Source: Erysipelotrichaceae bacterium
GTDB taxonomy: Bacteria; Bacillota_I; Bacilli_A; Erysipelotrichales; Erysipelotrichaceae
Assembly: GCA_015058845.1 (NCBI GenBank)
Contig: SVBO01000007.1
Location: 1-48,953, forward strand
Direction: 5' to 3'
Length of the DNA stretch: 48,953 nucleotides
Below, piece by piece: positions 1-48,953 of the stretch. The position numbers and the translations under genes were made by a program. The notes under the pieces were generated by a model. The model saw only the letters and a list, made by a program, of their open reading frames with translations. It did no database searches and had not been told where the DNA came from. How positions within the stretch are numbered: the first letter of the stretch is position 1; each line of letters begins with the position of its first letter.

Positions 1-894
1 AATGAGATCCGTGGATTTGGTCGTAAGAAACCATTACTTAATTTCTGTTTCTTAATGGGGGTACTTGGTATCATTGGTATGCCTATGTGGAATGGCTATA
101 TCTCTAAGACATTGATCCATGAGAGTATCGTAGAGTTTATTTGGTTATTTGAAGACTATACATTCTGGGCTAGATTCTTCCAAGTAGTAGAAGGTATCTT
201 CTTATTCTCTGGTGGTCTTACTGCTGCCTATATGACTAAGTTATATATCGCGATCTTCGTAGAGAAGAATCCGTATAAGCAAGAGAAAATGGATGCTAGC
301 AATGGTAAGTATATGAATCTTTTAAGTACATTTGCTTTAGTAGGTTCTGCTGTATTATTACCTATGATGGGTATGCTTCCCTACAAGATCATGAATGGTA
401 TTGCTGATCTAGGACAAGGATTTATGTTTGGACATGAACCAGCACATGCTGTTGATTACTTCTCATGGACAAATATCAAGGGTGGTCTAGCATCATTAGC
501 GATCGGTGCGATCGTATATATCTTCATCATTCGTATTTGTTTAATGGACAAGGATGAGAATGGTAATAGAGTCTATGTAGATATTTGGCCAGATTGGATC
601 GATCTAGAAGATGCGATCTATCGTCCTCTATTAATGGATGTTCTACCTGCTATTGGTGCATTCTTTGGTCGCATCTGTGATCGTTTTGTTGATTTCTTCT
701 TCTTCCTAGGAGGAGAGGTGGTCACGACTGAAGAAACAAGACCACATATATTTAAAGAATTCGCATTCATGCATAAGAAAACAAAAGTACAATCTATCCA
801 AAGACAGATCTCAACAAGTCTATCATTCAGCTTATTGTTATTCTGTATTGGTCTAGTATGTTCACTTGTATACTTATTATTCGTAGTACTATAA
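1..894 (+). CDS. Proton-conducting membrane transporter subunit (complex I NuoL/Mrp-antiporter type), 5'-truncated
   Basis: The reading frame is open from the first base, so the gene begins upstream of the window; 297 residues are visible. The visible part is the C-terminal portion of a polytopic membrane protein. It has a helix with the broken pattern GxPMWNGYISK (proline, then a buried lysine), typical of the late proton-channel helices of the NuoL/M/N, MrpA/D and HyfB family. It then has further hydrophobic helices at about residues 65-83, 110-128, 165-183 and a final one at the C-terminus (about 275-297). By family knowledge such subunits couple redox or ion gradients to proton or sodium movement across the cytoplasmic membrane. 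The partner complex (NADH dehydrogenase-like, hydrogenase or Mrp) cannot be decided because the neighbours lie outside the window. Two hairpins follow the stop. Confidence 0.75.
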   Translation, partial: NEIRGFGRKKPLLNFCFLMGVLGIIGMPMWNGYISKTLIHESIVEFIWLFEDYTFWARFFQVVEGIFLFSGGLTAAYMTKLYIAIFVEKNPYKQEKMDASNGKYMNLLSTFALVGSAVLLPMMGMLPYKIMNGIADLGQGFMFGHEPAHAVDYFSWTNIKGGLASLAIGAIVYIFIIRICLMDKDENGNRVYVDIWPDWIDLEDAIYRPLLMDVLPAIGAFFGRICDRFVDFFFFLGGEVVTTEETRPHIFKEFAFMHKKTKVQSIQRQISTSLSFSLLLFCIGLVCSLVYLLFVVL

Positions 895-901
895 GATATA
901 G

Positions 902-928
902 GGTGTTATCGATAAGATAGCACCTTTT
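902..928 (+). terminator. Rho-independent terminator after the proton-transporter gene
   Basis: Stem GGTGTTATC (902-910) pairs with GATAGCACC (916-924) with one G-U pair and a 5-base loop, followed directly by TTTT. It lies 8 bases after the stop codon. Confidence 0.8.
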
Positions 929-960
929 CTATTCTCTAAATGAATTAATTAAAGAGTTCA

Positions 961-988
961 AAAGTGTTGATATCATCAATACTTTTTT
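961..988 (+). terminator. Second hairpin terminator, in tandem
   Basis: Eleven-base stem AAAGTGTTGAT (961-971) with ATCAATACTTT (975-985), one G-U pair and a 3-base loop, running into a T tract. It backs up the first terminator and insulates the next gene. Confidence 0.65.
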
Positions 989-1051
989 ACTTTTACCATA
1001 TTTTGGAATCGATTCTATCCATTTTTTGTTATATTCAAAGAGCCTAAGTTA

Positions 1052-1060
1052 TGGTACAAT
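1052..1060 (+). promoter_or_regulatory. Extended -10 promoter for the glucosaminidase gene
   Basis: TGG followed by TACAAT at 1055-1060 forms an extended -10 element. The matching -35 region (about 1032-1037, TATTCA) is poor. The implied leader to the start codon at 1132 is about 65 bases and holds the palindrome TGTATATACA (about 1094-1104). Confidence 0.4.
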
Positions 1061-1131
1061 GGTTATCGTGGGGAAATAGCATGTTTACATCATGTGTATA
1101 TACATAATACGAAAGGAGTGTATGAATAGAT

Positions 1132-4100
1132 ATGAAAAGAATAGCAAAGATCATACTAACGATAGCATTGATCTTTACCTCTCTATCATCCATATATGCC
1201 ACAAATTCATCAAGTTCTACTAGAGCAGCAGATGAACAGATCACAGTGGATTGGTGTGGTGTAGGTCAGTTTGCTACTGCCTATGCTGTCAACCAAGGAT
1301 ATGTATCAGCACCAACATCCAATGATCCTAATATCAGATCAGCTAAGAAAGCGTATATCGAAGATGGGTGTTATGATAGCTACAATGAAGCAGTAGCTAG
1401 AGCAGAGTCTATGGATGGGGACGAGGAAGAAGTACCTATCGTAATAGCATTGAGTAGTAATGGAGAGAGAATTGCCTATGCTAAGTATGGGGTGATCTAT
1501 CTAAACAATAGCTCATCTAGTGCTACATTCGGGATCTATACAGAACCAAACTCAGTATTACGTAAAACATATGTCAATGCTACTAGTCAACAAGATGCAC
1601 TATTAGTAGACATGGCAAATATCGGTTGGGCCAAGATCACCATGGCAGGTGTCACAGGATATCTAAAGCTAACGAATGCTTCTGGTACATTCATCCATGA
1701 GATCATTCCATTACCTTTCCTAGATATCACAACTACTGAATACGATGACGCATTCTTTGAAGGATATCGCATTACTCGTTATGGAGCATCAGCAACAGAT
1801 TCTACTGCTATGTTCTTAGAAGTATTACAAGGAACAAGAAACTCTTATCTATCTCATAGTGGACTAGCAGATAAACCTAGATTCATGGATGAGGAGGAAG
1901 TATATTATAGCTATGATGGGCATTATTTCTATGATAACTTAGTAGACATGATCGATGATGCTCGTGAAGAGAGTTATGATTATGCTTTAAACGATGAACC
2001 ATATTATAACTATTACCAATATCTACCAGCCCGTGGAAAGACTAATATGTCTGCCACTGATTTCAATACCTTCTTGATCACGAATAAACCAACTGCTGGA
2101 GATCAAGTAACTTATTGTTATACAAGTAGTGGGAATACAACTGGGTGTAGTAGTTCTCATGCGTATAAGTATAGTGGTCCTTCTTCTATTCTATATAACA
2201 ATGCAGAGGCTTTCTTACAAGGACAAGATAACTATGGTGTTAATGCAGCTATGATCTATGTGAAGGCTGCTTTAGAAGGTGCTTATGGAATGTCTACGAT
2301 CGCTCGTGCTAAATACAATCCATTTGGTGTCAATGCCGTAGACTCAGCTCCATTCTCTTCCGCGACTAAGTATAGTAGTGTATATGAAGGGGTAGAGAGT
2401 CAATTCAAGAAAGTGATTTCTCTTGGATATGCGAATCCATATGATAGTGGAGGAAGATATAATGGAAGTCATACAGGAGATAAGAATTCTGGTATGAACA
2501 CTTTATATGCTTCTGATCCTAACTGGGGTTTCAAATTAGCTTCTTTATATCGTTCTTTAGATATTATGAGTGGCTTTAAGGATATAAACTACTATCAATT
2601 AGCAGTTACAACAACTCCTAAGGCAGTGATCTATGAAGATAGTAGTGCTAAGAAAGAGAAAGTAGTCTTACAGCATTATAATACGATCAATAACTATGTA
2701 TTTGATAACGTAGATATTCCTCTTATCATTGTAGATAGTGTTACTAAGAATGGTAAGAAGATGTATAAGGTAGTAGTGGATACTCCTAGTGATCAAAGTA
2801 ATGGATATTACTACTATGATTCTGCGGATTATGGGTATATCTATGCTTCTGATGTATACTTGATCAATGAGGCTAGAGATGGCTATCAGGATCCGAAGGA
2901 TGTAGGAGATAGTAATGTAAGTACGACTGTTAGTATTGAGACATTTGAAACTCCGATCGTAGTAAGTAACAGTACTTCTACGAAGTTATATGATTCTTAT
3001 CGTACAGATATCGTATCTGGATATACTTCTATTTCTAAGGGATTAGAATTTGTAGCTGTCCGTGCTGCTACAACAAATAATACTAAGTATTATGAAGTGA
3101 TCGTAGATTATACTAAGTCTCCCTATCGTACGCAATGGATGTTAGCCAAGGATGCGAAGGTCGAAGAGGATGTTTCGCTAGTGATCACACAGGCTTCTTC
3201 TTTAAATTGTCGTGAGAGTGCTAGTACTAAGAGTGAGAGTCTTGGTTTAGTAAAGACAGAGCGATCTCCTATGATCTATGTAGGTAAGACTACTGGAGAT
3301 ACTGTGAATGGAGAGAGTACTTGGTATAAGGTGTTATTTGACCCTATGAATGAGGAAGTGGGGTATATTTCTGGAGCCTATGCTACATTACAATCTTCTG
3401 GAGAAGATACGAGTGGAGATGTAGGGAATGAAGGAAATGGTGGTACTTCTTCTGTACCAGTGAGTCCTAGTGAGAAGACTGATAACATTGTGTACAATCT
3501 CTTCTTCAATGAGCAGTTATATGTATTTGGTACTGGTGTGGTAGAAGGCGTAAATACACCAAGTATTACTTCTGCTTTATATGAAGTAGTATTTACTGCT
3601 AAGGATGGTACTAAGTATACATATCCACTAGCCGCTGCTACGAATAGTGAGTCCTTATCGAACAGTGATATCTTTAATCCTAATGGTACCTATGATTATA
3701 CATATTCTTGGTATGAGGGTAGTATCAATTTCATGGCTGTGGGTAAGAATGGTATCGAATTAGTATCTTTACCTAGTGGTACTTATACGATGGAGGTATC
3801 AGTCAATGCGAATGGTAATGTATCCACATTCCCTATGGTGAATGGTAAGGGAATTCTTCTTGCTAGTAAGGTAAATGTAGGGGATTCTATGACGTATACT
3901 CTTACTATGAATGAGTATGGAGAGATGTCTATTGTGATCGAGAATAGTGCTTCTGGTGAGTTAGATCTAAGTGATTATACGAATGATAAGTTAGATGTAT
4001 ATCCGAATTCTCGTGTGACTAGTATGTCTTATAGTAATGGTGTGTTGAATCTAGAGGGATATGCTTTCATTAAGGATCGTAGTGTTTCTACTAGTGATTA

Positions 4101-4494
4101 TAAGTGGTTATGGCGTGAAGTCATCTTCGTAAATGAAGATAATTCTTCTCGTGACTATGCATATCGTGCGAGTGTAACTCCGATCAATAAGGGTTCTTTC
4201 TTAACTAGTAATAAGACGTTGAATCCTACTGGTAAGTATAGTTATGCTATGGCTACTTATAAAGTATCTGCTAATATCAAATCTATTAATAACTATGATC
4301 AGAAGCCTAGTTCTATTGCACCTGGTAAGTATCGTGTGTATGTACGTTGTAGTGATGGTGTGAATGGTAAGTTATTCCCACTGAAGGACTTAACGTTGAG
4401 TGATGGTACTAACCTAGAGAATACTGGTAAGTTACCTAGTGGGTTTGAGGTCATTGATCAGACTTCTCGTGAGTTGAGATTGGTAGTACAATAG
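1132..4494 (+). CDS. Secreted cell-wall hydrolase: glucosaminidase domain, SH3-like domains, duplicated C-terminal beta domain
   Basis: A 1120-residue protein with a clear signal peptide (MKRIAKIILTIALIF..., cleavage near residue 23). Residues about 24-300 are an unassigned Ser/Thr/Tyr-rich region. Residues about 340-480 match the glucosaminidase/LytF-like fold: an ALEGAYGMS motif with probable catalytic Glu382 and the companion YNPFG motif, analogous to ESGWGTS...NLFG in the family. SH3-like modules follow at about 485-600, 600-680 and 682-757, then a Gly/Ser linker (about 758-783). Two copies of a roughly 160-residue beta domain (about 784-945 and 957-1115) end the protein. It probably cleaves peptidoglycan glycan strands at the surface. 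There is no LPXTG motif, so binding is presumably through the repeats. AAAGGAG lies 13 bases before ATG 1132; ATG 1122 is better spaced but opens a short dead frame, whereas 1132 gives the signal peptide. Confidence 0.85.
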   Translation: MKRIAKIILTIALIFTSLSSIYATNSSSSTRAADEQITVDWCGVGQFATAYAVNQGYVSAPTSNDPNIRSAKKAYIEDGCYDSYNEAVARAESMDGDEEEVPIVIALSSNGERIAYAKYGVIYLNNSSSSATFGIYTEPNSVLRKTYVNATSQQDALLVDMANIGWAKITMAGVTGYLKLTNASGTFIHEIIPLPFLDITTTEYDDAFFEGYRITRYGASATDSTAMFLEVLQGTRNSYLSHSGLADKPRFMDEEEVYYSYDGHYFYDNLVDMIDDAREESYDYALNDEPYYNYYQYLPARGKTNMSATDFNTFLITNKPTAGDQVTYCYTSSGNTTGCSSSHAYKYSGPSSILYNNAEAFLQGQDNYGVNAAMIYVKAALEGAYGMSTIARAKYNPFGVNAVDSAPFSSATKYSSVYEGVESQFKKVISLGYANPYDSGGRYNGSHTGDKNSGMNTLYASDPNWGFKLASLYRSLDIMSGFKDINYYQLAVTTTPKAVIYEDSSAKKEKVVLQHYNTINNYVFDNVDIPLIIVDSVTKNGKKMYKVVVDTPSDQSNGYYYYDSADYGYIYASDVYLINEARDGYQDPKDVGDSNVSTTVSIETFETPIVVSNSTSTKLYDSYRTDIVSGYTSISKGLEFVAVRAATTNNTKYYEVIVDYTKSPYRTQWMLAKDAKVEEDVSLVITQASSLNCRESASTKSESLGLVKTERSPMIYVGKTTGDTVNGESTWYKVLFDPMNEEVGYISGAYATLQSSGEDTSGDVGNEGNGGTSSVPVSPSEKTDNIVYNLFFNEQLYVFGTGVVEGVNTPSITSALYEVVFTAKDGTKYTYPLAAATNSESLSNSDIFNPNGTYDYTYSWYEGSINFMAVGKNGIELVSLPSGTYTMEVSVNANGNVSTFPMVNGKGILLASKVNVGDSMTYTLTMNEYGEMSIVIENSASGELDLSDYTNDKLDVYPNSRVTSMSYSNGVLNLEGYAFIKDRSVSTSDYKWLWREVIFVNEDNSSRDYAYRASVTPINKGSFLTSNKTLNPTGKYSYAMATYKVSANIKSINNYDQKPSSIAPGKYRVYVRCSDGVNGKLFPLKDLTLSDGTNLENTGKLPSGFEVIDQTSRELRLVVQ

Positions 4495-4508
4495 AGAATA
4501 ATGAAAAT

Positions 4509-4536
4509 AAGAGCGTATGATGACATACGCTCTTTT
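4509..4536. terminator. Bidirectional terminator between convergent genes
   Basis: Perfect 11-base stem AAGAGCGTATG (4509-4519) with CATACGCTCTT (4524-4534) and a 4-base loop, T-rich on the plus-strand exit and with a matching A/T tract on the other side. It serves the hydrolase gene and the convergent glycosyltransferase gene. Confidence 0.85.
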
Positions 4537-4544
4537 ACTATACC

Positions 4545-5519
4545 TTAATACCCACAAACCTTTGCAATAAACATAACTACCTTACTAGATAAATAACTAT
4601 GCATGATCATATTACAAATAAGTTTCTCTTTCTTGGATAGATAAGGATTCTTAACATATTCTGGATAATTCTTACTCACGAAACTAGTGATCTCACGATA
4701 CTTAGCTAATAGATCAGTTTGTCCTTGATAATGCGCAAACTTTCTACCGATCGTAGAATACAACAGATCATGTACTGCATTCTTCTCAAGAATCAATCTA
4801 TACGTATCATACATACCATTCAAACGAAAATCCTCTAAGATCTTCTCTTGAATAGGAAGCATATCAAAGATCTTATCATTGAAAGTCATTGTAGTAGATC
4901 CCACTCTTTGATAATGGAAATACCCATGCTCAGTATCTAACTTAGTAACCTTACGTAACTTAGGAAACAACATACTTACAAAATGATTATCTTCAAATAC
5001 TAGACCGATCGGGAAACGAACATCTTTCACTAATTCACTACGATATAAACGAGAATGTGGTGCTAACGTTAAGTAAAGACAAGCTTCCTTATTGACCTGT
5101 AGATCATACTCATTGATCTTAAGACTAGTCTGATAAGGTTTACGCCATGTCTTGGTATCATTTGCGAAATATTGTGTAGTCTCAATGATATCCTGATCTA
5201 GAATATGCTCTACCATTTCAGCGATCATATTCTGATCAATATAATCATCTCCATCTACAAATAGTACATACTCACCAGTAATCATATCTAGCCCCACATT
5301 ACGAGCCCCGCTTACTCCACGATTCGCAATATGAAGCACATGTAATCTCTCATCCTCATATTCATCTAACAATCTACCTGTAGCATCCGTACTCCCATCA
5401 TCGATCACAATAACTTGTAAGTTCGTATACGTAGAACCCAAGATAGAATCAATACAACGATTGATATACTTCTCAATATTATATGCTGCTACAATTACAC
5501 TGACCGTAACCACAAACAT
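4545..5519 (-). CDS. Family 2 glycosyltransferase
   Basis: A 324-residue GT-A enzyme. The N-terminal half carries the GT2 landmarks: SVIVAAYN at the start, IDDGSTD (nucleotide-binding acid), RGVSGARN, and the metal-binding DXD-type motif DGDD. The C-terminal 100 residues resemble the gene at 11850 (both end in a YPE..KNP.LS/TSKEK block), so the two are probable paralogs. It likely transfers a sugar to a lipid-linked or surface glycan at the cytoplasmic face of the membrane; donor and acceptor are unknown. It is the last gene of the minus-strand group starting at 8005 and lies 40 bases after the CPBP gene. The start fits the family, with the fold beginning a few residues in; the ribosome site (GTGAGGG) is modest. 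Confidence 0.85.
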   Translation of the reverse strand: MFVVTVSVIVAAYNIEKYINRCIDSILGSTYTNLQVIVIDDGSTDATGRLLDEYEDERLHVLHIANRGVSGARNVGLDMITGEYVLFVDGDDYIDQNMIAEMVEHILDQDIIETTQYFANDTKTWRKPYQTSLKINEYDLQVNKEACLYLTLAPHSRLYRSELVKDVRFPIGLVFEDNHFVSMLFPKLRKVTKLDTEHGYFHYQRVGSTTMTFNDKIFDMLPIQEKILEDFRLNGMYDTYRLILEKNAVHDLLYSTIGRKFAHYQGQTDLLAKYREITSFVSKNYPEYVKNPYLSKKEKLICNMIMHSYLSSKVVMFIAKVCGY

Positions 5520-5559
5520 CCCTCACCATCTGTAAACAAAGTGTACCATACTCTAACCA

Positions 5560-6246
5560 CTAAATAAACCCGAAAAGTATAAAACCGACCGTATTGATCG
5601 CAAAGTTCGCAAACATATGCACCAACCAAGAAGGATAAATAGTACCACAATGATCATTGAGAACATTAAAGATACAACCCCCTACAAATAACCCTAACAT
5701 TGCTAACACATATATATACCAACTAAACCAACCACTCGTCATACCCACATGATACATAGCAAATAAAATGGCACTGAAAACACAAGCAAACTTACTATTC
5801 GTCTCACTCTTCAAGATCATATATGCATACCCCCTAAAGAAGAACTCCTCCAACAAAGAATTCACGAAAGAGATATACACCGCTACATATACAAAGTTCT
5901 CAGCAGTGACTCTCATACCAGAAGCAAGAGAATCTTGAATCAAAGAGAGATCAATGAAATTACGAAAGATCATATAAGCCACCATGATCACCACATATAC
6001 ACCCATACCCAGTAAAAGAGCATTCACTAGATCTTTCCTCTTCCAAACAAATATACTACGCATCAACGCCTTATTCCTCTCGCTCCTATCCACTAAGAAA
6101 TACCCAAGAGGAACGATCAGAAATAAACAGATCTTGATACAAGACTTCACAAAGTAGGTAGGTGCTATAACACCATCCACATAACTCATCAACAAAGAAG
6201 AAAACAACACAGACAGTATAATATACCACTTATTTCCTCGTCTCAT
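5560..6246 (-). CDS. CPBP-family intramembrane metalloprotease
   Basis: A 228-residue polytopic membrane protein with the three CPBP/Abi (PF02517) motifs: EEFFFRGY (paired glutamates and arginine), a helix with YHVGM (first histidine), and a late VHMFANF (second histidine). These are the active-site residues of Rce1-type membrane proteases. In Bacillota such proteins often act in peptide maturation or self-immunity to bacteriocins. The frame stays open to 6294, but ATG 6246 is preceded at ideal distance by AGGAGGG, and starting there also removes an overlap with the EamA gene ending at 6255, so I place the start at 6246. Substrate unknown; no bacteriocin gene is seen nearby. Confidence 0.85.
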   Translation of the reverse strand: MRRGNKWYIILSVLFSSLLMSYVDGVIAPTYFVKSCIKICLFLIVPLGYFLVDRSERNKALMRSIFVWKRKDLVNALLLGMGVYVVIMVAYMIFRNFIDLSLIQDSLASGMRVTAENFVYVAVYISFVNSLLEEFFFRGYAYMILKSETNSKFACVFSAILFAMYHVGMTSGWFSWYIYVLAMLGLFVGGCIFNVLNDHCGTIYPSWLVHMFANFAINTVGFILFGFI

Positions 6247-6254
6247 ACACCCTC

Positions 6255-7082
6255 CTAAACATTTAATAGCCCCATAGCTACCAAGATCAAACAAAGCGCT
6301 ATCTTCTTCTTACGACTCACGATCTCATGGAACAATAACACCCCACACAAAGAGATCACCACGATCGTTGCTACACTATACATCGGATATACAAGTACAG
6401 CTGGAATACTACTAAGCGCTAATAATAAGAACCTAGCAGAGAAATAATTCGGAATTCCTATAATACACCCAAAGATCATATCCTTACCAGTGATCTTCTT
6501 CTTCCCCATAATCGCTAGTACTAGAGATAGTAAGAAAGCAAAGAAGAAGGTAAGTAACAGATACATATCTCGCTCGTCCCCACTACCGATCTTATCAAAG
6601 ATATTCGCAGTAGAATCAGAAATACCACTGATCACTAATAACACCAATAACCATAACTTCTTATTCCCCTCATGAATAGAATCCTTCTCAAAATGGATCA
6701 GAATGATCGCTAGGATCGAAAGAATGATCCCTAAGACTTGTGTCCAACTAGGAGACTCCTTAAAGATCACAATAGCCATAAGTGTAGGGATCAACACCCC
6801 AAGCTTCATGAATGTAGAAGAGAGAACGATCCCGTTATACTTCATATTCATCTTAAGATATACGAAGCTTACCAAATATAAGATCCCACTGATCACACCT
6901 AGACCAAATGTTACGGAAGAAACAGATAGAGAAAGCTCTTCCATGAATACATATGACAACACAGTACAGATCAGATAATTCGCCATGAACATCCCCATCT
7001 GATTCTCCACATACTTCTCACTCAAACGCATAATGATCGAGATAATAGAACTACTCAAAATAGCCAGTACTAAATAAAACAT
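6255..7082 (-). CDS. EamA/DMT-superfamily transporter
   Basis: A 275-residue, very hydrophobic protein with about ten predicted helices arranged as two repeated halves of five, the plan of the drug/metabolite transporter (EamA) family. The first half begins with a helix followed by SEKYVENQMG and the second half repeats the pattern (SGISDSTANIFDK...). It probably exports or imports a small metabolite across the cytoplasmic membrane; the substrate cannot be read from sequence. It lies 5 bases after the oxidoreductase gene (stop at 7088), with GAGGAG overlapping that stop as its ribosome site. This implies co-transcription and translational coupling. The last residues overlap the alternative, rejected start of the CPBP gene. 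Confidence 0.8.
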   Translation of the reverse strand: MFYLVLAILSSSIISIIMRLSEKYVENQMGMFMANYLICTVLSYVFMEELSLSVSSVTFGLGVISGILYLVSFVYLKMNMKYNGIVLSSTFMKLGVLIPTLMAIVIFKESPSWTQVLGIILSILAIILIHFEKDSIHEGNKKLWLLVLLVISGISDSTANIFDKIGSGDERDMYLLLTFFFAFLLSLVLAIMGKKKITGKDMIFGCIIGIPNYFSARFLLLALSSIPAVLVYPMYSVATIVVISLCGVLLFHEIVSRKKKIALCLILVAMGLLNV

Positions 7083-7087
7083 ATACC

Positions 7088-8005
7088 TTACTCCTCATCT
7101 ATATTCACCCAGAATGTCTGATGACCAAACCCTAAACAACCCTCTACATCATCCTGATAAGTCACATGGATCTCCTCATCTTCTCCCACACTGATATTAG
7201 AGATATATACTCTCTGAGCATATTCCTCTAACGTAGAAGCTATCTTACCACAACGAACTAAACTAGCGTAATTCTCCGCAATAGCTTCCTCTAATTCTCT
7301 GACATATTTCCCTGAAACTAAATATTCCTCTACTAAAGAGATCCTACCTCTCATCACAGCCTGATCCTCTACGACCCTAATAGACACCAGAATATCCTCA
7401 TACCTAGCACACAAATACTTACCACGATACACAAAGTCAGTCAGAATATCACTCTCTACCACCAACTCATTATTCTCTCTATACACAAACTCCAAGATCT
7501 CATCCCTGATCTCCTGGATGTCTAAGACACTATCTCGTAACCCCATATCATACTTATGTCTCTCAATACCCAGTACATGATCAGTATACCGAGTACTTAC
7601 GAACCACTTACTCAAACAAGGAAGAAAGTCTGGATACTCTTCCTCACTACCATATACCCCAATAATATATAACTTCGCTAAGAAGGCATCATACAATTCC
7701 TCATGAGTCATGAAGAAGTCTTGACTACGCTCATTAAATAAGAAATATAAAGAAGAAGGATTCCCACAATACATCGGAACAATTAAAACAACCTTCTCAC
7801 AATCCATCATGATCTTATATAAAGAATGCACATCATCTCTATGATACTTACAAACATCAAAGAAACACTCATACTCACACCCATAACACCCATGAATAGT
7901 AAGCTTTCGAAAACAAGCTACTCGATCATCTTCTTCACACAAGAACCTAGCGATCTGATCACAATTCCCATTCTCTCTCCCAGAGAAACTCACCAATAAC
8001 TTCAT
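7088..8005 (-). CDS. Flavodoxin-fold NAD(P)H-dependent oxidoreductase with an extra C-terminal domain
   Basis: A 305-residue protein. Residues 1-180 look like the NADPH-dependent FMN reductase/iron-sulfur flavoprotein group: LLVSFSGRENGNC (phosphate-binding loop), a cysteine cluster GCYGCEYECFFDVC (spacing CX2CX3CX4C), YHRDDV, and VPMYCGNPSSL. The cluster resembles but does not exactly match the CX2CX2CX4-7C iron-sulfur motif of Isf. Residues about 190-305 form an acidic domain I do not recognise. Upstream, AGGAG sits 7-8 bases before ATG 8005; the in-frame ATG at 8023 has no such site, so 8005 is preferred. It is the first gene of the minus-strand group and is divergent from the glycan operon. 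Confidence 0.7.
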   Translation of the reverse strand: MKLLVSFSGRENGNCDQIARFLCEEDDRVACFRKLTIHGCYGCEYECFFDVCKYHRDDVHSLYKIMMDCEKVVLIVPMYCGNPSSLYFLFNERSQDFFMTHEELYDAFLAKLYIIGVYGSEEEYPDFLPCLSKWFVSTRYTDHVLGIERHKYDMGLRDSVLDIQEIRDEILEFVYRENNELVVESDILTDFVYRGKYLCARYEDILVSIRVVEDQAVMRGRISLVEEYLVSGKYVRELEEAIAENYASLVRCGKIASTLEEYAQRVYISNISVGEDEEIHVTYQDDVEGCLGFGHQTFWVNIDEE

Positions 8006-8026
8006 ACCATCACTCCTGTACATATC

Positions 8027-8055
8027 ATTATATCACAATTCACAGATACTTAAGA
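8027..8055 (-). promoter_or_regulatory. Promoter for the minus-strand group at 8005
   Basis: On the minus strand, TGA followed by TATAAT (8032-8027) is an extended -10. TTCTTA (8055-8050) sits 18 bases upstream as a weak -35. It lies back-to-back with the glycan-operon promoter. Confidence 0.55.
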
Positions 8056-8095
8056 ATCCCTTCATATTTCTTATATTCAATTTACAATGATTCAT

Positions 8096-8103
8096 GGTAT
8101 AAT
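8096..8103 (+). promoter_or_regulatory. Extended -10 promoter of the glycan operon
   Basis: TGG lies directly before a perfect TATAAT at 8098-8103, 26 bases ahead of the first start codon. No convincing -35 is present, consistent with an extended -10 promoter. Confidence 0.55.
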
Positions 8104-8129
8104 AACTAGAGTATTATAAGAGGTGTATT

Positions 8130-9560
8130 ATGAAGAAACTAATAGATATCCTTCTTGGCAAGAGTGAATCTTTAAAACATACAAGAAACTATATGATGGG
8201 ACAGATCATTAACAAAGGGCTACATTTCCTATTGATCCCTATCACAACAGCTCTATTAACAGAAGCAGAATATGGAACGAACTCTCTATTCAACTCTACT
8301 GTTAATATCTTTGTCGTACTTCTTCCTTTATGTATCTATAAGGGAGTCAGTCGATTCTACTATGATCTTCAATATGATAAGAAAGAAATGCTAGGAAACC
8401 AATTCCTATTAATGATGATCTGGATGACTCTTATGAGCATCATCTCAGCTACAAGTATTCCCCTATGGAAAGGCTTCAGTGGACTGACTACATATTTATG
8501 TCTTTGGATGATCTTCAATAGCTTTATGCAAAGTATCATCAACTTCTATCTAGCTTTCCTACAATCTCGTAAACAAAGTTCTATCTATGCAATGTATAGT
8601 GTAGTGATCGGGGTTGCTACTACCCTGATCAGTATCGTATGGATGATGCAATTAGAAGAACAAGTATTCTTAGGGGTGATCTATGCGAATAGTATCGTAC
8701 GTACGATCGCTGCTATAGTAGCCATAGTACATATGTGGCCTCATATGAAGTTCAATATGAATGCTACTATGCGTAAAGAAATCTATCACTTCAATCTACC
8801 ATTGATCCCACAAATGATCTCTAGCTTTATTCTGAATTATGTAGATAGATACATGATCAATGCCATGGTAGACTCTGCTAGCTCAGGTCTATATTCTTTC
8901 GCATATAACTTCGGGATCATCATCAATATCATTGTATTAGCGATCAATCAAACATTTGGTCCAGAGTTCTATGAAATGATGAATAAGAAGAACTATGATC
9001 GTATTGCTAGACAAGTTAGTTTCTATCAAAAGGGCTTACTAACGATCTCTTCTTGTATCGTATTATTCGCACCAGAGGTAGTACGTATCATTGCTAACCC
9101 AAGATACCATGTAGGGATTCCAGTGATCCCAGCGATCTGTTATGGCTATGTAGCCTTCCATCTATATGCTACAGTGTCTTGCTATTGCACATACTATAAG
9201 AAAAATAGCTTCACGGCTATTATCTCTATCGTAGCCTCTATCATCAATATCATCTTGAACTACTTCGGGATCAAACACTTTGGCTATCAAGCAGCAGCCT
9301 ATACAACAGTCATCTGTCAATTCATTCAATACCTATTATGTCGTTATGGGGTAACACACATCCTGAAGATCCAGACCCATGCCTTTGATAAGAGTTTGAA
9401 GGAAATGATTATCTTCATCCTTCTTACTTATGCAGGATTATACTGTGTAGATACACTACAACTTACTATGATCCCAGGTATTCTATTTAAATCATTCTAT
9501 CTATTATTCGTATTCGCATACATCTGGAGGGAGGAGCTACATCGTGAGAAGCGTGCATGA
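8130..9560 (+). CDS. Polysaccharide flippase (Wzx/MATE-like)
   Basis: A 476-residue protein with 12-14 hydrophobic helices and charged short loops, the plan of the polysaccharide biosynthesis (PF01943/MOP) flippases. An early segment with NKGLHFLLIPITTALLTEAEYG is typical of the family's first helix and loop. It probably flips an undecaprenyl-linked oligosaccharide from the cytoplasmic to the outer leaflet. It is the first gene of an eight-gene operon and overlaps the next gene by 17 bases. The ribosome site AAGAGGTG is 6-7 bases before the ATG. The operon does not show a Wzy polymerase, so the glycan may be non-repeating or finished elsewhere. Confidence 0.85.
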   Translation: MKKLIDILLGKSESLKHTRNYMMGQIINKGLHFLLIPITTALLTEAEYGTNSLFNSTVNIFVVLLPLCIYKGVSRFYYDLQYDKKEMLGNQFLLMMIWMTLMSIISATSIPLWKGFSGLTTYLCLWMIFNSFMQSIINFYLAFLQSRKQSSIYAMYSVVIGVATTLISIVWMMQLEEQVFLGVIYANSIVRTIAAIVAIVHMWPHMKFNMNATMRKEIYHFNLPLIPQMISSFILNYVDRYMINAMVDSASSGLYSFAYNFGIIINIIVLAINQTFGPEFYEMMNKKNYDRIARQVSFYQKGLLTISSCIVLFAPEVVRIIANPRYHVGIPVIPAICYGYVAFHLYATVSCYCTYYKKNSFTAIISIVASIINIILNYFGIKHFGYQAAAYTTVICQFIQYLLCRYGVTHILKIQTHAFDKSLKEMIIFILLTYAGLYCVDTLQLTMIPGILFKSFYLLFVFAYIWREELHREKRA

Positions 9561-10866
9561 GGTCATTCACTTTATACTACAACAAGAAGATGCATTACAA
9601 CTCCTATCCCTACAATTGGATCATACCTATATATGGCCGATCCTACGTTTCAAGTTAGTACTAGCTCTACAAAAGAAACTAGGACTCATCACTACACCCC
9701 ATGATGCTCTTAAGAAAGATACTAGAGTAGAGCGCTACAAGAAAGCGATCCGACTAGATAGCAAAGTAGCCAAGTATCACAAGCAACATGACACAGTGAT
9801 CATCACTCATGATCGAAGAGTGAAGGTGAATGGAGAAGAGAGAGATATCTATACCTATCCTTTACAAGAAAGATATAAAGATGCTCTATGGATCAATCGT
9901 CAAGAATACAACAACCTAGGGACTAAGAATACTGGTCTAATCGTATTAGAAGAAAGTGTACTAGATAAGTATAAGAAAGCGATCAATGCTCGAATCAGTC
10001 AGTATAGACCACTAGTAGAATTAGAACAGTTAAGTAAAAAGATCTATGAGGTATTTGAAGTAGAGATCAATTTGAATAAGATGTTAGAAGAAGAGTGGAA
10101 ACACTTTGTGAAAAGAGAGTATCGTTTCGAGAAACTATTTAAACGTGTTAGACCAAAACAAGTGATCTTAGTAGTCAACTATGATAAGTATGCGATCATC
10201 TGTGCGTGTCATAAGTTAGGGATCAAAGTCATAGAACTACAACATGGTATCATTGACTCTTACCATCTAGGCTATCATTATCCAAATGGATTACCGAAAC
10301 AATGCTTCGTAGATGAATTATGGCTATTCGCCCCATATTGGTCTATGTCAGCGAAATTACCAAAAGTCCCTATTCAATATACTGGATATTCCTACTTCCA
10401 TGAGCAAGCTAGAAGAGTAGAGAATATTCAAAAGAGAGAACAAGTGATCTTCTTATCCCAAGGTACATGTGGAGAAGAGTTAGTGAAACAAGTAGTAGAA
10501 CTAGCTAATCAGTATCCAGATCTACATATCATCTATAAACTACATCCAGGAGAATTTGCCAAGTGGAAAGAACGCTATCCACTATTAACACACAGTTATT
10601 CTAATCTAGAAGTGATCTCTAATACCAGAGATCTATATGAAATGATGAAGGAGAGCAAGTATTGTGTAGGGGCCTATTCCACAGCGATATATGAGGCATT
10701 AGCCCTAGGATGTACAGGCATTCTAGTGGATGTAGAGGGTGTTAGAGAACATATGCAAGGACTTATTGAGAATGAGTTAGTATATGTGACTAAACAGTTA
10801 GCAGAAGATTTTGAAGAGATCCAAAGATTTCAAGTCTCTCATACACTAGAGAATATTTATTTCTAA
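9544..10866 (+). CDS. GT-B-type glycan transferase (capsule/polysaccharide biosynthesis-like)
   Basis: A 440-residue soluble protein. The C-terminal half has the signature of capsule-type GT-B transferases: an ELQHG.I...HLGY.YP block (around residue 235), IYKLHPGE in the nucleotide-binding half, and GAYSTAIYEALALG near the end. The N-terminal 200 residues are charged and helical. Since the operon ends with a CDP-glycerol synthase, this enzyme is a candidate for attaching glycerol phosphate, but it lacks the classic TagF motifs, so that is only inference. It starts with GTG at 9544 inside the flippase gene, 7 bases after GGGAGGAG; the internal GTG at 9553 is too far from that site. Confidence 0.7.
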   Translation: MRSVHEVIHFILQQEDALQLLSLQLDHTYIWPILRFKLVLALQKKLGLITTPHDALKKDTRVERYKKAIRLDSKVAKYHKQHDTVIITHDRRVKVNGEERDIYTYPLQERYKDALWINRQEYNNLGTKNTGLIVLEESVLDKYKKAINARISQYRPLVELEQLSKKIYEVFEVEINLNKMLEEEWKHFVKREYRFEKLFKRVRPKQVILVVNYDKYAIICACHKLGIKVIELQHGIIDSYHLGYHYPNGLPKQCFVDELWLFAPYWSMSAKLPKVPIQYTGYSYFHEQARRVENIQKREQVIFLSQGTCGEELVKQVVELANQYPDLHIIYKLHPGEFAKWKERYPLLTHSYSNLEVISNTRDLYEMMKESKYCVGAYSTAIYEALALGCTGILVDVEGVREHMQGLIENELVYVTKQLAEDFEEIQRFQVSHTLENIYF

Positions 10867-10878
10867 GGAGGAAGAGAA

Positions 10879-11847
10879 ATGTTAGTAAGTGTGATCATTC
10901 CTACCTATAATGCAGCAAGCTTTGTAGAAAATACTCTACAAAGTGTTTTGAAGCAATCTTATACCAACATTGAGATCTTAGTCGTAGACGATGGCTCTAC
11001 GGATAGCACTCAACAAGTCATAGAAAGTTACCAAGATCCAAGAGTACATTTCTATGCTAGAGAACACCAAGGAGCTCCAGGACATTGTCGTAACTATGGA
11101 TATAGTATTGCTAGGGGAGAAACTATCATTTACTTAGATAGTGATGATTATATGGAACCTACGATGATCGAGGAAATGGTGAAGTGCTATCAAGAAAGAG
11201 AAGTAGATCTAGTGATCTGTAAGCCTAGATACTATGATGTAGTGAATCAGAAAGTTGTTTCTAATGAGCAAGAGAAATTCTTTGCACAAGATACATATAC
11301 TCTAAGTAATCTATTCGAGATCAATCCATTTCCATGCAACAAGATGTATCGTAAGAGCTTCTTACAAGAAAGTGGAGTATTATATCTAGAAAGAGTATTC
11401 AACCAAGATCTAGGATACTTCTTATCCCTAGTATTCCATAAACCAAGATTCACGATCTGTAAACAAGAATTGATGGAATATCGTATTAGACCTAATTCCA
11501 TCACAACATCCAGTAGAACACGTAAGAAACACATGGATATCCTCCATGTCTTTGACCAAGTATTTGCGGAATATGAGAAGACCAAGACCTATGAATTACA
11601 CGATGCCCTAGAGAAAATGTTTATCCGTACGATGTTATTCAAGATCAGTTTCTTCTCTCCTCTTACAGAGAAAGAGAATATCTTGAAGATCAGAGCCTAT
11701 CTATATGAACACTCTCCTAAGTGGTATACATCCAAAGGATTTAAAGAGTATTACTCTTCCTTTAAGCAATTATACAATCGCTTATTAGTACAATATCAGT
11801 TATATACCCCTATTGGGATCTATAAGAAAGTAAAGAGAGGAGCCTAG
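10879..11847 (+). CDS. Family 2 glycosyltransferase
   Basis: A 322-residue GT-A enzyme with SVIIPTYNAASFVENTL, VDDGSTDST, a GAPGHCRNYG loop and the DSDD metal motif, all in the first 110 residues. The C-terminal region is basic and helical and may contact the membrane or lipid carrier. It acts at the cytoplasmic face in assembly of the surface glycan; donor sugar unknown. Twelve bases separate it from the previous gene, with AAGGAGGAAG as ribosome site, and only two bases follow before the next gene. One of three consecutive GT2 genes that probably add successive sugars. Confidence 0.87.
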   Translation: MLVSVIIPTYNAASFVENTLQSVLKQSYTNIEILVVDDGSTDSTQQVIESYQDPRVHFYAREHQGAPGHCRNYGYSIARGETIIYLDSDDYMEPTMIEEMVKCYQEREVDLVICKPRYYDVVNQKVVSNEQEKFFAQDTYTLSNLFEINPFPCNKMYRKSFLQESGVLYLERVFNQDLGYFLSLVFHKPRFTICKQELMEYRIRPNSITTSSRTRKKHMDILHVFDQVFAEYEKTKTYELHDALEKMFIRTMLFKISFFSPLTEKENILKIRAYLYEHSPKWYTSKGFKEYYSSFKQLYNRLLVQYQLYTPIGIYKKVKRGA

Positions 11848-11849
11848 TT

Positions 11850-12812
11850 ATGAAGAAGATCAGTGTGATCGTTCCTATCTATAATGTTGCTCCTTATCTA
11901 AGAACTTGTCTAGATTCCCTACTAGATCAGACCTATACTGACTATGAGATCATTTGTGTAGATGATGGTAGTAAAGATGAGAGTGGTCGTATTGCGGATG
12001 AGTATGCTAGTTTGTATTCTAATATCCATGTGATCCACAAGGAGAATGGTGGTCTATCCTCTGCTCGTAATGCGGGTCTAAAGATCGCTACGGGTGAGTA
12101 TATCAGTTTCATTGATAGTGATGACTATGTTGCTAGTAATTATCTAGCAGAGATGGCTAAGGCATTGGATGAGGGCTATGATTATGCAGAGTGTATGAAT
12201 ACTGCTTTTGATGAGACTGGTAAGAAATGGGAGTATGGCTATCAATCTAGCAGAGAGATCAGTGAGTATGACTATGCAACTCGTCCAGATCTATTGATCC
12301 ATGTAGCTATGTTCGTACGTGGGAATATGTATCGAAGAGAGTTGATCGAAGGAGTATTATTTCCAGAGGGATTAGTCCATGAGGATATCTATTACTCATC
12401 CATCCTTTTCTCTACAGTAAAAAAGATCAAGAAGGTCATGAATACAGAGTATTACTACTTGATCCGTAGTGATTCTATTGCCAATCATGCCTCTATCAAA
12501 ATGTTTGATATGTATCAGATCATGCAAGAGATCCATGAATACTATGAAACACATAAACACCCATACCCATTACTATTATCTAAGACTTATGTACGTACCT
12601 TTATGGTAGCAGTACTCTTCCATAAAGCAGCTCATCTATCTAGTGAACATCATAGTACACGTAAAGAGATGTGTAAGAAGGCATATCGTGACTTACAAAG
12701 ATTCTATCCAGAATGGGCTAAGAACCCATTGATCACTTCTAAGGAAAAGATAGCAGTGCGTTTACTTGCTTATCCATTCCTAATGGAAATGATCTGGAAA
12801 GGAGCTAAATAG
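11850..12812 (+). CDS. Family 2 glycosyltransferase
   Basis: A 320-residue GT-A enzyme: SVIVPIYNVAPYLRTCLDSLL, VDDGSKDES, NGGLSSARNAG and the DSDD motif follow the canonical GT2 order. The C-terminal third contains FYPEWAKNP and TSKEK blocks shared with the glycosyltransferase gene at 4545 on the other strand, suggesting duplication between the two divergent groups. Its stop codon overlaps the GTG start of the next gene (TAGTG), so translation is probably coupled. It likely adds one sugar to the lipid-linked glycan; specificity cannot be predicted. Confidence 0.87.
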   Translation: MKKISVIVPIYNVAPYLRTCLDSLLDQTYTDYEIICVDDGSKDESGRIADEYASLYSNIHVIHKENGGLSSARNAGLKIATGEYISFIDSDDYVASNYLAEMAKALDEGYDYAECMNTAFDETGKKWEYGYQSSREISEYDYATRPDLLIHVAMFVRGNMYRRELIEGVLFPEGLVHEDIYYSSILFSTVKKIKKVMNTEYYYLIRSDSIANHASIKMFDMYQIMQEIHEYYETHKHPYPLLLSKTYVRTFMVAVLFHKAAHLSSEHHSTRKEMCKKAYRDLQRFYPEWAKNPLITSKEKIAVRLLAYPFLMEMIWKGAK

Positions 12813-13765
12813 TGAAGTATTCGATTATTATTCCTGTATATAATGCAGAGAGATATTTGAAGGAATGTTTAGAGAGTTGTATTGCACAATACCAAGGACA
12901 ATTTGAGTTAGTATGTGTTAATGATGGTAGTATAGATCATAGTAGTGAGATCTTACATACCTATGCTTCTAAGTATCCATTCATCCAAGTGATCGATAAG
13001 GAGAATGAGGGAGTAAGTGTTGCTCGTAATGTAGGTGTGGCTAGTGCTAAAGGAGAGTATATCATCTTCTTAGATAGTGATGATATGTTAGAGGAACATT
13101 GCTTAGAGATGTTAGATAAGATCATTGGTAATAAAGAGTATGATATGTTGATCGGTCGTGTGAGAGTATCTGTGAATGAACGTGGAGAATATGCGACTGT
13201 GAATAATTTGAAAGACTTAGTGAATGGAGAGAGTGTAGAGAAGGCGGCTGCACACTTCATTGCTAGTTATGATAACCTAGGGATCTGGGCGGTATGGAGA
13301 CATGTGTATCGTAGACGATTCTTAGTAGAGAATCACTTAGAATTTGATCGTCGATATAGTTTCGCAGAAGATATGGATTTCCTAGTGAAAGCTGTACTAT
13401 GTATGAAGTCTTATACATTGCTAGATTTCCCATTACTAGTCTATCGGATCCATAGTGCTTCTGTGAGTGGACAGTATAGCTTAAAGAGTGCGTTAAGTAA
13501 CTTATATGTAGTCTCTTATTGGAGAGAATACTTAGCCCAAAGTAAGGTGGATCAGAAAGAGAAAATGGTCTCTTACTTTGCGAACAAACAGATCGCTATG
13601 TTGCCACATGTGCAACATTTACGTAAAGAAGAACTAGCGATCTTCTTCAAGGAATATCGTGCGCATAGTAAATATTTAAATACTGCTAAGGGTAAGTTCA
13701 AGGCAGTATATGTAGCCAGTAAAGTAGTTGGTGTAGAGAATATCAGCCAATGGTTAGGTAGGTGA
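12812..13765 (+). CDS. Family 2 glycosyltransferase
   Basis: A 317-residue GT-A enzyme with YSIIIPVYNAERYLKECLES, VNDGSIDHS, NEGVSVARN and DSDD. A later FAEDMDF block corresponds to the ED acid motif of GT2 enzymes such as EpsJ/CpsJ types. The start is GTG at 12812, sharing a base with the upstream stop, with AAAGGAG about 7 bases before it. Third GT2 in a row; it presumably extends the same glycan after the two preceding enzymes. The C-terminus is basic and ends near the Alg14-like gene after four bases. Confidence 0.87.
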   Translation: MKYSIIIPVYNAERYLKECLESCIAQYQGQFELVCVNDGSIDHSSEILHTYASKYPFIQVIDKENEGVSVARNVGVASAKGEYIIFLDSDDMLEEHCLEMLDKIIGNKEYDMLIGRVRVSVNERGEYATVNNLKDLVNGESVEKAAAHFIASYDNLGIWAVWRHVYRRRFLVENHLEFDRRYSFAEDMDFLVKAVLCMKSYTLLDFPLLVYRIHSASVSGQYSLKSALSNLYVVSYWREYLAQSKVDQKEKMVSYFANKQIAMLPHVQHLRKEELAIFFKEYRAHSKYLNTAKGKFKAVYVASKVVGVENISQWLGR

Positions 13766-13769
13766 TAGC

Positions 13770-14240
13770 ATGCAATGTGAATTAATGTTGATCAGTTCTG
13801 TGGGAGGGCATCTAACACAGTTATCACAGTTATTTCCATTAATGAGTAAATATAAGACAGTATTAGTGAGTGAGAAGTTAGAGGCAACAGAGTATCTAGC
13901 TAAGAAATATGAACGAGTAGAATATCTTGTATATGGTACACGTAAGCATTTATTTAGTTATCTATTCAAGTTCTCATTGAATATCTTGAAATCATTCTAT
14001 TTATACAGTAAATATAGACCCAAAGTGATCTTGACTACAGGTACACATACAGCTGTTCCAATGTGTTATATTGGTAAGTTGTTTGGTAGTAAGATCATCT
14101 TCATTGAAAGCTTTGCGAAAAGAGATAGTGCGAATCTATCTGGTAAGATGGTATATCCGATCGCGGATCTCTTCATGGTACAATGGGAGAGTATGCTGAA
14201 GGTATATCCTAAGGCTGTTTACAAAGGAGGGGTATACTAA
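13770..14240 (+). CDS. pssD: PssD/Alg14-like glycosyltransferase membrane subunit
   Basis: A 156-residue protein matching the Alg14/PssD family: an N-terminal SSVGGHLTQL glycine-histidine loop, a central hydrophobic stretch (about 65-85) that can anchor in the membrane, TTGTHTAVPM, and IESFAKRDS. In this family Alg14/PssD anchors its partner and helps form the acceptor site, while Alg13/PssE carries the nucleotide-sugar site. The partner gene follows with a one-base overlap (TAATG), the standard arrangement in streptococcal and lactococcal capsule loci. Together they probably transfer the second sugar (often galactose or glucuronic acid) to a lipid-linked sugar. Length fits the family. Confidence 0.88.
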   Translation: MQCELMLISSVGGHLTQLSQLFPLMSKYKTVLVSEKLEATEYLAKKYERVEYLVYGTRKHLFSYLFKFSLNILKSFYLYSKYRPKVILTTGTHTAVPMCYIGKLFGSKIIFIESFAKRDSANLSGKMVYPIADLFMVQWESMLKVYPKAVYKGGVY

Positions 14241-14734
14241 TGATATTCGTGTCACTAGGAACACAAGATATGCCCTTTACTCGTCTATTACAGATGGTAG
14301 AGGAGGCTATTCAAGAGGGGACTATTCAGGAGAAGGTCATTGCACAGGTAGGGTGTACTCCTTATACTGGTAGTTTGATAGAAACATTCCAGTACTGTGA
14401 CCAAGCCACTATGGATGCGTATGTAGAGCAAGCTAACTACATCATTACGCATGGGGGTACAGGTAGTATTATTGGAGCCTTGAAGAAGGGAAAGAAAGTG
14501 ATCGCAGTGAGTCGTCTTTCTAAGTATGGAGAACATAACAATGATCACCAAACACAGATCATTTCACAGTTCTCTGATACAGACTATATCTTAGAGTGTA
14601 AAGAAGGGGAAGCTCTAAGTGATGTGATCAAGAGATTACAAGACTTTCAACCACAGACGTTTATAAGTAATACACAGAATGTATTAGCTTTTCTAGAGGA
14701 ATATATTGAGGGAGTATTAGGAGGTAAACGATGA
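14240..14734 (+). CDS. pssE: PssE/Alg13-like glycosyltransferase catalytic subunit
   Basis: A 164-residue protein equivalent to the C-terminal (nucleotide-sugar binding) half of a GT28 enzyme. It begins IFVSLGTQDMPFTRLL and carries the THGGTGSI glycine loop and YGEHNNDHQ, hallmarks of PssE/Alg13. It should bind the UDP-sugar and work with the preceding PssD-like subunit at the inner face of the membrane. It overlaps that gene by one base and the TagD-like gene by four (ATGA). AAAGGAGGGG sits just ahead of the start, so it is well translated in its own right. Confidence 0.88.
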   Translation: MIFVSLGTQDMPFTRLLQMVEEAIQEGTIQEKVIAQVGCTPYTGSLIETFQYCDQATMDAYVEQANYIITHGGTGSIIGALKKGKKVIAVSRLSKYGEHNNDHQTQIISQFSDTDYILECKEGEALSDVIKRLQDFQPQTFISNTQNVLAFLEEYIEGVLGGKR

Positions 14735-15141
14735 AGCGTATTATTACTTATGGTACTTTTGATTTATTACACTGGGGACATATTCGATTATTACAAAGAG
14801 CTAAGGCTCTTGGGGATTATCTGATCGTAGGACTATCTACCGATGAGTTCAATGCGATCAAGGGAAAGAAAGCATATCACAGCTATGAAGAGCGTAAAGT
14901 GATGCTAGAGTCTATCCGTTATGTAGACCTAGTGATCCCAGAGGATACATGGGATCAAAAGCCAAGTGATATTATGACGTATAAGGCAGATACTTTCGTA
15001 ATGGGTGATGATTGGGAAGGTCGATTCGATGACCTAAAGGAGTATTGTGAAGTAGTATATCTACCTCGTACAGAGGGAGTATCTACTACTAAGATCAAGG
15101 AAGATCTAGAAGCCCATGGCATGATCTGTGAAAAGAAATAA
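14731..15141 (+). CDS. tagD: Glycerol-3-phosphate cytidylyltransferase (TagD/TarD type)
   Basis: A 136-residue nucleotidyltransferase. It has the GTFDLLHWGH motif (HXGH active site), a conserved lysine in KGKKAYHSYEERK, a GDDW segment, and the C-terminal RTEGVSTT motif that matches RTXGISTT of TagD. It makes CDP-glycerol from CTP and glycerol 3-phosphate, the donor of glycerol-phosphate groups for wall teichoic acid or for decorations on capsule. No TagF/TagB is seen beside it. Its position as the last operon gene implies that the exported glycan carries glycerol phosphate. The length is standard (about 130). Confidence 0.92.
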   Translation: MKRIITYGTFDLLHWGHIRLLQRAKALGDYLIVGLSTDEFNAIKGKKAYHSYEERKVMLESIRYVDLVIPEDTWDQKPSDIMTYKADTFVMGDDWEGRFDDLKEYCEVVYLPRTEGVSTTKIKEDLEAHGMICEKK

Positions 15142-15158
15142 TGTAACATATATGCAGT

Positions 15159-15187
15159 AACGATACCAAGAAATAGGTATCGTTTTC
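15159..15187 (+). terminator. Terminator of the glycan operon
   Basis: Nine-base perfect stem AACGATACC (15159-15167) with GGTATCGTT (15176-15184), 8-base loop, then TT. It lies 17 bases after the tagD stop. Confidence 0.8.
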
Positions 15188-15208
15188 TAATTCCTCTTAT
15201 CTGAAATA

Positions 15209-15217
15209 TGATATACT
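15209..15217 (+). promoter_or_regulatory. Extended -10 promoter of the LRR-sbcDC unit
   Basis: TGA plus TATACT (15212-15217) is an extended -10, 28 bases before the start codon. No clear -35 is seen. Confidence 0.45.
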
Positions 15218-15244
15218 TATTGTAAAGTTACAAGGAGAGAGAAT

Positions 15245-16168
15245 ATGAGTAAAGAGTTAGAGAAGAGTATCGATTGGAAGAAGATATATGAGTATACGGA
15301 AGCAAATACAGGGATCATATTGAATAAGTATAAGAAGAAAGATACAGAAGTCATTGTACCTTGTGAAATAGATGGTAAACCTGTCATTGCGATCGATAGA
15401 GAAGCTTTCAAGAAGAAGAAAATCACAAGTATCCAGATCCCTGAGACAGTACGATTAATCGGTGTTGATGCTTTCTTATGTTGTGAAGAGTTAGAAACAT
15501 TAGAGATCATGAATCCAAATGTAGAGATCAAGAGAGGGGCTTTCTATGATTGTAAGAAGTTAGCTGATGAGAATGGCTTCATTATCGTAGATCATATCCT
15601 ATTTAGATACATAGGCACAGAAGAAGAGGTAACTGTACCAGATGATGTAAGAGTGATCAGTTCTGCTGCCTTTGAAATGAATAAGACACTTAAGACAATT
15701 ACGATCCCAGAGAGTGTAGAGAAGATCGAGATCAATGCCTTCTATGGATGTCGTAAATTAGAGAAGATCGATATTTCTCTTGCCCATACCCATTTAGATA
15801 TCAGTGCTATCGATCATTGTAAGAAACTAGCAGATAAAGATAAACATGTGATCATTGACCATGTGTACTTTAGCTATCTAGGGGATAAGAGTCATATCGT
15901 AGTGCCAAGTGGTGTTACTAGCATTGAGAAATATGCTTTCTCTTGGAATAGTGGTATTACTTCAATAGAGATCCCAGAAGGAGTTACTACCCTTAATTCC
16001 ACAGCATTCTATTTAAATAATTTAGAGAAAGTAGTACTACCTACGAGTATCACTACGATCCATCCTTATGCTTTCCTAGATTGTCCTAAACTAATGTTAT
16101 ATGTACATGAAGGAAGCTATAGTGAAACATTTGCAAAGGAAAAGAATATACCCTATACAACATTATAA
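15245..16168 (+). CDS. BspA-type leucine-rich repeat protein, apparently cytoplasmic
   Basis: A 307-residue protein made of LRR_5 (BspA/TpLRR) repeats: units of about 23 residues of the form ITSIQIPETVRLIGVDAFLCCEELETLEI recur from about residue 45 to 300, with conserved IP..V..I...AF..C..L spacing. Such repeats usually mediate protein or surface binding. Unlike most members it has no signal peptide or membrane segment; the N-terminus is charged. It lies 11 bases before sbcD with a good ribosome site in between, so it is probably co-transcribed with the DNA-repair genes. No function is assigned. Confidence 0.8.
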   Translation: MSKELEKSIDWKKIYEYTEANTGIILNKYKKKDTEVIVPCEIDGKPVIAIDREAFKKKKITSIQIPETVRLIGVDAFLCCEELETLEIMNPNVEIKRGAFYDCKKLADENGFIIVDHILFRYIGTEEEVTVPDDVRVISSAAFEMNKTLKTITIPESVEKIEINAFYGCRKLEKIDISLAHTHLDISAIDHCKKLADKDKHVIIDHVYFSYLGDKSHIVVPSGVTSIEKYAFSWNSGITSIEIPEGVTTLNSTAFYLNNLEKVVLPTSITTIHPYAFLDCPKLMLYVHEGSYSETFAKEKNIPYTTL

Positions 16169-16179
16169 GGAGGGATAAG

Positions 16180-17310
16180 ATGAAATTCATACACTTATCA
16201 GATCTACATATTGGTAAGAGAGTCAATGAATTCTCCATGATCCAAGATCAACAATATATCCTAGAAGAGATCTTGAAAGTAATCGATACAATACATCCCG
16301 ATGGAGTGATCATAGCAGGAGATGTATATGATAAGACGACTCCTAGTGAAGAGGCAGTACGACTTCTCAATCACTTTATATGTCAATTAGCAGACCAAAA
16401 GGTACCTACCTATATCATCAGTGGGAACCATGATTCAGCGGAGAGATTATCCTTTGGAGCTTCCTTGATGGAGGGATCAGGGATCTATATTAGTCCTGTG
16501 TATAATAGTGAAACAGTGAAGTATACATTACAGGATCCTTATGGGGAAGTAGATCTCTATATGCTACCTTTCATTAAACCAGCCCATGTAAGAAGATATT
16601 ATCCTGAAGAGAAGATCGATACATATACTGATGCAGTGCGTGTAGCAATAGAACACATGGAAGTAGATACGACTAAGAGAAATGTGATCATTACGCATCA
16701 ATTCGTGACAGGCGCTAGTAGAAGTGATTCTGAGGAAGTGTCTGTAGGGGGAAGTGATCATGTGGATGTATCGGTGTTCGATAACTTTGACTATGTAGCA
16801 TTGGGGCATATCCATAGACCTCAAAAGATGCAGAGAGAGACTGTGAGATATTGTGGTACCCCTTTAAAGTATTCTTTCTCAGAAGCCGATCATCATAAGT
16901 CTATAACGATCGTAGAATTAAAGGAGAAGGGAACTGTAGAGATCACTACGCAACCACTTATTCCATTACATGATATGCGTATTCTAAGAGGTACTTATAA
17001 TGAGATCGTAAGTAGAGATAACTATGAGAGGACCAATACTGAGGACTATGTGCAAGTGATCCTAACGGATGAGGAAGATGTACCAGATGCGATCAGTCGT
17101 TTACGTGTGATCTATCCAAACATCATGTCACTGAAATATGATAACAAGAGAACACGTTCTAATACGCATGTAGGACAAGCAGAGGATATAGAAAGTAAGA
17201 CTCCTGTAGAGTTATTCCATGAATTCTATCAGAAACAAAATAATCAGGAAATGAGTCAAGAACAACAAGCCTACATTACACAACTGATCGAGAAGATATG
17301 GGAGGAATAA
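16180..17310 (+). CDS. sbcD: SbcD nuclease subunit (Mre11 family)
   Basis: A 376-residue metallophosphoesterase with the full Mre11/SbcD motif series: LSDLHIGKR (metal-binding Asp/His), GDVYDKTTPS, SGNHDSAERL, ITHQFV, and ALGHIHRPQ. It is the two-manganese nuclease half of the SbcCD complex, which cuts hairpins, cruciforms and protein-blocked DNA ends. A C-terminal capping region follows at about residue 265-376. AAGGAGGG precedes the ATG. sbcC starts three bases after the stop, so the two subunits are made together. Confidence 0.95.
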   Translation: MKFIHLSDLHIGKRVNEFSMIQDQQYILEEILKVIDTIHPDGVIIAGDVYDKTTPSEEAVRLLNHFICQLADQKVPTYIISGNHDSAERLSFGASLMEGSGIYISPVYNSETVKYTLQDPYGEVDLYMLPFIKPAHVRRYYPEEKIDTYTDAVRVAIEHMEVDTTKRNVIITHQFVTGASRSDSEEVSVGGSDHVDVSVFDNFDYVALGHIHRPQKMQRETVRYCGTPLKYSFSEADHHKSITIVELKEKGTVEITTQPLIPLHDMRILRGTYNEIVSRDNYERTNTEDYVQVILTDEEDVPDAISRLRVIYPNIMSLKYDNKRTRSNTHVGQAEDIESKTPVELFHEFYQKQNNQEMSQEQQAYITQLIEKIWEE

Positions 17311-17313
17311 GAA

Positions 17314-20067
17314 ATGAGACCTTTACATATAACAATATCAGCCTTTGGACCCTATGCGAATATCACGCAAATAGATATGGAGAAACTAGGAACGAATGGC
17401 CTATATCTGATCACAGGAGATACAGGAGCAGGTAAGACAACGATCTTCGATGCCATTTGTTTCGCATTATATGGACAGCCTAGTGGAGATACTAGAAAGA
17501 ATACTATGCTACGATCTAAATATGCGAATGTAGATACACCTACTGAAGTAAAGTTAGTATTTGAGAATAAAGGTAAGCAATATACCGTAATACGAAATCC
17601 AGAGTATGAAAGACCTTCTAGAAGAGGAAGTGGTACAACTAAACAAACTGCTAAGGCAGAGTTGATATTACCAAGTGGAGAAGTGATCACGCGGGAAAAG
17701 GATGTCACTGAGAAGATCCGTGAGATTATTGGAGTAGATCGAAACCAATTCTCTCAGATCGCTATGATCGCACAAGGAGATTTCCTGAAGTTATTATTAG
17801 CAGATACGCAAGAAAGACAAAAGATCTTCCGTGAGATCTTTCAAACAGGATACTATCAAGTACTGCAAGAGAAACTAAAAGAAGAAACAAGTACACTGAA
17901 GAATCAATTTGAAAGTGCTAGTCAAAGTGTTAGACAATACATTGATGGTATAGTATGTGATGAGGAGTGTGAGTATAGTACATTCCTAGAAGATACACTT
18001 ACAGTAGAGAGATCCTTAGAGATCCTAGAAGCTATCCTCTTACAAGATACAAATAGTCAAGAGAGATTACAGAAAGATATAGAAGCACTAGATACTATCC
18101 TAACAACACTGTATACAGATAAGACAAAGGTAGAGGAATATGTAGCCTTACAGAAGAGGTATGAAACAAATACAGTATTACTTACTTCGAAAGAAGAAGT
18201 ATATAAGACACTACAACAAGAACTAATAACTCTACAAACAAATAGTACTAGACTAGAAGAGAAGAGCAAAGAAGCTACTGCTATAGAAGCACAGTATGGA
18301 GAGTATGAGAGATATGATGCTATTACTAGTAAGTATAAAGAAGAGAAAGGTATCTTAAGAGATCTTCAAAAGGAAGCATTGAAGGATACTGTGAATGAAG
18401 AGTACTTGAAACATGAGTTAGAAACATGGAAAGAAGAACTTAAGAGTATTGAGGGAACTGGTGAGCAAAGAGAGAAGTATGTAGCGAAGAAGAAAGAACT
18501 ACAAGATCAGATAGCGCTTAGAAAAGAGATCGTACAACAGATCGATCATGTAAAGAAGTTAGAATCTAAGTATACTCAGGCGCAAGAAGAGTATCAACAA
18601 TGTTCTCTTACAGCAGAACTACAACAACAAGAATACAATCAACTCAATAAAGCCTTCTTAGATGAGCAAGCAGGGATCTTAGCAGACCAATTAGAAGAAG
18701 GAACTCCATGTCCTGTATGTGGCTCTATCACACACCCACATAAAGCCCAGAAATCTGACAAAGCCCCTACCGAAGAAACAGTTAACCAAGCTAAGCATAG
18801 ATGGGAAAGCTTGCAAAGCGAAGTAGCACTGAAGAGTAAGGAAGCAGGTTCTATCAAGGGCAGCATAGATGCAAGCATCACATATATTGATTCTAAGATC
18901 CCTACAGAGTATTCTCATATGACATATGAGGAGATATGTCATCAGATAGAAGTAGATAACAAGGAACTACTAGAAGATCTAAAGAAGATCGAGCAAGCGA
19001 TCCTAGAAGAAGAAAAGAAGAGTAAGCGTAAAAGGGAGATAGAATCACTGATCCCAGGGAAAGAAAAAGAAGTATCTACCCTGCAAACTAAGATCAGTGA
19101 AAGTGAGAAGAAGATCACTATCTTACAAACCAATATCTCACAATATGAAGTACAATTAAAGACATTAAAAGAAACAATGAAATACCAAAGTAAAACGCTA
19201 GCTCAACAAGCAGTACAGCAACTAAGAAGTGAGGTAGAGAAGGGTCGAAAAGCGATCGAAGAAGCACAGAAGAAAGTTAATGATCAAGAAATAGAGATCA
19301 GTAAGCTTACAGGTGTGATCGAACAATTAACTATCTCATTACAGAAAGATCCCCATATAAATATCGAAGAGTTAGAAACTACGATATTAGAGAATGTACA
19401 AAAGAAGAATATGATCACTGAGAAACTACAAGAAGTGATCACACGGATCACACAGAATACACAGACTAAGAGTAATATCCAAGATAGATCTGAGGAAGTA
19501 CAAAAGATAGAGGAAAAGTATACTTGGGTAAAGGCATTATCGAATACTGCTAATGGAATGATCAGTGGGAAAGAAAAGATCATGCTAGAGACTTATATCC
19601 AAACCACTTACTTTGATCGCATCATAGCCCGTGCCAATACACGCTTCATGATCATGACGAATGGACAATATGACTTGGTGCGTAAAACAACAGCAGAGAA
19701 TCAACGTAGCCAAAGTGGATTAGATTTAGATGTGATCGATCACTATAATGGCACACAAAGAAGTGTTCGAACATTATCGGGAGGAGAATCCTTTAAAGCC
19801 TCTCTATCCTTAGCCCTTGGTCTATCCGATGAGATCCAATCTTCTGCAGGAGGGATCCAATTAGATACGATGTTTGTAGACGAGGGATTTGGTTCCTTAG
19901 ATGGAGATAGTTTACAGCAAGCTATAGCAGCTCTTACTTCTTTGTCTGATGGAAATAGATTAGTAGGGATCATTTCCCATGTTAGTGAATTAAAAGAAAA
20001 GATCGATCATCAGATCATTGTTACGAAAGAGAAGTCTGGTGGTAGTAAGGTAGAGATCATAGCATAG
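17314..20067 (+). CDS. sbcC: SbcC ATPase subunit (Rad50 family)
   Basis: A 917-residue SMC-like ATPase. Walker A is at residues 35-42 (GDTGAGKT) and a Q-loop region follows near residue 140. Two long charged coiled-coil arms (about 180-460 and 490-750) flank a zinc hook CPVCG at about residues 468-472. The C-terminal head holds the ABC signature LSGGES and Walker B with MFVDEGFGSLD. ATP-driven opening and closing regulates SbcD; the hook dimerises the arms. Length and order match Bacillota SbcC. It is the last gene of the unit, followed by a hairpin shared with the convergent HD gene. Confidence 0.95.
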   Translation: MRPLHITISAFGPYANITQIDMEKLGTNGLYLITGDTGAGKTTIFDAICFALYGQPSGDTRKNTMLRSKYANVDTPTEVKLVFENKGKQYTVIRNPEYERPSRRGSGTTKQTAKAELILPSGEVITREKDVTEKIREIIGVDRNQFSQIAMIAQGDFLKLLLADTQERQKIFREIFQTGYYQVLQEKLKEETSTLKNQFESASQSVRQYIDGIVCDEECEYSTFLEDTLTVERSLEILEAILLQDTNSQERLQKDIEALDTILTTLYTDKTKVEEYVALQKRYETNTVLLTSKEEVYKTLQQELITLQTNSTRLEEKSKEATAIEAQYGEYERYDAITSKYKEEKGILRDLQKEALKDTVNEEYLKHELETWKEELKSIEGTGEQREKYVAKKKELQDQIALRKEIVQQIDHVKKLESKYTQAQEEYQQCSLTAELQQQEYNQLNKAFLDEQAGILADQLEEGTPCPVCGSITHPHKAQKSDKAPTEETVNQAKHRWESLQSEVALKSKEAGSIKGSIDASITYIDSKIPTEYSHMTYEEICHQIEVDNKELLEDLKKIEQAILEEEKKSKRKREIESLIPGKEKEVSTLQTKISESEKKITILQTNISQYEVQLKTLKETMKYQSKTLAQQAVQQLRSEVEKGRKAIEEAQKKVNDQEIEISKLTGVIEQLTISLQKDPHINIEELETTILENVQKKNMITEKLQEVITRITQNTQTKSNIQDRSEEVQKIEEKYTWVKALSNTANGMISGKEKIMLETYIQTTYFDRIIARANTRFMIMTNGQYDLVRKTTAENQRSQSGLDLDVIDHYNGTQRSVRTLSGGESFKASLSLALGLSDEIQSSAGGIQLDTMFVDEGFGSLDGDSLQQAIAALTSLSDGNRLVGIISHVSELKEKIDHQIIVTKEKSGGSKVEIIA

Positions 20068-20075
20068 AATTAGAA

Positions 20076-20108
20076 AAGGGAGATACTTCTATTAGAAATA
20101 TCTCCCTT
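20076..20108. terminator. Bidirectional terminator between sbcC and the HD gene
   Basis: Perfect 10-base stem AAGGGAGATA (20076-20085) with TATCTCCCTT (20099-20108). The T-rich exit is better on the minus strand (CTTTTCT). It ends just before the convergent gene's stop at 20114. Confidence 0.75.
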
Positions 20109-20113
20109 ATTGA

Positions 20114-20644
20114 TTACTTCATGAATAATGCAATACTAGTTACTAAACGAGTCTTACGCATCTTACTCTTCATCCCATGCATAGCCTCTAAACAAGCACA
20201 TAAACGATCACTACCCTGTACGACCCAACTTTCCTTATACTTAGGATATGCCACAGACAAAGGCCACATATGAGATAAGATCATATTCCTCATTAGAGGA
20301 GTTACCTCAAAGTATCTAGCAGCATTTACAAGCGCTTGCTTAGGATGCTCATTTGGATGGAACCCAAGCTCTACCTCTCTCCAATCATACAAGAAGAAAT
20401 CATGTAGTAGAGCAGCACGAGTAGCCTCTCTTACATTCCAATTCCATTTACGACATACTAGATATGTATAATATGCTACATTTAAAGAGTGTTGAAGACG
20501 ACTTGTATTGATATGTTGATAGAAGTTATCTAACTTATTAAACTCTGTATTCTCTAAGATATCTTCAATATACCCATAGAACTCTCTCACGACCTCATTA
20601 CTAAGATCTGAGAAATCTAACTTAGAACCAACGATCTTCTCCAT
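20114..20644 (-). CDS. HD-domain phosphohydrolase
   Basis: A 176-residue protein with the HD superfamily pattern: a first histidine in RLQHSLNVAYYTYL (around residue 50), LLHDFFLYDW as the HD doublet, a SHMWP histidine and a terminal SDRLC aspartate. These bind a metal ion used to hydrolyse a phosphoester, often a nucleotide; the specific substrate is unknown. The frame opens at 20653 with ATGs in quick succession (20653, 20650, 20644). AAGGAG abuts the first, leaving about 9 bases to ATG 20644, which is therefore preferred. It is transcribed from its own promoter and converges on sbcC. Confidence 0.8.
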   Translation of the reverse strand: MEKIVGSKLDFSDLSNEVVREFYGYIEDILENTEFNKLDNFYQHINTSRLQHSLNVAYYTYLVCRKWNWNVREATRAALLHDFFLYDWREVELGFHPNEHPKQALVNAARYFEVTPLMRNMILSHMWPLSVAYPKYKESWVVQGSDRLCACLEAMHGMKSKMRKTRLVTSIALFMK

Positions 20645-20674
20645 GTCCATCATCTCCTTGTAGCACTAAACTAT

Positions 20675-20703
20675 ATAATAAGTAATAATTAGTATGAATG
20701 CAA
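20675..20703 (-). promoter_or_regulatory. Promoter for the HD gene
   Basis: On the minus strand TTGCAT (20703-20698) and TATTAT (20680-20675) are 17 bases apart, about 30 bases upstream of ATG 20644. Confidence 0.5.
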
Positions 20704-20723
20704 CATGAAAATGATGAAAATAG

Positions 20724-20882
20724 TTACAATTCTTTCGAATGTAATAACCTTCTAGATTCTTCAAAGAATGCTTTTTCTCTTTGTCTTAAACGAACATAGA
20801 AGTTATAGTAATGGATCCCCACCGCTAGTGTAACCACTAGGACCATTGATAAAGACATAATGACCATTGTATTCTCACTCAT
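20724..20882 (-). CDS. Small single-pass membrane protein (52 residues)
   Basis: A minus-strand frame of 52 codons starting at ATG 20882 and ending TAA 20724. The product begins MSENTMVIMSLSMVLVVTL, giving one hydrophobic segment at about residues 5-26, and continues with a basic, amphipathic tail (RLRQREKAFFEESRRLL). This looks like a genuine membrane micro-protein: an N-out/C-in helix with positive charges after the helix. The ribosome site (AGAGAAG, about 9 bases upstream) is weak. It lies just upstream of the HD gene on the same strand with 79 bases between them. No family is recognised and function is unknown. Confidence 0.5.
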   Translation of the reverse strand: MSENTMVIMSLSMVLVVTLAVGIHYYNFYVRLRQREKAFFEESRRLLHSKEL

Positions 20883-21119
20883 ATGTAATCACTTCTCTTT
20901 CTTGTATTCAGTATATCTACATATTCTTAATATAAAACAGTCATAATTCTTACAAATTTCTTAAGAATGAAAGTAGATCATATTTCTGAAAGAGACTTGA
21001 AATCTTTAAGAAATCTTAAGAAACATCTTCAAGAAAATGTCATATAATTTAAAAAGAAAGAAGTGCTAGTGAATAATATGGGATAGTCTTGTGAAGTGTT
21101 GGGATGAGAGGCTGATTCC
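20883..21119. promoter_or_regulatory. Intergenic region with TTCTTAA/TTAAGAA repeats
   Basis: About 285 bases separate the small membrane gene from the glycosyltransferase at 21168. The region holds a perfect 10-base palindrome TTCTTAAGAA (20958-20967), further ATTCTTA copies at 20923 and 20946, and three same-orientation copies TTTAAGAAA (21005), CTTAAGAAA (21015) and TTCAAGAAA (21028). A TATAAT lies at 21043-21048 just after them. This looks like a regulatory array for an unidentified DNA-binding protein; no open frame of note lies here. Confidence 0.4.
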
Positions 21120-21148
21120 TTAACAATTGCTTTTATTTGTGGTACTAT
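21120..21148 (+). promoter_or_regulatory. Promoter of the glycolipid-recX-yhaM unit
   Basis: TTAACA (21120-21125), 17-base spacer, TGG extension and TACTAT (21143-21148), ending 19 bases before the start codon. Confidence 0.6.
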
Positions 21149-21167
21149 TAACTAGCGAGGTGAGCTT

Positions 21168-22172
21168 ATGAAAGTTTGTCTGTATTTTGAAAATATCAAT
21201 GCGATATCTAAATCTGGCATTGGTCGTGCTTTAAAACATCAGAAAGAGGCATTGACTTCTGCTGGTATCGAATATACTCTAGATCCTGATGATTCTTATG
21301 ATATCTTACATATCAATACAGTAGGAATTACTAGTAGTGCAGTGATCAATAAGGCTAAAGATGCGGGAAAGAAAGTGATCTATCATGCCCATTCTACGGA
21401 AGAAGATTTCCGTAATTCCTTTGTGTTCTCTAATCAATTAGCACCATTAGTACGTCAACACTTGATCAATACGTATTCTAGTGCTGACTACATCATTACT
21501 CCTACTCCGTATTCTAGAGCATTACTAGAAAGTTATGGGATACCTTTAGAGATCTCTGCTGTGAGTAATGGGATCGACCTAACTAGATTTGAATATGATG
21601 AAGAGAAGGTCAAGGCGTTTCGCCGTTATTTCTCATTACAAGAGGATGAGAAGGTGGTACTGTCAGTAGGACTATTCTTTGAAAGAAAGGGGATCTTAGA
21701 CTTCATTGAAGTCGCTAGACATTTTCCGGATGTGAAGTTTATTTGGTTTGGAGAAACTCCTCTATACTCTATCCCTCAAAAGATCAGAGAAGCAGTAGAG
21801 GAAGATCATCCAGATAATGTATTATTCCCAGGGTATGTAAAGGGTCCTATTATTGAAGGTGCCTATATGAGTGCTGATTGCTTCTTCTTTGCTTCCTTAG
21901 AAGAAACAGAAGGGATCGTTGTGTTAGAGGCATTAGCAGGTAAGAGACAGTGTCTATTAAGAGATATTCCTGTATATGATCCTTGGTTAGTGCATGGAGA
22001 ACATTGTTATAAGGGTAAGAATAATGAAGAGTTCATTGATCTATTAGAACAAATATTGAATCATGAGGTACCATACTTAGGAGAAGCAGGATATAAAGTA
22101 GCTCAAGAGAGAAGCATTGCAAGTGTAGGGCAACAGTTAAAGGCTATATACCAAAAGGTATTACGAGGATAA
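21168..22172 (+). CDS. GT4 glycosyltransferase, probable monoglucosyl-diacylglycerol synthase
   Basis: A 334-residue GT-B enzyme. The N-terminal half has NAISKSGIGRALKHQ and a DILHINTVG stretch. The C-terminal donor-binding half has VLSVGLFFERKGILDFIEVA, FPGYVKG and the EX7E-type motif SLEETEGIVVLEALAG. This pattern resembles the alMGS/pneumococcal-type enzymes that transfer glucose to diacylglycerol at the cytoplasmic face of the membrane. A second GT4 enzyme lies two genes downstream, matching a two-step mono- then di-glycosyl lipid pathway, which often supplies the lipoteichoic acid anchor. Sugar and acceptor are inferred from family and context only. Confidence 0.7.
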   Translation: MKVCLYFENINAISKSGIGRALKHQKEALTSAGIEYTLDPDDSYDILHINTVGITSSAVINKAKDAGKKVIYHAHSTEEDFRNSFVFSNQLAPLVRQHLINTYSSADYIITPTPYSRALLESYGIPLEISAVSNGIDLTRFEYDEEKVKAFRRYFSLQEDEKVVLSVGLFFERKGILDFIEVARHFPDVKFIWFGETPLYSIPQKIREAVEEDHPDNVLFPGYVKGPIIEGAYMSADCFFFASLEETEGIVVLEALAGKRQCLLRDIPVYDPWLVHGEHCYKGKNNEEFIDLLEQILNHEVPYLGEAGYKVAQERSIASVGQQLKAIYQKVLRG

Positions 22173-22173
22173 T

Positions 22174-23235
22174 ATGAGGAAAAAGAGAGAGTATATATCT
22201 TACATAGCCTTGATCATAGTATCAGCGATCATTGTACTATACTGTTCCTTCAAAGACTATAAAGAAGATATCATCGAAGTATTGAAGCAGATCACCCCAG
22301 GATATCTAGCCATCTGTATCCTAGCGATCTTACTATATCACTATATCGTAGGCTATATCCTACGCCAATTCGCACTATTCTATAAACCAGACTATACTAG
22401 AAAAGCAGGCTATAAGAATGCCTTGATAGCAGCCTTATTCCATGGTATTACTCCTTTTGCTAGTGGAGGTCAATTCATCCAGTGTTATGTCTTCTATCAA
22501 CAAGGAATAGGGATCTCAGAGAGTGCTAGTATCTTACTCATGGACTTCATTGTATACCAAAGTACCTTGGTAGTATATACCCTAGTATGCATAGTCCTAA
22601 GATACTCTACTTTCTATAATGTGAACACTTCTATATTCACAATAGCCCTTTTAGGCTTTATAATTAATTCATCGATCATTGTAGGTCTATGGGCCTTAGC
22701 TAGATCCTATAAGCTACATACCTGGCTCTCTACCAAGGGGATCTATATCTTAGCAAAACTAAAACTCGTAAAGGATCCAAATAGCAAGATCGAAAGATTG
22801 AATACATATTTAGAAAAATTCAATATAGAAGTAGCTAGACTATCCACTAAGAAGTCATTACTTCTAAAGAGTGTACTCAGCAACATAGTACGCTTGACTT
22901 TATATTATATAATGCCATATCTGTGTGCTAAGGCCTTACAGATTGATATCTTTGCAAATAGTTTATTCGATATCATTGCACTGTCTTCTTTCGTAAGCTT
23001 AGCCAATAGCTTCGTTCCATTACCTGGTGCAAGTGGTGGGGCAGAGGTCTCTTTCACGTTGATGTTTGCGGATATGATGGTACATCAAGATGTGATCGCA
23101 TCTATGTTATTGTGGCGTTTCTTAACATACTACTTTGTTCTATTTATAGGAGGAGTCGTATTTGCTAGATTTGTAAAGGAAAAGAGTTTACGTAAGATCG
23201 AGGAGGAATTGTATGAGGATAGGGTTATTCAGTGA
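22174..23235 (+). CDS. Flippase-like integral membrane protein (LPG-synthase TM region, UPF0104/YbhN type)
   Basis: A 353-residue protein with about eight helices and the family signature of the MprF N-terminal flippase region: GITPFASGGQFIQCYVFYQQG in the first half and a late loop with NSFVPLPGASGGAEVSF (PGASGG). It lacks the aminoacyl-transferase domain of MprF. Such stand-alone proteins are thought to translocate or aid synthesis of glycolipids. Lying between two lipid glycosyltransferase genes, it may move the glycolipid product across the membrane. It begins one base after the previous stop and overlaps the next gene by 23 bases. Confidence 0.75.
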   Translation: MRKKREYISYIALIIVSAIIVLYCSFKDYKEDIIEVLKQITPGYLAICILAILLYHYIVGYILRQFALFYKPDYTRKAGYKNALIAALFHGITPFASGGQFIQCYVFYQQGIGISESASILLMDFIVYQSTLVVYTLVCIVLRYSTFYNVNTSIFTIALLGFIINSSIIVGLWALARSYKLHTWLSTKGIYILAKLKLVKDPNSKIERLNTYLEKFNIEVARLSTKKSLLLKSVLSNIVRLTLYYIMPYLCAKALQIDIFANSLFDIIALSSFVSLANSFVPLPGASGGAEVSFTLMFADMMVHQDVIASMLLWRFLTYYFVLFIGGVVFARFVKEKSLRKIEEELYEDRVIQ

Positions 23236-25207
23236 TACTTATATGCCTGAGATCAATGGAGTCGTGACTTCCATTGTTACATTACAGAAAGAATTAGAGA
23301 AACATGGTCATACTGTATTCGTAGTGACTACAGCCCCATCAGCTCTACATGTGCAGAAAGATGGTAACATCTTACGATTACCAGGAATAGAGATCAAGAA
23401 ACTATATGGCTATCGTATGAGCTCTCCATTCTCTGTAGTAGGACTCAATGATATTGCTACTATGCATCTAGATATCATCCATGTTCATACAGAATTCGGG
23501 ATTGGTACCTTTGCACGTATCGTGTCTAAACTATTATCGATCCCGATCGTAGCTACATACCATACTTTATACGAAGACTATACGCATTATCTAAACTTCG
23601 TGCAATCTGCTACTATCGATAAGACACTACGTTCCCTAGCAGGTAGTTTAAGTAAAGCCTATGGAACTATGTGCCATGAACTGATCGCTCCTAGTGAGAA
23701 GACAAGAGATATCTTGAAAGGCTATGGGGTTGAGAAAGAGATCCATGTGATCCCTACAGGACTTGAATTAAGTAAATTCTCTCGTGCTAACTTTGATAGT
23801 AAGCAACTACAACAATTACGTACTAGTCTTGGGATCCAAGAGCATGAGAAGGTATTACTATTCGTAGGAAGGATCGCAGTAGAGAAAGCTATCGATATGA
23901 TACTACAATCCATGCAGATCCTAGTGACACGCAATGTATCAGTCAAAGCAGTGATCGTAGGAGGAGGTCCTTACCTAGATGAGTTAAAATATCTAGCCAA
24001 AAAACTAGATCTAGTAGATCATGTAGTATTTACAGATAAGAAACCCAATAGTGAAGTACCTATGTATTATGCTATGAGTGATATGTTCGTATCAGCATCT
24101 ACCTCTGAAACACAAGGACTTACATTTATTGAAGCCATAGCTAGTGAGAGCGTAGTCTTTGCGAAAGAGCGAAATATCTTATCCGATATTATTATAGAGG
24201 GAGAAAGTGGGTATTACTTCGATGATTCGAATGAATTAGCAAGAAAGATCGAAGAGCATATCTCACTACCATCACAGAAACAGCAACAGATCGTTAAGAA
24301 GGGTCTAGAGATGATCCAACCATTAGGTAGTCAACCATTCTATGAGGCGGTGTATAAAGTGTATCTAAATGCGATATCTAAACAAAAAGATGAATATGCG
24401 ATCGTCAAGATCAAGATGAAACAATCAAATTACTTCGAAGTAACATTAGAGAGTGCAGAAGAAGAATTAGCACTTATGATCTCTATCGAAAGTTTCTATA
24501 AATATGAGTTGGAGAAAGGCGCTTGTGTTCAACGAGAGATCGTTGAAGAATTCAAGAAAGAAGATTCTACGATCAGATCATATCTAGGCGCTATTCGCTA
24601 TCTAACAGTGAAAGATCGTACGCGTAAAGAGATGTATGATTACTTAAGCCAAAAGACTCCATTAACTATCAAAGAGATCAATCAAATGATCGAGCAATTA
24701 GAAAATATGGGATATATTGATGATGATCGTTATCTACAACAATCTCTAGAAAGCATGAAAGTATCTCTCATGGGTAAGAAGAAGATCAAGGCATCTTTAG
24801 TAAAGAAAGGTATTCCATACGAGAAGATCGATGCAGTATTGCTACAAGAGGATGATGAAGACTTTGTAGAAAGTGCTATCAAGTTGATCGAACAAAGTAA
24901 ATTAATGGAATTAAATAAAAATCTTACGAAAACAAAAGAAGCAATTCAAAGTAAGTTATTGAGAATGGGGTATAATAATGATATTATTGCTGAGGTAATG
25001 CAACGTCTACATCTAGAAAAAGATGAAGAGAAGGAAAGTGTATTACTAAGTAAAGAATATGATAAGCAATTGATTCGATTAAGTAAGAAGTATACTGGGT
25101 TTGATCTAAAGTCTAAGCTGATCACTACATTGATCCGTAAGGGCTTTGAGTATGCTCAGGTAATAGAAGAAGTGGAGAGTAGAAAAGATGAATTTGAAAC
25201 TAATTAA
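23213..25207 (+). CDS. Fusion protein: GT4 glycosyltransferase joined to full-length RecX
   Basis: A continuous 664-codon frame. Residues 1 to about 385 are a GT4 enzyme: GLFSDTYMPEINGVVTSI, HVHTEFGIGTFAR, LLFVGRIAVEKAI, and the EX7E motif SETQGLTFIEAIA. It resembles diglucosyl-diacylglycerol synthases. From about residue 395 to 664 is a RecX homolog with its three-helix repeats: basic KDRTRKEMYDYLSQK, IEQLENMGYIDDDRYL and a final STRKG-like IRKGFEYAQVIE segment. RecX normally modulates RecA and is about 260 residues, so the whole protein is present. AGGAGG lies 7 bases before ATG 23213. No ribosome site is visible before the first in-frame ATG of the RecX part (24415), so a genuine fusion is likely. 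The end overlaps yhaM by 20 bases. Confidence 0.85.
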   Translation: MRIGLFSDTYMPEINGVVTSIVTLQKELEKHGHTVFVVTTAPSALHVQKDGNILRLPGIEIKKLYGYRMSSPFSVVGLNDIATMHLDIIHVHTEFGIGTFARIVSKLLSIPIVATYHTLYEDYTHYLNFVQSATIDKTLRSLAGSLSKAYGTMCHELIAPSEKTRDILKGYGVEKEIHVIPTGLELSKFSRANFDSKQLQQLRTSLGIQEHEKVLLFVGRIAVEKAIDMILQSMQILVTRNVSVKAVIVGGGPYLDELKYLAKKLDLVDHVVFTDKKPNSEVPMYYAMSDMFVSASTSETQGLTFIEAIASESVVFAKERNILSDIIIEGESGYYFDDSNELARKIEEHISLPSQKQQQIVKKGLEMIQPLGSQPFYEAVYKVYLNAISKQKDEYAIVKIKMKQSNYFEVTLESAEEELALMISIESFYKYELEKGACVQREIVEEFKKEDSTIRSYLGAIRYLTVKDRTRKEMYDYLSQKTPLTIKEINQMIEQLENMGYIDDDRYLQQSLESMKVSLMGKKKIKASLVKKGIPYEKIDAVLLQEDDEDFVESAIKLIEQSKLMELNKNLTKTKEAIQSKLLRMGYNNDIIAEVMQRLHLEKDEEKESVLLSKEYDKQLIRLSKKYTGFDLKSKLITTLIRKGFEYAQVIEEVESRKDEFETN

Positions 25208-26144
25208 TGAATTCTGTGAGAATGAGAAGATCGAAACACCTTTACTGATCAAGAATGTAGTAAAGGGAGTAGCCAATAATGGGAAACCTTATTTAAGTGT
25301 CACATTCCAAGATAAGACAGGTACGATCGATGGTAAGGTGTGGGATGCTAGTGGTGATGTTCCTTCTCACTATGGAGTAGGAAAGATCGGGATCGTACAT
25401 GCTGAGGTATTGAAGTATCGTGATGCTTTACAATTAAAGATCTTGAACTTCCAAGAAGTAGATCCAACTAAGATCAATGACATGAGTCGTTTTATTCCTG
25501 TGTCTATGGTAGAAAAAGAAGAGTTAGTGCAAACTGTGACTAAGTATATTGATACGATCCAAGATGAGACATTACACACGATCACCAAGACTATTGTAGA
25601 AGGATGCTTTGAAGAGTTCTTCTCTTATCCAGCAGCTTCTAAGAACCATCATGAATTCATGCATGGTCTAGCAACGCATGTCTATGGTATGTTGAAGTTA
25701 GGAGATGCAATGTGTGATCTATATCCATTATTGAATAGAGATCTACTATATGCTGGTATCATCCTACATGATGTAGGTAAGGTATATGAGTTAAGTGGAC
25801 CTGTGACTACAGAGTATACAATGCAAGGGAAGTTACTAGGACATATTTCTATCATGCAAGCGATCGTATATGAAACGGCTCGTAAGTTAGGCTATGAGAA
25901 TGAGCAAGTGATCTTATTAAGACACATGATCTTATCTCATCATGGGCAATATGAGTTTGGTTCCCCAGTATTACCTATGATCCCAGAAGCAGAGATCTTG
26001 AACTATATCGATAATATCGATGCGCGTATGAATATGTTTACTAAGATCGTAGAACCTTTAGAAAATGGTACATTCTCTGGTAGAAATTTCTCACTAGAGA
26101 ATCGTCAGATCTATAAAGCTAGTTTTGATAAGGAAGATCAGTAA
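25188..26144 (+). CDS. yhaM: YhaM-family 3'-5' exoribonuclease
   Basis: A 318-residue protein with an N-terminal OB-fold (residues about 15-95, with LSVTFQDKTGTIDGKVWD) and a C-terminal HD domain (about 155-280) carrying H..GLATHVYGML, LHDVGKVYEL and LSHHGQYEFGSP. This is the architecture of B. subtilis YhaM, a manganese-dependent RNase and DNase that trims 3' ends. Length is close to the usual 314. The start lies within the end of the RecX-fusion gene, indicating coupling. A terminator follows immediately, its stem containing the stop codon. Last gene of the unit starting at 21168. Confidence 0.92.
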   Translation: MNLKLINEFCENEKIETPLLIKNVVKGVANNGKPYLSVTFQDKTGTIDGKVWDASGDVPSHYGVGKIGIVHAEVLKYRDALQLKILNFQEVDPTKINDMSRFIPVSMVEKEELVQTVTKYIDTIQDETLHTITKTIVEGCFEEFFSYPAASKNHHEFMHGLATHVYGMLKLGDAMCDLYPLLNRDLLYAGIILHDVGKVYELSGPVTTEYTMQGKLLGHISIMQAIVYETARKLGYENEQVILLRHMILSHHGQYEFGSPVLPMIPEAEILNYIDNIDARMNMFTKIVEPLENGTFSGRNFSLENRQIYKASFDKEDQ

Positions 26145-26169
26145 GAGCGTGTGAAAGCATGCTCTTTTT
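26143..26169 (+). terminator. Terminator after yhaM
   Basis: Stem AAGAGCGTG (26143-26151) with CATGCTCTT (26158-26166), one G-U pair, 6-base loop, then a run of five T. The yhaM TAA stop overlaps the stem base. Confidence 0.85.
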
Positions 26170-26170
26170 G

Positions 26171-26230
26171 ATTCCTACATGCTGTATCTTCTTTACATAT
26201 CACTGATCAAACCTTTAAAAATGTAGGAAT
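26171..26230. repeat. Spaced inverted repeat upstream of suf
   Basis: ATTCCTACAT (26171-26180) and ATGTAGGAAT (26221-26230) are perfect 10-base complements 40 bases apart. They lie upstream of the suf promoter and have no evident role. Confidence 0.4.
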
Positions 26231-26258
26231 AATCAGGAAATACTAAGAATAACTAATA

Positions 26259-26277
26259 AAATAAAATCGTTTTATTT
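26259..26277. promoter_or_regulatory. Candidate operator overlapping the suf -35
   Basis: Perfect 8-base inverted repeat AAATAAAA-TCG-TTTTATTT. Its right arm touches the -35 hexamer, a position suited to repression. It is A/T-rich, so chance is possible. Confidence 0.4.
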
Positions 26278-26304
26278 GAGTATTCTATTTGAATTGGGTA
26301 TAAT
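26276..26304 (+). promoter_or_regulatory. suf operon promoter
   Basis: TTGAGT (26276-26281), 17-base spacer and perfect TATAAT (26299-26304), 23 bases before the sufC start. Confidence 0.7.
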
Positions 26305-26327
26305 ATAAGAACATAAGAAAGGATCGT

Positions 26328-27146
26328 ATGATTATGGCAATCTTAGAAATTCATGACTTACATGTCAGTATCGATAATAAAGAGATCTTGAAAGGGATCG
26401 ATCTTACTATAGAAGAAAATGAAGTACATGCTCTAATGGGACCTAATGGAAACGGGAAATCTACTCTATTAGCAGCCATTATGGGACATCCGAAATATGA
26501 AGTAACACAAGGATCTATCTATTACCAAGGAGAAGATCTATTAGCAATGAGCGTAGATGAAAGAAGTCGTAAAGGGATCTTCTTAGGAATGCAATACCCA
26601 CAAGAGATCCCAGGAGTAAGTAACTCAGATTTCTTAAAAGCAGCTATGAATGCTAGAAGAGAAAAACCTATCTCATTATTCGAATTCTTTAAGTTAATGG
26701 AGAATACAACGAAACAACTTCAAATGAAATCAGATCTAGCACATCGATTCTTGAATGAAGGATTCTCTGGAGGAGAAAAGAAACGCAATGAGATCTTACA
26801 AATGAAGTTACTACAACCTACTATCGCTATGCTAGATGAGATCGACTCTGGGCTAGATGTGGATGCTCTAAAGATCGTAGCCGATACGATCGCTGAAATG
26901 CAAGAAACAAAGAATATGTCGATGTTAGTAGTATCTCACTATGAACGTTTCTATCAACTAGTGAAACCAACTCATGCGCATGTATTAGTAGATGGTAAGA
27001 TCGTAGAGAGTGGAGATGCTTCTTTAGTAGAAAGAATCGATAAGGATGGATATGACTGGATCTATGAAAAGTATCAGATCACATTAAAAGAGAAAGAAAA
27101 GAAGACTGTAGTTTCCCTTGGAAGCTGTGCAGCCCCTAAGAAATAA
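26328..27146 (+). CDS. sufC: SufC, Fe-S assembly ATPase
   Basis: A 272-residue ABC-type ATPase with Walker A GPNGNGKST (around residue 40), the Q-loop, signature FSGGEKKRNEILQ (the KKRNE variant typical of SufC), and Walker B IAMLDEIDSGLD. SufC binds SufB and SufD to form the scaffold on which iron-sulfur clusters are built in the cytoplasm. A short C-terminal tail ending GSCAAPKK extends it about 20 residues beyond minimal members. AAAGGA is 4 bases from ATG 26328 and 10 from ATG 26334; either may be used. It is the first gene of the sufCDSUB operon. Confidence 0.95.
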   Translation: MIMAILEIHDLHVSIDNKEILKGIDLTIEENEVHALMGPNGNGKSTLLAAIMGHPKYEVTQGSIYYQGEDLLAMSVDERSRKGIFLGMQYPQEIPGVSNSDFLKAAMNARREKPISLFEFFKLMENTTKQLQMKSDLAHRFLNEGFSGGEKKRNEILQMKLLQPTIAMLDEIDSGLDVDALKIVADTIAEMQETKNMSMLVVSHYERFYQLVKPTHAHVLVDGKIVESGDASLVERIDKDGYDWIYEKYQITLKEKEKKTVVSLGSCAAPKK

Positions 27147-27952
27147 TGGAATTCAAACAAGTAATCACTGATACCAATGAAGTAGTTCTACAAGAAAGTG
27201 GAACTTACTTATTCCAAATCACTGATCATGCACAGATCCATATCCAAGTCAAACCTAATCTCACAGTCAATCTATTAGTTGAAATAGATCAAAAGGAAGA
27301 CCTTCAGGTATCTATTACAGTAGAACAAGATGCTACATGTCGTGCCTTCCTGATGCATAACACCCAAGGGTATATCGAAGAAACACATACTCTGAAAGAA
27401 AACGCATCCTTATACATTGCCACAGCAGAACTATCTCGTGGTACCATGTCACATAAAGCTACATATAATTTAGAGAAGAGTGGGGCTACATTAGAAGCAC
27501 GCTATGCCTATGTATCTGATGAAGAAGATCGCAAAGAGTTACATGTCTATGCAGATCACCAAAGTCCTAATACTTCTTCTAACTTAGAATTATATGGAGT
27601 GATGAAGAAGAATGCGAAGTTAAAAGCTGAAGTAAGCTCTCATATCGTAAATGGAGCTCACCAAGCAGCCGCTCATCAAACATCACGTATCTTGAACTTC
27701 GATGGAAATGTTTCCGCAGAAGTATCTCCGATCCTATTGATCGATGAAGATGACGTAAGTGCTTCTCATGCTTGTAGTATGGGAGCAGTAGATGAGAATC
27801 ATTTATACTATCTACAAAGCCGTGGATTATCTGCAGACGCAGCCATTGCTTTGATCGTTAACGGATATCTTGCTGTTCTAGCAGAAACATTTACAGAAGC
27901 AGAACTACAAGAAATCATTCTGGAGGAAATACATAAGAAAGCAGGTGTATAG
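27146..27952 (+). CDS. sufD: SufD-like scaffold protein, short form
   Basis: A 268-residue SufB/SufD-family protein, mostly beta-helix, with the C-terminal hallmarks SASHACSMGAVDENHLYYLQSRGLS and ADAAIALIVNGYL. Its position between sufC and sufS identifies it as SufD. Typical Bacillota SufD is about 430 residues; here the N-terminal helical region is missing and the protein starts close to the beta-helix core. No frame for the missing part lies upstream, since sufC ends with a one-base overlap (TAATG). It should pair with SufB and SufC in the cluster scaffold, receiving sulfur from SufS/SufU. Confidence 0.85.
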   Translation: MEFKQVITDTNEVVLQESGTYLFQITDHAQIHIQVKPNLTVNLLVEIDQKEDLQVSITVEQDATCRAFLMHNTQGYIEETHTLKENASLYIATAELSRGTMSHKATYNLEKSGATLEARYAYVSDEEDRKELHVYADHQSPNTSSNLELYGVMKKNAKLKAEVSSHIVNGAHQAAAHQTSRILNFDGNVSAEVSPILLIDEDDVSASHACSMGAVDENHLYYLQSRGLSADAAIALIVNGYLAVLAETFTEAELQEIILEEIHKKAGV

Positions 27953-27954
27953 GG

Positions 27955-29166
27955 ATGGAATATCGTAAAGATTTCCCAATGCTGAATCAAGAAGGAAAGA
28001 ACTTTGTGTATCTGGATAACTCTGCTACCACACTGAAACCATCTTGCGTGATCGATGAAGTAACACGCTATCTCTCTACATGTTCAGTAAACGTACACCG
28101 TGGAGATTATGATCTATCCTATCAAGTATCTCAAGAATATGAAGCAGTGAGAAATACAGTAGCACGCTTCATCAATGCCGCTTCTCCTAAAGAGATCGTG
28201 TATACGCATGGTACTACAGAAGCATTGAATATTATTGCTTATGGTATGGGCGGATTCTTGAAAGAGGGAGATGTGATCTTAACGGATATTGCTGAACATG
28301 CTAGTAGTGTCTTACCGTGGTTTAGAGTGGCTAAAGAAAAAGGTGCTAGTATTGAATACATTCCACTAGATGAGCAAGGAAGGATCACAGTAGAGAACTT
28401 CCAGAAAGCTATGCATCTAGGTGTTAAATATGTATGTATCGCACACGTAGGAAATGTACTAGGGTACACGGCACCGATCCAAGAGATCACAACAATCGCG
28501 CATAACTATGATGCCCTAGTGATCGTAGATGGCGCACAAGCTATTCCTCATCGAAAAGTAGATGTTCAAGCATTAGATTGTGATTTCTATACATTCTCAG
28601 CGCATAAGATGTGTGGCCCCACAGGAGTAGGAGTATTATATGGCAAAGCCAAATACCTATCTCAAATGGAACCTCTTATGCTAGGAGGAGGTAGTAACGC
28701 TCGTTTCGATGCTTGTAGCAACGTATTACTGAAAGAAGCTCCCTATCGCTTTGAATCAGGTACACCAGCTATAGAAGGTGTTCTTGGAATGGGAAAAGCC
28801 ATTGAATACTTAGAAAAAGTAGGAATGGACTATATCCAAGCTAAAGAAGAGAAACTACACAATCTAGCGATCCAAGAACTATCTAAATTAGATAACGTAA
28901 TACTATACAATCCCAAAAGTGATAATGGGATCGTAACATTCAATATCAAAGATGTATTTGCCCAAGACAGTGCCTCATTTCTAAGTACCAAAGGAGTATA
29001 CTGTCGAAGCGGTAATCACTGTGCCAAGATCCTAGTAGATCATCTAGGAACCCCTGCCACAGTAAGAGCCTCTTTCTATTTCTATAACACAGAAGAAGAT
29101 GTTATGCGTTTAGTAGAAGTATGTAAAGAAGCCAATCAGGAGACATGTTTAAATATCTTTTTCTAG
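27955..29166 (+). CDS. sufS: SufS cysteine desulfurase
   Basis: A 403-residue class V aminotransferase-fold enzyme using PLP. Landmarks: THGTTEALNIIA, IVDGAQAIPH, the PLP lysine at Lys218 in FSAHKMCGPTGVGVLYG, and the catalytic Cys356 in RSGNHCAKIL. It removes sulfur from cysteine as a persulfide and passes it to SufU. Type II (SufS/CsdA) features and the gene order support the call. It begins two bases after sufD; the ribosome site (GCAGGTG) is weak, so coupling is likely. Confidence 0.95.
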   Translation: MEYRKDFPMLNQEGKNFVYLDNSATTLKPSCVIDEVTRYLSTCSVNVHRGDYDLSYQVSQEYEAVRNTVARFINAASPKEIVYTHGTTEALNIIAYGMGGFLKEGDVILTDIAEHASSVLPWFRVAKEKGASIEYIPLDEQGRITVENFQKAMHLGVKYVCIAHVGNVLGYTAPIQEITTIAHNYDALVIVDGAQAIPHRKVDVQALDCDFYTFSAHKMCGPTGVGVLYGKAKYLSQMEPLMLGGGSNARFDACSNVLLKEAPYRFESGTPAIEGVLGMGKAIEYLEKVGMDYIQAKEEKLHNLAIQELSKLDNVILYNPKSDNGIVTFNIKDVFAQDSASFLSTKGVYCRSGNHCAKILVDHLGTPATVRASFYFYNTEEDVMRLVEVCKEANQETCLNIFF

Positions 29167-29179
29167 GAGGTAGAGCTAT

Positions 29180-29626
29180 ATGAGTTTAAAAGACAATCCA
29201 GCAATGCTAAGATCCATCATCATGGACCACTATGAATATCCACGTAACCATTCCCTAACAAAAGATGAAACCTATACAAGCAAACACATGGCATCTGCCT
29301 CTTGTATCGATGACATCGAAGTACAATTAAAGATGGTAGATGGGAAAGTAGAAGACATTCGCTTTGATGGAACAGCATGTACGATCGCTACTAGCTCTAC
29401 TAGTATCATGAGTGAACTATTAAAAGGAAGAAGTGAAGAAGAAGTAAAGATGATCATGGATCAATACTTCAATATGATCAATGGTCAAGAATATGATGAA
29501 GAGATCCTACAAGAGGCAGTAGCTTTCTGTAATGTAGGAAGACAAGCAAACCGAATTAAATGTGCAACGATCGGCTGGAGAGCCATTGCAGGTCTAATGG
29601 GTATCAAGGAGTATCAAGATGAGTAA
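29180..29626 (+). CDS. sufU: SufU, sulfur-acceptor partner of SufS
   Basis: A 148-residue IscU-fold protein. Metal and sulfur-transfer residues occur at Cys42, Asp44, Cys67 and Cys128, aligned with Cys41/Asp43/Cys66/Cys128 of B. subtilis SufU. The first motif reads SCIDD where most members read CGD, a small change next to the key cysteine. The C-terminal block [10 protein letters not shown] is canonical. It receives persulfide sulfur from SufS in a zinc-dependent exchange. AGGAGGTAG precedes the ATG. The last 8 bases overlap sufB. Confidence 0.93.
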
Positions 29627-31019
29627 AGAAGATATCATCTTAGAAGATTCTTATAAATACGGATTTCATGACGAAGATGTATCCCTTTACAATACAGGTA
29701 AAGGATTAACAAAAGAGATCATCGAAGAGATATCTAAGATCAAGAAAGAACCCCAGTGGATGTTAGAATTCCGCTTGAGATCATTTGAACAATTTCAGAA
29801 GATCTCTAATCCATCCTGGGGACCAGATCTAAGTGATATCAACTTTGATGAATATACTTACTACATCAAACCAAGTGAGAAACAAGAAAAGAATTGGGAT
29901 GATGTACCAGAAACGATCAAGAATACCTTTGATAGATTGGGGATCCCAGAAGCAGAACAAAAGTTCTTAGCAGGAGTATCTACGCAATATGAATCTGAGG
30001 TAGTGTACCATAACATGTTACAGGAAGTAGAGGAAAAGGGAGTCATCTTCTTAGACACTGACTCAGCACTAAGAGAATACCCGGAACTATTCCGTCAATA
30101 CTTTGGTACGATCGTACCTCCTACTGACAATAAGTATGCAGCTTTGAATAGTGCGGTATGGTCAGGCGGAAGTTTTATCTATGTTCCTAAAGGAGTAAAG
30201 TTAGAGAAACCTCTACAATCCTATTTCCGTATCAATACCGAACAAATGGGACAATTCGAAAGAACATTGATCATTGTAGATGAGGGAGCAGATGTACACT
30301 ATGTAGAAGGTTGTACAGCCCCTAAGTATTCGAAAGACTCTCTCCATGCAGCAGTCGTAGAGATCTATATCCATCCTAATGCGAAGTGTCGATACTCTAC
30401 TGTTCAAAACTGGTCAAGCAATATCTTGAACCTAGTAACGAAACGTGCGAAAGTCATGCGTGATGGTAGAATGGAATGGATCGATGGAAATATCGGGTCT
30501 CATATCACTATGAAGTATCCTGCTTGTGTATTAGCAGAAGAAGGAGCTCGTGGTATGACCATCAGTATTGCCGTAGCAGGAGAGAATCAGATCCAAGATG
30601 CAGGAGCTAAGATGATCCATCTAGCCCCTAATACATACAGTAATATTATCTCTAAGTCATTATCTAGAAAAGGTGGGGCTGTAAACTATCGTGGTACAGT
30701 ACACTTTGGTAAGAAGGCAGCCTATGCGAAGAGTAAGATCGAGTGTGATACATTGATTCTAGATAATATTTCTAAGAGTGATACGATCCCTACGAATCGT
30801 ATTGAGAATACAACTGGCATCATTGAACATGAAGCCACTGTTAGTAAGGTAAGTGAAGAACAATTATTCTATCTAATGTCTAGAGGATTAACGAAATCAC
30901 AGGCTACAGAGATGATCGTTATGGGATTCTTAGAACCATTTACTAGAGAGTTACCAATGGAATATGCAGTAGAATTAAATCAGTTATTGAAACTAAATAT
31001 GGAAGATTCGATTGGATAA
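29619..31019 (+). CDS. sufB: SufB Fe-S scaffold protein
   Basis: A 466-residue protein of normal SufB length. It has the N-terminal helical part ([18 protein letters not shown]), then the beta-helix with [23 protein letters not shown] and GTVHFGKKA, and a C-terminal [23 protein letters not shown] block conserved in SufB. With SufC and SufD it assembles nascent clusters. AAGGAG lies 8 bases before the ATG inside sufU. A strong terminator follows at once, closing the operon. Confidence 0.96.
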
Positions 31020-31021
31020 TA

Positions 31022-31051
31022 AGGACAAGAGAGATCTTGTCCTCTCTTTTT
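31022..31051 (+). terminator. suf operon terminator
   Basis: Nine-base perfect stem AGGACAAGA (31022-31030) and TCTTGTCCT (31035-31043) with a GAGA tetraloop, then CTCTTTTT. Confidence 0.85.
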
Positions 31052-31071
31052 AGAGAACCCATGCCTTTTGA

Positions 31072-31100
31072 TTGCATTCTACCCCGACTTCCTGTATAGT
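31072..31100 (+). promoter_or_regulatory. Promoter for the guanylate-kinase-like gene
   Basis: TTGCAT (31072-31077), 17-base spacer, TATAGT (31095-31100), 26 bases before the GTG start. Confidence 0.5.
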
Positions 31101-31126
31101 TAAGGTATAAAGAGAGGTATACCCTT

Positions 31127-31687
31127 GTGACAAAAGGAAAGATCATCGTGATCAGTGGACCCAGTGGAGTCGGCAAGAATCACATTATTAGTGAATTTAT
31201 AGATATCGCAGATTTGAACCTAGCGCAATCGATTTCCATGACATCAAGAGAAAAGAGAAGTGGAGAGCGAGATGGCATCGATTATGACTTTGTAAGCAGA
31301 GAATATTTCGAATCTGCTATTCGAATGGGAGACCTAGTAGAATATACGGAATTCTTAGGAAACTACTATGGAACACCTGTAGACAATGTCAATCGATTAC
31401 GTAACCTAGGTAAGAATGTATTGATCGAAGTAGAGGCTAAAGGTGCCAAAGCGATCAAAGAGAAATATCCAGATAGTATTACGATCTTCATTGCACCAAG
31501 TTCATTAGAATCATTAGAGAAACAGATCCGTGAGAGAAGAGAAGAAAGTGAAGAGATCGTACAGGAACGTTTAGCAAAAGCTAAGAAAGAATTAAACTTA
31601 ATAGGTCATTACAAATTCGTGGTGAACAACGAAGATGCTAGATTAGCAGGAGAATTGTGTGCATTGATCATACGCCGTATGATCTAA
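31127..31687 (+). CDS. Guanylate kinase homolog with an altered P-loop
   Basis: A 186-residue protein with guanylate-kinase order: P-loop GPSGVGK at residues 11-17, SISMTSREKRSGERDGIDY for GMP binding, EYTEFLGNYYGTP, and a basic RERREES lid. The residues after the P-loop lysine are Asn18-His19, where active enzymes have Ser or Gly followed by Thr. The usual TRXPR motif reads TSREKR, and IDVQGA reads VEAKGA. It may be a slow or repurposed paralog, or a lineage variant of Gmk that phosphorylates GMP. It starts with GTG after AGAGAGG. It precedes an unknown membrane protein by 28 bases. Confidence 0.7.
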   Translation: MTKGKIIVISGPSGVGKNHIISEFIDIADLNLAQSISMTSREKRSGERDGIDYDFVSREYFESAIRMGDLVEYTEFLGNYYGTPVDNVNRLRNLGKNVLIEVEAKGAKAIKEKYPDSITIFIAPSSLESLEKQIRERREESEEIVQERLAKAKKELNLIGHYKFVVNNEDARLAGELCALIIRRMI

Positions 31688-31715
31688 GCATATAGTAGTA
31701 AGAGGGGGAGTATTG

Positions 31716-32576
31716 ATGAAGAAGATCGTTCGTATATTTATGTTGTGTCTATTGATCTCATGCTGGATCTCGCCAGTATTTGCAGCTACAGATAAACGAC
31801 CACCCCATATCGATATCGTTATCAACAATGCTCCAGATCAGTTCTATTACTTAGATCTATTAGTAGATGACGGTGAAACATTACGCTTTAGAGAATTACG
31901 TGAGGTCAACTATAACTCACAAATGTTACGCACACTAGAATCCTTAGTACCCGAAGGAATGCACACAGCTCTTTGGCAAGGAACACACCAAAAGATGTTT
32001 GGTGATCTAGTGGGTGTGAAACAGGAAGATGGAAGTATGCTGCATTCATTAGATGGGTATGGGGTACCAGATCGCTTCAAACTATTATTTGTGTTTGAAG
32101 ATGGTACGACTAGAGTCAGTGATTGGTATGATTATGAGATGTTTATTGGTAAGGTGTTTGTAGACTATGAGACACTAGAGATCAAGACAAGACCTTTCGA
32201 ATTATTCTATATCTATCATTACTTATTACTGGTGATCCCGTATGCTCTTATCAAAATGATCAGTTATATATCCACGAAATTGATACCTCGTACTAAGAAA
32301 TCTATATTCTTATGTACATTAGCGATCTTACTAGAAATCGCAGTGGTCACACCGATCATGAGTTATGGAACGATCTACAATGGTTCCCTAGGACAAGCGG
32401 CTATGGTACTGATGTTTGGTCAAATGGTCTATACCTTTGCAGAGTATTATTACGCCGTATATTTCTTGAAGAATAGTAATCTCAAAGGAATGACAGTAAC
32501 ATTCTTGGCCAATATCATTGCATCGATCGTGTTGATTCAATTGTTACAGTATGAATTCACGATATTCTTGTATTAG
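31716..32576 (+). CDS. Membrane protein of unknown function with extracellular N-terminal domain
   Basis: A 286-residue protein. A signal peptide (MKKIVRIFMLCLLISC..., cleavage near residue 22) leads into an about 135-residue outside domain starting RPPHIDIVINNAP.QFYYLDLLV. Four hydrophobic helices follow (about 160-180, 195-215, 225-245, 260-282). I recognise the general plan from uncharacterised Bacillota proteins with a PYYLDLLV-like opening but no function. The frame can open at TTG 31713, but ATG 31716 sits five bases after GGGGGAG and is preferred. Probably co-transcribed with the guanylate-kinase homolog. Confidence 0.65.
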   Translation: MKKIVRIFMLCLLISCWISPVFAATDKRPPHIDIVINNAPDQFYYLDLLVDDGETLRFRELREVNYNSQMLRTLESLVPEGMHTALWQGTHQKMFGDLVGVKQEDGSMLHSLDGYGVPDRFKLLFVFEDGTTRVSDWYDYEMFIGKVFVDYETLEIKTRPFELFYIYHYLLLVIPYALIKMISYISTKLIPRTKKSIFLCTLAILLEIAVVTPIMSYGTIYNGSLGQAAMVLMFGQMVYTFAEYYYAVYFLKNSNLKGMTVTFLANIIASIVLIQLLQYEFTIFLY

Positions 32577-32580
32577 AAAT

Positions 32581-32613
32581 AGGAAGTACTGAATGAGCAG
32601 TACTTCTTTTTTT
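32581..32613 (+). terminator. Terminator after the unknown membrane protein
   Basis: Perfect nine-base stem GAAGTACTG (32583-32591) with CAGTACTTC (32598-32606), extended by two weaker pairs, then seven T. Confidence 0.88.
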
Positions 32614-32670
32614 GATTCCTTTCATCACTTTCATAACACCGCATTTATTTCTAGTGCATACAATATAAGT

Positions 32671-32784
32671 GTCTTGAAAGACTATTAGTAACATACCCAT
32701 ATCTAGGAAAGATATGGTTCAACATGCAGAAAGTGTCGTGAAATAGCAATGAAAGCACTTTCTAGGTAGTGATATATTTCAAGA
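32671..32784. other. Nested inverted repeats upstream of opp (possible structured RNA or operator)
   Basis: TCTTGAAA (32672-32679) is complementary to TTTCAAGA (32777-32784). Between them lie two perfect 8-base hairpins: CCATATCT/AGATATGG (32697-32717) and AGAAAGTG/CACTTTCT (32728-32763). The outer pair would close a three-way junction. The strong opp promoter lies downstream, so it would not be in that leader; it could be a separate small RNA or protein-binding DNA. It matches no riboswitch class I know. Confidence 0.35.
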
Positions 32785-32790
32785 AAGTAG

Positions 32791-32820
32791 TTGATGTATT
32801 ATATGAAAGTATGATATAAT
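32791..32820 (+). promoter_or_regulatory. opp operon promoter
   Basis: TTGATG (32791-32796), 18-base spacer ending in TGA, and perfect TATAAT (32815-32820). The start codon is 42 bases further on. Confidence 0.7.
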
Positions 32821-32862
32821 ATTTGATGATGACATTGTAGGTTATCAAGAGGAGGGAATACC

Positions 32863-34884
32863 ATGAGAAAAGGTATTATGACTAGCCTAGCCCTATTACT
32901 TGCTCTAACTGCTTGCTCTAACAACAGTAACCAAGGAAATGCTGGCAATACAGGCAACGATGATGTGTATCGTAATGACTACACATATGTTTACTCTACA
33001 GATCCGTCAACTTTCGACTACATCAGAACTGGTTATGCAACTAACTCTGACCACCTAGCTAACTTCGTAGATGGTCTTTTAGAAGCTGATAACTATGGTC
33101 GTCTTGTAGGCGCATTGGCTGATCCTGAAAATCCTTATGAATATAATGAGGATACAACTTCTATCACTTTCCATTTAAGAGAAGGTGTAAACTGGTATAC
33201 TAACGAAGGTGAAGTATACGGTGAAGTAACTGCTGATGACTTCGTAGCTGGTTTACAACATGCTATCGAATTCGATGCAGATGCTTTCTACATGGTTCAA
33301 AATGTAATCGTTGGTGCTAATGATTACTACAACGGTACAATCGCTGACTTCTCACAAGTAGGTGTTGAAGCTGTTGATAAGTACACAGTTAAGTACACAT
33401 TCACTGAACCTACTCCTTTCTTCCACACTATGACTACTTACGGTCTATTATATCCAGTAAACCGTAGTTTCTTAGAGTCTAAGGGTGAAGGATGTAAGTT
33501 AGGTGCTCCAGACACTGCTAACTGTTCTTTCGGTACAACTGATCCAACTGGAATCCTTTATAATGGTGCTTACTTATTAAAGAACTACACAGCTAAGTCT
33601 GTAATCGAGTACAAGGCTAACCCTGAGTACTATGATCTAGAAAACGTTTATATCGAAAACGTTAAGTTGATCTACTCTGATGGATCTGACCCAGATTCAT
33701 ATTTCCGTGGATTCGACAATGGTGAATACTCTGCTGCTCCAGTTTATACTGACAATGAAGCAACATTCAAGACTGCTCAAGAAAAGTATGGCGACAGCAT
33801 CTACGCTTCTAACTTGAACGCTACATCATTCTACATGGGCTTCAACTTAGACCGTAACCAATATTCTTCTATGTCAGATGAAACTGCTGCTGTTTCAACT
33901 AAGACTGAACAACAAAAGGCTGACACTAAGAAGGCTGTATTAAATGAAAACTTCCGTAAGGCTATCATGTTTGCTTGGGATCGTCCAGCTATGTTAGCTC
34001 AACGTAACGGTGAACAATTAAAGAACAATGCTATCCGTAACACTATCACAATGCCTGAATTCGTTCAAACATCTGATGGTAGATCTTATGCTCAATTAGT
34101 TGCTGAAGCATTAGCTGAATTAGATCCATCTTGGGAAGGTGTAGATCTAAGCGATGGTCAAGATCCATACTACAACCCTGAAAAGGCTCAAGCTTACGCT
34201 GCTACTGCTAAGGAAGAATTAGCTGCTCTAGGCGTTACATTCCCTATCATTATGGAATCAGTTTCTGACTCTTCTTATGAAAAGGGTATCCGTATGAACC
34301 AATCTATGGCTAGCTCTATCGAAAGCGTATTAGGTTCTGACTTCGTTAAGTTCGTTGATGTATTAACTGATACTGACAATGCTAACTGGTCTGACTACTA
34401 TGCTCCATATGGTCATAACAAGAACATGGACTTCTCTACATCAGTAGGTTGGGGTCCAGACTATGGTGACCCAAGAACTTACCTTGATATCCTAGATCCA
34501 GATACAGGTGCTATCCTATCTAATATCGGTCTAGATTACACTGGTAAGGAAGTTGGTGACGATGCTGCTGCTAAGGAAGCAATCAACTACGATGAATTCG
34601 AAGCATTATTAGATACTGCTAATGGTATCCTTGATGATCTTGATGCTCGTTACGAAGCTTATGCTAAGGCTGAAGCTTGGTTATTAGACAACGCTATCAT
34701 GATCCCTTACATGTCTCAAGGTGGTAACTTCGCAGTTTCTAAGGTTAAACCTTACACTCAACCATACTCATTCTATGGTCTAAGTGATGCTAAGTACAAG
34801 TACATGCAAGTTACTGATCATGTAGTAACTAACGAAGAACGTGCTGCTGCTAAGGCTGAATGGGAAGCTGCAAGAGCTAACTAA
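32863..34884 (+). CDS. oppA: Oligopeptide ABC transporter substrate-binding lipoprotein (OppA/AmiA type)
   Basis: A 673-residue lipoprotein: signal peptide MRKGIMTSLALLLALTAC with lipobox LTAC, so Cys18 is lipidated and the protein is tethered outside the membrane. A glycine/asparagine linker is followed by an SBP_bac_5 domain (TYVYSTDPSTFDYI, then VTADDFVAGLQHA). It captures oligopeptides for the permease below. The size matches AmiA/OppA of streptococci. Codon choice differs from the neighbours (more GCT, AAC, TAC, TTC), as expected for a highly expressed gene. GAGGAGGG gives a strong ribosome site. A partial terminator follows. Confidence 0.93.
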   Translation: MRKGIMTSLALLLALTACSNNSNQGNAGNTGNDDVYRNDYTYVYSTDPSTFDYIRTGYATNSDHLANFVDGLLEADNYGRLVGALADPENPYEYNEDTTSITFHLREGVNWYTNEGEVYGEVTADDFVAGLQHAIEFDADAFYMVQNVIVGANDYYNGTIADFSQVGVEAVDKYTVKYTFTEPTPFFHTMTTYGLLYPVNRSFLESKGEGCKLGAPDTANCSFGTTDPTGILYNGAYLLKNYTAKSVIEYKANPEYYDLENVYIENVKLIYSDGSDPDSYFRGFDNGEYSAAPVYTDNEATFKTAQEKYGDSIYASNLNATSFYMGFNLDRNQYSSMSDETAAVSTKTEQQKADTKKAVLNENFRKAIMFAWDRPAMLAQRNGEQLKNNAIRNTITMPEFVQTSDGRSYAQLVAEALAELDPSWEGVDLSDGQDPYYNPEKAQAYAATAKEELAALGVTFPIIMESVSDSSYEKGIRMNQSMASSIESVLGSDFVKFVDVLTDTDNANWSDYYAPYGHNKNMDFSTSVGWGPDYGDPRTYLDILDPDTGAILSNIGLDYTGKEVGDDAAAKEAINYDEFEALLDTANGILDDLDARYEAYAKAEAWLLDNAIMIPYMSQGGNFAVSKVKPYTQPYSFYGLSDAKYKYMQVTDHVVTNEERAAAKAEWEAARAN

Positions 34885-34909
34885 TCACACGTAGGTATTT
34901 AGGTTTTTC

Positions 34910-34942
34910 GGATTAGGGGGGGAACCCTCCCCTAATCCTTTT
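34910..34942 (+). terminator. Intra-operon hairpin between oppA and oppB
   Basis: GGATTAGGGG (34910-34919) pairs perfectly with CCCCTAATCC (34929-34938), with extra inner G-C pairs, followed by TTTT. It probably lets only part of the transcripts enter the permease genes and stabilises oppA mRNA. Confidence 0.8.
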
Positions 34943-34964
34943 AGTCAATTTTAGGAGGTGTACT

Positions 34965-36464
34965 ATGAAGAAGTATGTGCTGGTTCGTATTTTGCGATCA
35001 TTATTTTCACTTGTTGTCGTAACATCATTAGCATTTGCGATGGTTTATACCCTAGTACCACGTATGAGAATCTTTAAGACTGATGGAACTTGGTCAAAGC
35101 TATCTAGTGATAGAGATGCCCAAATGTCATATGAGAATAGTACATATGAAAAGATCGGTTATATCGATTTTATTGAACAAAAGGATATTTGTGCACTGCT
35201 ATATGAGGATAAGTCAGGTACTGGTTATTCTTCATGTATGCAAGCCGGCAATGCAGAAGTAGTTTCTTTTGTGGAAGAATACGAGGCTAAGGGATATACA
35301 AGTGGTGTATATGAGAAGAATGGTCTTGTTTGGATGACTAGAGAGATCCCTCTTGCTTCTCGTATTGTTGACTGGTTCTCTAACATTTTATGGTTAGATG
35401 GTCCAAATCGTATTCAAGATGCGAATAATCCAGACTTAGAACGCGGATATTATTTAGGAGAGACTTCTACTGGTTCTCCAGCTTTAATGTGTTCTGGCTG
35501 TGAATATAAGTACCAAGTATATGTGAATGGTTCATTCCCATTCATTCATCAAAATGTTTTAAATGTTAACTTTGGTACTTCTTATCCAACATATGCTAAT
35601 ACGCCTGTATTAGATGTATTCACTCAATCACAAGGTGAATCTGTTCGTACTGAACAATTAATGCCGAATGGTACAACTCAATCAAGTTCTCTTGATCTAG
35701 AGACTTGTAAGTATAAGTATACATTGGATAATCTAGATGTGAATAAGTTTAATGATAACTATGCAGACTGTACTACAGTTCGTCAAGATCCATCTATGTT
35801 ATCTGTATCCGCAATTATGGGTATTTTATCATTGATTTTATCTTATGGTATTGCGTTACCTGTTGGTAATTTAATGGCTCGTAAGAAAGGTAAGTTAGCT
35901 GATAAGATCGGTATGGCTTATATCATCTTCATCATTGCTGTTCCATTCTTAGCTTATATTTATGCTTTCAAATATGTAGGTAACGTATTCTTTGGCTTGC
36001 CGGATAAATTCCCAAGTTTAGGAGCTCTTAATTGGAAGAGTTATGTATTACCGATCATTTCGTTATCACTACCTTCTATTGGTAGTACCATGATGTGGAT
36101 CCGTCGTTATATGATCGACCAATCTACACAAGACTATGTTAAGTTTGCTAAGTCTAAGGGTCTTTCTCAAAAGGAGATCTTCAACAATCATATTATGCGT
36201 AATGCGATTATTCCAATTGCACAAGGTATTCCATCAAGTATCGTATCTGTAATTTCTGGTGCTCTTATTACAGAAGCTGTATATGCGGTTCCAGGTATGG
36301 GTAAGATGTTACCGGATTCTATCAGTGCATTCAACAACCCGATCGTTATTACATTAACATTCATCTTTACTGGGGTTTCTATCTTTGCATTATTAGCAGG
36401 TGACTTATTGATCACTGTTATTGACCCTCGTATTTCACTAGCAGATAATGGAGGTAGAAAATAA
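34965..36464 (+). CDS. oppB: Oligopeptide ABC transporter permease (OppB/AmiC type) with large extracellular insert
   Basis: A 499-residue permease. The first helix (about 10-31) is followed by an outside domain of about 250 residues containing six cysteines, then five helices (from about residue 283) of the BPD_transp_1 fold. The EAA-type coupling loop is visible as DYVKFAKSKGLSQKEIFNNHIMRN, contacting the ATPases. The 499-residue length equals that of streptococcal AmiC, which has a similar insert. It forms the channel with OppC. AGGAGGTG precedes the ATG; the stop overlaps oppC (TAATG). Confidence 0.92.
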   Translation: MKKYVLVRILRSLFSLVVVTSLAFAMVYTLVPRMRIFKTDGTWSKLSSDRDAQMSYENSTYEKIGYIDFIEQKDICALLYEDKSGTGYSSCMQAGNAEVVSFVEEYEAKGYTSGVYEKNGLVWMTREIPLASRIVDWFSNILWLDGPNRIQDANNPDLERGYYLGETSTGSPALMCSGCEYKYQVYVNGSFPFIHQNVLNVNFGTSYPTYANTPVLDVFTQSQGESVRTEQLMPNGTTQSSSLDLETCKYKYTLDNLDVNKFNDNYADCTTVRQDPSMLSVSAIMGILSLILSYGIALPVGNLMARKKGKLADKIGMAYIIFIIAVPFLAYIYAFKYVGNVFFGLPDKFPSLGALNWKSYVLPIISLSLPSIGSTMMWIRRYMIDQSTQDYVKFAKSKGLSQKEIFNNHIMRNAIIPIAQGIPSSIVSVISGALITEAVYAVPGMGKMLPDSISAFNNPIVITLTFIFTGVSIFALLAGDLLITVIDPRISLADNGGRK

Positions 36465-37381
36465 TGGAAGACAACAAGTTTGAATTCGTCACAATCGATG
36501 CTGAAGCTTCTGAACATATTTCTGCACCAGTGTACTCTTATTGGAAGTCAGTATTACGTACTTTCTTAAAGAGTAAGTTTGCGGTATTTATGTTGATCGT
36601 TGCTATCTTTATTACTGTATTCTCATTAATTCAACCAATGTTCTCTGGATATTCTGCTGCAGATGCTCCATATATCAATGACTTCTCACGTCGTTTCATT
36701 GCACCATGTGCTGAGCATCCATTTGGTACTGACCATATTGGTAACTCATTATTTGATGCTGTATGGGCTGCTTGTGGTACTTCCTTGAAGTTATCTACAG
36801 TAGTTACTGCTATCAATATGGTGATCGGTATTGCTGTAGGAGCTATTTGGGGATATTCAAAGAAAGTGGATATTGTTATGATGGAAGTGTATAACATCTT
36901 TGCTAACATTCCATATACTTTATTCCTGATCATTATGATGTATGTACTAGGACAAGGTACTAAGCAAATGATCTTTGCGATGACTTGTACTGGTTGGTTA
37001 GGTATTGCTTACTTCATTCGTGTTCAAGTTATGATCATTCGTGACCGTGAGTATAACTTAGCTAGTAAGTGCTTAGGTACACCTACTTCACGTATGGTTA
37101 CTAAGAACATCCTTCCATACATGGTATCAGTTATCATGACATTAGTATCTCGTGAGATCCCTGCTGTTATTGGTAACGAGATCACTCTATCTTATTTAAG
37201 TATCGGTCTACCAGCTACAGTAGCTTCTATTGGTAAGATGGTATACACATATACTCCATATATGAATGGGTATCCATATCTATTCTGGATCCCTGTTACA
37301 GTTCTTGGTTTAGTATCCGTTTCTCTATATGTTGTAGGACAAACATTAGCAGATGCTTCTGACCCAAGAACACATAGATAG
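36464..37381 (+). CDS. oppC: Oligopeptide ABC transporter permease (OppC/AmiD type)
   Basis: A 305-residue protein with six helices, an N-terminal OppC_N segment (SVLRTFLKSKFAVFMLIVAI) and the BPD_transp_1 domain. The family motif HPFGTDHIGNSLFDAVW is present, as is the EAA-type loop DREYNLASKCLGTPTSRMVTKNILP. It pairs with OppB to form the peptide channel. The start overlaps the oppB stop by one base, and GGAGGT lies about ten bases upstream. Twelve bases separate it from oppD. Confidence 0.93.
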   Translation: MEDNKFEFVTIDAEASEHISAPVYSYWKSVLRTFLKSKFAVFMLIVAIFITVFSLIQPMFSGYSAADAPYINDFSRRFIAPCAEHPFGTDHIGNSLFDAVWAACGTSLKLSTVVTAINMVIGIAVGAIWGYSKKVDIVMMEVYNIFANIPYTLFLIIMMYVLGQGTKQMIFAMTCTGWLGIAYFIRVQVMIIRDREYNLASKCLGTPTSRMVTKNILPYMVSVIMTLVSREIPAVIGNEITLSYLSIGLPATVASIGKMVYTYTPYMNGYPYLFWIPVTVLGLVSVSLYVVGQTLADASDPRTHR

Positions 37382-37393
37382 GAGGAATTCACA

Positions 37394-38453
37394 ATGAGCG
37401 AAAATAACGTAATTTTATCAGTTAAGGATATTGTTGTTAAGTTCAATGTCCGTGATCGTGTATTAACTGCGATCCGTAAGATCTCTCTTGATCTATATGA
37501 AGGAGAAACATTAGCTATCGTTGGTGAATCTGGTTGTGGTAAGTCAGTTACTACTAAGACATTTACTGGTATGTTAGAGTCTAATGGTTTCATTGAAAGT
37601 GGTTCTATTATGTTTGAAGGTCAAGATCTAACTAAGATCAAGACTGATGCTGAATGGGAAAAGATCCGTGGTGTTAAGATCGCGACTGTATTCCAAGATC
37701 CAATGACATCTTTAAACTCTATTCGTACTATTGGTTCTCAGATCACTGAAGTTATTATCAAACACCAAAAGAAATCTAAAGAAGAAGCGAAGAAGATCGC
37801 TATCGACTTAATGGATCGTGTAGGTATTCCTAATGCGGCAGATCGTTTTGATGAATATCCATTCCAATATTCTGGTGGTATGCGTCAACGTATCGTTATT
37901 GCTATTGCATTAGCATGTCGTCCTAAGATCTTGATCTGTGACGAGCCTACTACTGCATTAGATGTAACTATCCAAGCTCAGATCTTGAAGTTGATCAAAG
38001 ATCTTCAAGTAGAATATGGTTTCACTACTATTTATATTACACATGACCTTGGTGTAGTAGCAAACGTTGCTGACCGTGTAGCAGTAATGTATGCAGGTCA
38101 GATCGTTGAGTATGGTACAAGTGCAGATGTATTCTATGATCCTAGACATCCATACACTTGGGCACTATTATCTTCATTACCACAACTTGGTGAAAAGGGA
38201 GAAGCATTATTCTCTATCACAGGTACTCCACCATCATTATATAATGAGATCAAGGGAGATGCCTTCGCTCCTCGTAGCCAATATGCTATGAAGATCGACT
38301 TTGAGGAAGAACCACCATTCTTCCAAATCAGTCCAACACACTATGCTAAGACTTGGTTACTAGATCCTCGTGCACCAAAGGTAGAACTACCTAAGACGAT
38401 CCGAAATCTACACCAAAAGCTACAACAAATGACAGGAGAAGGAGGCGCATTCC

Positions 38454-38464
<11 letters not shown>
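37394..38464 (+). CDS. oppD: Oligopeptide ABC transporter ATPase (OppD/AmiE type)
   Basis: A 356-residue ATPase: Walker A GESGCGKS, signature YSGGMRQR, Walker [15 protein letters not shown], and the H-loop [10 protein letters not shown]-terminal oligopeptide-HPY domain follows ([13 protein letters not shown]). It powers the importer together with OppF as a heterodimer on the cytoplasmic side. AGGAGGAATT precedes the ATG. The end overlaps oppF by 11 bases. Confidence 0.95.
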
Positions 38465-39392
<928 letters not shown>

Positions 39393-39402
39393 TATGAAAT
39401 AT

Positions 39403-39431
39403 ACGGATATACACTGAAGTATATCCGTTTT
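39403..39431 (+). terminator. opp operon terminator
   Basis: Ten-base stem ACGGATATAC (39403-39412) with GTATATCCGT (39419-39428), 6-base loop, then TTTT. Confidence 0.88.
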
Positions 39432-39440
39432 CATTTTCTC

Positions 39441-39469
39441 TAAAATAAAAGTAGTCATTACTGACTACT
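39441..39469 (-). terminator. Terminator of the small membrane gene (minus)
   Basis: On the minus strand AGTAGTCA and TGACTACT pair around a 4-base loop (39469-39450), followed by TTTTATTTT. The gene's TAG stop lies in the stem. Confidence 0.8.
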
Positions 39470-39833
39470 GATTTAAATATAATTTAGACATGATGAAAGT
39501 AAATACTAAGATCGTAATACCTACTGATAAGATCACATTCTTCTTACCATATCTCTCTGCTTCTTTTTCTCTTAGATACTCTTCAAAAGGCTGATCGAAG
39601 TAAGTAACTTTTCCTAAAAGATTGGCACTGCGACGTAAACTATATTGTAAAGCATCCATACTACCATGAAGACGCATACTGTTCAATACACCTAATAAAG
39701 TCATGAATAGTCCTAGAAATGTATACGTATCTAAGAACATAATAATTCTGTTATCACTACGCATGGACGCTAAAATAGGAACTATTAAAGAGAGTCCTAA
39801 AGCCATACGATATTCTTTACTCTTGAAATCCAT
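39465..39833 (-). CDS. Small membrane protein, DUF3899-like
   Basis: A 122-residue protein with three hydrophobic segments: about residues 10-25, 31-50 and 100-118. Between the second and third is a charged loop with GSMDALQYSLRRS and FEEYLREKEAERYGKKN, reminiscent of the DUF3899 family of small Bacillota membrane proteins. Function unknown. AAGGAG sits 8 bases before the ATG. It is a single-gene unit, convergent with oppF and divergent from the HAD phosphatase. Confidence 0.65.
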   Translation of the reverse strand: MDFKSKEYRMALGLSLIVPILASMRSDNRIIMFLDTYTFLGLFMTLLGVLNSMRLHGSMDALQYSLRRSANLLGKVTYFDQPFEEYLREKEAERYGKKNVILSVGITILVFTFIMSKLYLNQ

Positions 39834-39911
39834 ATCAAAACTCCTTCTATATATTCTATATTATACATGGTATGTCTATAAAAAGATACTACAAGTTTTA
39901 GTTGTTTTTAT

Positions 39912-39940
39912 TTGACACGTTTGGATCTGTATTCTATAAT
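39912..39940 (+). promoter_or_regulatory. Consensus sigma-A promoter
   Basis: TTGACA (39912-39917), exactly 17 bases, TATAAT (39935-39940): a perfect match. It rules out the upstream start of the HAD gene at 39902. Confidence 0.92.
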
Positions 39941-39961
39941 GGGCCTAAAGTGAGGGATATT

Positions 39962-40726
39962 ATGTATAAAACATATTTAATAGATCTAGATGGTACGATG
40001 TATGCGGGTACTAGAAGGATCCCTGGTGCTAAAGAATTCATTGATCATTTGTTGCGTGAGGGGATAGATTTCGTTTTATTTACTAATAATGCTTCTAGAA
40101 CACCAAAACAGGCAAAAGAACATATGGAGAAACTAGGGTTTGAAGGGATCCAAGAAGAACACTTCTTTACTTCGGCTATGGCTGCTGCTATGTATGTGCG
40201 CACATTGAGTGATAAGAATAAAGTCTATGTAGTAGGACAAGAGGGTTTACGACAAGCTCTTAGAGAACAAGGCTTCAAACTTATTGATGAGAGTGAACAG
40301 GCAGACTATGTATTTGTAGGACTTGATCGTAGTGGTACATATAATGTGTATTCAGCAGCAGTTCGTCAATTGGTAGGCGGTGCTACTTTAGTAGGTACGA
40401 ATAATGATCGTTTCTTACTGCAAGAAGATGGTGCATATCTTGGAAATGGTAGTGTAGTAGCTATGTTAGAATATGCTTGTAGTACGCAAAGTATTAAGAT
40501 CGGTAAACCCCATCGTACTATGATAGATATGTATTTACAGTGGAGTCATAAGAATATTGAAGATTGTGCGATCATTGGAGATAATCTGGAAACAGATATT
40601 GCTTGTGGTAATGGTGTGGGTATGGATACTATTTTAGTAGAAACTGGGGTTCATCAAGCATCTGCACAAGAGAAGTTAGGGATCTTTGCTACTAAGGTCT
40701 GTAAGGATCTGTTTGATTTAATTTAG
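39962..40726 (+). CDS. NagD-like HAD-superfamily phosphatase (subclass IIA)
   Basis: A 254-residue HAD hydrolase: motif I DLDGTMYAG near the N-terminus (nucleophile Asp and acid Asp), motif II FTNNASR, motif III lysine in GKPHRTM, and motif IV GDNLETDIACG. The cap lies between motifs II and III, as in NagD/AraL/PGP-type enzymes that dephosphorylate sugar phosphates or nucleotides. The frame is open to 39902, but that lies inside a consensus promoter. ATG 39962, 7 bases after GAGGGA, gives the expected start 8 residues before DLDGT. The leader is only about 15 bases. Confidence 0.9.
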   Translation: MYKTYLIDLDGTMYAGTRRIPGAKEFIDHLLREGIDFVLFTNNASRTPKQAKEHMEKLGFEGIQEEHFFTSAMAAAMYVRTLSDKNKVYVVGQEGLRQALREQGFKLIDESEQADYVFVGLDRSGTYNVYSAAVRQLVGGATLVGTNNDRFLLQEDGAYLGNGSVVAMLEYACSTQSIKIGKPHRTMIDMYLQWSHKNIEDCAIIGDNLETDIACGNGVGMDTILVETGVHQASAQEKLGIFATKVCKDLFDLI

Positions 40727-40788
40727 AAGTTATAGAATGGTCTATCATTCTTCCTCATATAGTAGAGTATAGCTATTGGAGGAGGAGT

Positions 40789-41301
40789 ATGAAGACCATT
40801 TTTCTTTTACTGTATTCGACTTTTAAAGCATTTCTACCATTACCATCTTTAGAAGTCATATTGATCCCACTTATCATCGAAACCCCCTCCTTTGCACTAT
40901 TCTATTCATTAATTGGAGGAATAGGAACTTTTGTAGGAGGTAGTATAGGATATGCTATCGCATATTATCTAGGAAGTAAATGGATGGATCATTTGAGTAG
41001 TCAAGATACTATTCGAAAGGGAATGGAACTTGTTAGTAAACATGGTGTAATAGCTGTGTTTATTGGAGGGATCACACCTATACCAGATTTCCTACTTGCC
41101 TATCTAGCAGGACTTACTAGAATGAATTATTGGCCCTTTGCTATAACGGATGCTTTAGCTAGATTCTTACGTAGTATTCTAGTATCTTATGTGGTGATCT
41201 TATTTGGATATGTGATCGATATGGATAAGTGGGGTAGTATCATTTCCCTGGTAATAATTGTATATTTTGTACTTAAATGGGGATTTACAAAGGAAGAATA
41301 A
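40789..41301 (+). CDS. DedA/VTT-family membrane protein (YqaA-like)
   Basis: A 170-residue membrane protein of the VTT (SNARE-associated/DedA) family: helices at the N-terminus and around residues 35-60, a central amphipathic part, GITPIPDFLLAYLAG (the conserved PXPD re-entrant motif) and NYWPFAITDALARFLRS. Members act in membrane lipid homeostasis, including undecaprenyl-phosphate translocation. The short length and missing helix put it nearer YqaA than the longer UptA type. GGAGGAGG precedes the ATG. It is 62 bases after the HAD gene. Confidence 0.8.
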   Translation: MKTIFLLLYSTFKAFLPLPSLEVILIPLIIETPSFALFYSLIGGIGTFVGGSIGYAIAYYLGSKWMDHLSSQDTIRKGMELVSKHGVIAVFIGGITPIPDFLLAYLAGLTRMNYWPFAITDALARFLRSILVSYVVILFGYVIDMDKWGSIISLVIIVYFVLKWGFTKEE

Positions 41302-41323
41302 GAAAAGCAGAGTATAACTCTGC
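41300..41323. terminator. Bidirectional terminator between the VTT gene and kdpE
   Basis: GCAGAGT (41307-41313) and ACTCTGC (41317-41323) pair around ATA. The minus-strand exit is TTTTCTT, so it mainly ends the ktr-kdpDE operon. Confidence 0.75.
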
Positions 41324-41331
41324 AAGTTTGA

Positions 41332-42024
41332 TCATTCTACACGCATCATACGATATCCTACACCAATATGAGTTTGAATATATTGAGGAGAATTTGGTTC
41401 GGATTCTAGTTTCTTACGCAAGGTTGCCATGAAGACACGCAATGAGGCTACATTGTTTTCCCAATTGCTACCCCAGATCTTTTGTGTAATATAAGTATGC
41501 GTCAATACCTTTCCAATATTACGAGCCATTAAACACAATAACTTATACTCAATAGGCGTTAAATGAAGCTCATTTTCTCCTAAATAAGCACATCCAGCAG
41601 CAAAATCGATCTTAAGATTCCCATTTGTGAAAACAGATTGAAAGCTTGCTTGGATCGAACTTAATCGACGTTGAGTAACACGTAAACGAGCAAGTAATTC
41701 TTCTACAGAAAAAGGCTTAGTAAGATAATCATCTGCTCCATTATCTAACGCCTCTATCTTATCAGAATCCTCACTTCTAGCACTGATCACAATAATCGGT
41801 GTATCTGACCAAGTACGGATCCTTTTAATAACCTCTATTCCATCAAGATCAGGTAGACCAAGATCTAACAAAATAATATCTGGATTATGAGAAGATGCCT
41901 CCATAACAGCACTTTCTCCATTAGGAGCTACAATATATTTATAATCATGTGTTTTCAATGTAGTAGTAATCAAGTTACGAACTGGAGTATCATCCTCTAC
42001 AACCAATATCAATAATTTATTCAT
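41332..42024 (-). CDS. kdpE: KdpE-type response regulator
   Basis: A 230-residue OmpR-family regulator. The receiver has acidic pocket Asp11-Asp12, phosphorylated Asp54 in LLDLGLPDLDG, and Lys103 in YLTKPF. A winged-helix DNA-binding domain follows from about residue 130 (LTPIEYKLLCLMARNIGKVLTH, then VGVGYRM-type ending). It overlaps kdpD by 8 bases, so the pair is translated together. By family it is activated by KdpD at low potassium. Here the neighbours are Ktr/Trk genes rather than kdpFABC, which are not in the window. Confidence 0.92.
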   Translation of the reverse strand: MNKLLILVVEDDTPVRNLITTTLKTHDYKYIVAPNGESAVMEASSHNPDIILLDLGLPDLDGIEVIKRIRTWSDTPIIVISARSEDSDKIEALDNGADDYLTKPFSVEELLARLRVTQRRLSSIQASFQSVFTNGNLKIDFAAGCAYLGENELHLTPIEYKLLCLMARNIGKVLTHTYITQKIWGSNWENNVASLRVFMATLRKKLESEPNSPQYIQTHIGVGYRMMRVE

Positions 42025-43999
42025 TAATATCCACCTCTCCTAACGGTAACGTAAATGTAAAAACACACCCATGTGGCACATTATCACTCAAAGTGATCTC
42101 ACCACCATGTGCATTAATAATAGACTTACAAAGCGCAAGACCAAGCCCTAAACTACGACGACTATCCACGATCTTATTATTTCCAATAAAGAACATTTCG
42201 AAAACTTTAGATTTAGCGTCATCAGGAATACCAGGACCATTATCCATAATACTGATCGAAATCATTTCATCTACCTTTTGTGCTACAATATTGATCACAG
42301 ATCCTGCAGGAGTATACTTTAAAGCATTATCAATAATATTAATAATGACTTGAATGATCATACGCGCATCCATCTTAGCCATGATCAGATCATCTTTATA
42401 CTCGACCAAGATCTCATGACTAGTACGCTTACGATCAATATGACGTAAAGCCTCTTCGATCACCTCTTCGACCAATTGAACAGATATATTGAGATTCATA
42501 CGACCTTCTTCTAATCTAGTAACAGAAAGAAGATTTTCAACTAGATTAATAAGCCATTGAGAATCATCGTAAATATCAGTAAACATTTGTATACGCGTCT
42601 GATCATCTAAAAGTTGATAGTTGGATAAAAGAGTAGTTGCATTTCCCGAGATGGAAGTTAATGGAGTACGTAGATCATGCGAAATAGTACGAAGTAAATT
42701 AGCACGTAATTGCTCATTCTTTGCCGTAACAGCAGCTAATTCTTTCTCCTTAGCATTTCTACTATTCTCGATCGCTAAAGCACATTCACCTAAAATCGAT
42801 ATAATAACACTATTTTCAAATGCTTCTAAAGGCTTATTAGCAATATGGATCCCAATCACACCATATACCTTATGATTGATCTGGATCGGTAAATACAAAC
42901 ATTTCACCTGACTGAAGATCTTACAAGAAGCTCCTGCTCTTTCCTTATGCTTTAATACCCACATAGCAGCATTTTGTTCCTCTTCTAATAAGAATACCTC
43001 ACTCTTAGAAACATCTGAACTATCAAATATATAGCCCTTAGAAAGATTACCCCCCACCTCTAGATAAGCAATAATATCTCGATCCAGTAACTTAATCAAT
43101 TGACTGGCAGTTACATTCAGAATATCATTATCATCCTGAGATCTTTGAAGTAATTGATTTGTATCGAATAAAACCTGTGTACGATAGGCAGCTTGTGCAG
43201 ATAGTTTAGCATGTGCTTTTAACTTCGATGCTAGTGTACCAGTAATGATCGAAGCGATCAACATGATCAAGAAAGTAACTGGATACCCTGAATGATAAGC
43301 TCTAAATGTTAAACGTGGCTCAGTCAAGAAGAAATTAAATAGTAATACACTTAAGAAAGAACTAAGAACGCTACATGCATATCCCTTAGTATATAAAGAT
43401 GTTAATAGTACTCCTAGTAAGTATACAGTGATAATATTAGATTCTCTAAAGCCTATCTTTAAGAAGATCGTACCAATCATGGTAACTATCGCTACAATAG
43501 AAATAGTAATTAAAAGATCTTTAAAAGAAGGAATAATATAGGGAATATACTCTTTCTGATCGATCCTATATGTATTATCTACAGTATCAGGAATAATATA
43601 TATATCTAGATTAGGGGCGATCTTAGTGAGTTTTTCACTTAAAAGAGGTTTGCTCCAAAAATGACGACGTTGTATAGAACTACGACCTAACACGATCTTG
43701 GTAACATTGGATAATCGTGCAAATTCAGCGATCTGATATGAGATATCTTCTCCATATACAGTAGCAATATCCGCTCCCAAAGATTCTGCTAATTGTGTAT
43801 GATATTGTAAACGCTTCTTATCATCATTACTCATTTTCTCAGAAGTAGGGGTTTGTACATATAGAGCAGTTAGAGTACCACCAAAAGCAGTTGCCATTTT
43901 GGCTGCTGTATGTACGATCTTAGCATTAGAAGGAGAAGAGGATAGACACAGTAAAACATGTTCTTTCAGATTATCTCTTGTAGAATCTATAGTATCCAT
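42017..43999 (-). CDS. kdpD: KdpD-like sensor histidine kinase without the N-terminal KdpD domain
   Basis: A 660-residue kinase. Order: universal-stress-protein domain (about 12-130), four close helices of DUF4118 (about 160-260), a GAF-like region (about 270-410), HisKA with the phospho-acceptor His in ISHDLRTPLTSISGN, and an HATPase domain with NIIDNALKYTP and DNGPGIPD. Classical KdpD (about 890 residues) starts with a further Walker-containing domain, which is absent. The USP domain carries SSS (20-22), 20 residues, then LTALY (43-47), close to the SXS-X20-FTAXY c-di-AMP motif of S. aureus KdpD. The frame opens at 44044, but AAAGGAGG supports ATG 43999. Confidence 0.9.
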   Translation of the reverse strand: MDTIDSTRDNLKEHVLLCLSSSPSNAKIVHTAAKMATAFGGTLTALYVQTPTSEKMSNDDKKRLQYHTQLAESLGADIATVYGEDISYQIAEFARLSNVTKIVLGRSSIQRRHFWSKPLLSEKLTKIAPNLDIYIIPDTVDNTYRIDQKEYIPYIIPSFKDLLITISIVAIVTMIGTIFLKIGFRESNIITVYLLGVLLTSLYTKGYACSVLSSFLSVLLFNFFLTEPRLTFRAYHSGYPVTFLIMLIASIITGTLASKLKAHAKLSAQAAYRTQVLFDTNQLLQRSQDDNDILNVTASQLIKLLDRDIIAYLEVGGNLSKGYIFDSSDVSKSEVFLLEEEQNAAMWVLKHKERAGASCKIFSQVKCLYLPIQINHKVYGVIGIHIANKPLEAFENSVIISILGECALAIENSRNAKEKELAAVTAKNEQLRANLLRTISHDLRTPLTSISGNATTLLSNYQLLDDQTRIQMFTDIYDDSQWLINLVENLLSVTRLEEGRMNLNISVQLVEEVIEEALRHIDRKRTSHEILVEYKDDLIMAKMDARMIIQVIINIIDNALKYTPAGSVINIVAQKVDEMISISIMDNGPGIPDDAKSKVFEMFFIGNNKIVDSRRSLGLGLALCKSIINAHGGEITLSDNVPHGCVFTFTLPLGEVDINE

Positions 44000-44058
44000 G
44001 ACGATGCGCCTCCTTTCTTTATATTTTAATATATCATATTTCAAAGAAAAATGAAAAT

Positions 44059-44316
44059 TTAGTTCTTAGAAGATGGATCGTTGGAACTATTATCATATAA
44101 ACAAATACGAACACTTTCATTTTCCTCTTTAAAACGACGAACTTCCTCTAAGATCTCTTCATCTGATAGATCATCGGTAAGTATAACATAAGAAGGTTTC
44201 GTGATCGTATATACTCTTTTCTGATTCATATTTATGAAATGATCCACTCTACGCATTAGAAACCATCCACCAATCCCCATAATAATAAACGTAAATAGTA
44301 ATACGATATCTTCCAT
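44059..44316 (-). CDS. Small membrane protein in the potassium operon
   Basis: An 85-residue protein. One helix (about residues 3-22, VLLFTFIIMGIGGWFLM) is followed by a basic stretch (RRVDHFINMNQKR) and an acidic soluble tail with DDLSDEEILEEVRRFKEENE. The frame opens upstream at 44364, but AAGGAGGTG precedes ATG 44316 at ideal distance. It lies between ktrA and kdpD on the same strand, so it is probably part of the potassium system, as an accessory to the transporter or the sensor. I recognise no family. Confidence 0.7.
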   Translation of the reverse strand: MEDIVLLFTFIIMGIGGWFLMRRVDHFINMNQKRVYTITKPSYVILTDDLSDEEILEEVRRFKEENESVRICLYDNSSNDPSSKN

Positions 44317-44348
44317 TATACTCACCTCCTTATCAGATCCTCTATCCA

Positions 44349-44996
44349 TTAAATATGGAAACACTTCTGTAAAGACTTATATTCTCCCAACACTAACATA
44401 GTATTATCATCTCTTAATACAGTATCGGGTGTAACCTTAACATTCATCTTACTTCCTTGCTTCACAGCTAATATATTTATATTATATTTCTTACGAATAT
44501 CGATCTGACCCACACTTAGTCCGATCCAAGCATGAGGAATCGATACTTCGAAAATAGCATAAGAATCATCTAGATCAATATAATCTAATATATGGTCAGC
44601 GCTATAACGAATAGCAGCCCATTTAGCCACTTGCTTTTCAGGATATACAACTTCATCAGCCCCATTTCGTAATAAGAACTTCTCTTGAACATCTCTCTCC
44701 GCACGAGAAACTACAAATTTAGCCCCTAACTCTTTTAATAGAGAAGTAGTTTCTAAAGAACTTTGGAAATCACTGCCGATCGCTACGATACATACATCAT
44801 AATTATCAACACCTAATGAACTTAAGAATTCCGCATTAGTACTATCTCCAATTTGAGCATTCGTAACATAAGGCAAGATCTCATCGATCCTCTCCTCCCG
44901 ATGATCCACTGCCATCACTTGATGACGAAGAGAACTTAAATGCATGGCGATGTGTTTACCAAATCTACCAAGACCGATCAACAATATAGACTTCAT
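44349..44996 (-). CDS. ktrA: KtrA/TrkA potassium-uptake regulatory subunit
   Basis: A 215-residue protein: RCK_N domain with the Rossmann loop LLIGLGRFGKH (residues about 5-15) and acidic pocket AVDHREER, then an RCK_C domain (about 135-215, VGQIDIRKKYNINILAVKQG). It binds nucleotides (ATP/ADP or NAD), and in several species c-di-AMP through RCK_C, and gates the membrane subunit. Single-RCK length fits KtrA rather than double-length TrkA. It begins 13 bases after ktrB on the same strand. Confidence 0.92.
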   Translation of the reverse strand: MKSILLIGLGRFGKHIAMHLSSLRHQVMAVDHREERIDEILPYVTNAQIGDSTNAEFLSSLGVDNYDVCIVAIGSDFQSSLETTSLLKELGAKFVVSRAERDVQEKFLLRNGADEVVYPEKQVAKWAAIRYSADHILDYIDLDDSYAIFEVSIPHAWIGLSVGQIDIRKKYNINILAVKQGSKMNVKVTPDTVLRDDNTMLVLGEYKSLQKCFHI

Positions 44997-45009
44997 ATAA
45001 TGGTACCTC

Positions 45010-46347
45010 CTAACCTACAGTTATCTTACCTTGTGGTAATTTAGAAAGATGCTTATGATTACTTGAAATAGTAGCATAGATGAGAGTAAGACCACCTACT
45101 CTTCCAAGAAACATGAGTATGATCAAGATACTCTGTGAGAATATGCTTAATTGTGGAGTGATTCCTAAAGTAAGACCCACTGTACCAACCGCTGAAGCAG
45201 TTTCAAATAAACATACCCCCATAGGTAATCCTTCTATAATACTGATCAATAAAGCACCACCTACAAATAAACAAATATACATACTCAAAATAGTAGAAGC
45301 ATTCTTAATAGTAGCCTCTTCGACTCTGCGACCAAAGAAATTAATATGATCCCTTCTTTGGAAGATCGCTAAGCAGTTTCCAATAAGTACTGCAAATGTA
45401 GTAGTCTTCATACCCCCTGCAGTAGAACCAGGAGCACCACCGATCAGCATGAGTATGATCAAAATCGTTTGAGCAGCAGAACTCATCGCAGTTAGATCTA
45501 CGGTATTGAATCCAGCCGTTCTAGGAGTCACTGCTTGAAATAAAGATTTCAAAAGTCTCTCTTGAGCAGGTAGATCATAGAATTCATGTATAGCAAAGAA
45601 TACAGTAGGAATAACGATCAAGAACAGTGTAGTGACTAAGATCACTTTTGATTGCATATGATAATGATGAAAATGATGCTTATGAATACATATATCTTCC
45701 CAAGTTAAGAAACCAATTCCTCCAATAATGATCAGCAGCATGATCGTAGTAGTGATCACTGGATCAGCAGCATAAGATGTAAGAGAAGGAAATACTGCAT
45801 TAGTAGTTCCTAGAATATCAAATCCAGCATTACAGAAAGCAGAAATCGAATGGAAGAGGGCCATCCATACTCCAAGTAGATCATATTTCTTGCAGAATAT
45901 AGGCATCATGATCAAGGCACCTATTAATTCTATCAAGAATGTTGCTTTCAGTATAAATCCTGTCAATCTAACGATCCCACCTACTTTATGAGCTGCAATT
46001 GCCTCTTGCATGGTACTTCTTTGCATTAAAGATATCTTCTTACCAGAAAGTAAAGCAAATGATACTGCAATAGTAACTACTCCAAGACCACCGATCTGGA
46101 TCAAAAGTAAAATGACGAATTGCCCAAATAAAGACCAATACGTAGCTGTATCTTTTACGACTAGACCTGTTACACAAACGGCAGAGGTAGCAGTAAATAA
46201 AGCTTCATGAAAAGGGGTAAAGATCCCTTCTTTTGAAGAGATAGGAAGCATTAGTAAAAAGGATCCCAATAGGATCACACCTAAAAATCCTAGAATAATT
46301 ATTTGAAAAGAAGTTAACTTCTTAGGAGTATGTATTACTTCATTCAT
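45010..46347 (-). CDS. ktrB: KtrB/TrkH potassium-uptake membrane subunit
   Basis: A 445-residue protein with four M1-P-M2-like repeats. The four pore loops carry the selectivity-filter glycines: AVCVTGLVV, AFCNAGFD, TPRTAGFNTVD and AVGTVGLTLG. An intramembrane loop rich in Gly and Ala (LIGGAPGSTAGGMKTTT) occurs in the third repeat, as in KtrB. It conducts potassium (often with sodium) into the cell under KtrA control. First gene of the five-gene operon; AAGGTGAT is its ribosome site. Confidence 0.93.
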   Translation of the reverse strand: MNEVIHTPKKLTSFQIIILGFLGVILLGSFLLMLPISSKEGIFTPFHEALFTATSAVCVTGLVVKDTATYWSLFGQFVILLLIQIGGLGVVTIAVSFALLSGKKISLMQRSTMQEAIAAHKVGGIVRLTGFILKATFLIELIGALIMMPIFCKKYDLLGVWMALFHSISAFCNAGFDILGTTNAVFPSLTSYAADPVITTTIMLLIIIGGIGFLTWEDICIHKHHFHHYHMQSKVILVTTLFLIVIPTVFFAIHEFYDLPAQERLLKSLFQAVTPRTAGFNTVDLTAMSSAAQTILIILMLIGGAPGSTAGGMKTTTFAVLIGNCLAIFQRRDHINFFGRRVEEATIKNASTILSMYICLFVGGALLISIIEGLPMGVCLFETASAVGTVGLTLGITPQLSIFSQSILIILMFLGRVGGLTLIYATISSNHKHLSKLPQGKITVG

Positions 46348-46375
46348 AGTATCACCTTATCGTACTTTCAACATT

Positions 46376-46402
46376 ATTATATATTCCAATCTTTTAAGAC
46401 AA
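46376..46402 (-). promoter_or_regulatory. Promoter of the ktrB operon
   Basis: On the minus strand TTGTCT (46402-46397) and TATAAT (46381-46376) are 15 bases apart. The short spacing suggests dependence on an activator. Confidence 0.5.
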
Positions 46403-46421
46403 TCTAAAGTAGTTAAGATCG

Positions 46422-46443
46422 GTATAAAGATTGTATAAAGATT
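46422..46443. repeat. Perfect 11-bp tandem repeat, candidate KdpE site
   Basis: GTATAAAGATT occurs twice with no gap (46422-46432, 46433-46443). One-turn spacing is typical of OmpR-family regulators. It lies about 20 bases upstream of the ktrB -35. Confidence 0.55.
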
Positions 46444-46455
46444 AAAGAGATGGTG

Positions 46456-46484
46456 TTGACAGAGTATCTAAAGCATACTATAAT
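46456..46484 (+). promoter_or_regulatory. Consensus sigma-A promoter of sdpR-sdpI
   Basis: TTGACA (46456-46461), 17 bases, TATAAT (46479-46484): a perfect match. Confidence 0.92.
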
Positions 46485-46488
46485 ACAA

Positions 46489-46511
46489 TTAACAATTAGG
46501 TTAAATGTTAA
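46489..46511. promoter_or_regulatory. Candidate SdpR operator
   Basis: TTAACA (46489-46494) and TGTTAA (46506-46511) form an inverted repeat with 11-base spacing, covering the transcription start just after the -10. ArsR-type regulators bind such sites to repress their own operon. Confidence 0.5.
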
Positions 46512-46524
46512 ATGAGGTGATAAC

Positions 46525-46809
46525 TTGAGTATGCAACATACATTACGAGCATTATCAGATCCAATACGTCGAGAGATCTTGAATATGCTTAAGAAAGGTA
46601 GGATGTCAGCGGGAGAGATCACTGATCAATTTCCAGTGACTGCTGCTTCTATTTCAAGGCATCTATCAGTTTTAAAGGAGGCTGATCTCATAAGAGATAC
46701 TAGAGAAGGTAAATTCATATTCTATGAATTAAACGCCTCAGTCTTAGAAGAGATCATGTTATGGATCACTGACCTGAAAGGAGGAACACAAGATGATCAG
46801 AAAGAATAA
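46525..46809 (+). CDS. sdpR: ArsR-family repressor (SdpR-like)
   Basis: A 94-residue winged-helix protein opening HTLRALSDPIRREILNMLKKGRMSAGEI, with the recognition helix ATAASISRHL-like SISRHLSVLKEADLI and a REGKFIFYELN wing. This is the autorepressor type encoded beside SdpI in B. subtilis. No metal-binding cysteines are present. GAGGTGAT sits 4-7 bases before TTG 46525; ATG 46531 is a possible alternative. It overlaps the SdpI-like gene by 17 bases. Confidence 0.88.
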   Translation: MSMQHTLRALSDPIRREILNMLKKGRMSAGEITDQFPVTAASISRHLSVLKEADLIRDTREGKFIFYELNASVLEEIMLWITDLKGGTQDDQKE

Positions 46810-47875
46810 ATGGAAATTATTAGTATCATCTCTTATTATATTATCCCCGATACTAGCAGGATTACTTCTATGGGATAAATTACCAGATAATATGGTCACT
46901 CATTGGGGGATCGATGGTCAACCAGATGGTATGAGTACTAAGGTATTTGCAATATTCTCAATACCATTGATACTACTAGTAGCCCATTGGTTTTGTATAG
47001 TCATGACCTCTTTTGATCATAAGAACAAAGATCAAAATAGTAAAGTGTTCAACATCATCTTCTGGATCATGCCTGCAGTATCACTATTTACTAATACGAT
47101 CATGTATAAAGTAGCATTAGGACAGTATTCAAATATCAATAACTTCTCATATATATTAATAAGTATAGTCTTCATACTGATCGGTAATTATCTACCTAAA
47201 TGTACTCATAACTATACGATCGGGATCAAGATCAAATGGACACTAGAGAATGAAGAGAATTGGAATGCAACACACCGTTTTGGTGGTAAGGTATGGGTGA
47301 TCTGCGGTATACTATTATTACTATGTACATTACTTCCAGGACATGGTATTGCATTTATGGTAATGTTCATTACCATCTTTGCAGCAGTTCTAATACCAAT
47401 GATCTATTCCTATCAATATCATAAGAAACAAGTAGCATTAGGTACAGCAACAATTACCCAGATTCCTACTTCTAAAAAAACAACAGCATTCTCTATCATT
47501 ATGACAGTACTTATTTGTATAGGGGTAGGATGGTTACTATTCACAGGGGATATTGATGTAATATATGAAGATACTACATTTACGATCCAAGCAGATTTCT
47601 ATAATGACTTAACAGTAGCTTATGATAGAATCGGTACTATTGAATATATCACAGATGATCAACCTGGAATAAGAACTATGGGGTTTGGTAGTCCTCGTTT
47701 ACTAATGGGCTCTTTTGAAAATAAAGAGTATGGTAACTATACAAGATATTCTTATGCAGGTTGTGATAGTGTAGTGGTACTAAGAAGTAATGAATATGTA
47801 CTTGTGATCAATGGTATTGATGAAAAGAGTACGAAAGAGATCTATGAGCAATTAAAAGAGAAGATAATGCGATAA
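46793..47875 (+). CDS. SdpI-like immunity/signalling membrane protein with C-terminal domain
   Basis: A 360-residue protein. DUF1648 occupies the N-terminal helix and loop with LPDNMVTHWGIDGQPDG (about 31-47). Further helices include the SdpI segment with YTIGIKIKWTLENEENWNATHRFGG (about 142-165). After about residue 255 a soluble, PH-like beta domain follows (IDVIYEDTTFTI... to the end). SdpI gives immunity to the SdpC toxin and holds SdpR at the membrane. B. subtilis SdpI is shorter (about 207). No sdpABC toxin genes are in the window. AAAGGAGG precedes the ATG. Confidence 0.82.
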   Translation: MIRKNKWKLLVSSLIILSPILAGLLLWDKLPDNMVTHWGIDGQPDGMSTKVFAIFSIPLILLVAHWFCIVMTSFDHKNKDQNSKVFNIIFWIMPAVSLFTNTIMYKVALGQYSNINNFSYILISIVFILIGNYLPKCTHNYTIGIKIKWTLENEENWNATHRFGGKVWVICGILLLLCTLLPGHGIAFMVMFITIFAAVLIPMIYSYQYHKKQVALGTATITQIPTSKKTTAFSIIMTVLICIGVGWLLFTGDIDVIYEDTTFTIQADFYNDLTVAYDRIGTIEYITDDQPGIRTMGFGSPRLLMGSFENKEYGNYTRYSYAGCDSVVVLRSNEYVLVINGIDEKSTKEIYEQLKEKIMR

Positions 47876-47887
47876 CGGAGGTATAGA

Positions 47888-48820
47888 ATGATTGAGGAAA
47901 AGATAATTCTAAATAAAGATGGAGAATATCCATTAAATGGGAAGTTAACATTACCAGATACTATCGATAAACCATGTCCAGCAGTAGTGTTCGTACATGG
48001 ATCAGGTTCTAGTAATATGGATGAGAAAATAGTATCTGTAACTCCTTTTAAAGATCTAGCCCAAGGACTTGCTGAGTATGGTGTAGCTTCTATTCGCTAT
48101 GATAAGAGAACCTTTGCGCATGGTAAGAAAATGATGAAGGATAAGAGCAAGATCATTACGATCAAAGAAGAAACGATCGATGATTGCCTATCAGCAGTAG
48201 AGTATATCCGCAAAGATCCAAGGATCGATCCTAATAGAGTATATATCGTAGGCCATAGTATGGGTGCCATGTTAGCCCCACGTATCGATGCGGAAGGAGG
48301 AAACTTCGCAGGCATGATCATGCTAGCAGGAACTCCTAGAAAACTAGAAGAAATAGTGATCGATCAACTAACACAAGCCCTAGAGATCATGCATCCATTT
48401 CTAAAGTTTCTCTCTCAAGGAAAGATCCGTAAAATGATCAAAAATTTTGACGGACTATATGAATTAAGTGATGAGGAAGCAAAGAAAATTAAATATGCAG
48501 GAGGAATTACGATGTATTACTTCAAAGAAATGGGAGAACATCCTACTCCTATGTATTTAGAAAAGACATCTAAACCAATGTTGATCTTACAAGGAGAAGA
48601 TGATATTCAAGTAAGTGTAGAAAGAGATTTCCAAGAATATCAAAGGTTACTAGAAGGTAGAGCGAATGTAACTTATAGAGTATATACAGGTCTTAACCAT
48701 GCCTTTGTACAGTCACAGGGTAGTACTATTCTCAACGCTACAAAAGAGTTTAGTAAAGCACAGAATATTGGAGAGAATGTCATTTGTGATATTGCTAATT
48801 GGATCCAAGAACAAGAATAA
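47888..48820 (+). CDS. Alpha/beta hydrolase
   Basis: A 310-residue alpha/beta-hydrolase. Motifs: VVFVHGSGSS (oxyanion region), nucleophile elbow GHSMGA (Ser), acid in GEDDIQV and histidine in GLNHAF, in the normal order. Serine hydrolases of this BAAT/dienelactone-like group cleave esters or peptides; substrate unknown. There is no signal peptide. It lies 12 bases after the SdpI-like gene with CGGAGG as ribosome site, so it is in the sdpR operon. Confidence 0.85.
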   Translation: MIEEKIILNKDGEYPLNGKLTLPDTIDKPCPAVVFVHGSGSSNMDEKIVSVTPFKDLAQGLAEYGVASIRYDKRTFAHGKKMMKDKSKIITIKEETIDDCLSAVEYIRKDPRIDPNRVYIVGHSMGAMLAPRIDAEGGNFAGMIMLAGTPRKLEEIVIDQLTQALEIMHPFLKFLSQGKIRKMIKNFDGLYELSDEEAKKIKYAGGITMYYFKEMGEHPTPMYLEKTSKPMLILQGEDDIQVSVERDFQEYQRLLEGRANVTYRVYTGLNHAFVQSQGSTILNATKEFSKAQNIGENVICDIANWIQEQE

Positions 48821-48893
48821 GAAAATGGGGCTGTAACGAAATAACAAAAAAATAAAGTGTTATAAAGTGAAACTCACACATGAATAAATAATT

Positions 48894-48938
48894 AGCAGAT
48901 GCCGACTCTGTTCAAACAGAAAAGACATCTGCTTTTTG
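48894..48938 (+). terminator. Terminator of the sdpR operon
   Basis: AGCAGATG (48894-48901) and CATCTGCT (48926-48933) form the stem, with an inner CTGT/ACAG hairpin, then TTTTT. Nothing coding is seen from 48821 to the end. Confidence 0.75.
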
Positions 48939-48953
48939 TTTTGTTCTTAGAAA

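Follow-up and report, generated by a model that had tools for sequence, protein, structure and literature searches.

A glycosyltransferase joined to RecX across the order Erysipelotrichales, with a probable origin in the merger of overlapping operon genes

Introduction

In Firmicutes, RecX is a full-length protein of three repeats, as seen for Bacillus subtilis RecX/YfhG (264 residues, PMC3527212) and for the Lactobacillus structures 3d5l and 3e3v, and its gene generally lies away from recA (PMC1193525). The B. subtilis protein is not SOS-induced, and its foci are also observed at the cell poles of competent cells (PMC3527212). In glycolipid synthesis, the GT4 enzyme AlMGS of Acholeplasma laidlawii, which binds membranes (PMC6506492), represents the type of glycosyltransferase described by the NCBIfam model NF049988. 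Here we describe a gene in which these two families, both already known, are joined. It lies in a window of 48,953 nucleotides, the whole stretch of DNA analysed, from an Erysipelotrichaceae bacterium (assembly GCA_015058845.1, contig SVBO01000007.1). What is new is the fused architecture and its history; we found no published RecX-glycosyltransferase fusion in the open-access literature, and domain-architecture databases may list the architecture without comment.

Like the RecX of other Firmicutes, the RecX half of the fused protein is full-length with three repeats, has the N-terminal strands and the C-terminal extension, and is encoded apart from recA as the sole RecX of its genome; unlike them, it forms the C-terminal part of a glycosyltransferase and has no start of its own. 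Similarly, the GT4 half resembles the AlMGS type in matching the whole length of its model, in its intact EX7E motif and in adjoining a second glycosyltransferase of the IagA/BgsA type, but differs in scoring below the equivalog cut-off, in carrying RecX at its C-terminus and in that its substrate is a putative one. The locus illustrates how a hidden ribosome site in an upstream gene, together with a 23-nt overlap, can become an order-wide protein with two functions, and precursor-like, fused, re-split and half-lost states are all present among living relatives, which include common gut commensals and Erysipelothrix. It also cautions that retention of a fusion across an order need not imply a functional link, and it makes testable the question of RecA regulation by a RecX joined to a membrane enzyme.

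Results

A single frame contains a GT4 glycosyltransferase and a RecX

Positions 23213-25207 of the forward strand form one ATG-to-TAA frame of 664 codons, encoding 664 amino acids, with no internal stop (Table 1). An earlier note on this DNA had read an uninterrupted GT4-RecX frame of this length, and the open reading frame, Pfam and NCBIfam all bear this reading out. The two-domain layout likewise stood, while the end of the GT4 part, which had been put at about residue 385, proved to lie slightly further on, at about residue 393. Within the first half, Pfam placed Glyco_transf_4 at residues 14-187 and Glycos_transf_1 at 202-364.

Table 1. Positions of the fused gene's parts and of its operon neighbours in the window
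Feature	Position	Strand	Basis
IagA/BgsA-type glycolipid glycosyltransferase, operon partner	21168..22172	+	NF053513, 516.4 bits (above cut-off 460)
LPG_synthase_TM flippase-like membrane protein, 23-bp overlap with fused gene	22174..23235	+	PF03706, 110.9 bits
GAGGAGG ribosome site of fused gene	23200..23206	+	read in sequence; strong anti-Shine-Dalgarno pairing typical of the class of GT starts
GT4 half, residues 1-393, alpha-monoglucosyldiacylglycerol-synthase-like	23213..24391	+	NF049988, Pfam GT4 domains, fold
EX7E motif of GT4 active site, E299 and E307	24107..24133	+	conserved in 121/121 fused proteins
Linkerless junction, GT helix 373-392 into RecX strand 394-403	24329..24421	+	structure model, length invariance, background-level ribosome site
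RecX half, residues 394-664 and stop	24392..25207	+	NF010733, RecX_HTH1/HTH3, profile match, fold
YhaM-like 3'-5' exoribonuclease (OB fold and HD), 20-bp overlap with fused gene	25188..26144	+	NF010007, 366.8 bits (below cut-off 460)

The NCBIfam MGlcDAG synthase model spans the whole GT4 half at 251.7 bits and, because this score misses the equivalog cut-off of 400, we call the half synthase-like. Its best fold matches were MshA, BshA and PimA, all with the GT-B fold, and residues H117, R220, K225, E299 and E307 are invariant in all 121 fused proteins compared. The most likely role of the GT4 half is to transfer glucose to diacylglycerol on the inner side of the membrane, for which the neighbouring IagA/BgsA enzyme is supportive only.

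For the RecX half, RecX_HTH1 (46.1 bits) and RecX_HTH3 (33.4 bits) exceeded the Pfam cut-off of 26, RecX_HTH2 (17.8 bits) fell below it, and the NCBIfam RecX model PRK14135 (NF010733) matched residues 398-652 at 141.4 bits, below its cut-off of 240. Since none of the sampled members of the class reaches 240 bits, this cut-off is narrow and not decisive. A RecX profile made from 45 fused relatives matched solved RecX chains with a best E-value of 2.4e-33. Because the best 50 matches in a fold search with the full-length model were all glycosyltransferase structures, the RecX half was modelled separately (pLDDT 93), and this model yielded six significant PDB matches, all of them RecX and including 3d5l, 3e3v, 3c1d and 3dfg, with TM scores of 0.75-0.86 by target. 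When viral proteins were searched by structure, no match was obtained. Residues D504, G586 and G644 of the RecX half are invariant in the same 121 proteins. A second RecX, which the earlier note had suggested looking for, was not found across the genome (1.75 Mb, 97% complete). The note's picture of a RecA modulator attached to a glycolipid enzyme is confirmed and concerns the only RecX of the cell. Of the 20 genomes in which RecA was looked for, 17 have it above cut-off, among them the window's own, which has one.

The RecX half, the sole RecX of the cell, most likely still acts on RecA by binding its filaments and modulating them. It could instead be argued that the glycosyltransferase has taken over the RecX fold as an accessory domain, and that the fold has given up its role on RecA, given that the half has diverged and misses the RecX_HTH2 and NCBIfam cut-offs. 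We consider this extremely unlikely: sampled class members miss the NCBIfam cut-off as well, profile and fold match solved RecX, the half is the only RecX in a cell in which RecA is present, and RecX outlives the GT half and is under purifying selection, as described below.

The fusion is found across an order

RecX was detected in 57 of 60 relatives, in 51 of which it lies inside a long open frame (641-794 codons) that corresponds in size to the fusion. Across the order Erysipelotrichales it was present in 297 of 316 genomes, and about four fifths of the roughly 150 matches listed from these 316 genomes sit in frames of fusion length. We read 125 fused loci, which include type-strain, named and complete genomes; the named bearers include Longicatena, Amedibacillus, Traorella, Bulleidia, Thomasclavelia and Erysipelothrix, and also Faecalicoccus, Massilimicrobiota, Absicoccus, Holdemanella, Breznakia and Sharpea. 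The idea that a sequencing or assembly error joined two genes, raised by the earlier note in the form of a lost stop codon, is refuted by the recurrence of the same frame in these relatives and can be dismissed for practical purposes. Outside Erysipelotrichales, there was no fusion among the matches listed, roughly 150 in each case, from class-wide and phylum-wide samples, the listed RecX frames outside the order having at most 349 codons; the phylum-wide sample is drawn nearly entirely from the same class, and absence of the fusion elsewhere in bacteria is not thereby proved.

Individual loci depart from the common pattern. The RecX half is strongly diverged in L039/L157 (G010), and in L122, where the contig ends, it is interrupted by an in-frame stop. 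Two nearly complete relatives (G016, G269) gave zero candidates for RecX, for RecA and for the GT4 model, which would mean either that recA has genuinely been lost or that the data are incomplete.

The joint is invariant in length and the internal start has been lost

In the structure model of the whole protein (pLDDT 86.6, pTM 0.63), the last GT helix continues into the first RecX strand with no linker. Only 0-2% of the 121 fused proteins differ in length in the windows that span residues 361-405, compared with 31-56% for the most variable windows elsewhere. This invariance favours a single origin of the fusion, and it may in addition point to a constrained geometry. If a protease cut the fused chain after synthesis, GT4 and RecX would be released to act singly, and a fusion throughout the order would be compatible with independent functions of the halves. 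However, the joint lacks both insertions and an exposed linker, and the passage from helix to strand is modelled at high confidence, which makes cleavage very unlikely. Among 25 non-overlapping pairs of relatives, those that allowed dN/dS to be computed gave 0.01-0.25 in either half; both halves are under purifying selection and have been kept functional.

A separate RecX product from an internal start, another possibility that the earlier note had left standing, found no support. Anti-Shine-Dalgarno pairing of the best in-frame start close to the junction averages -1.70 kcal/mol over 107 fused loci, as against -1.65 kcal/mol for control windows taken at random inside the same genes; the corresponding values are -8.04 at GT starts and -6.23 at the separate RecX starts of the outgroup family f8. 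With pairing at the junction no stronger than background, the internal ribosome site has decayed, and a separate RecX made from the fused genes is unlikely; the GTG within the last GT helix of the window itself, which scores -6.5, is an isolated case. Matches to the LexA box GAACNNNNGTTC before the operon were no commoner than expected by chance, the nearest upstream (20625) having one mismatch. Since the RecX gene of Firmicutes is in general remote from recA (PMC1193525) and B. subtilis RecX is not SOS-induced (PMC3527212), the loss of its own start need not harm the regulation of RecX.

An unfused outgroup operon resembles the likely precursor

The fused gene belongs to a tight operon, in which the IagA/BgsA-type glycosyltransferase is followed by the flippase-like protein, the fused gene and the YhaM-like exoribonuclease. 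This gene order is common to many relatives, and YhaM follows RecX in nearly all relatives read. In f8, a family of the same class, the same genes occur in the same order with the same GT4 end point, but GT4 (about 391 amino acids), RecX and YhaM are separate genes, and RecX has a ribosome site of its own; the LPG_synthase_TM gene precedes GT4 wherever enough sequence was read. There, RecX occupies the +1 frame relative to GT4. In 21 of 25 loci it begins with GTG (once ATG) at a point exactly 23 nt short of the 3' end of GT4, and in most cases this start is closely preceded by GGAGGT or GAGGT, encoded by the GT4 codons Glu-Val-Tyr. The distance from the Val-Tyr codons to the RecX core is 30 nt in the window and 25 nt in locus L192, as counted by eye across a variable stretch whose alignment is uncertain; this is a net +2 modulo 3, the change that would join the two frames. 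The f8 arrangement is likely to represent the precursor of the fusion.

The explanation we favour, and regard as probable, is that of one bifunctional protein with a single origin in the ancestor of Erysipelotrichales, by merger of overlapping operon genes, whose halves act independently. Before the merger, recX would have begun within GT4, 23 nt ahead of its 3' end and one frame off, behind a ribosome site written in GT4 codons. A small frame-changing indel would have joined the frames, after which decay of the internal ribosome site would have left RecX to be made only as the tail of GT4, in a 1:1 ratio with it and apart from recA. In the present-day operon, the GT4 half would attach glucose to diacylglycerol on the inner side of the membrane, a further sugar would come from the IagA/BgsA neighbour, and the flippase-like protein would carry the lipid outward, while the RecX half, working independently, would still modulate RecA filaments as the cell's only RecX. 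The fusion would persist because both halves are usually needed and because separating them again takes a new start and a new ribosome site. Counted against this explanation are the two missed NCBIfam equivalog cut-offs, the differing placement of family f2 between trees, and the joint itself, which has remained invariant in length over hundreds of species even though re-splits occur, and which could reflect selection for the joined form.

Glycolipid synthase genes overlap or adjoin recX in families f7, f9, f13 and f18 as well, although the synthase there is a UgtP-like GT28, of another family than GT4, and is unfused; it lies immediately before a separate RecX, or overlaps it, in L043, L044, L047, L048, L180 and L184. 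A rule that RecX always lies beside a glycolipid gene would hold in these families and, with GT4, in f8, but it is broken by RecX genes that overlap or adjoin a YitT family gene (L045, L185, L051, L179), prfB (L050, L186, L189) or an S41 peptidase gene (L181, L182, L183). Such unrelated upstream genes occur in other families of the class, and RecX accordingly seems to be translated after whichever gene precedes it.

Losses and re-splits separate the two halves again

Living relatives also provide a natural dissection of the fusion. The GT part is reduced yet still joined to an intact RecX in L033 (G015), L065 (G405) and L067 (G362), and it has gone from the locus, leaving RecX followed by YhaM, in the genus g3 group and in G005, G023 and G026. 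No GT4 of the fused-gene family remains in G023, G026, G455 or G460, whereas in G005 a GT match lies on a different contig. In L059, L060, L062 and L036, the fusion has been split again into overlapping genes. Through these changes, the RecX-YhaM pair was kept. A HAD-IB hydrolase gene takes the place of the glycolipid genes before RecX-YhaM (L032, L034, L035) or before the fused gene (L088); the latter locus, from the genus of G023, retains the fusion behind the same HAD gene, giving a before-and-after pair.

In the RecX tree, the GT-reduced, GT-lost and re-split loci fall among fused relatives, and the fused label undergoes six changes, five of them forced by well-supported branches. This larger RecX tree sets family f2 apart from f1, whereas in a cleaner tree a branch of support 90 divides these two families of the order, taken together, from the rest; the trees come from quick searches, and many of their branches are weak. 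Loss of the GT is mostly accompanied by absence of the flippase-like protein, which is present in 1 of 8 genomes without the GT and in 9 of 13 with it (Fisher p 0.024, uncorrected for shared ancestry). Genome G034 had appeared to be a case in which the RecX half alone was lost; its GT (L172) groups with the RecX-less L164 of another genome rather than with its fused congener L091, and is probably a paralogue.

The repeated loss of the GT with RecX kept argues against a required link between the two, and these later losses of the partner suggest that the halves still do separate jobs. The earlier note had proposed a link from lipid status to DNA repair, a new use of the RecX fold or placement of RecX at the membrane. 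The first, taken as a requirement, is argued against by the intact RecX found beside YhaM after GT loss or truncation and by the re-splits, and the second by the same re-splits and by RecX kept intact beside YhaM where the GT is gone; the evidence needs none of the three. If the fused GT4 binds the bilayer as AlMGS does, RecX would be carried to the membrane, a placement that may or may not be put to use.

A selected coupling would go further, with the GT4 half holding RecX at the membrane, or the lipid state altering the availability of RecX, so that recombination is tuned there, for example at sites of DNA uptake or replication. The linkerless joint of invariant length, retention of the fusion across an order, membrane binding by GT4 relatives of the same type (PMC6506492) and the polar RecX foci of competent B. 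subtilis (PMC3527212) all speak for such a coupling; several lineages keep RecX with a GT stub or with no GT at all, re-splits occur, and in other families RecX overlaps the unrelated YitT, prfB and S41 peptidase genes, and on balance we hold it to be unlikely. Both a membrane-tethered RecX and a lipid-to-repair link are possible, the one positive sign of either being the length-invariant joint. It seems quite unlikely to us that the sole RecX of Erysipelotrichales serves as a membrane-attached domain of a lipid glycosyltransferase, with RecA control exerted at, or responsive to, the membrane and with a rigid joint setting the geometry.

Genes around the operon

A terminator-like hairpin (26143-26166) lies after the YhaM-like gene. 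Downstream of this, at 26328-31019, are frames that, by eye, resemble a Suf iron-sulphur assembly operon (SufC, SufD, SufS and two more), and upstream of the glycolipid operon, at 16180-20067, are SbcD-like and SbcC/RAD50-like DNA-repair genes.
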